From NCBI GenBank assembly GCA_963169255.1, contig CAUJEJ010000141.1:1-34449 (forward strand): a DNA stretch of 34,449 nt. The letters run 5' to 3'. Shown here one piece after another: positions 1 through 34,449 of this stretch. The DNA comes from Actinomycetota bacterium (GTDB taxonomy: Bacteria > Actinomycetota > Actinomycetes > S36-B12 > UBA10799). The notes beneath the pieces were generated by a model, which was not told where the DNA came from, did not search any database, and saw only the letters and a list, made by a program, of their open reading frames with translations. Position 1 is the stretch's first letter. Each line of letters opens with the position of its first letter. A program made the position numbers and the translations under genes.

Positions 1-25
1 CGGGGATTGCGCTTATCCTCATTGG

Positions 26-1867
26 GTGACCGTCATTGATGAATCGAGCGCGCTGCAGACATTGTCGACGGTGTTTGGCTACGACCAGTTCCGCGGAGAC
101 CAAGCAGCGATCATCGACCACGTTGTTGGTGGCGGTGATGCACTCGTTTTGATGCCCACAGGTGGCGGCAAGTCTCTGTGCTATCAAATCCCCGCGCTGT
201 TGCGGCCGGGCACCGGCATTGTGGTGTCGCCACTGATTGCGTTGATGCAAGACCAAGTTGATGCGCTGGCGGCCGTTGGTGTGCGGGCTGCGTTCTTGAA
301 CTCGAGCCAGTCCGGTGCCGCGCAAGCTGACGTCGCGAATCGGTACCGCGCCGGAGAGCTTGATCTGCTTTATGTGGCGCCTGAACGCCTGTCAGTGCCC
401 TCGACGCAAGACCTCCTTGACTCCGCGCCGATCGCCCTATTTGCGATCGACGAGGCGCACTGTGTATCGCAATGGGGTCATGACTTCCGGCCCGACTACC
501 TCACCCTTGCCCACCTCGTTGATCGTTGGCCGGACGTGCCACGGATCGCGCTGACAGCGACCGCGACCCATGAGACGCACCAGGAAATTCTCGCTCGGCT
601 CAAGCTCACCGATTCACGGCAATTCGTCGCCGACTTTGATCGGCCCAACATTCAGTACCGGATCGAACCGAAGAATGCGGTGCGCCAACAGTTGTTGTCG
701 TTCATTCGTCGCGAGCACGCTGGCGACGCGGGCATCGTCTACGGATTGTCTCGCCGGACGGTCGAGGAGACTGCGACCTTCCTGCAACGAAACGACATCA
801 ATGCGTTGCCCTATCACGCCGGAATGGATGCCCAAACCCGCCGCGCAACCCAGGAACGCTTCTTGCGTGAAGACGGCCTGGTCATCGTCGCGACGATCGC
901 GTTCGGCATGGGAATCGATAAGCCCGATGTCCGTTTCGTCGCACACGTGGATCTGCCGAAGTCCGTGGAGGGCTATTACCAGGAGACCGGCCGTGCCGGT
1001 CGCGACGGTCTAGCGAGTACCGCATGGCTTGCTTACGGGCTCGCAGACGTCGTCATGCAGCGGCAATTGATTGACAAGTCTGATGGTGACCTTGACTATC
1101 GGCGACGTCTTGGCCAGAACCTCGACGCGATGCTCGCGCTGTGCGAGATGGTCGAGTGCCGCAGGGTCGGTCTGCTCAAGTACTTCGGACAAACCAGTTC
1201 TGCGTGCGGCAATTGCGATACCTGCCTGCACCCGCCCGAGACGTGGGACGGCACGGTGGCTGCACAGAAGCTGTTGTCGACGGTGTACCGATTGCGTCAC
1301 GAGCGTCGGCAGGGGTTCGGTGCCGGCCAATCGATCGACATCCTGCTCGGCAAGTCCACACCAAAGGTTGAGTCGAACCGGCATCAGGAACTGTCAACAT
1401 TCGGCATCGGCACGGAGTTGACGGAAGCGCAGTGGCGAACTGTTGCTCGACAACTGCTAGCCCGGGACCTCTTGGCAGTCGATCAACATGGTGCGTTGGT
1501 GCTGACCGAGGGCAGTTCGGCAGTGCTCCGTGGCGACGTTAGCGTGCAACTGCGACACGACCCTGTCGTCGTCAAGCCGGCGAAGTCGAAGTCCGGCGGA
1601 GCTGGTGCCAGGAAGGCTCGTGACGGCGACGTCATCGACCTCACCGATGCTGATGAAGCACTCTATGAGCAGCTCCGAGAGTGGCGGCGCGCTCGGGCGA
1701 AGCAAGATGGCATGCCCGCGTACGTGATCTTTCACGATGCGACGCTGCGCGAGATCGCACGCCGTCGGCCAGCGACCGAAGATGACCTCATCGGTGTCAG
1801 CGGCGTGGGCGACAAAAAGCGGGCGAACTACGGCGCCGACGTGGTCAACGTCGTCGCGAACAACTGA
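26..1867 (+). CDS. recQ: ATP-dependent DNA helicase RecQ
   Basis: Superfamily 2 3'-5' DNA helicase that unwinds recombination and repair intermediates in the cytoplasm. The 613-aa product has the whole family layout: Walker A MPTGGGKS at residues 43-50, the DEAH box at 142-145 followed by the RecQ-type [11 protein letters not shown], motif III LTATAT near 176-181, and the motif VI loop [10 protein letters not shown] at 319-328. A four-cysteine zinc site (C378, C394, C397, C400) follows, then a winged-helix RQC region (about 410-510) and a C-terminal HRDC domain from about 545. The start is a GTG 25 bases from the window edge, so a start further upstream cannot be excluded, and no clear Shine-Dalgarno sequence precedes it. 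Length and domains are complete, so the gene should be intact. It reads in the same direction as proS but is separated by about 116 bp, and I see no functional link between them. Confidence 0.96.
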
Positions 1868-1929
1868 GCGAACAACCGAGCAAACGACCGACTACACAAA
1901 GCGCACGGCAGATGATTGCGGCGGTCGGC

Positions 1930-1935
1930 TAGCCT
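1930..1935 (+). promoter_or_regulatory. Candidate -10 box for proS
   Basis: TAGCCT fits the actinobacterial TANNNT -10 pattern and lies about 50 bases before the proS start. No convincing -35 hexamer is found at 16-18 bases upstream, so this is only a suggestion from position and pattern. Confidence 0.3.
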
Positions 1936-1983
1936 GTGCCGCAACATCCACGCCGTTGAATGTGTTGCCCGAGGAGCCCAAAA

Positions 1984-3759
1984 GTGTTGTTGCGTATGTC
2001 CACGCTGTTCCTTCGTACGCTGCGCGACGACCCAGCCGATGCGGAGGTGCCAAGCCACCGCCTCCTGGTGCGTGCGGGCTACGTCCGACGTGTTGCGCCC
2101 GGCATCTTCACGTGGCTTCCGCTCGGGTACCAGGTGTTGCGCAACGTCGAAGAGATCGTTCGCAAGCAGATGACGAGTGCTGGGTTCCAAGAGGTTCACT
2201 TCCCGGCTCTGCTCCCGCGCGAGGCGTACGAGGCGACCGGACGTTGGAGTGAGTACGGGCCGAACCTGTTCCGCCTAAAGGACCGCAAGGAGAACGACTA
2301 CTTGCTCGGTCCAACCCACGAAGAGATGTTCACCCTCCTGGTAAAGAGCGAGTACTCGTCGTACAAGGACTTGCCGGTCTCGCTCTTCCAGATCCAAACG
2401 AAGTTCCGCGATGAGGCTCGTCCGCGAGCAGGCATTCTTCGGGGACGTGAGTTCGTGATGAAGGACTCCTACTCCTTTGATCACACCGACGAAGGTCTCG
2501 TGAAGAGCTACGAACAGCACCGCGACGCCTACATCAAAACCTTCGATGAGCTTGGGATGGAATACGTCATCTGTTCGGCCACGTCAGGCGCGATGGGTGG
2601 GTCAGCGAGCGAAGAGTTCCTTGCACTGTCGGAGAACGGTGAAGACACGTTCGTGCGTTGCCAAAGCTGCGGGTATGCGGCGAACGTCGAAGCGGTAACG
2701 ACTCCGGTCGTGACGCCTGCCGACCTTGGGATCGCTCCGACGGCGGACGTCGTCGCGACGCCAGACTGCGCGACCATCGACCAACTGGTGGAGTTCGCGA
2801 ATGCCGACGCAGTGTTAGCCGCGGGCGGACGCACCTGGCAGGCGTCAGACACTCTCAAGAATGTCGTCGTCAAACTCATCGCCGCAGACGGGACGCAGTC
2901 TCCACTCGTCATCGGAATCCCCGGCGACCGCAGCGTTGATGAAAAGCGCCTAGAAGCTGCAGTGGCTCCATCGATCGTGGCACCGTTTGAGGCTGAAGAT
3001 TTCGAGAAGTACCCCATATTGGTACCCGGATACATCGGGCCGCAGGTGTTGGGCGAAGAGAGCGAATCAGGTATTCGCTACCTCGTCGACCCGCGGGTGG
3101 CGACGGGTACCGCGTGGCTGACTGGGGCAAACGCCTTCGAGAAGCATGCGGTTGACGTTGTTGCGGGCCGCGACTTCACTGCGGACGGAACAATCGAGGC
3201 AGCAGAGGTTCGCGAAGGTGACGCCTGCCCGACGTGTGGCAGTGGTTTGACCTTGGCTCGCGGAATCGAGATCGGACACATCTTCCAGCTAGGCCGTAAG
3301 TACGCCGAGGCGCTGGACCTCAAAGTGTTGAACGAGAACGGCAAGCAGGTTGTTGTGACGATGGGTTCCTACGGGATCGGAGTCTCGCGTGCCGTCGCTG
3401 CAGTTGCCGAGCAACGACACGACGACAAAGGCTTGTTGTGGCCACGGTCAATTGCGCCGGCTGACGTACATATCGTCGCGGCGGGTAAGGATGCCGAGCT
3501 CCACGCAGCAGCGCTCGGGGTGGCGCAGGAACTCGAGGCCGCAGGTGTGCGGGTGCTCCTCGACGACCGAAAGGCGGCGTCGCCCGGCGTGAAGTTCAAG
3601 GACGCCGAACTGATCGGAATTCCCACGATCGTCGTCGTTGGGCGAGGCCTCGCCGATGGCGTCATCGAGATCAAGGACCGAGCAACCGACGAACGACGCA
3701 ACGTTGCCGTCGACGATGCCGTGGCGCAGATCCTGGCCGAGATCGCCACACATCCCTAG
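1984..3759 (+). CDS. proS: Prolyl-tRNA synthetase (bacterial type with editing insertion)
   Basis: Class II aminoacyl-tRNA synthetase that charges tRNA-Pro. Class II motif 2 is clear ([18 protein letters not shown], about residues 145-165). The INS editing domain fills roughly residues 220-400, motif 3 is [14 protein letters not shown], and the C-terminal anticodon-binding domain closes the protein. I place the start at GTG 1984 (591 aa) rather than the more upstream ATG 1960. AGGAG lies 7 bases before this GTG, and the resulting N-terminus ([20 protein letters not shown]) matches the family as I know it, whereas the upstream residues look like leader. A -10-like TAGCCT lies about 50 bases upstream. 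The gene converges on the minus-strand ferritin-like pair with a 27-bp gap. ProS beside DUF4439 genes and rimP is also the mycobacterial arrangement (from memory). Confidence 0.96.
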
Positions 3760-3786
3760 ATTCCGCAGGTCGTCGCCAGGGCTTCG

Positions 3787-4191
3787 TTAGCCGGGGAAGG
3801 CTTGGCTCGCGCCGCCCCAGCTGATCGCGCGGGTTCCGCATTCCTGCGCATTGCGGATAGCCCGTTCACGTGATGCATCGGCCGAGGTCGTCGCGACCGC
3901 TGCCCAGTTTCGGACGAGTCGCTGTTCGATCTGAATGGCCAGGGCTTTGGCCTGGGCAGGGGAGTCGACCGGCCCAGTCTCGTAAGCGGGGGCGGGCGGC
4001 AGCACGGGTGCTTGCAGTGCGGCGAGGTCAAACCGCAGTTCATCGCGCAGTTGCCGATGGCTTTCCAGTGCGCGTCGGGCGCGTGCTTGGTCCGCACCGG
4101 ACGTGCGAGCGCCGATCACCCCGTAGGCATAGGTCGCGGCGTACTCGCCGTTAAGCGCTTGGGTGAGGTTCTCGATGGCCGCGTCGCTCAT
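3787..4191 (-). CDS. Ferritin-like DUF4439 protein
   Basis: Predicted 134-aa, mostly helical, soluble protein of the DUF4439 ferritin-like family; its biochemical role is not established to my knowledge. The N-terminus (AAIENLTQALNGEYAATYAYGV) has the Glu-Tyr-Ala-Ala-x-Tyr-Ala-Tyr-Gly helix typical of that family, and RRALESHRQLRDEL gives a second helix with potential metal-ligand His and Glu residues. The open frame extends to 4257, but ATG 4191 overlaps the upstream gene's stop by four bases (ATGA), which argues for translational coupling and makes it the best start. It forms a two-gene minus-strand operon with the lipoprotein at 4188-4643, and the two products may form a complex. Metal binding is inference, since no full di-iron ligand set can be assigned by eye. 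Confidence 0.75.
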   Translation of the reverse strand: MSDAAIENLTQALNGEYAATYAYGVIGARTSGADQARARRALESHRQLRDELRFDLAALQAPVLPPAPAYETGPVDSPAQAKALAIQIEQRLVRNWAAVATTSADASRERAIRNAQECGTRAISWGGASQAFPG

Positions 4192-4643
4192 GGTGATCCG
4201 TCCGTCAGTGAGGCAACGTGTTGCGATTCGGACGTCGCGATTAGGGCGAGATCCCAAATGAGTTCGCTACCTGACGCTTGCACACACGATGCGCGACGTT
4301 CACGCGCAGCCTCACGTTCGGCGACGACAAGCTCCTTCAGCGCTGCTTGAGCGGTCGGGGGAATCACCACGCCCTTGAGGTCTGTTGGCGCAGAGTCGCC
4401 ACCAACGGCGGCCAAATGCTCGTTGTGCTGATCGCGGATCGGGGTCAGCTTTGCGGCGAGCGTCGGGAACGCCGCAATCGTCGCGTCGTACCGCTTGATC
4501 AAGTCGTTCTCGCTGGCCGTGACTTGGCTTCTGACGCTGTCGTCCGCATCGCTTACCGGCGTATCGCCTCCGCTGCTGCAAGCGGCGAGGGTCGCCAGTG
4601 GCGCGATGGCACCTGCTTGTAGCACCTGGCGTCGGGTCGGCAT
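4188..4643 (-). CDS. Ferritin-like lipoprotein (DUF4439-associated)
   Basis: Predicted exported lipoprotein of 151 aa. The N-terminus has a Tat-like n-region (TRRQVLQ, residues 3-9), a short hydrophobic stretch and a lipobox LAAC with the lipidated cysteine at position 22. The mature part is helical and polar (IKRYDATIAAFPTLAAKLTPI, then a Glu/Arg-rich helix), as expected of a ferritin-like four-helix domain. It is cotranscribed with, and overlaps by four bases, the cytosolic DUF4439 gene downstream. The start is uncertain: ATG 4643 gives a compact signal peptide, but GTG 4652 and GTG 4658 are in frame, and a TACGCT box just upstream could drive a leaderless transcript from about 4652. The gene is divergent from rimP. 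Function is unknown; a role in envelope metal or redox handling is only a guess from fold. Confidence 0.7.
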   Translation of the reverse strand: MPTRRQVLQAGAIAPLATLAACSSGGDTPVSDADDSVRSQVTASENDLIKRYDATIAAFPTLAAKLTPIRDQHNEHLAAVGGDSAPTDLKGVVIPPTAQAALKELVVAEREAARERRASCVQASGSELIWDLALIATSESQHVASLTDGSP

Positions 4644-4681
4644 TGCGGTCACGGGCACAGCGTAGGCAACGGCCGTGGGTC

Positions 4682-4687
4682 TAAGAT
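4682..4687 (+). promoter_or_regulatory. Candidate -10 box for the rimP-nusA operon
   Basis: TAAGAT lies 80 bases before the rimP start in the divergent intergenic region and is close to the TATAAT/TANNNT consensus. There is no good -35 match at standard spacing. It would give a 5' leader of about 70 bases in which I see no strong hairpin. Confidence 0.35.
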
Positions 4688-4766
4688 GACGCAGTACTGA
4701 AGAATTCGTTTGCGCGCACCAAAGATGGTTCGAAACGCAACGACAAACTACATAAGGAGTCGCACG

Positions 4767-5234
4767 ATGGCAGCGGTATCGAATGAGCGCCTGGGAGCCC
4801 TGCTGGCCCCAGTTGTCGCCTTGACCGGAGTCGATCTCGAAGACGTGACGACCCGTAAGTCCGGCTCCCGTACCGTCGTGCTCATCACCATCGATCGCGA
4901 TGGCGGCGTCGATCTCGACATCGTTGCAGTCGTGTCACGAAAGTGTGCGGATGCGCTGGAAGAAGACGGCGCCTTCGGAGAATCGCCCTACGTCCTCGAA
5001 GTTTCCTCACCCGGAGTCGATCGTCCTTTGACGCAAGCGCGTCATTGGCGGCGTGCCAAGGACCGCCTCGTCAACATCGAGATGCTTGATGGGCGCCGGG
5101 TGCACGGTCGAATTGCGGAAACGACGGATGAGTCTGCCCAGATTCTCACCAAGACCGGAGTCGAGAGTGTCGAGTTCACTGGCGTCGCACGCGCGGTCGT
5201 CGAAGTTGAGTTCGGCAGCGGGAAGGGTGAGTAG
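4767..5234 (+). CDS. rimP: Ribosome maturation factor RimP
   Basis: Small-subunit assembly factor needed for maturation of 30S particles. The 155-aa product has the RimP N-terminal domain with [22 protein letters not shown] and the family signature [12 protein letters not shown] near residues 82-93, followed by the SH3-like C-terminal barrel. The open frame runs upstream to 4710, but ATG 4767 has AAGGAG seven bases before it and begins at the usual point of homology ([13 protein letters not shown]). It is the first gene of the rimP-nusA-rnpM-infB block; nusA starts two bases after its stop, so the pair is almost certainly cotranscribed and translationally coupled. Nothing unusual is seen. Confidence 0.95.
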
Positions 5235-5236
5235 CA

Positions 5237-6349
5237 ATGGATATTGATGTTGCAGCGCTAAGGGCGCTTGTCACGGAGCGGGAACTCTCCCTCGACACAG
5301 TTGTTACGAGCATCGAACAGGCGCTCCTGGTTGCCTACCACCACACGCCCGGTGCTCATCGCGATGCGCGCGTTGAGCTTGATCGGGCGACCGGACACGT
5401 CACAGTCTGGGCGAAGGAAGACCCACAGGAACTCGCGCCAATTGAGATCGTGGCGGACGGCGAAGACGCCGGCGTTGACCTCACCAGCGACACCCCACCA
5501 GTGCGTGTCCCAGAGCCGCCGGTCCGCCGCGAGTTCGACGACACGCCACCAGAGTTCGGCCGTATTGCGGCCACGACGGCCCGCAACGTGCTGATGCAAC
5601 GCCTGCGCGAGGCAAACGATGACATTACGTTTGGAGAATTCTCTGGACGTGAGGGCGACTTGGTTAGTGGCACGGTGCAGCAGTCACGAGACCCACGATC
5701 AGTTGCTGTCGAGTTGGGCAAGATCGAAGGCACCATCCCGGCGGCTGAACAGGTGCCAACCGATGACTACTCGCACGGCACGCGATTGAAGTGCCACGTC
5801 GTCGCGGTCCGCAAAGGGCCCAAGGGTGCACAGGTCACGCTGTCGCGAACCCATCCTGAGTTGGTGCGGAACCTTTTCAAGATGGAGTCTCCTGAAATCG
5901 CTGACGGCACAGTCGAGATCGTCGGCGTCGCTCGCGAAGCCGGGCATCGGTCGAAGATTGCGGTCCGAGCAACGATCGACAACGTGAACCCCAAGGGTGC
6001 GTGCATCGGACCAATGGGTCAACGTGTTCGTGCCGTCACCGCTGAACTGCAAGGCGAGAAGATTGACATCATCGACTGGGCCGACGATCCGGCGACGTTT
6101 GTCGCCAACGCGCTGAGCCCCGCTCGGGTCAACAGTGTGGAGGTCGTCGACCTCGAAGCGCGTTCAGCACGGGTGGTTGTGCCGGACTACCAACTCTCAC
6201 TCGCGATCGGTCGCGATGGACAGAATGCCCGGCTCGCGGCCCGTCTGACGGGCTGGCGCATCGATATTCATAGCGATGCCGAGCAACCAGATGGATCTTC
6301 AGCCCCAGATTCTCAAGCGGCGGACCGCGCCGAGCCGACCGGTGAGTGA
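5237..6349 (+). CDS. nusA: Transcription termination/antitermination factor NusA
   Basis: RNA polymerase-associated factor acting in pausing, termination and antitermination. The 370-aa protein has the N-terminal RNAP-binding domain, an S1 domain (about residues 130-200, starting [10 protein letters not shown]), KH1 with the [14 protein letters not shown] loop and KH2 with [20 protein letters not shown]. As in other actinobacteria, it lacks the C-terminal acidic repeats of enterobacterial NusA and ends in a short polar tail. The ATG lies two bases after the rimP stop, with GGAAGGG about nine bases upstream. Its last bases (GGTGAGTGA) contain the GTG proposed as the start of the next gene, giving an 8-base overlap. 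Confidence 0.96.
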
Positions 6350-6731
6350 CCAACGGGGTGCGCGCGGGGTAGACTTGCCCTCGGTTCTGAGTACACCGCT
6401 AGGACATCCAACAGCTGAGAGCAAGAATTCGGCAGCCGACGACGGGCACCAACCCGTCAGAACGTGTGTTGGATGTCGTGAACGTGTGACCAAGACCGAC
6501 CTGGTGCGGCTTGTCGCCATCGACGGAAGTCTGGTGATCGACAGGGAGTCCACATTGCCTGGTCGCGGTGCGTATGTGCACTCACGATCTGATTGTGTGG
6601 ATTCAGCACTTCGACGCAGAGCATTCCCTCGTGCGCTACGCACGCAGGGCACACTCGACGCCGACACGGTGAGCAAGACGTTCGCCGCAGGATTTTCCAT
6701 ACCAGCCGATAGTTCAGGAGCAGTTGGATGA
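6342..6731 (+). CDS. rnpM: YlxR/RnpM family RNA-binding protein
   Basis: Small basic protein of the YlxR (DUF448) family, usually encoded between nusA and infB; characterised members bind the RNase P RNA or otherwise affect RNA metabolism. The signature is [20 protein letters not shown] followed by [28 protein letters not shown]. The start is uncertain. GTG 6342 overlaps the end of nusA and is chosen for coupling (129 aa); TTG 6375 is the alternative. No ATG or GTG exists in frame between 6345 and the CVGC motif. This leaves a non-conserved N-terminal extension of about 38 residues ahead of the domain, longer than I expect for the family. A TAGACT box at 6370 and an 11-bp inverted repeat (6403/6467) lie in this N-terminal part and may be regulatory. 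Confidence 0.85.
6370..6375 (+). promoter_or_regulatory. Candidate internal -10 box before rnpM/infB
   Basis: TAGACT in the context GGGGTAGACTTG fits TANNNT and falls just after the nusA stop, where an internal promoter for rnpM-infB would be useful. If active, transcripts would begin about 6382, downstream of the GTG and TTG start candidates of rnpM, so rnpM would be translated mainly from readthrough mRNA. Confidence 0.3.
6403..6477. repeat. 11-bp perfect inverted repeat in the rnpM 5' region
   Basis: GACATCCAACA (6403-6413) is the exact reverse complement of TGTTGGATGTC (6467-6477), with a 53-base loop. The right arm encodes part of the CVGC zinc-ribbon-like motif of RnpM, so at least that arm is constrained by coding. 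About one such pair is expected by chance in a window of this size. Confidence 0.4.
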
Positions 6732-6811
6732 GCGCTCGATGAGTTACCAGCTATGAACCCGTATAGGCACGAATAGGGTCCGAGCATGCGCCCGGGCCAG
6801 GACGGAGAACA

Positions 6812-9511
6812 GTGGCCAAGGCCCGCGTATATGAAGTCGCGAAAGAGCTCGGGATTGATAGCAAGACCGCTCTAGCAAAACTGCAAGAAATGGGAGAGTT
6901 CGTTAAGTCGGCCTCCTCGACTATTGAAGCCCCGGTTGCACGCAAGTTGCGGGATGCATATCCCGACGCACCTGCAGACGCGCCGGAGAAGAAGGCTCCC
7001 GCCAAGAAGGCAGCAGCCAAGAAGGCAGTGCCAAGCCCAGCAGACGGCGCACCGAAGCCGGCGGCACCAACGCCCGCAGCGCCGACTGCACCCGCAGCGG
7101 CCACGCCAACACCGGGTCCGGCTCCAACGCCAGGTCCCGCCCCGACTCCCGCACCAGCGCCAGCAGCACCTGCAGCACCTGCGGCGGCAACGCCTGAGGC
7201 TCCAGCGGCGGCTGCCGCCAGCGCCGATGCGCCGCCAGCGCCGAAGCCCGCAGGACCACGGCCGGGTAACAACCCGTTCACCGGTGCCAGCGGCATGCGC
7301 CCGACGGGCCCACGCCCTGGCAACAATCCGTTTAGTGCAGGTGGAAATTCAGGAATGCAGCGTCCGGGAGTACCCGGCGCGCCACGTCCGAACCCAGGCA
7401 GCATGCCGCCTCGGCCACAGGCCCGCCCTGCCCCGTCACGTCCGGGCCAGCGTCCAGGTGGACCGGGTCAGCGTCCAGGTGGTCCCGGCCAGCGTCCGGG
7501 TGCGCCAGGCCAAGGTGGCGGCGCAGGTCGTCCCGGTGGTGGCGGTGCCCCAGGTCGTCCCGGAGCACCCGGAGGTGCCTTTGGTGGCCGTGGCGGAGGT
7601 CGTCCCGGAGGTCGCCCAGCACGTGGGCGTAAATCGAAGCGGGCGAAGCGTCAAGAGTTTGACAATATGGCGGCACCGACCATCGGTGGCGCGACCGTTC
7701 CCATGGGCAACGGGCAATCAATCACGCTGCCTCGGGGTGCGTCGCTGACAGACTTCGCCGACAAAATCGGCGCAAACCCAGCGAGCCTGGTGAGCGTCCT
7801 GTTCAAGCTCGGCGAGATGGTGACGGCGACGGAATCTGTCAACGATGACACGCTCGCACTGCTTGGTGCCGAGTTGAACTATGAAGTTCAGGTTGTCTCG
7901 CCAGAGGACGAAGACCGCGAGCTGCTCGGGACCTTCAACCTTGAATTTGGTGAGGACGAAGGCAGCGCTGCAGAACTCGTCAAGCGTGCACCGGTTGTGA
8001 CCGTCATGGGTCACGTCGATCACGGTAAGACGAAGCTCCTCGACGCGATTCGCAGCACGTCCGTGGTCGACCGTGAAGCAGGTGGCATCACCCAGCACAT
8101 CGGTGCCTACCAGATCACGGCCCACAAAGACACCGACGAAGAACGCAAGATCACGTTCATCGACACACCGGGTCACGAGGCGTTCACCGCAATGCGTGCC
8201 CGCGGTGCCAAGGTCACTGACGTCGCGATCCTCGTGGTTGCTGCTGATGACGGCGTGAAGCCGCAGACGGTCGAAGCGCTCAACCACGCGCAGGCCGCCG
8301 ATGTTCCGATCGTCGTCGCAGTCAACAAGGTCGACAAGGAAGGTGCTGATCCTGCGAAGGTTCGCGCCCAGTTGACCGAGTACGGCCTGGTGGCTGAAGA
8401 GTATGGCGGCGACACCATGTTCGTGGATGTCTCCGCGAAGCAGAACATGGGCATCGACGAGTTGCTTGAGGCCGTGCTACTGACGGCGGATGCCACGTTG
8501 GATCTGCGGGCGAACCCGACTCAGGATGCTCAAGGTGTCGCGATCGAAGCCCACCTTGACCGTGGCCGCGGACCCGTCGCAACCGTGTTGGTGCAACGTG
8601 GAACCTTGCGTCCAGGCGTATCGATCGTCTGTGGTGGCGCGTATGGCCGCGTTCGCGCGATGCTCGACGAGAATGGCGACACGGTCGATGAGGCGTTGCC
8701 CTCACGTCCGGTCATGGTGCTCGGTCTGACGACCGTGCCCAACGCTGGTGATTCGTTCCTCGTTGTTGAAGAGGACCGAACCGCTCGTCAAATTGCCCAG
8801 ACACGGCAGGCACGCGAGCGTAATGCTCAGCTGGCCAAACGACGTGGCCGTCGCAGTCTCGAGGACTTCCTCAAGACGCTGGAGTCCGGCGAGGTGCAGG
8901 AACTCAACCTCATCCTCAAGGGCGACGTGTCCGGTTCTGTGGAAGCACTCGAGGATGCGCTCCTCAAGATCGATGTGGGCGACGAAGTGTCGTTGCGGAT
9001 CATCGACCGTGGTGTTGGCGCGATCACCGAGACGAACGTCAACCTGGCGCTCGCTTCAGATGCCGTCATCATCGGATTCAACGTTCGTCCCGAAGGTAAG
9101 GCGCGTGAACTCGCCGATCGCGAAGGTGTCGATCTGCGGTTCTACTCGATCATCTACCAGGCGATCGATGAGGTCGAATCTGCGCTCAAGGGCATGCTCA
9201 AGCCTGAGTACGAAGAGGCTCAGCTTGGTTCTGCTGAGGTCCGCGAGGTCTACCGCTCCAGCAAGTTCGGAAACATCGCCGGTGCGCTGGTCCGAAGCGG
9301 TCTGGTCAAGCGGAACGCCAAGGCGCGCCTCATTCGCGACGGGGTTGTCGTTGCCGACAACCTCAAGGTCGAATCACTCAAGCGCTTCAAGGATGACGCC
9401 AGCGAGGTCAAGGAAGGCTACGAGTGCGGTATCGGGCTCGGATCCTTCAACGACATCAAGGTTGATGACGTCATCGAGACCTTCGAGATGAAGGAAATCG
9501 CACGCAGCTAG
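6812..9511 (+). CDS. infB: Translation initiation factor IF-2
   Basis: GTPase that brings initiator tRNA to the 30S subunit and promotes subunit joining. The 899-aa protein has the actinobacterial layout: an N-terminal IF2N domain (residues 1-52), a Lys/Ala/Pro-rich then Gly/Arg/Pro-rich linker (about 55-285), a second IF2N domain, and the G domain with G1 GHVDHGKT (400-407), G3 DTPGH (451-455) and G4 NKVD (505-508). Domains II, III and IV follow. The GTG start begins [20 protein letters not shown], the usual IF2N beginning, with GGAG four bases upstream. The linker contains three tandem 21-nt repeats. The gene lies 80 bp after rnpM and 49 bp before rbfA in the same direction. Confidence 0.97.
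7442..7504 (+). repeat. Three 21-nt tandem repeats coding PGQRPGG in infB
   Basis: Three consecutive 21-base units (7442-7462, 7463-7483, 7484-7504) encode [14 protein letters not shown] and PGQRPGA in the disordered IF-2 linker. Differences are mostly at codon third positions. Such in-frame repeats can change copy number without breaking the frame. Confidence 0.85.
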
Positions 9512-9560
9512 TGGGCTTCGGCTGACGCTTGTTGCACGTGATTTCGGTTGGGAGACGACC

Positions 9561-10004
9561 ATGAGTGATGAGACTCCACGGGCTCGCCGATTGGCGGACC
9601 GCATCAAGGTGATCGTGGCGGAGATGATCGAGCGGCGGATCAAGGATCCGCGGCTCGGCTTCGTCACGGTTACCGATGCCTACGTCACGAACGACCTTCG
9701 GGAAGCAACGGTGTTCTACACCGTGCTCGGTGACGTTCGCGATCAAGAGGGCACTGCCATTGCGTTGAACTCGGCGAAGGGATTGTTGCGTTCGGAGGTC
9801 GGCAAACAAACCGGCGTTCGGTACACCCCATCGTTGGAGTTCATCGCCGATGCGATGCCGGAGAACGCTCGCCACATCGAAGAGCTGATTGCCGCGACGA
9901 AGAAGTCGGACGAGAAGCTGCAGAAGCGTGCCGCAGGTGCGCAGTTCGCGGGTGATCCCGATCCCTATCGCGTTCCCCGCGAAGAGGGTCAGGACCCTTC
10001 GTGA
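9561..10004 (+). CDS. rbfA: 30S ribosome-binding factor RbfA
   Basis: Small-subunit maturation factor that binds the 16S rRNA region around helix 1 and is needed for processing and cold adaptation. The 147-aa protein has the KH-like RbfA domain: ARRLADRIKVIVAEMIERRIKDPRLGFVTVTD, then VTNDLREATVFYTVLGD and an RSEVGKQTGVRYTPSLEFIAD core. The C-terminal 30 residues are polar and family-variable. ATG 9561 has a GGGAG five bases before it. The stop overlaps the GTG of the next gene by four bases (GTGA, 10001-10004), so rbfA and nrnA are translationally coupled. Confidence 0.96.
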   Translation: MSDETPRARRLADRIKVIVAEMIERRIKDPRLGFVTVTDAYVTNDLREATVFYTVLGDVRDQEGTAIALNSAKGLLRSEVGKQTGVRYTPSLEFIADAMPENARHIEELIAATKKSDEKLQKRAAGAQFAGDPDPYRVPREEGQDPS

Positions 10005-11014
10005 GCTGGGATCGTCCGCCCACACCTGCTGACTGGGAATCGCTGACGGCGACCATCAAGTCGTCGTCAGCGGTGCTCTGTGTGGCGCATGTGAGCCCGG
10101 ACGGCGATGCGCTTGGATCGGCAATGGCCGCAGCTTTGTCGATGCGGCAGGTGGGGATCGAGGCGTACGTCTCGTTCGACGAAGATCCGTTCACGTTGCC
10201 GGGATCGTTGGCGTGGCTTCCGGGTCAAGAGCTACTTCGCGCACCCGCAGACGTCCCGGCCTCTGTGGACATGGTCGTCAGCTTTGACGCCAGCGATTTG
10301 GCGCGGCTCGGTCGGCTAGGCGAATTCGCCCAGGGTGTTGAGCACTTTGGAGCTGTTGACCACCACCGCTCGTATACCGGGTTCGCATCGATTTCTGTCG
10401 TCGATGTCACGGCGCCAGCGACGGCCGTTTTGGCCATGGAACTCACGGATCGACTTGACGCCGAGCTGACCCGCGACATCGCGACGTGCATCTACGCAGG
10501 GCTGACTACCGATACTGGGTCTTTCCGGTTCACCGGAACGACCGCCAAGACGCACTACCTCGCAGCGCGACTGCATGAGTGCGGCATTGCGCACGACGAG
10601 ATCGCGCGCGCGGTGTTCGACACCGCATCCTTCGAGGCTGTGAAGCTTCTGGGGATTGCCATTGATCGAGCGGTTCTGCTCACTGACGCCGTCGGGGGAA
10701 ATGGCCTGGTGTGGACCGCACTGACTCGGTCAGACCGTGAAGCGCTGGGTCTGCCGCTCGACGCCGCTGAACCCATCATCGACACCCTGCGCACAACCGC
10801 TGAGGCTGAGGTTGCAGTCGTCTTGAAGGAAGGCGACGACGGCGTGTGGCGTGCCTCAACGCGATCGAAGGGTCTGGTTGACCTCGGTGAAGTTTGCAGC
10901 AGCCTTGGTGGCGGGGGACACCGGTTCGCAGCCGGGTTCTCATCGACGTTGCGGCCTGAACAGATCATTGACGAGATCCGCATCGCAATCGATGCCAGTC
11001 TTGCCGCTGCCTAG
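10001..11014 (+). CDS. nrnA: DHH/DHHA1 phosphoesterase, NrnA-like oligoribonuclease / pAp phosphatase
   Basis: Cytoplasmic phosphoesterase of the DHH family. NrnA members degrade very short RNAs and dephosphorylate 3'-phosphoadenosine 5'-phosphate. The 337-aa product shows the metal-binding motifs in order: H30 and D34/D36 in VAHVSPDGDALGSA, a DASD motif, and VDHHRS (the DHH signature). The C-terminal DHHA1 domain carries the GGGGHRFAAGF substrate-binding loop. The GTG start overlaps rbfA by four bases. The position between rbfA and truB is the usual one in Gram-positive bacteria and suits an RNA-turnover role. Exact substrate preference cannot be read from sequence. Confidence 0.93.
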   Translation: MSWDRPPTPADWESLTATIKSSSAVLCVAHVSPDGDALGSAMAAALSMRQVGIEAYVSFDEDPFTLPGSLAWLPGQELLRAPADVPASVDMVVSFDASDLARLGRLGEFAQGVEHFGAVDHHRSYTGFASISVVDVTAPATAVLAMELTDRLDAELTRDIATCIYAGLTTDTGSFRFTGTTAKTHYLAARLHECGIAHDEIARAVFDTASFEAVKLLGIAIDRAVLLTDAVGGNGLVWTALTRSDREALGLPLDAAEPIIDTLRTTAEAEVAVVLKEGDDGVWRASTRSKGLVDLGEVCSSLGGGGHRFAAGFSSTLRPEQIIDEIRIAIDASLAAA

Positions 11015-11025
11015 CTCACCTGAAC

Positions 11026-11961
11026 ATGGCGCGTAAGAACCCCCCTGCCCCGTTTGACGGGCTGGTCATCGTTGATAAGCCGCAGGAATGGACCTCCCAC
11101 GACGTTGTCGGCAAACTCCGTCGGCTCATTGGTGCCCGCCGAGTAGGGCACGGGGGGACCCTTGATCCGATGGCTACAGGAGTACTCATTTGTGGGGTTG
11201 GTCGAGCGACGAAGTTGCTTGGCATGGTTGCCGCGAGCGATAAGACCTACGAAGCAACCATCCGTCTCGGTGTTTCAACCACGACGGATGACGCACAAGG
11301 TGAGGTCATCAAGGTCCAGGACGCGATGCAACTGGGCGGTGCAGGAATGGCGGCAATCGAGAGCGGGATAGCTGGGTTGTCCGGGCAGATCATGCAGCGG
11401 CCTAGCTCAGTGAGCGCGATCAAGATCGATGGCCAACGAGCCTACAAACGTGTCCGTGACGGCGAGGATGTTGTTCTCGAAGCGCGCCCGGTCACAGTGA
11501 GCGAGTTCGCGGTGCTGGCCGATCGCACGGTTGAAACTGATGAGTACGGCGCCCCGACGGCTGTTCTCGACCTCGACGTTCGCGTGACCTGTTCAACGGG
11601 CACGTACATTCGCGCACTCGCTCGCGATCTCGGTGATGCCCTTGGGGTTGGTGGGCACCTCACGATGCTGCGCCGCACTCGGATCGGGCAGTACTCCCTG
11701 GACTCTGCGCACACCCTCGATGAATTAGCTGAAGCAATGACCGAGATTCCCCTCGATGTCGTGTGTCGAGAGTTGTTCGTGTCATGGGAACTGAACGCAG
11801 AGCAGTCCTCGATCTACTCGCACGGAGGGCGGCTCGATTGGCCGCTGCAGTTGCCCGTGGACGCTGAGCTTGCCGTGTTTGATCCCGCGGGTCGCTTGTT
11901 GGGCCTTGCGGCTCAGAAAGACGGACGGCTGGCGCCGACCGTCGTGTGGGAACCTGCCTGA
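11026..11961 (+). CDS. truB: tRNA pseudouridine(55) synthase TruB
   Basis: Converts U55 of the T-loop of tRNAs to pseudouridine. The 311-aa protein carries the catalytic motif GHGGTLDPMATGVL with the nucleophilic Asp at residue 47, the N-terminal DGLVIVDKPQEWTSHDVV strand, the SAIKIDGQRAYKRVRDGE loop, and VTCSTGTYIRALARDLG, all typical. The actinobacterial C-terminal PUA-like extension is present. ATG 11026 lies 11 bases after the nrnA stop and has no clear Shine-Dalgarno sequence, so translation probably depends on coupling to nrnA. It is the last gene of this block; in relatives ribF normally lies close by, but here the AbiE pair and an MMPL gene intervene. Confidence 0.96.
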   Translation: MARKNPPAPFDGLVIVDKPQEWTSHDVVGKLRRLIGARRVGHGGTLDPMATGVLICGVGRATKLLGMVAASDKTYEATIRLGVSTTTDDAQGEVIKVQDAMQLGGAGMAAIESGIAGLSGQIMQRPSSVSAIKIDGQRAYKRVRDGEDVVLEARPVTVSEFAVLADRTVETDEYGAPTAVLDLDVRVTCSTGTYIRALARDLGDALGVGGHLTMLRRTRIGQYSLDSAHTLDELAEAMTEIPLDVVCRELFVSWELNAEQSSIYSHGGRLDWPLQLPVDAELAVFDPAGRLLGLAAQKDGRLAPTVVWEPA

Positions 11962-11983
11962 ACCTTCTCAGCGGAGATGGAAG

Positions 11984-11999
11984 CCCTCAATTACGAGGG
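11984..11999 (+). terminator. Weak hairpin after truB
   Basis: CCCTC and GAGGG form a five-base stem with a 6-base loop (AATTAC), 22 bases after the truB stop. No T-tract follows. It may be a weak terminator or have no function. Confidence 0.3.
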
Positions 12000-12064
12000 G
12001 AGCAACGCCGACCTGATCTATATCTATTGTCCACAGATCTGAGCATTACTGAGCGTAACAGGTA

Positions 12065-12096
12065 GCCAAAACCGTACATATTCTGTACGGTTTTGG
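12065..12096. promoter_or_regulatory. Perfect 14-bp inverted repeat, probable AbiEi autoregulatory operator
   Basis: GCCAAAACCGTACA (12065-12078) and its exact complement TGTACGGTTTTGGC (12083+1 to 12096) flank a 5-base spacer, TATTC. The repeat ends one base before the ATG at 12098. AbiEi antitoxins are known to repress their own operon by binding inverted repeats in the promoter, so this is the obvious operator. TANNNT boxes lie within it (TATTCT in the spacer, TACGGT in the right arm); the second would start transcription at or next to the ATG, giving a leaderless mRNA. There is no T-tract, which argues against a truB terminator. Confidence 0.8.
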
Positions 12097-12097
12097 C

Positions 12098-12664
12098 ATG
12101 ACTCGTTTCATGCAGATCGCAGAGCTTGCCGCCGGTCAGCATGGTGTCATCACTACGACCGACGTGGCAGCAGCCGGAATCGACACCGCTGCCTTGCGCG
12201 CACTGGCGCGGACAGGCGCAGTGATCAGGCTCGCGTCGGGCTTGTATCGCGTACCTCTCATCGAGACGACACGGCTTACGCCGTTCATGGAGGCAGTGCT
12301 GTGGACTCGGCGCAATGGGGTTGTCTCCCACGCTTCGGGTCTGACGATAAGGGGATATGGCGACTTCGCCGAGTCGCACATCGACCTAACCCTCCCTCGC
12401 AATGTCCGCCTCCGGAAGTCCGGGCCGACCTACTACCGACTCTGGCATGAAGATCTCGCGCACGACGAGATCGTGATCTACGAGGGTATTCCTGTGACGA
12501 CAGTGTTGAAGTCAATCAAGGACGCGAAGCTTGCCGGAGCAGACCCGCAGCAGCTACGGCTCGCGGCGCGGCAAGCGTTCCAAGCGGGCGAGCTAAATCC
12601 AGCGCAGGACCGAGCAGCCCGGCGGCTGCTGCAATCTGGTGCAAAGACGCGGAACGCATCATGA
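12098..12664 (+). CDS. AbiEi/MenA-type antitoxin and transcriptional regulator
   Basis: Antitoxin of an AbiE-type (type IV or related) toxin-antitoxin system. The 188-aa product starts with the AbiEi winged-helix domain: QIAELAAGQHGVITTTDVAAAGIDTAALRALARTGAVIRLASGLYRV, where the GLYRV strand is typical. A C-terminal domain (about 60-185) corresponds to the part that, in characterised members, antagonises the toxin. ATG 12098 directly follows a 14-bp palindrome and lacks a Shine-Dalgarno sequence, consistent with leaderless translation; ATG 12110 is an in-frame alternative. The stop overlaps the toxin start by four bases (ATGA), the usual organisation. Its location inside an otherwise conserved housekeeping gene order suggests acquisition by transfer, though no integrase or flanking repeat is seen. 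Confidence 0.85.
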   Translation: MTRFMQIAELAAGQHGVITTTDVAAAGIDTAALRALARTGAVIRLASGLYRVPLIETTRLTPFMEAVLWTRRNGVVSHASGLTIRGYGDFAESHIDLTLPRNVRLRKSGPTYYRLWHEDLAHDEIVIYEGIPVTTVLKSIKDAKLAGADPQQLRLAARQAFQAGELNPAQDRAARRLLQSGAKTRNAS

Positions 12665-13581
12665 GTAAGGCGGAGAAGTCTGTCCCGCCACCTACCAACG
12701 TGCGATCGCTCAAGGCCAGAATAGAGAACCTCGCGCGCAGACACGGGATCGCACCAAACCTTCTGCACCATCAACTCGCCTCGTACGTTGTTACGGAGAT
12801 GCTGCAGCGGTCAAGAGCAACGACCGGCGAGGGTCTATTTCTGATCAAGGGTGGCACGGCAATTCAAATGCGCCTCGGATTGTCGGCCAGCCGTTTCAGC
12901 AAGGATCTGGATGCAGTATTCCGGGGGAGTGTTGACGACATAGTTGGCGCAGCCCGTGCGGCACTCGCGGAAGACTGGCATGGATTCACGGCCAAGCCTG
13001 CGCGGCCGAAACCGATCAATGTCCCCGGCATGCCGACAAAGCCAATGCGCTTCGATGTGCAGCTGGACTATCGAAATCAATCCTTCGCAAAAGTTCCGGT
13101 CGAGGTCTCAATTGCCGAAGCTGAATCGGCCCGCACATCCGACGAGATTGCTCCAGCGGCGTTCGCAACAATCGGAATGGAAGCGCTCGGACTGCCCGAC
13201 GTGGGCGTGGCAAGCCTAATGTCGTTGGAGTATCAGATCGCGCAGAAACTACATGCGTGCACCGATCCCGGCGAACCGCCGAGAGATAACGAACGCGCAC
13301 ATGACGTTGTTGATTTGCTTCTACTTCTGCCATTGCTCGACGAGTCGGCGTACGCGGCGACAAGGCATGCGTGTGTCGAGATCTTCACGAACAGAGGGCG
13401 CCAGAACTGGCCGCCGCAAGTTCGCACATATCCCGACTGGTCACGGCTTTACCGAGTGGCCGTCTCGGACATACTCGAACCACCTGAGCTTCCCGAAACC
13501 ATCCATGACGCCATCGCGCTACTCCAGTACTACATCGAGCAATTGGAGGCGCGAGGCCGTGGAGTCCGGCTTAGTGACTAG
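12661..13581 (+). CDS. AbiEii/MenT-family nucleotidyltransferase toxin
   Basis: Toxin of the AbiE/MenAT family: a DNA polymerase beta-like nucleotidyltransferase; mycobacterial MenT members add nucleotides to tRNA acceptor ends and block translation. The 306-aa protein has LIKGGTAIQMRLG (K63-G64-G65-T66) followed by RFSKDLD, giving the G-G-T...D-x-D catalytic motif with D82 and D84. The later EYQIAQKLHA and RAHDVVDLLLL motifs (conserved Glu, Lys and Asp) are also present. All key residues are intact, so the toxin is expected to be active. It overlaps the antitoxin by four bases. Downstream it converges on an MMPL gene with a 42-bp gap holding a small hairpin. The nucleotide used and the RNA target cannot be inferred. 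Confidence 0.87.
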   Translation: MSKAEKSVPPPTNVRSLKARIENLARRHGIAPNLLHHQLASYVVTEMLQRSRATTGEGLFLIKGGTAIQMRLGLSASRFSKDLDAVFRGSVDDIVGAARAALAEDWHGFTAKPARPKPINVPGMPTKPMRFDVQLDYRNQSFAKVPVEVSIAEAESARTSDEIAPAAFATIGMEALGLPDVGVASLMSLEYQIAQKLHACTDPGEPPRDNERAHDVVDLLLLLPLLDESAYAATRHACVEIFTNRGRQNWPPQVRTYPDWSRLYRVAVSDILEPPELPETIHDAIALLQYYIEQLEARGRGVRLSD

Positions 13582-13585
13582 CTGG

Positions 13586-13600
13586 ACTTCCCACGGAAGT
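13586..13600. terminator. Small bidirectional hairpin between toxin and MMPL genes
   Basis: ACTTCC and GGAAGT form a perfect 6-bp stem with a CAC loop in the 42-bp convergent gap, extendable by two G-U pairs and followed by TT on the plus strand. It could end both transcripts weakly. Confidence 0.4.
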
Positions 13601-13623
13601 TTGAAACGGCGTATCGACACCCG

Positions 13624-15867
13624 CTACACCGAACTCTTGGCAGGTTCCTCCGGCGTTGGACCACCGGTCGGGGGAGTGCTCGGAGGGCCTTCGACGCTCA
13701 CCTTCGGCAAGATCTTGCCGAGCCACCCGGGCACGTACCAATTCGCTTTGCCGAACATGGTCATGAGCGCGGGGACCAATGCCAGTCGGACGACAAACGC
13801 GTCGAGCGCGATTGCCACGGCAAGCGAGAGGCCGAAGAGCTTGATCGTGGTGTTGGACTGGAACACAAACGAGATGAACACGCAGAACATGATCAGCGCA
13901 GCAGCAACAACAACTTGTCCTGAGCTGCCGAGCCCGACCCGCACCGCCAGGCGGTTGTCTTGATGGTGCTCCCATTCCTCCTGCATTCGACTCACGATGA
14001 AGACCTGGTAATCCATCGACAAGCCGAACAGAATCGCAAAGAGCATCACCGGTAGGAACGGCAGGATTGGGCCTGCCTCGGCAATGCCGAACACGGATGA
14101 GAAATTGCCCCACTGGAACACGAAGACCGATACCCCAAGTGCGGCGCCGTAGCTCAGCAGCGACGTAAGGACCGCAGTCAGCGGCACGAGTAGCGAGCGG
14201 AACAAGACCATCAGCACGAGGAAGCCCAAGACCACGACGATCAACAGGAACGACGGGAGCTTCTCGCGCAATACGGTGCTGAAGTCCGCGGCAGTCGCCG
14301 TGGCTCCGCCCACGTATGCCGAGATCCCCGTGCCGTTGAGTGCTTGCGGGATCGTCTGGTCGCGCAGGGTGTTGAGCAGGGCGGTCGTCGCTGCGTCTTG
14401 CGGACCCGATGTTGACACCACCGTGATCAACACAGTCTTGCCGTCGGCACTGATGAGTTTGGACCCGGCAGTGACCGGCGATGCGATCGAGACGCCTGGT
14501 GCGTTCGCGATGTCCTTGGCGAGGGCTTGCACCTTCGGTAGGTCAGCGGCGTCGGGCATCTGCGCCACCACGATGAACGGTCCGTTCGCACCGGAGCCGA
14601 ACGCCGTTGACGTCAAGTCGTATGCAATGCGTTGGGTGTCACCTTGTGGATTTGCGCCTGCGTCCGGGAACCCTTCGCGCAGGGATGAGGCCGGTGCAGC
14701 CAAGATTCCCATGAAGATCAACGCAACGATGGTGACCAACCAACGCTTGTTCTCGATGAAGACCGCGTACGAGCGGAACCGACGCCCGCGGTCCGCCTTT
14801 GGTGGCTTGCGTGCCCATGGCATCTTCCCGGCGAACACCTTCGGTCCGAGCAGCGAGATCATCGCCGGGAGCAAGGTGACGGCTGTGATCATGACGGCGA
14901 TGACGGTGACTGCGGCGCCGACTGCAAGCCCGTTGAGGAAGCTCAATCCGAGGACGAACAGCCCCGACAGCGCGATGATCACCGTCAGTGCGGCGAACAC
15001 GATCGCGCGCCCGGCTGTGCCGACCGCAATTAGTGCGGCTTCTTTGTGTTCCACGCCGTCGAGAATCGCTTGGCGGTATCGGTTGAGTAGGAACAGCGAA
15101 TAGTCGAATCCGACTCCGAGGCCGATCATGGTCGCCAGGCTCGGCGCGAAGCTCGCGGTATCAACGAAGTTGGCCGAAATCGCTAGCAGCGAGAGTCCGA
15201 CTCCGAGGCCGATGAGCGCGGTGAGTAGTGGTAGGCCCGCAGCAACAATCGCTCCGAACATGATCAGCATGATGATGATCGCGGCGAGAATGCCAACGAT
15301 TTCGCTAATCGGTGGCTCGCTGGAAGCCGATGCGATCACGTTTCCAGTTGCGCCGGCAGTGAATAGGCCTTGGTTGTTGAGCTGCTCGACGGCAGCGATC
15401 AGTGCCTGGGCGTCAGCCTTCGGTACTTCAGCATCAGGCACCTTGAACTGGACGTTGATTTTGCCGATGGTTCCGGTGACGTTCGTGAGTCCCAACCCCA
15501 GCGCATCGAGTGGGTTTGCGTAGTCATACGGAGACTGCACACTCGCAACTGATCCGATTGCTTCGATCTGCTTCGTCATCTGCTCAACCGCGGTCTTCTC
15601 CGCTGGGTCAGCGAGCAGCTTGTTGCCGGAGGTGAACAGCACCTGCACCGACGCGTTATTCGTGGTGTCACCGAAGTTCTGAACGAGGAGCTCTTGGGCC
15701 TTCGTTGAGCCGGTATTCGGCAGGCTGAACGAATCGTTGTACTGCCCGGCGTGAGTTGCAACTCCAACGCCAACTGCGACCAAAAGGACGATCCAGGCGA
15801 TGATTGCCTGCCAGGGACGATTGACCGCCCAACGTGAAACCGGACCCATGGAAGTCGCTCCGCTCAT
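13624..15867 (-). CDS. MMPL/RND-family transporter
   Basis: Large integral membrane exporter of the MMPL branch of the RND superfamily; characterised actinobacterial members export lipids or hydrophobic compounds using the proton gradient. The 747-aa product has the twelve-helix duplicated layout: one helix near the N-terminus (PWQAIIAWIVLLVAVGVGVA), a large extracytoplasmic loop, five helices, then the same pattern again. The duplicated helix-4 motifs are GVGFDYSLFLLNRYRQ and GLSMDYQVFIVSRMQEEW, with the Asp-Tyr pairs expected in the proton path. The frame is open to 15987, but ATG 15867 (MSGATSMGPVSRWAVNRPW) is the best start; ATG 15849 is possible. A palindrome enclosing a TATCGT box lies 15-33 bases upstream. 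It is divergent from ribF and convergent with the AbiE toxin. Substrate unknown. Confidence 0.9.
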   Translation of the reverse strand: MSGATSMGPVSRWAVNRPWQAIIAWIVLLVAVGVGVATHAGQYNDSFSLPNTGSTKAQELLVQNFGDTTNNASVQVLFTSGNKLLADPAEKTAVEQMTKQIEAIGSVASVQSPYDYANPLDALGLGLTNVTGTIGKINVQFKVPDAEVPKADAQALIAAVEQLNNQGLFTAGATGNVIASASSEPPISEIVGILAAIIIMLIMFGAIVAAGLPLLTALIGLGVGLSLLAISANFVDTASFAPSLATMIGLGVGFDYSLFLLNRYRQAILDGVEHKEAALIAVGTAGRAIVFAALTVIIALSGLFVLGLSFLNGLAVGAAVTVIAVMITAVTLLPAMISLLGPKVFAGKMPWARKPPKADRGRRFRSYAVFIENKRWLVTIVALIFMGILAAPASSLREGFPDAGANPQGDTQRIAYDLTSTAFGSGANGPFIVVAQMPDAADLPKVQALAKDIANAPGVSIASPVTAGSKLISADGKTVLITVVSTSGPQDAATTALLNTLRDQTIPQALNGTGISAYVGGATATAADFSTVLREKLPSFLLIVVVLGFLVLMVLFRSLLVPLTAVLTSLLSYGAALGVSVFVFQWGNFSSVFGIAEAGPILPFLPVMLFAILFGLSMDYQVFIVSRMQEEWEHHQDNRLAVRVGLGSSGQVVVAAALIMFCVFISFVFQSNTTIKLFGLSLAVAIALDAFVVRLALVPALMTMFGKANWYVPGWLGKILPKVSVEGPPSTPPTGGPTPEEPAKSSV

Positions 15868-15881
15868 CAGTCGCACTACGT

Positions 15882-15900
15882 GTGCCCGACGATAGGGCAC
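15882..15900 (-). promoter_or_regulatory. Inverted repeat enclosing a -10 box of the MMPL gene
   Basis: On the minus strand, GTGCCC-TATCGTC-GGGCAC is a perfect 6-bp inverted repeat whose spacer contains TATCGT, a TANNNT -10 candidate, 22 bases before the MMPL ATG. A repressor binding here would block the promoter. No regulator gene is adjacent. Confidence 0.45.
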
Positions 15901-16028
15901 CAGGGCTAGCGAAGGGGGTTTGCAGACTCCAGCGACCGACCGCGACGAGCACTGGTCGCACTGGTCCAGCCACAGGATTCGAGGCAAAGCGACTCCGGTA
16001 CCTGCAAGGTGGCAGGATCACTGCCGTG

Positions 16029-16976
16029 ATGGTGTGGGACGACGTGGCGTCGGTGCCAACCGATTGGCCAGCTTCTGTAGTGACTATCGGCGTGTTCGAC
16101 GGTGTGCACCGTGGCCACCGTGAACTGATTAGGACCGCCGTGCAGCGGGCAGCCGTTCGAGGCGTGCCCAGCGTGGTTCTCACGTTCTGGCCGAATCCGG
16201 TTGAGGTCGTGCGCCCAGGTGAACCACCCGCGCGACTCGCGACACTGGACCAGCGCCTAGCGCTCATTGCGGAACTTGGCGTAGATGCGGTGCTCGTCTT
16301 GCCGTTCACTCACGAGCAGGCGCAAGCGACTCCCGAGCAGTTCGCTGGCCGAGTCCTTAGCGATTCGCTGGGCGCTGCCGAGGTTGTGGTCGGGGAGAAC
16401 TTCCGATTCGGTCACCGAGCCCGGGGCGACGTGCACACGCTCACCGAACTCGGGCACCGACTTTCCTTCGACGTGTTGGCCTTGCATCTGCTCAACACCA
16501 ACGCCGACGGCGAACCCGTCAGCTCAACGATGATCCGCAAGTTGGTTGCCGAGGGTGAGGTCGCGGCAGCAGCCCGTGCGCTCGTGCGGCCGCATCGTGT
16601 TGAGGGGATTGTTGTGCGCGGTGAAGGCCGGGGTGCGCCGCTCGGATTCCCCACAGCGAACCTGGCCGCGACTCCGTTCGCCGCGATTCCTGCCGATGGC
16701 GTGTACGCAGGCCGCATTGTGATCGACCCCTACGGCGAACCGCAGGCCCATCCCGCCGCAATCAGCGTCGGTACCAACCCAACTTTCGACGACGTCATTG
16801 AGCGCCGCGTGGAGGCCTGGGCGTATGACGCTGGCGTTCTGGACCTGTATGACCGGCCGATTGCCGTAGATTTTGCAGCACATGTGCGAGGCCAAAAGAA
16901 GTTCAATTCCGAAGACGAACTCGTTGCAGCGGTCAACTCAGATGTTGACCAGATTCGCCGACTCCTCGGCGAATAG
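16029..16976 (+). CDS. ribF: Bifunctional riboflavin kinase / FAD synthetase
   Basis: Makes FMN from riboflavin and ATP, then FAD from FMN. The 315-aa product has an N-terminal FAD-synthetase nucleotidyltransferase domain with IGVFDGVHRGHRELI, GENFRFGHRARGD and SSTMIRKLVAEGEV, followed by the C-terminal riboflavin kinase barrel with GRGAPLGFPTANL and an ISVGTNPTFDD region. The open frame extends upstream to 15834, but homology begins around residue 1 of this call. ATG 16029 (or GTG 16026) is preceded by AGGTGGCAGGA. It is divergent from the MMPL gene with about 160 bp between the starts, and no FMN riboswitch-like structure is apparent there. Downstream rpsO and pnp follow in the same direction, as in other actinobacteria. 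Confidence 0.95.
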   Translation: MVWDDVASVPTDWPASVVTIGVFDGVHRGHRELIRTAVQRAAVRGVPSVVLTFWPNPVEVVRPGEPPARLATLDQRLALIAELGVDAVLVLPFTHEQAQATPEQFAGRVLSDSLGAAEVVVGENFRFGHRARGDVHTLTELGHRLSFDVLALHLLNTNADGEPVSSTMIRKLVAEGEVAAAARALVRPHRVEGIVVRGEGRGAPLGFPTANLAATPFAAIPADGVYAGRIVIDPYGEPQAHPAAISVGTNPTFDDVIERRVEAWAYDAGVLDLYDRPIAVDFAAHVRGQKKFNSEDELVAAVNSDVDQIRRLLGE

Positions 16977-17035
16977 CGCTCCAACCCCGATCCGCACGCA
17001 TACAGGTGTGTGCCAACGATCGGCAAACCAGATTT

Positions 17036-17052
17036 CCGGGGGCCAGCCCCGG
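17036..17052 (+). terminator. GC-rich hairpin after ribF
   Basis: CCGGGG and CCCCGG pair perfectly around a 5-base loop (GCCAG), 60 bases after the ribF stop. No T-tract follows, so it is a terminator only in the loose actinobacterial sense. It could also be part of a longer rpsO leader if transcription reads through. Confidence 0.45.
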
Positions 17053-17056
17053 CTGC

Positions 17057-17062
17057 TACCCT
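17057..17062 (+). promoter_or_regulatory. Candidate -10 box for rpsO
   Basis: TACCCT in the context GGCTGCTACCCTGAAA fits TANNNT and sits after the ribF hairpin. It would give a leader of roughly 117 bases carrying the two hairpins before rpsO. Confidence 0.4.
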
Positions 17063-17074
17063 GAAACCCGACGG

Positions 17075-17126
17075 CTACCGGACGAGCGCTCGGTAGACCG
17101 ACATTCAAGGGTTGCGATCCGCAACC
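17075..17126 (+). promoter_or_regulatory. Structured rpsO leader (two hairpins)
   Basis: Two consecutive stems: CTACCG (17075-17080) with CGGTAG (17091-17096), and GGTTGCG (17110-17116) with CGCAACC (17120-17126) around a 3-base ATC loop. They lie 60-110 bases before the rpsO ATG. S15 represses its own synthesis through leader RNA structures in several bacterial phyla, so an autoregulatory role is plausible but not shown. Confidence 0.5.
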
Positions 17127-17186
17127 TAGATCCACGCACCAGGTGACAATCAGTCAGCTGCCTAGCCGCGCTCGAGGGAAAAGTAC

Positions 17187-17456
17187 ATGTCAATCGACGC
17201 TGAAACAAAGACCAAGCTCATCGCCGAATACGCCCTAACCGAAGGCGACACCGGTAGCCCCGAAGTTCAGATTGCAGTGCTGTCGTACCGCATTGCAGCT
17301 TTGACGGAGCATCTCAAGGAGCACAAGCACGATCACCACACGCGCCGCGGACTGCTGCTGCTCGTTGGTCGTCGTCGTCGTCTTCTCAACTACCTTGCAA
17401 AGACCGACATCACTCGGTACCGCACATTGATCGAACGGCTCGGCATCCGCCGCTAG
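17187..17456 (+). CDS. rpsO: 30S ribosomal protein S15
   Basis: Primary binding protein of the 16S rRNA central domain. The 89-aa product is full length and has the family core: [51 protein letters not shown]. The ATG is preceded by GAGGGAAAAG, a Shine-Dalgarno sequence at suitable spacing. The upstream 210-bp gap holds a possible promoter and three hairpins, the last two in the likely leader. pnp follows after 176 bp. The S15-PNPase pairing is one of the most conserved bacterial neighbourhoods, often with RNase-processed structures between the genes. Confidence 0.97.
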
Positions 17457-17519
17457 CCGCCATAACGGGGTAGGCGCGCCCACGCGTGATCGCGGGCCCC
17501 GGTCCTCGGTGGTGGCTCC

Positions 17520-17552
17520 CGGGTTAGAACTCAGTCGAGTTCTCACGACCCG
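17520..17552 (+). promoter_or_regulatory. Bulged hairpin in the rpsO-pnp intergenic region
   Basis: CGGGT-T-AGAACTC-AGTC-GAGTTCT-CACG-ACCCG folds into a 7-bp upper stem and a 5-bp lower stem separated by an asymmetric internal loop. A 12-base palindrome (CTTCGATCGAAG, 17557-17568) follows. In other bacteria a hairpin between rpsO and pnp is cut by RNase III and mediates PNPase autoregulation; this one is placed to do the same. Confidence 0.55.
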
Positions 17553-17632
17553 AGCGCTTCGATCGAAGGCCGGTCCGCGACGGCTGTGTAGTCAGGCGCC
17601 GCCCGCCCCCTGTAACAAAGAGGAGGGCACCT

Positions 17633-19852
17633 GTGGAAGGTCCCGACGTTCAAACCGCTGAAGCCGTAATCGATAACGGCTCGTTCGGCACCCGCAAGAT
17701 CCGGTTCGAAGCCGGACGTTTGGCCCAGCAAGCCGCTGGTAGCACCGCTGTTTACCTTGACGACGACACGATGTTGTTGTCAGCAACGACGGCGGGCAAG
17801 CACCCCAAGGATCACTTCGACTTCTTCCCGCTCACGGTGGATGTTGAAGAACGTATGTACGCCGCCGGAAAGATCCCCGGCTCGTTCTTCCGTCGTGAAG
17901 GCCGCCCAAGTGAAGACGCGATCCTCACCTGTCGCCTCATCGACCGTCCGCTGCGCCCAAGCTTCGTCAAGGGCCTGCGCAATGAGGTCCAGGTTGTCGT
18001 GACGGTTATGTCACTCAACCCCGACCACATCTACGACGTTGTCGCAATCAACGCAGCGTCGATGTCGACCCAGCTCTCAGGTCTGCCATTCTCTGGTCCG
18101 ATCGGTGCCGTACGTGTGGCGTTCATCCGTGGCCAGTGGGTTGCGTTCCCGAACCACAGCGACCTCGAAGAAGCCGTGTTCGACATGGTTGTTGCCGGTC
18201 GTGTGGTTGGCGACGATGTCGCGATCATGATGGTCGAGGCAGAAGCAACCGAACGCACGATCGAACTCGTCGCCGGTGGCGCTGCTGCTCCAACTGAAGA
18301 GGTTGTTGCAGCTGGGCTCGACGCATCGAAGGCTTTCATTGCTGAGCTGTGCCGCGCACAGTCCGAGCTGGCATCGAAGTCGGCGAAGGAAACCCGCGAG
18401 TTCCCAGTCTTCCTTGATTACCAGGACGACGCATACGACGCTGTTGCAGCGCTCGTTACCGACGACATCGCTTCGGCGATCACGATCGCTGGCAAGCAGG
18501 ATCGCGAAGCAGCGCTCGATGCCGTCAAGGAAAAGGTCATCGACGGGCTGTCCGAGCAGTTCGAAGGACGCGAGAAGGAGCTTGGCGGCGCACTCAAGGC
18601 TGTCACCAAGAAGCTCGTTCGTCAGCGCATCCTTCGCGACAAGGTCCGCATGGATGGTCGCGGTATCACCGACATCCGCGCGCTCTCGGCCGAGGTCGAG
18701 ATCATCCCGCGGGCACACGGTTCCGCACTGTTCGAGCGTGGCGAGACCCAGATCTTGGGTGTCACGACGCTGAACATGCTGCGCATGGAACAGCAGCTCG
18801 ACACATTGAGCCCGGTAACGCGTAAGCGCTACATGCACAACTACAACTTCCCGCCGTACAGCACTGGTGAGACCGGTCGCGTTGGTTCGCCGAAGCGTCG
18901 CGAAATCGGTCACGGTGCACTGGCAGAGCGTGCACTCGTGCCCGTCCTGCCATCGCGTGAGGACTTCCCGTACGCGATCCGTCAGGTCTCCGAGGCACTC
19001 GGATCCAACGGTTCGACGTCTATGGGTTCGGTCTGTGCATCGACGATGTCGCTGCTCAACGCTGGTGTGCCGCTGAAGGCAGCTGTTGCCGGTATCGCGA
19101 TGGGTCTGATCTCCGATGAGGTCGACGGCAACATGGAGTACGTGGCAATCACGGACATCCTCGGTGCCGAAGACGCGATGGGCGACATGGACTTCAAGGT
19201 CGCCGGAACGAAGGAATTCGTCACGGCGCTGCAGTTGGATACCAAGCTCGACGGTATTCCGGCTTCGGTACTTGCTGGTGCGCTGACTCAGGCACACGAT
19301 GCGCGTCTAGCGATCCTCGATGTGATGAACGAAGCGATTGACGCTCCGGATGAGATGAGCCTGTTGGCTCCTCGCATCATCACGATCAAGGTGCCCGTCG
19401 CCAAGATCGGTGAGGTTATCGGCCCGAAGGGCAAGATGATCAACCAGATTCAAGACGACACTGGTGCCGAGATCAGCATCGACGACGACGGCACGATCTA
19501 CATCGGGGCCTCCGATGGCGAATCGGCCGAGAAGGCTCGCGACACGATCAACCAGATCGCGAACCCGACCATGCCCAACGTTGGTGAGCGCTACCTCGGA
19601 ACGGTCGTCAAGACGACCAACTTCGGTGCCTTCATCTCCCTCGTTCCAGGCACTGACGGTCTGCTTCACATCACCGAGATCAAGAAGCTCGTTGGTGGCA
19701 AGCGCGTCAACGCTGTCGAAGACGTGCTGAACGTCGGCGACAAGGTGCAGGTCTCGATCAAGGAAGTAGACCCTCGCGGAAAGCTCTCACTTGAGCCTGT
19801 CCTCGAAGGTGACGATCAGCCCGCGCCAGCGGCCGCAGGTGCGGAAAGCTAA
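17633..19852 (+). CDS. pnp: Polyribonucleotide nucleotidyltransferase (PNPase)
   Basis: Phosphorolytic 3'-5' exoribonuclease and polymerase of RNA tails. The 739-aa product has two RNase PH domains separated by a helical linker, a KH domain ([19 protein letters not shown], near residue 590) and a C-terminal S1 domain ([20 protein letters not shown], from about 655). The second RNase PH domain keeps the active-site stretch [14 protein letters not shown]. The GTG start is preceded by AGGAGGG at five bases, a strong Shine-Dalgarno sequence. The 176-bp leader holds a bulged hairpin and a palindrome suited to ribonuclease control. The M16 protease gene begins 11 bases after the stop. A long open frame on the opposite strand is a shadow. 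Confidence 0.97.
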
Positions 19853-19863
19853 TCAACCACCAC

Positions 19864-21962
<2,099 letters not shown>

Positions 21963-21969
21963 TCCTGCA

Positions 21970-22437
21970 ATGACCGCGAAGCGCATCACGTTCATCTTGA
22001 TGGGTGTGCTCGTCGTCTATCTGGTCATCGCGTTCTCCCAATCGATACGCCTGATTCAGTCAGGTGAGGCCGCGGCGATTGTTATGGGCCTGGGACTTCT
22101 GGTTCTGCCGCTGATCGGCGCGTGGATTTTGTGGCGAGAGTTGGCATTCGGCATGCAGGTCGAGCGGATGGCCAAGGTGCTTGAGGCCGAGGGTGCGCTT
22201 CCCGTCGATGATCTGCCAAGGACCGAGGTGGGCGGCATCGATCGAGACGCCGCCGACGCTGCGTTTGAAGTCGCATCACAGCAGGCACAGGCCGATCCGG
22301 ACGACTGGCGATCTTGGTTCCGGGTTGCAGCGTCCTACGACGCAGCCAGGGATCGAAAGCGCGCGCGAGCAGCGATGTATCACGCCATCTCGTTGTTCCG
22401 TGCCGAGCAGGCGAAGGCCTCAACGTCGGCTAGTTAG
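21970..22437 (+). CDS. Two-pass membrane protein with TPR-like C-terminal tail
   Basis: Unnamed 155-aa protein. Two hydrophobic helices are visible at residues about 5-25 (ITFILMGVLVVYLVIAF) and 37-57 (AIVMGLGLLVLPLIGAWILW). A polar segment follows, then a helical C-terminus (DRDAADAAFEVASQQAQADPDDWRSWFRVAASYDAARDRKRARAAMYHAI) that reads like one or two tetratricopeptide repeats facing the cytoplasm. A similar conserved membrane protein follows dapB in mycobacteria, so this belongs to the conserved block rather than to the lipid region beyond. It starts 7 bases after dapB and is likely cotranscribed. Its end is 39 bp from the convergent glpD. The biochemical role is unknown; protein-protein docking through the TPR-like part is a guess. 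Confidence 0.75.
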   Translation: MTAKRITFILMGVLVVYLVIAFSQSIRLIQSGEAAAIVMGLGLLVLPLIGAWILWRELAFGMQVERMAKVLEAEGALPVDDLPRTEVGGIDRDAADAAFEVASQQAQADPDDWRSWFRVAASYDAARDRKRARAAMYHAISLFRAEQAKASTSAS

Positions 22438-22476
22438 TCCGTTCGACGTTGGTCGGATTCCCGCTGTGGACTGGGC

Positions 22477-24048
22477 CTATCCAACCGGAACTGGCGGTTG
22501 CGCGTGGACGTCCTCGAAGAGCTGAACAACCATCGGCCGTGCAATTTGCGCATCTGCCGGAACCAGTGAGATTCGGGTTCGACGTTCCAGCACGTCATCA
22601 ATCGTGAGCGCCGCCTCGGCCTGTTGGGCCCACAGGACCTCAACCCCAAGAACGGGCGAGTGGATGTCCTTGCTGATCGGCTCCAGCAGGTGCGGATTCG
22701 AGTCGGCCAGGCTGGCGACAAGACCCGCCTCTGAGCCGAACCGCCGTTGGAGTCGGGCGGGAACGCCGACGGCAGGCGCGGCAGGTCCAGCTCCGACGAG
22801 CGCGATACGGCGCGTTTGGCAGGGCGCATCGCTGATTCGGTCTACTGCGTCCTGGGCCATCCGTCTGTACGTGGTGAGTTTTCCACCGGTCACCGTGATG
22901 ACTTCGCCGGCCTTTCCTGTCACAAGGTGGTGTCGCGAGATATCCGCGGTAGCGCCGTCATGTTCTGGGTCCGCGACGAGTGGGCGCAGTCCCGCAAAAG
23001 TGCCGAGGATGTCGCTCTTGTCGATTGGGTTGTCCAGGCCGGGGTTCAGGATGCTCAAGATCCAGTCGATCTCGTCGGCATCTGGTGTCGGGACCGAAGC
23101 GATCGGGCCAGGTGCGGCAACGTCGGTGAGGCCGACGTAGACGACATCGTCGAACTGCGGAATGGTGAACACGAATCGGCCAAAATGGCCCGGTACGGGG
23201 ACTGCGATTGATGCCCGAGGGCTTCCGAGCAAACTCGCCGGAAGCACGAGGTGCGTTCCGCGACTCGGCGTGACGGTGATCGACGGATCCAGCGAACCCG
23301 CCCAAACTCCGGTCGCGTTGATCACCTGGCGTGCGTTGATCGTGAACTCACCACCGTCAAATTCATCTTGGATCACCGCACCAGCTGGCGTGACGGACGT
23401 TGCGCGCGCACGGGTGATCAGCTTCGCGCCGTAGGCCGCCGCTGTTCGAGCGATCGCAACGACTAGCCGAGCATCGTCTTCGAGCTTGAAATCCCACGAG
23501 ACGTACGCGCCTTGCAAGCCGTCGGCGTTCATCGTCGGAACGAGTTCGCGAGCGCGGCTCGCACTGATCTTTGACGGCGCTGGCAGCCGGGTGTGGGGGA
23601 GTCGACTGGCCCGCCGAAGCGCATCCCCGGCCGTTAGCCCCGCTCGGGTGGCAATGCGTTGCCCGGTCGGGGTCGATTCCCAGATGGGCACGAGTTGCGC
23701 GAACGGATGAACCAGATGAGGTGCGATGTGCTGGGCGATACAGGCTCGTTCGACGGCGGATTCCCACGCGACCCCAACCTTGCCGCTCGCGAGGTAGCGC
23801 AAACCACCGTGCACCATCTTTGAAGACCATCGGCTAGTTCCGAACGCAAAGTCGTAGGCCTCGACGAGTGCGACGTCGAGGCCGCGGGTTGCCGCGTCGA
23901 GCGCAATGCCAACGCCGGTGACGCCGCCACCAACAACAAGCAGGTCAACGACGTGACCCGCAGCAAGCTCGTCGCGTTCCTTGCGCCGTCGTGCTGCGGT
24001 CAGCATGCTCATTTGTTCGCCTGGACGAACGGTTTGCGAGGTCATCAC
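22477..24048 (-). CDS. glpD: Glycerol-3-phosphate dehydrogenase (FAD-dependent), copy 1
   Basis: Membrane-associated flavoprotein that oxidises sn-glycerol 3-phosphate to DHAP and passes electrons to the quinone pool. The 523-aa product has the FAD-binding LLVVGGGVTGVGIALDAATRGL (GxGxxG around 40-46), the family signature FAFGTSRWSSKMVHGGLRYL, and GKLTTYRRMAQDAVD plus the C-terminal DAO_C helical domain (EVLWAQQAEAALTIDDVLERRTRI). The start is GTG 24048, overlapping the TetR gene's stop by four bases (GTGA); ATG 24045 is the next codon. It is therefore the second gene of a TetR-glpD operon and is very likely under that regulator, divergent from the flavoprotein at 24826. The arrangement recalls mycobacterial glpD1-TetR-flavoprotein (Rv2249c-Rv2251, from memory). 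Confidence 0.94.
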   Translation of the reverse strand: MMTSQTVRPGEQMSMLTAARRRKERDELAAGHVVDLLVVGGGVTGVGIALDAATRGLDVALVEAYDFAFGTSRWSSKMVHGGLRYLASGKVGVAWESAVERACIAQHIAPHLVHPFAQLVPIWESTPTGQRIATRAGLTAGDALRRASRLPHTRLPAPSKISASRARELVPTMNADGLQGAYVSWDFKLEDDARLVVAIARTAAAYGAKLITRARATSVTPAGAVIQDEFDGGEFTINARQVINATGVWAGSLDPSITVTPSRGTHLVLPASLLGSPRASIAVPVPGHFGRFVFTIPQFDDVVYVGLTDVAAPGPIASVPTPDADEIDWILSILNPGLDNPIDKSDILGTFAGLRPLVADPEHDGATADISRHHLVTGKAGEVITVTGGKLTTYRRMAQDAVDRISDAPCQTRRIALVGAGPAAPAVGVPARLQRRFGSEAGLVASLADSNPHLLEPISKDIHSPVLGVEVLWAQQAEAALTIDDVLERRTRISLVPADAQIARPMVVQLFEDVHAQPPVPVG

Positions 24049-24746
24049 GCGCTCACCGGCCGTAGGTAGCCGTCGACCATTGCCGTCAGTTCCGGGTAGA
24101 TGTGACCCAGGGGATCAGCGTTGGCGATCGCCCGTTGACTGAATACGAAAGACTGCGCAGTCGCGACAATGGTCAGCGCCATGAGGTCGGGATCACCGGA
24201 CTTCACCGATCCGTCGCCAGTGGCTGACTGCCCCGCGATGATGGACTCCCTCATCAGCTCGAGTGCACGCACCTGCGTTGAACCGAGGCGGTCGACGATG
24301 AGGGGAAGTAGCGCCTCCGGGTCAACAGCGAGTACTCGCTGCATGATCGGGTGTGCCGCCAGTGCAGCGCAGGTGTCTGACGCCGTGTGGGCGAGTTGTT
24401 CACGCTGAGTGGGTCGGTTGGCATTTCGCGTGATCGTTTCGTCCAGCAAGTGGGCCAGTTCCACCGTGAGTAGCGCCGACAGCAGTCGTTGGAGATCGTC
24501 GTACTTGCGGTAAACGGTCATGCGCGAGACGCCGGCCCGACGCGAGACATCGGCGAGCGTTGTTCGGCGGACTCCGACCTCAAGGATCGAGTCGTACGTG
24601 GCTCGAAGGACCGGGTCTGAAAGGGTGTCAGGTGACGGAGCACCGGATGTCGATTGTGGGCTTGCGTCCACAGCGTGCGAAGAGCGATCGGCGTGGTCGT
24701 TCTGGGGTGATTCGTCCGACGAGTTGCTGAGACGTTGTGACAACAT
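24045..24746 (-). CDS. TetR-family regulator of the glpD/flavoprotein locus
   Basis: Predicted 233-aa DNA-binding repressor. The helix-turn-helix is TTLADVSRRAGVSRMTVYRKYDDLQRLLSALL, followed by a helical ligand-binding and dimerisation domain. The frame is open to 24962, but ATG 24746 is chosen because a TACATT -10 box lies eight bases upstream, giving a leaderless transcript; no Shine-Dalgarno sequence precedes it. This start leaves about 50 polar residues (Ser/Asp/Pro-rich) ahead of the DNA-binding domain, longer than usual, so a start at GTG 24671 is an alternative. It overlaps glpD downstream and is divergent from the flavoprotein gene. TGT(A/G)ACA repeats in the shared promoter are probable self-operators. 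Its ligand may be a lipid intermediate, but this is inference. Confidence 0.87.
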   Translation of the reverse strand: MLSQRLSNSSDESPQNDHADRSSHAVDASPQSTSGAPSPDTLSDPVLRATYDSILEVGVRRTTLADVSRRAGVSRMTVYRKYDDLQRLLSALLTVELAHLLDETITRNANRPTQREQLAHTASDTCAALAAHPIMQRVLAVDPEALLPLIVDRLGSTQVRALELMRESIIAGQSATGDGSVKSGDPDLMALTIVATAQSFVFSQRAIANADPLGHIYPELTAMVDGYLRPVSA

Positions 24747-24762
24747 GTGTAACAATGTAACA
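24734..24762. promoter_or_regulatory. TGT(A/G)ACA repeats, probable TetR operator
   Basis: Three related heptamers occur: TGTGACA at 24736-24742, TGTAACA at 24748-24754 and TGTAACA at 24756-24762. The first is embedded in the perfect palindrome GTTGTGACAAC (24734-24744). The cluster covers the TetR start codon and its -10 candidate TACATT (minus strand, 24759-24754), so a bound repressor would block the promoter of TetR-glpD and possibly that of the divergent flavoprotein. Confidence 0.6.
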
Positions 24763-24825
24763 CCACCGGTGAATTGCTGGCGGAATTGGATCTGTGACGA
24801 AGAACAGATCTCGGGAGGGCACGAC

Positions 24826-26451
24826 ATGATTGGCAGATACGACGAAGTCTCAGCGCGATGGGGAAGTCCAGACAAGCCCATCGCCATCTCGGACACTGCG
24901 CGAGCGTTCCTAGCCGAGAAGGTCGGTCCAGCGCGCACGACGCCACCGATTCCGCGCACCAAGCTCAGCGCTCCAGCTAGCCGCCTCAGCGACGATCAGC
25001 GTGCGCGCCTTCAGTCTGTCGTCGGCCCCCAAAACGTGAGCATCGACGACGACGTTCGGCTCATCCACGGTGGCGGTTTCTCCTACCTCGACCTCGTCGA
25101 ACGCCGCGGCGACTCGCCACCGGCTCCAGATGCGGTGGTGTACCCGACGTCGCACGAGCAGGTGCAGGAACTCATCGGTGTCTGCGGTCAACTCAAGATC
25201 GCGATCGTCCCGTTCGGCGGTGGCACGTCGGTTGTCGGCGGAGTTCGGCCGGAAGGTGGAACCCACGATGCCGTCATCGCTGTGGCGTTTGAGCAGATGG
25301 CAGACGTGCTCGCATTCGACGAGGTCAACATGACGGTGACGGTTGGACCAGGGATAACCGGCCCGACCCTCGAACGCCTCCTTGGGGTTCGTGGCATGAC
25401 GCTTGGTCACTTCCCACAGTCGTGGGAGCGGGCAAACATTGGCGGCTATGCGGCGACTCGATCCTCGGGGCAGGCGTCCGCTGGGTACGGCCGAAGCGAC
25501 GAGATGGTCGAGAAGATCCGGGTTGCCACACCACGAGGTGAATTCCGACTTGGTCGGGCGCCGGGTTCTGCGGCTGGTCCGGACCTGCGTCAACTCTTCA
25601 TCGGCAGCGAAGGAATCTTCGGCATTATCACCGAAGTCACGATGCGAATTAGGCGTCAGCCTCGCGACAAGCGCTACGAAGGCGTGATGTTCCCGAGCTA
25701 CGAGTCTGGGCTGCGCGCATTCCGCGAGATGGTCTCGCGCCGAGCGACTGCCGACATGATGCGACTGTCTGATCCGCAAGAGACCTTGACGAACCTGACG
25801 ATGGCTGCCGATGGCATGAAGGCGGCCGCGTTGGATCGCTACCTCAAACTTCGTCGCGTCGACGGCGGTTGCCTTGCGATCTTTGGCTGGGAAGGAAACC
25901 GCACCCAGATTGGCTCACGCCGAGACGAGTCGTGGCGGGTCTTGCGCACCAACGGCGCGGTGAGTCTCGGTAAGCAGGTCGGAAACGGCTGGGAACACTC
26001 ACGATTCTCAGGCCCGTACTTGCGCGACACGTTGCTTGACAATGGGTACCTCGTCGAGACGCTCGAGACGTGCACCGGTTGGCGCGAACTTCCAGAACTG
26101 CGGACCGCGGTCACTGATGCGCTGAGGTCAACGTTGCGCCGCAACGGAACCGATCCCTGGGTGATGTCGCACTTGTCGCATGTGTACGAGACGGGCGGAT
26201 CGCTGTACGTGACTGTCATCTCGCAGCGGGACGACGAGGATGCGGTGAACCAGTGGCAGAAGGCGAAGGACGCTGCGTGCGAAGCGATCGTCGCCCAGGG
26301 TGCCACGATCACTCATCACCACGCAGTCGGTCGCGATCACGCGCGCTGGTTGGAAGCTGAAGTCGGCTCACAAGGGATTGACCTGTTGCGCGCGGTGAAG
26401 CAGGAACTTGACCCGGAGAACATCCTCAACCCAGGAGCCCTGCTTCCTTAG
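24826..26451 (+). CDS. FAD-binding oxidase, alkyl-DHAP synthase-like
   Basis: Flavoprotein of the FAD_binding_4/PCMH class most like alkyldihydroxyacetonephosphate synthase, which in eukaryotes swaps the acyl chain of acyl-DHAP for a fatty alcohol to make an ether lipid. The 541-aa product has the PCMH motif PFGGGTSVVGGV (129-140), the family-specific NIGGYAATRSSGQASAGYGRSDEMV and the C-terminal THHHAVGRDH (His 497-499), ending KQELDPENILNPGALL. ATG 24826 has GGGAGG seven bases upstream; the longer frame to 24520 would run through the divergent TetR and is rejected. Divergence from TetR-glpD suggests a shared DHAP-linked pathway. Bacterial members are often misnamed and could be other 2-hydroxyacid or lipid oxidases. 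Its stop overlaps the convergent TetR2 stop by three bases. Confidence 0.85.
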   Translation: MIGRYDEVSARWGSPDKPIAISDTARAFLAEKVGPARTTPPIPRTKLSAPASRLSDDQRARLQSVVGPQNVSIDDDVRLIHGGGFSYLDLVERRGDSPPAPDAVVYPTSHEQVQELIGVCGQLKIAIVPFGGGTSVVGGVRPEGGTHDAVIAVAFEQMADVLAFDEVNMTVTVGPGITGPTLERLLGVRGMTLGHFPQSWERANIGGYAATRSSGQASAGYGRSDEMVEKIRVATPRGEFRLGRAPGSAAGPDLRQLFIGSEGIFGIITEVTMRIRRQPRDKRYEGVMFPSYESGLRAFREMVSRRATADMMRLSDPQETLTNLTMAADGMKAAALDRYLKLRRVDGGCLAIFGWEGNRTQIGSRRDESWRVLRTNGAVSLGKQVGNGWEHSRFSGPYLRDTLLDNGYLVETLETCTGWRELPELRTAVTDALRSTLRRNGTDPWVMSHLSHVYETGGSLYVTVISQRDDEDAVNQWQKAKDAACEAIVAQGATITHHHAVGRDHARWLEAEVGSQGIDLLRAVKQELDPENILNPGALLP

Positions 26452-27080
26452 ACTCGGAAATCGCTGTCATGGTTGGTGCCGTTCCAAAGGAATGCCGCCA
26501 ACTCCGTGGCGAGGGTCGATGCGTGTGGCCGATCCGTTGCTGACGAACTCGTGATCCATTGGTCGGCGACTGTTCGCAAGAGCGAGATGATGCCTGCCAT
26601 CAGCAGGTTCGACGGTGGGTTATGGGCGTCGCTGTCCAACACTTTGGCGAACAGTGCGGTTGCTTGGCTCACTGTCGTTGCGCTCGGGTATTCCACCGCA
26701 CGTCGGTCGAGTACTGTCTGGTGCTCCAGGAAGCGGTAGATATCAGGGTCTGACTCGATCAACTCCAGGTACCGCGTGATCAACTGAGCCAGTCGGACTG
26801 GCGCATCGTCGGAGCCCTCGATGGCAGTCTCGAGTTGCTGCAGAAATGTCGAATCGATGCGTTCGGCAACGGCTGCGAATAGGCCAGCTTGATCGTTGAA
26901 GTAGCGATACAACACAGCCTTGCTCGTGCCCGCGGCTTCGGCAATCTGGTCCATGCTGGGCGCGCCGCTATGGGTGCGAATCGCGCGCAGAGCTGCATCA
27001 ACGAGTTCGTCGCGCCGTGTGGTGCGGTGCTGATCCCAGCGGGCATCGCGGCCATCGCGGTCTTGCGCCCTATCCGCCAC
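26448..27080 (-). CDS. TetR-family regulator of the acyl-CoA dehydrogenase locus
   Basis: Predicted 210-aa repressor with the helix-turn-helix PSMDQIAEAAGTSKAVLYRYFNDQAGLFAAVAERID and a C-terminal TetR ligand-binding domain. The AEAAGTSKAVLYRYF motif is typical of regulators of fatty-acid or lipid genes. The frame is open to 27215, but GTG 27080 (ADRAQDRDGRDARWDQHRTTRRDELV) gives a normal length and leaves the palindrome at 27141-27153 in the untranslated region where an operator belongs; ATG 27170 would put it inside the gene. It is divergent from the acyl-CoA dehydrogenase at 27231. It converges on the flavoprotein with overlapping stop codons (26448-26451). No other target is visible in the window. 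Confidence 0.87.
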   Translation of the reverse strand: MADRAQDRDGRDARWDQHRTTRRDELVDAALRAIRTHSGAPSMDQIAEAAGTSKAVLYRYFNDQAGLFAAVAERIDSTFLQQLETAIEGSDDAPVRLAQLITRYLELIESDPDIYRFLEHQTVLDRRAVEYPSATTVSQATALFAKVLDSDAHNPPSNLLMAGIISLLRTVADQWITSSSATDRPHASTLATELAAFLWNGTNHDSDFRV

Positions 27081-27140
27081 CGAAAACCACCATCTCAACC
27101 CATCCGTGCAGGGCGTGGATCCTGCATCGTCCCGCTCGAT

Positions 27141-27153
27141 AGTATCCGATACT
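27141..27153. promoter_or_regulatory. Perfect palindrome AGTATC-C-GATACT, probable TetR operator
   Basis: A 13-bp perfect inverted repeat lies in the gap between the divergent TetR2 and acyl-CoA dehydrogenase genes. A further half-site, GGTATC, occurs at 27157-27162, 16 bases on. A TACTAT -10 candidate for TetR2 (minus strand 27144-27139) overlaps the left arm, and TACTCT (27150-27155) could be the -10 of the dehydrogenase. Confidence 0.6.
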
Positions 27154-27230
27154 CTTGGTATCACATTCATTGAAAGTGGTCGCGCCTCAACGGCGACCAG
27201 TGTTAACCGCGGCAATTTGGAGTGTGTGCG

Positions 27231-29027
27231 ATGGATTCCCTCATCCTGTCCCGACGGGATCTCGACTTCCTGCTTTTCGAGTGGCTAGAGGTTGACCGAC
27301 TGACTGAGCGGGATCGGTTTGCTGACCACTCGCGCGACACCTTCGAGGCCGTCCTCGATCTTGCCGAGACCATCGCAACGAACGAGTTCGCACCGCATAA
27401 CAAGCTCAACGACAGCAGTGAGCCGACGTTCGACGGCACGACGGTGACCGTGAACCCAGAGGTGAAGAAGGCGGTTGATGCCTTCAGTCACGCCGGCTTC
27501 ATTGGCAGCACTATGGATGAATCCGTTGGCGGAATGCAGCTGCCAAGCGCGGTTTCGTTCGCGTGCTTCGCCTGGTTTGCTGCGGCGAACGTGGGTACCG
27601 CGGGCTACACCATGTTGACCATTGGAAACGCGAACTTGATTGTCAGTCACGGAACGCCTGAGCAGATCGACACGTACGTGCGTCCCATGGTCGAGGGACG
27701 ATTTTTCGGGACGATGTGCCTGTCAGAGCCGCAGGCGGGCTCGTCGCTTGCCGACGTGGCGACGCGCGCCGAGGACCTCGGGGACGGCACGTACCGACTC
27801 TTCGGAAACAAGATGTGGATCTCTGGTGGCGACCACGAATTGAGCGAGAACATCGTGCACCTGGTGCTCGCTCGGATTCCGGGTTCGCCGCCCGGTGTCA
27901 AGGGTCTCTCGCTGTTCATCGTGCCGAAGTTCTTGGTGAACGATGACGGTTCGCTCGGGGAACGCAACGATGTGGTGCTTGCGGGACTCAACCACAAGAT
28001 GGGGCAGCGGGGGCTGACAAATACGCTCTTGAACTTTGGCGAGGGTGTTCATACCCCTGGGGGGCAAGCCGGTGCCGTCGGCTACCTCGTAGGCGAGGCT
28101 AACCGCGGACTGGCCTACATGTTCCACATGATGAACGAAGCCAGGATTTCTGTGGGAATGGGTGCAACAGTGTTGGGCTACACCGGCTACCTTCACGCAT
28201 TGCAATACGCCAAGGAGAGGCCCCAGGGGCGGCCCGTCTTGGAGAAGGATCCTTCGAGTCCGCAGGTGCCGATCATCACACACCCGGACGTTCGTCGGAT
28301 GTTGCTCGCCCAGAAGGCCTACGCCGAGGGTGGTTTGGCGCTCACGCTCTATTGCGGAAAGTTGGTTGACGAGCAGCACACTGCGGCGACCGAACAAGAG
28401 CGTGTCGATGCCGAGTTGTTGCTGGACTTGCTCACTCCGATTGCGAAGAGCTGGCCGTCGCAATGGTGCTTGGAAGCCAATTCACTGGCTATTCAGGTCC
28501 ACGGCGGTTATGGCTATACCCGCGAGTACAACGTTGAACAGTTCTACCGCGATAACCGCCTGAATCCGATCCACGAAGGCACGCACGGAATTCAGGGACT
28601 TGACCTTTTGGGTCGCAAAGTTGTGATGCGCGACGGTGCAGCCTTGCGCCTCTTCATTGAGCGCGTGGTTGAGACAGCCACGCGTGGCGCGGCCGTCGGC
28701 GGCGATGTTGCCACGTGGTCCGCACAGCTTGAGGAATCTGTGCTTGACCTCGCTGGCCTGACGGGCGAGCTTTGGGGCTCGGGGGAGTTTGACGCTGTTC
28801 TAGCGAACGCGACGACTTACCTCGAGGCATTCGGCCATGTTGTGCTCGCCTGGATGTGGCTTGAACAAGCGATCGTTGCTAGTGCCGAGTCGGGCGACTT
28901 CTACGCCGGCAAACTGCAGGCCGCTCGCTACTTCTTCGCCGTTGAGCTCCCGAAGACGGGCCCACAGTTCGACCTCCTGCGGTCGCTTGACCGCAGCGCA
29001 CTCCAGATGGACGCCGCCTGGTTCTAG
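27231..29027 (+). CDS. Acyl-CoA dehydrogenase, large (DmdC-like/AcdB-type) family
   Basis: FAD-dependent enzyme that oxidises an acyl-CoA to the 2,3-enoyl-CoA. At 598 aa it belongs to the long subfamily with an extra N-terminal helical domain (LSRRDLDFLLFEWLEVDRL) and a C-terminal extension, rather than the 380-aa short type. FAD and substrate motifs include FGTMCLSEPQAGSSLAD, GNKMWISGGDHE and VHGGYGYTREYNVEQFYRDNRLNPIHEGTHGIQ, where the Glu of HEGT (near 448) is the likely catalytic base. ATG 27231 has TTGGAG eight bases upstream. It is divergent from TetR2, and the palindrome in between implies repression by it. Members of this subfamily include 3-methylmercaptopropionyl-CoA dehydrogenase and medium/long-chain enzymes, so the substrate cannot be fixed. 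Confidence 0.93.
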   Translation: MDSLILSRRDLDFLLFEWLEVDRLTERDRFADHSRDTFEAVLDLAETIATNEFAPHNKLNDSSEPTFDGTTVTVNPEVKKAVDAFSHAGFIGSTMDESVGGMQLPSAVSFACFAWFAAANVGTAGYTMLTIGNANLIVSHGTPEQIDTYVRPMVEGRFFGTMCLSEPQAGSSLADVATRAEDLGDGTYRLFGNKMWISGGDHELSENIVHLVLARIPGSPPGVKGLSLFIVPKFLVNDDGSLGERNDVVLAGLNHKMGQRGLTNTLLNFGEGVHTPGGQAGAVGYLVGEANRGLAYMFHMMNEARISVGMGATVLGYTGYLHALQYAKERPQGRPVLEKDPSSPQVPIITHPDVRRMLLAQKAYAEGGLALTLYCGKLVDEQHTAATEQERVDAELLLDLLTPIAKSWPSQWCLEANSLAIQVHGGYGYTREYNVEQFYRDNRLNPIHEGTHGIQGLDLLGRKVVMRDGAALRLFIERVVETATRGAAVGGDVATWSAQLEESVLDLAGLTGELWGSGEFDAVLANATTYLEAFGHVVLAWMWLEQAIVASAESGDFYAGKLQAARYFFAVELPKTGPQFDLLRSLDRSALQMDAAWF

Positions 29028-29082
29028 TCGACGGTGGTGAACCGGTGGATGCGGAGCTGTCGCGTGTCGCACGGCTGACTTG

Positions 29083-29125
29083 GTTCGCTGGTGAGGCAAC
29101 CTTGCGTGCACACTCACCAGCGAAC
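29083..29125. terminator. 13-bp perfect hairpin after the acyl-CoA dehydrogenase
   Basis: GTTCGCTGGTGAG (29083-29095) and CTCACCAGCGAAC (29113-29125) are exact complements around a 17-base loop, 55 bases after the dehydrogenase stop. No T-tract follows in either direction. The right arm directly abuts GGAG, the putative Shine-Dalgarno sequence of the 82-aa gene, so it may control that gene rather than, or as well as, ending the transcript. Confidence 0.6.
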
Positions 29126-29139
29126 GGAGCCCGCAGCGA

Positions 29140-29388
29140 ATGCCGTCACGATCAGAATTGCACGCGACTATCGGCAACGCGAACATCCCGCTGCAGCGTA
29201 GGAATGGCAACGATGAGGGTGACTTTTTCGCCGAGATGTGGTGCGAGTTCGATTGTGTGGCGTACGTATTCACCGGGAGCAGCCGAGAAGAAGTCAGCGG
29301 CAGGTTGCAAGCAGCTCGTGGTGGCGAGCAAACATGGGACTACGTCCGGCCCTTGAGCAAGGATGAGCTCTACGCGGGACTCGTTTAA
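29140..29388 (+). CDS. Hypothetical 82-aa protein
   Basis: I do not recognise this family. The product is 82 aa, soluble, mildly acidic, and coding-like: an N-terminal polar stretch, then DEGDFFAEMWCEFDCVAYVFTGSSREEV, which looks like a beta strand pair, a short helix (EEVSGRLQAAR) and a C-terminal tail ending KDELYAGLV. The two Cys (WCEFDC) are three residues apart and could pair or bind metal. ATG 29140 has GGAG ten bases upstream, just after the 13-bp hairpin. An overlapping frame at 29045-29356 has a shadow-like, Ser/Arg/Cys-rich composition and is rejected. It converges on the methyltransferase with a 26-bp gap. Whether it is expressed, and its function, are unknown. Confidence 0.55.
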   Translation: MPSRSELHATIGNANIPLQRRNGNDEGDFFAEMWCEFDCVAYVFTGSSREEVSGRLQAARGGEQTWDYVRPLSKDELYAGLV

Positions 29389-29414
29389 GGAACCTTCGAC
29401 CCATCGCGTGCGGG

Positions 29415-30044
29415 TTACTCAGGTTTCGTAGAAACCCCTAAGTAGAGGTAGCCCCAAGGGGAGGCGAACGCTGGCCCTGGCATCTGCGTGTTTCTCATCC
29501 AAACTGTGCTGAATCCGGCGCTTTCGATTAGGTGATCAATTGATCGGTTGAGGTTGCAGCCGCCCGCGGTTCGACGCTGGAGCGGATTCAACCGGTTCTG
29601 CCACTTTCGCACACGAGAGTCGGGGCACACTCCGTGTTCGAGGAAGGCAAATTGCCCACCTGGCTTGAGTACACGGAAGATCTCGTCCAGAGCTTGCGCT
29701 GCGTCGGGGATCGTGCACAACGTAAAGGTGCTCAGCGCACCATCCATCGTCCCGCTGGCGATTGGCAGATCTTGCCCATCAACTCCGAGGAATTCAACGC
29801 TGACCCCCGCAGTTTCGACGCGTTCTACTGCAAGCCGACGAGCGGTTTGGGAGGGTTCGATGGCGGTTATGCCGGTAACTGCGGCCGGGTAGTACGGAAC
29901 ATTGAGGCCCGACCCAAACCCGATCTCGACGATGTCGCCGCTCAGAGAGCTCGCAACTTCTTGCCGATACCGACCGACAGTGGGAGTACGCAATAGTCGG
30001 TCTGTCATCCGTGGGAGGACGTATTCGTTCCAAGGGTTCGACAT
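29415..30044 (-). CDS. Class I SAM-dependent methyltransferase
   Basis: Predicted 209-aa methyltransferase of the UbiE/Methyltransf_11 type. SAM motif I is VEIGFGSGLNVPYY (residues 39-52), followed by an acidic post-I residue (AIEPSQ), motif II-like FLGVDGQDLPIASGTMDGALSTFTLCTI and motif III VLKPGGQFAFLEHG. No membrane segment is seen. The frame is open to 30245, but ATG 30044 has GAGGAGGG close upstream and gives the natural N-terminus (SNPWNEYVLPRMTDRLLR). It lies 16 bases after the second GlpD gene and is probably cotranscribed with it. Proteins of this appearance are often annotated as phospholipid or quinone methyltransferases; a lipid substrate would suit the context but is not shown. 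Confidence 0.87.
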   Translation of the reverse strand: MSNPWNEYVLPRMTDRLLRTPTVGRYRQEVASSLSGDIVEIGFGSGLNVPYYPAAVTGITAIEPSQTARRLAVERVETAGVSVEFLGVDGQDLPIASGTMDGALSTFTLCTIPDAAQALDEIFRVLKPGGQFAFLEHGVCPDSRVRKWQNRLNPLQRRTAGGCNLNRSIDHLIESAGFSTVWMRNTQMPGPAFASPWGYLYLGVSTKPE

Positions 30045-30060
30045 GGGCCCTCCTCGGCAG

Positions 30061-31710
30061 CTAGCTCGTGCCTTGCGGACTTCCAGCCGCTTGCTCGCGC
30101 ACATCGGCGGAGAAGTATTCGTCGAAACGACGATCCGCGTCGTCGCCAAACAGGAGTTCGCAGGCCTCGCGAATGCCGTCGGCATCTTGCAGGACCTCCC
30201 GACCGAGTACCAAAGAGATCTTGGACCGGCGCCGCAAGAAGTCATCGAGCTTTGTGATCATCTCGGTTTTCGCAGCGTAGAAGAGCTCGACCCGTACGTA
30301 TTCGGCACCGTCGATGATCTCGTCAGCCATCGTCGGGTCGTCACGGATCGCCTCAAGCATCGCGAAGGCACGCATCCCGTACCTGCGCCACAGCCGCGTC
30401 GACAGCGTCTCGAAGCTCGCCCGCTTGCGGAGCTTGTCCAGACCCATCAGGCGTGCTTGGCGGAAGAATTCTTGAGCTGTCGCCTTCGGAGGCTCGCCGT
30501 ACCAATCACGGCGGTCCTTGTCGAGGCGTACGCCGAGTTCGGTCACGGCAGCGCAGACTTCTTCGCCGATGTTGAGGCAGTCGGTGATCTTCCCGCCAAA
30601 GATGGTGACGAAGGAGTCTGACGGGTCGACCTCTAGCGCGTGCTTGCGTGACAACGTCGTCCAGTCAGTGTCAGTGTGCGACTTGTCGGTCTTCTCCACG
30701 ACGAGCGGGCGCACGCCGCAACGCGTCGAGATGATGTCGTCAACGGTCAACGGCTTGGGTAGGTCCAGGCGCGCGTTGATCTGTTCAAGCAGGAAGTCGC
30801 GATCTTCGTCCTCAACGTGAGTCACGGCCTCGGTGACGCGTTCGTCTGTCGTACCGATCACTGACCGCGGTCCCATCGGGATTACGTAGAACAAGCGCTC
30901 AGTGTCGTCGAAGAAGGCGAGGACCTTCTCGTTGCTGACGATCCGCGGAACGATGAGGTGGATTCCCTTTGAGTAGACAATCTGATGCTTAGATTCGATT
31001 CCGAGCTGATCGTTGAGGGCGTCAACAAACGGACCGGCAGCGTTGACAATCACCCGTGCCGTGCAATCGAAAGTCTCGCCAGTGTCTGTGTCCGTCAGGT
31101 GAGCCTTCCAGCCGCGAGCATCTCGGCTGGCGTTGGTGAGTTCGACGTAGTTTGCGCACGCAGCACCGACGTTGAGGGCGGAGCGCACGAACTGGAACAC
31201 GAACCGGGAATCGTTGTCGACGACGTAGGCATCGGAGTACTCGATTCCTCCCTGTACACCCTGCATATCGATCGCGGGTTCGGCCTTGTGGAGTCGCTCC
31301 CGGCTGTAGACCTTCGGGGGCTTGGTGAAGAAGGTGCCGATCGCCCAGTAGGCGGTGGAACCAAGTCCAGCGAACCAGGGCTTGTAGGGGGAGTGTTCGT
31401 CGAGCGCCGCGAGGAATCGGATTTCTTTCAAGTTGGCCGGGTATGCCTTAATCAGCCGGTTCCGTGACACACACAGGTGACGAACGAGCGCGAGCTCGTA
31501 GTTCTCCATGTACTTGAAGCCACCCCATACGAGGTTCGACGACTGCATCGAGGTGAAGCCCGCGAAGTCACCGCGGTCAACCATGGCAACTCGTGCACCT
31601 CGGGAGGCCAGCGCAGCCGCGCTCACTGCCCCGTTGATGCCGCCACCCACGATGAGCACATCGAAGTCTCCGCCACGGATCTTGGCGATATTGGTACTTC
31701 GCAGGCTCAT
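30061..31710 (-). CDS. Glycerol-3-phosphate dehydrogenase (FAD-dependent), copy 2
   Basis: Second GlpD-family flavoprotein in the window, 549 aa. It has the FAD-binding VLIVGGGINGAVSAAALASRG (GGGING at 22-27), then FAGFTSMQSSNLVWGGFKYM, where copy 1 has the standard FGTSRWSSKMVHGGLRYL, so the two are distant paralogues rather than a recent duplication. The DAO_C domain at the C-terminus (LFYAAKTEMITKLDDFLRRRSKISL) is retained. ATG 31710 is chosen because GAGGAG lies just upstream; ATG 31725 and the longer frame to 32064 are less likely, the latter because it would overlap thyX. It is the first gene of an operon with the methyltransferase and divergent from thyX. The altered substrate-loop motif means glycerol-3-phosphate may not be its true substrate. 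Confidence 0.87.
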   Translation of the reverse strand: MSLRSTNIAKIRGGDFDVLIVGGGINGAVSAAALASRGARVAMVDRGDFAGFTSMQSSNLVWGGFKYMENYELALVRHLCVSRNRLIKAYPANLKEIRFLAALDEHSPYKPWFAGLGSTAYWAIGTFFTKPPKVYSRERLHKAEPAIDMQGVQGGIEYSDAYVVDNDSRFVFQFVRSALNVGAACANYVELTNASRDARGWKAHLTDTDTGETFDCTARVIVNAAGPFVDALNDQLGIESKHQIVYSKGIHLIVPRIVSNEKVLAFFDDTERLFYVIPMGPRSVIGTTDERVTEAVTHVEDEDRDFLLEQINARLDLPKPLTVDDIISTRCGVRPLVVEKTDKSHTDTDWTTLSRKHALEVDPSDSFVTIFGGKITDCLNIGEEVCAAVTELGVRLDKDRRDWYGEPPKATAQEFFRQARLMGLDKLRKRASFETLSTRLWRRYGMRAFAMLEAIRDDPTMADEIIDGAEYVRVELFYAAKTEMITKLDDFLRRRSKISLVLGREVLQDADGIREACELLFGDDADRRFDEYFSADVREQAAGSPQGTS

Positions 31711-31839
31711 AGGTCTCCTCGGCATCTTGCTGACGTGATCAGCGCGGTTCGTCCACACGGGGTGAATCCGTGCAGGTTCCAGAGTGTCGTAAGTGAGGTA
31801 TTGGACGAAAGTTGGGGAGACTTCAACACGCCCGGATTG

Positions 31840-31860
31840 GGGCAATGCTGAGCGTTGCCC
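31840..31860 (+). promoter_or_regulatory. Hairpin in the thyX leader
   Basis: GGGCAATGC and GCGTTGCCC form a 9-bp stem with one G-U pair and a TGA loop, eight bases before the thyX Shine-Dalgarno sequence (GAGGA at 31869). The GGGC arm can instead pair with GCCC at 31830-31833, and ACTTC (31820-31824) can pair with GAAGT (31864-31868) beside the ribosome site, so alternative folds are possible. Confidence 0.5.
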
Positions 31861-31880
31861 GTCGAAGTGAGGATGAACAG

Positions 31881-32639
31881 ATGTCGGATACAGGTCAAAG
31901 CGCTCCCGCAGAGACGATCGCGCCTGCCGCGAAGTTCCGCAGCGACGTGTCCGTCGAGTTGGTACAGGCAGCCGCGCAAGACAGCGACGTGGTGTGGTCC
32001 GCGCGCGTCTCCACATCCGGTGAGAAGTCAATCGAGGCGCAAAATGAGGATGCCTCGAGTTCAAAGGGCCTCATCAACTTCCTCATGAAGAATCGCCATG
32101 GCACGCCCTTCGAGCACAACTCCATGACGTTCATGGTCTCCGCGCCGATCTTTGTGTTCCGTGAGTTTCATCGCCACCGCGTCGGCTGGAGCTACAACGA
32201 AGAAAGCGGCCGCTACCGCGAGCTCGCCCCAGTGTTTTATGTGCCCGGGCCGGATCGTCGCCTCGTCCAAATCGGCAAGGCAGGGCGTTACGAGTTCGTC
32301 GAAGGCACCGCCGAGCAGTCTCGTATCGTTCACGAATCCACAATCCGTGCTTGCGAAACTGCGTACGGCGCCTACCAGGAGATGCTTGACGCCGGGGTTG
32401 CCCGCGAGGTCGCACGAGGTGTGCTGCCAGTCAGCACCTTCTCCACGATGTACGCGACGTGCAATGCCCGCTCGCTGATGGCGTTCCTGAGCTTGCGGAC
32501 AAAGGACGAAGATTCAACCTTCCCCTCGTACCCGCAGCGCGAGATCGAGATGGTGGGCGAGTTGATGGAAGAGCAGTTTGCTCGCTTGATGCCCATCACC
32601 CACGCCTGTTTCGTAGCGAACGGCCGTGTCAGTCCGTAG
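31881..32639 (+). CDS. thyX: Flavin-dependent thymidylate synthase ThyX
   Basis: Makes dTMP from dUMP using methylenetetrahydrofolate and reduced FAD, releasing tetrahydrofolate. The 252-aa product has the ThyX signature as R98-H99-R100 VGWSYNEE S109 GRY, with FEHNSMTFMVSAPIFVFREF just before it and LPVSTFSTMYATCNARSLMAFLSLR, a conserved catalytic and substrate-binding region, after it. The spacing between RHR and the Ser is eight residues, one more than in the Thermotoga and mycobacterial enzymes, as in other actinobacterial relatives I recall. The start ATG 31881 has GAGGA seven bases upstream; the frame to 31812 is leader. The gene stands alone here with no dapA or thyA beside it, is divergent from copy-2 GlpD, and is followed by a very long hairpin. 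Confidence 0.95.
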   Translation: MSDTGQSAPAETIAPAAKFRSDVSVELVQAAAQDSDVVWSARVSTSGEKSIEAQNEDASSSKGLINFLMKNRHGTPFEHNSMTFMVSAPIFVFREFHRHRVGWSYNEESGRYRELAPVFYVPGPDRRLVQIGKAGRYEFVEGTAEQSRIVHESTIRACETAYGAYQEMLDAGVAREVARGVLPVSTFSTMYATCNARSLMAFLSLRTKDEDSTFPSYPQREIEMVGELMEEQFARLMPITHACFVANGRVSP

Positions 32640-32647
32640 TGAACGAA

Positions 32648-32696
32648 AACGCAAGAGGCGCCCGAGTGCATGTGCACTACGGGCGCCTCTTGCGTT
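32648..32696. terminator. Very long hairpin between thyX and the membrane protein gene
   Basis: AACGCAAGAGGCGCCCG (32648-32664) pairs perfectly with CGGGCGCCTCTTGCGTT (32680-32696), and the loop itself pairs AGTGCA with TGCACT, leaving a single bulged A. The result is about 23 bp of stem with a 2-base TG loop. It lies in the 73-bp convergent gap. The minus strand continues TTTTCGTTC after the stem, a fair terminator tail, so it probably ends both transcripts. Confidence 0.85.
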
Positions 32697-32712
32697 ACAG
32701 CCTGAAGCCAGA

Positions 32713-33456
32713 CTAGGAAGCGGCAGGCTCCCCGCTGGTGTCCGTGGTGGACTCGGCTGCGACAGGTGCAGCGCCGACCTTGGTGCTGCGGTAGAGCAGC
32801 GCCCAGCCCGTGATCAACCAACTTCCGACGATGCCGCAGATAAACCACATCCACAGCGACGCGAAGAAGTACGGGTACACAAACGCACTGAGTCCCGCGA
32901 ACACGTAGAGCCCACTGAGGAATACCAGCGTGACCAACAGGGTGATCAGGTAGCGGCCGAACCTGTTTCCAATCGCTTGGAAGTTTGCTTTGAAGGGATT
33001 CGACTGGCCATCCGAAGCGGCGAAGATGACGAACGGTAGAACCATCATTGCGATGAGTCCTGGGAACACGTAGAACATCATCAAGATGACGCATACCAGG
33101 GTCCACACCAGGGTCCAGCCGAAGAACTTGCCGACGTTAGCGCGCGATCCCTTGATGGCAGCCCCGAATGACACCTTGCCATTCGGCGTTTGCAGAGCGG
33201 CGGAGACCATGATCGACAGGGCCCACACCATGACGAGGTAGCTCAGGATCGCCTTGATGATGAACAGTGCGTTCAAGCCCGGAAGATCTCCATCCGGGAG
33301 GATGAGGATCGCTTGCAGAATCGCATTGACGACGATGACTGCCAGGAACACCCACACTGCACGCCAGTAGCGCGCAGCAGCGGTAAAGAAGACAGTGTGT
33401 CCGTAGACCTTGGGCTTTTCGCTTGCGGCCGCCTCTTTTACTTCAGTCGCACTCAT
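32713..33456 (-). CDS. Multi-pass membrane protein of unknown function
   Basis: Predicted integral membrane protein of 247 aa. Five or six hydrophobic helices are visible: WVFLAVIVVNAILQAILIL, LFIIKAILSYLVMVWALSIMV, WTLVWTLVCVILMMFYVFPGLIAMMVLPFVIF (a helical hairpin), YLITLLVTLVFLSGLYVFAG, and FFASLWMWFICGIVGSWLITGWALLY. The N-terminus and the Thr/Glu/Ala-rich C-terminus are polar. The pattern resembles small DUF4013- or GlpM-like membrane proteins, but I cannot assign a family. It is the third gene of the minus-strand operon, overlapping the lipoprotein stop by four bases (ATGA), so it is translationally coupled. A partner role for the lipoprotein and metallophosphoesterase is likely from context only. 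Confidence 0.7.
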   Translation of the reverse strand: MSATEVKEAAASEKPKVYGHTVFFTAAARYWRAVWVFLAVIVVNAILQAILILPDGDLPGLNALFIIKAILSYLVMVWALSIMVSAALQTPNGKVSFGAAIKGSRANVGKFFGWTLVWTLVCVILMMFYVFPGLIAMMVLPFVIFAASDGQSNPFKANFQAIGNRFGRYLITLLVTLVFLSGLYVFAGLSAFVYPYFFASLWMWFICGIVGSWLITGWALLYRSTKVGAAPVAAESTTDTSGEPAAS

Positions 33457-33848
33457 TGCTGTACCAACATATTCTTGTCGAGGTCGTCGAGCAGGTTGCC
33501 GCTGTGGACCAGGGTGCCGCCGACGCTGACTTGGTAGTCAGCATCGGACTTGGTGACGTTGGAGGTGGTGACGGAGATTTCCTTTCCGTCGCCGGTCATG
33601 CCCTTGCATGTGTAGACAGTTGTGTCTGACACCGTGCAGACGGGCGCAACCGAGATCGTGTACCCCTTCTCAGTCAGGGTGTCGACGGTTGCGGCAGACA
33701 GGAAGATCACGTTGAGATTCCCTGCTTGTGCAAGGCCGGTGATCTCACTGACGCCGCAGCCACCGAGAGTGATCCCAACGGCGGCGACGGCTCCAATGGT
33801 TGCGGCGACGCGGGTGTGGCGACGGCGACTTGAGGATGTGGTTCCCAC
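33453..33848 (-). CDS. Small secreted lipoprotein (DUF4333-like)
   Basis: Predicted exported lipoprotein of 131 aa: an Arg-rich n-region (SSRRRHTRVAATIGA), hydrophobic core and lipobox LGGC with the lipidated cysteine at residue 31. The mature part contains a compact domain with two cysteines (VCTVSDTTVYTCKG) that could form a disulfide, and alternating strands (KEISVTTSNVTKSDADYQVSVGG), which is like the actinobacterial DUF4333 or related beta-rich lipoproteins; I am not certain of the family. The GTG start at 33848 overlaps the metallophosphoesterase stop by one base (TAGTG), and its own stop overlaps the membrane protein start by four bases, so the three genes form a coupled operon. Confidence 0.72.
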   Translation of the reverse strand: MGTTSSSRRRHTRVAATIGAVAAVGITLGGCGVSEITGLAQAGNLNVIFLSAATVDTLTEKGYTISVAPVCTVSDTTVYTCKGMTGDGKEISVTTSNVTKSDADYQVSVGGTLVHSGNLLDDLDKNMLVQQ

Positions 33849-34449
33849 TAGCTCTGGCCCTTCGAGTTCGCGATGATGGTCGCCTTTTGCTTGTTGTGTT
33901 CTTGCTCGACTGTTGCGTCGCTGATCTTCGACAACTCGAACGGCGCGTTGAGCAGGAGTTCGGTGTTGCGATCAAGCACAGAACCCAACTTCGTCTGCGG
34001 GTAGAACGCCCACGAGTTGGCAGCCAAAAGGCGGCTCAGCGACGCGAAGCCCTTCTGCGAATAGTCGTCTTGCTTCCACTCTGCATCAGAGTCGTGGTTG
34101 ACCGCAGTCGTGAAGATCGACAACGTACCGTCGCGGTTGTCGACGATCTCGATGAGCTGTTGCTGCTGGGGGTAGTCCACACACGAAGCGGTGGTGATTT
34201 CCCAGAAGCCTGCACCCGGAGTGTTCGGGTTTGGCTGCGCGGTAATCGAGTTCATGTGGGTGTGCCCGTTGATCCACGCGATCATGTTCGGGTACTGGTG
34301 CAGCATGCCGATGAACTGCTCGGCGTGAATCAGGTTCTGCGACGGTCCGATCGCGGGCGATGCGATGTTCTCGAGGGTGTAGCTGTTGTGGTGACTCATG
34401 ATCATGCACAGCACGTTCTCGGACTGCGCCGACTTGAGTTCCGACTCGA
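33848..34449 (-). CDS. Metallophosphoesterase, C-terminal part (window edge)
   Basis: Partial gene: the frame continues off the right end of the window. The visible 200 residues are the C-terminal half of a calcineurin-like metallophosphoesterase with the SHHNS and INGHTHMN motifs (His ligands of the second metal site) and an ending LFDRNTELLL-type tail that suits the actinobacterial TIGR03767 (PPA1498) type. The GTG at 34414 is probably internal, since in-frame coding continues upstream (ESELKSAQSENVL). Such proteins often have a Tat signal and act outside the membrane, but the N-terminus is not in view. It is the first visible gene of the operon with the lipoprotein and the membrane protein. 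Substrate unknown. Confidence 0.85.
   Translation of the reverse strand, partial: ESELKSAQSENVLCMIMSHHNSYTLENIASPAIGPSQNLIHAEQFIGMLHQYPNMIAWINGHTHMNSITAQPNPNTPGAGFWEITTASCVDYPQQQQLIEIVDNRDGTLSIFTTAVNHDSDAEWKQDDYSQKGFASLSRLLAANSWAFYPQTKLGSVLDRNTELLLNAPFELSKISDATVEQEHNKQKATIIANSKGQS

Follow-up and report, generated by a model that had tools for sequence, protein, structure and literature searches.

The window, a stretch of 34,449 nucleotides from an Actinomycetota bacterium (contig CAUJEJ010000141.1), carries an abiE gene pair together with an MMPL transporter gene between truB (11026-11961) and ribF (Table 1). The product of the first gene of the pair matched the AbiEi_4 family PF13338 (E 8e-14, 51.8 bits with a cut-off of 25), which identifies it as a winged helix-turn-helix antitoxin, and the PADLOC AbiEi model (9e-45). 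The second gene, with which it overlaps by 4 nt (ATGA), encodes the toxin of the same operon, matching AbiEii PF08843 (E 4e-17, 63.3 bits, cut-off 22.5); its closest solved relatives are the structures of Mycobacterium tuberculosis Rv1045/MenT3 (E about 5e-58). An AlphaFold model of AbiEi, built from four sequences and of low confidence in its C-terminal half, places a winged helix at residues 1-53 (block pLDDT 82-89), and the best PDB match of the predicted fold was the AbiEi of Streptococcus agalactiae, 6y8q. No further AbiEii was found in the genome. By homology and predicted fold the locus is a genuine and ordinary AbiE toxin-antitoxin pair, as the first-pass annotation had recognized for the antitoxin gene.

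Table 1. Features of the abiE locus, in positions of the window.
Feature	Position	Strand	Basis
Left dyad arm, GCCAAAACCGTACA	12065..12078		Exact reverse complement of 12084-12097; arms covary in relatives
Central spacer of the dyad, TATTC (centre 12081)	12079..12083		Sequence read
Right dyad arm, TGTACGGTTTTGGC, abutting the start codon	12084..12097		Sequence read
Predicted -10 box TACGGT (TAnnnT), 6 nt before the ATG	12086..12091	+	Conserved position in relatives
abiEi, antitoxin / autorepressor (P0001), 188 aa, ATG start	12098..12664	+	PF13338, PADLOC, fold match, start conserved in alignment
abiEii, nucleotidyltransferase toxin (P0002), 306 aa	12661..13581	+	PF08843, Rv1045/MenT3 structures
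MMPL transporter gene	13624..15987	-	Between truB and ribF with abiE

The abiEi gene is headed by a perfect inverted repeat, GCCAAAACCGTACA-TATTC-TGTACGGTTTTGGC (12065-12097), in which all 14 bp of the arms are matched around a 5-bp spacer. Such a palindrome had been described in the first-pass annotation, along with TANNNT boxes inside it and the lack of a Shine-Dalgarno sequence, and each of these points held, except that one base had been placed between repeat and start codon where there is none. In addition to TACGGT, a second TAnnnT box, TATTCT (12079-12084), lies inside the repeat 13 nt before the ATG, and no Shine-Dalgarno sequence was present in the 18 nt upstream of the start. The palindrome occurred once in the 2.78-Mb genome by pattern search; allowing up to 3 mismatches, no second match was found elsewhere in the window, and 100 shuffles gave none. 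A scan for the sigma-70 consensus found no promoter with a -35 match, a result that is not decisive since many actinobacterial promoters are without a -35 consensus (PMC3898074). Because the palindrome is perfect, TACGGT is found also on the minus strand of 12065-12097, and from this leftward-facing box antisense transcription in the direction of truB could begin near 12064; among relatives TAnnnT is retained preferentially in the right arm.

In a genome of the same genus (G001) ribF comes immediately after truB, both abiE and the MMPL gene being absent, and the stretch 11961-16026 of the window thus amounts to about 4 kb of extra sequence. The half-site of the palindrome was absent behind truB in G001 and in the short stretch downstream of truB in G002. 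Since G001 lacks both abiE and the half-site, the palindrome is not part of a truB-ribF junction of the G001 type but goes with abiE. Its location 103 nt past the truB stop codon would suit a palindrome that serves another function, as the operator of an unrelated regulator or as the terminator of truB, and that precedes abiEi by chance. We regard this as highly improbable in view of the single copy in the genome, the absence of the half-site behind truB in G001 and in the G002 stretch, and the dyads that precede abiEi at the matching position elsewhere in the class, in many contexts unlike this one. The terminator version was rejected: no run of T follows the palindrome, and no terminator was called there.

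AbiEi relatives were gathered from the order, the class and plasmids, and the upstream sequence could be read for 64 AbiEi genes, the window included. No AbiEi relative was found in the viral contigs searched, and one scan of genome contigs returned only three distant relatives. Five AbiEi loci (L019, L110, L091, L046 and L041) have one in-frame stop inside the matched span, which may reflect a broken gene or a stop at the gene end. Start codons of the relatives were assigned by rule, as ATG or GTG only, and a dyad was considered significant at p<=0.02 relative to dinucleotide shuffles. Gene counts overstate independence because homologues share ancestry and operator sequence, and the 22 lineages, taken at less than 60% identity, are the fairer figure.

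A significant dyad was present in 38 of the 64 genes, and in 22 of these 38, the window included, its centre lies 17-18.5 nt before the start codon. Relative to the dyad centre, TAnnnT was concentrated at +5.0/+5.5, with 29 counts among the 38 dyad genes and 5 at the next commonest offset, and the +5 box was present in 17 of the 22 lineages. Measured from the start codon in 61 genes, a TAnnnT box ended 6 nt (22 counts) or 7 nt (17 counts) upstream in 39 cases, while any other single gap was seen 0-7 times; a smaller peak at 18-19 nt belongs largely to genes with a Shine-Dalgarno sequence. These positions also bear on the choice between the two boxes. If TATTCT acted as the -10 element, transcription would start near 12091 and leave a 7-nt leader without a Shine-Dalgarno sequence, the role of the operator being the same. 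TATTCT is nearer to TATAAT than TACGGT is, but the relatives do not conserve a box at its position, about -2 relative to the dyad centre, as they do at +5, and its use as the -10 element is very unlikely.

The same design is built from different sequences upstream of the abiEi genes of the relatives, such as TGTGCGTAAACGTATC-TATTT-GATACGTTTGAGCAC-ATG in L012, CTCAAAACTATACC-GAAAGT-GGTATAGTTTTGAG-C-ATG in L002, GGCAGAACCGTACCG-AAAA-CGGTACGGTTCTGCC-ATG in L004 and gttatacttttgcc-ATG in the abiE locus of an M. branderi plasmid (L117), where the annotated start agrees. The two arms matched at 0.783 within operators and at 0.494 when left and right arms were taken from different operators, a difference not reached in any of 2000 permutations (0/2000 at 0.783), and they covary with several compensated base-pair types per position. 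Across homologous loci, where the first-pass annotation had proposed an alignment of the palindrome as a check, the dyad travels with abiEi genes. That annotation had also called the exactness of the repeat and its distance to the ATG unusual, which does not hold: abutment on the start codon is common among relatives and near-perfect repeats of equal or greater length occur in L004, L103, L111 and L038. In L004, L045, L103 and L113 the dyad runs into the start codon (CATGGC...GCCATG in L004), so that the first codon lies within the symmetric sequence.

Where TAnnnT is found in one arm only, it is always the right one, in 6:0 lineages (sign test p 0.016) and 16:0 of all genes. The right arm is thus constrained beyond symmetric recognition, an asymmetry that is predicted if a -10 element resides there and that symmetric recognition by a protein does not predict by itself. 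A second way of accounting for the palindrome is as an RNA hairpin: the operon would be transcribed from upstream, for example by transcription continuing from truB, and translation would be controlled by the 14-bp stem formed in the mRNA just before the AUG. The RNA indeed folds strongly (-31.4 kcal/mol, z -3.3, with 0/200 shuffles as good), yet RNA pairing alone does not demand a TAnnnT kept preferentially in the right arm. A transcript that starts from the right-arm box, located 6-7 nt before the start codon in the relatives, would furthermore exclude the stem, and where relatives have a Shine-Dalgarno sequence, their leader starts past the dyad and the mRNA again lacks the stem. There is, in our judgement, little chance that the palindrome works as an RNA hairpin.

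What has been published on AbiEi proteins, together with the geometry described above, best supports autorepression: the palindrome is very probably the autoregulatory operator of abiE, placed across the promoter of a leaderless transcript. The repeat overlaps a predicted promoter marked by the conserved -10-like box, and since most relatives have no Shine-Dalgarno sequence and carry this box within the right arm, 6-7 nt ahead of the start codon, as TACGGT is at 6 nt here, transcription is predicted to start at the ATG. RNA polymerase would take TACGGT as the -10 element and start at the A of the ATG or next to it, and an mRNA beginning with its start codon would not need a Shine-Dalgarno sequence. 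The N-terminal winged helix of AbiEi would bind the two mirror-image half-sites, presumably with one monomer on each, so that -10 element and start point are both covered and transcription of abiEi-abiEii is turned off; when free AbiEi drops, the operon would be transcribed again. The leaderless transcript and the operator over the promoter, both put forward in the first-pass annotation, thereby gain support from the box conserved in the relatives, and binding of AbiEi to inverted repeats with repression of its own operon is published (PMC3985639, PMC7319586, PMC7205606). Switch-like control, also proposed there, cannot be inferred because the cooperativity of binding is positive for S. agalactiae AbiEi and negative for Rv2827c (PMC7319586).

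In a minority of relatives the dyad is followed by a Shine-Dalgarno leader or by a longer stretch up to the start (L016, L017, L018, L020, L022, L038, L040, L041, L044, L092, L104, L108, L111 and L122, with leader classes labelled by hand). The Shine-Dalgarno relatives have mostly kept the dyad and the right-arm -10 box, and only the distance to the start is longer. On a quick tree, whose details are unsure owing to long branches that include the AbiEi of the window, the leader label changed 8 times by parsimony, fewer than in shuffles, and at least 4 changes were forced by strongly supported branches. Two strong tandem dyads, both of the GGCAGAAC/GTTCTGCC type, precede abiEi on the minus strand in L016, at about -127 to -90 and -75 to -28. 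A second operator class is hinted at by a different AbiEi branch (L024, L025, L030 and L097), whose repeats are of the AACTAAA type and have their centres further upstream; in L030 and L097 the dyad centre lies 53-54 nt ahead of the assigned start.

Comparison with characterized systems places the locus among known AbiE operons in composition and apart from them in its predicted promoter. The abiE locus of S. agalactiae, in which AbiEi represses its own operon through inverted repeats, is likewise a bicistronic operon with a 4-nt overlap, a winged helix-turn-helix antitoxin and an inverted repeat over the promoter (PMC3985639). Its repeat is however of the form 11 bp-N27-11 bp, in 23-bp half-sites 3 bp apart, and its mapped start lies 26 bp before the ATG and leaves a 26-nt leader with a ribosome binding site (PMC3985639); upstream of abiEi in the window there is neither such a pair of half-sites, nor a predicted start at 26 bp, nor a ribosome binding site, but a 14-N5-14 repeat whose right arm carries the predicted -10 box and abuts the ATG of a predicted leaderless transcript. 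Rv2827c-Rv2826c of M. tuberculosis similarly has an antitoxin of the AbiEi family and inverted repeats over an autorepressed promoter; there, four repeats of 23 bp occupy the region from -1 to -131 as two pairs, with 13 bp inside each pair (PMC7319586), in contrast to the one compact dyad found here. From both of these layouts the predicted abiE promoter of the window is different.

The third comparison is with Rv1044-Rv1045 of M. tuberculosis (MenAT3; TakA-TglT), which supplies the closest solved relative of the toxin. Rv1044 represses its own promoter in M. smegmatis (PMC7205606), whereas in vitro it did not bind the 131 bp that precede its annotated start, and the region ahead of rv1044 yielded no inverted repeat (PMC7319586), in contrast to the perfect dyad of the window. 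In Cortes 2013 (PMC3898074), leaderless mRNA is reported as predominant for toxin-antitoxin pairs of M. tuberculosis (32/37) and TANNNT -10 boxes as having their centres 7-12 bp ahead of the start site; leaderless toxin-antitoxin transcripts are experimental there and predicted here. No paper joining AbiEi operators with leaderless starts was found in the literature searched, and the only AbiE-centred paper with both words has "leaderless" solely in its reference list.

AbiE and MenAT are widespread toxin-antitoxin pairs that act in phage defence and, in M. tuberculosis, include toxins targeting tRNA. To our knowledge, it is established for only a few of these antitoxins how they recognize the promoters of their own operons. 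We see about even chances that in the AbiEi antitoxins of Actinomycetes operator and promoter are fused into one module. In it, the -10 box (+5 nt) and mostly also the start codon (+17 to +18 nt) would keep fixed distances from the dyad centre, with the start codon inside the dyad in some lineages, and leaderless and Shine-Dalgarno initiation would be exchanged by changing only the sequence after the dyad. Such a module may also account for the operator missing so far at Rv1044. A fixed geometry of dyad, -10 box and ATG gives a simple rule for locating operators and for correcting start codons, and the relatives constitute a natural series on the swapping of leaderless and leadered translation under one operator. 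The rule is general in this branch and bears on the operator of Rv1044, making the conflict between its repression in vivo and the lack of an operator in vitro directly testable.
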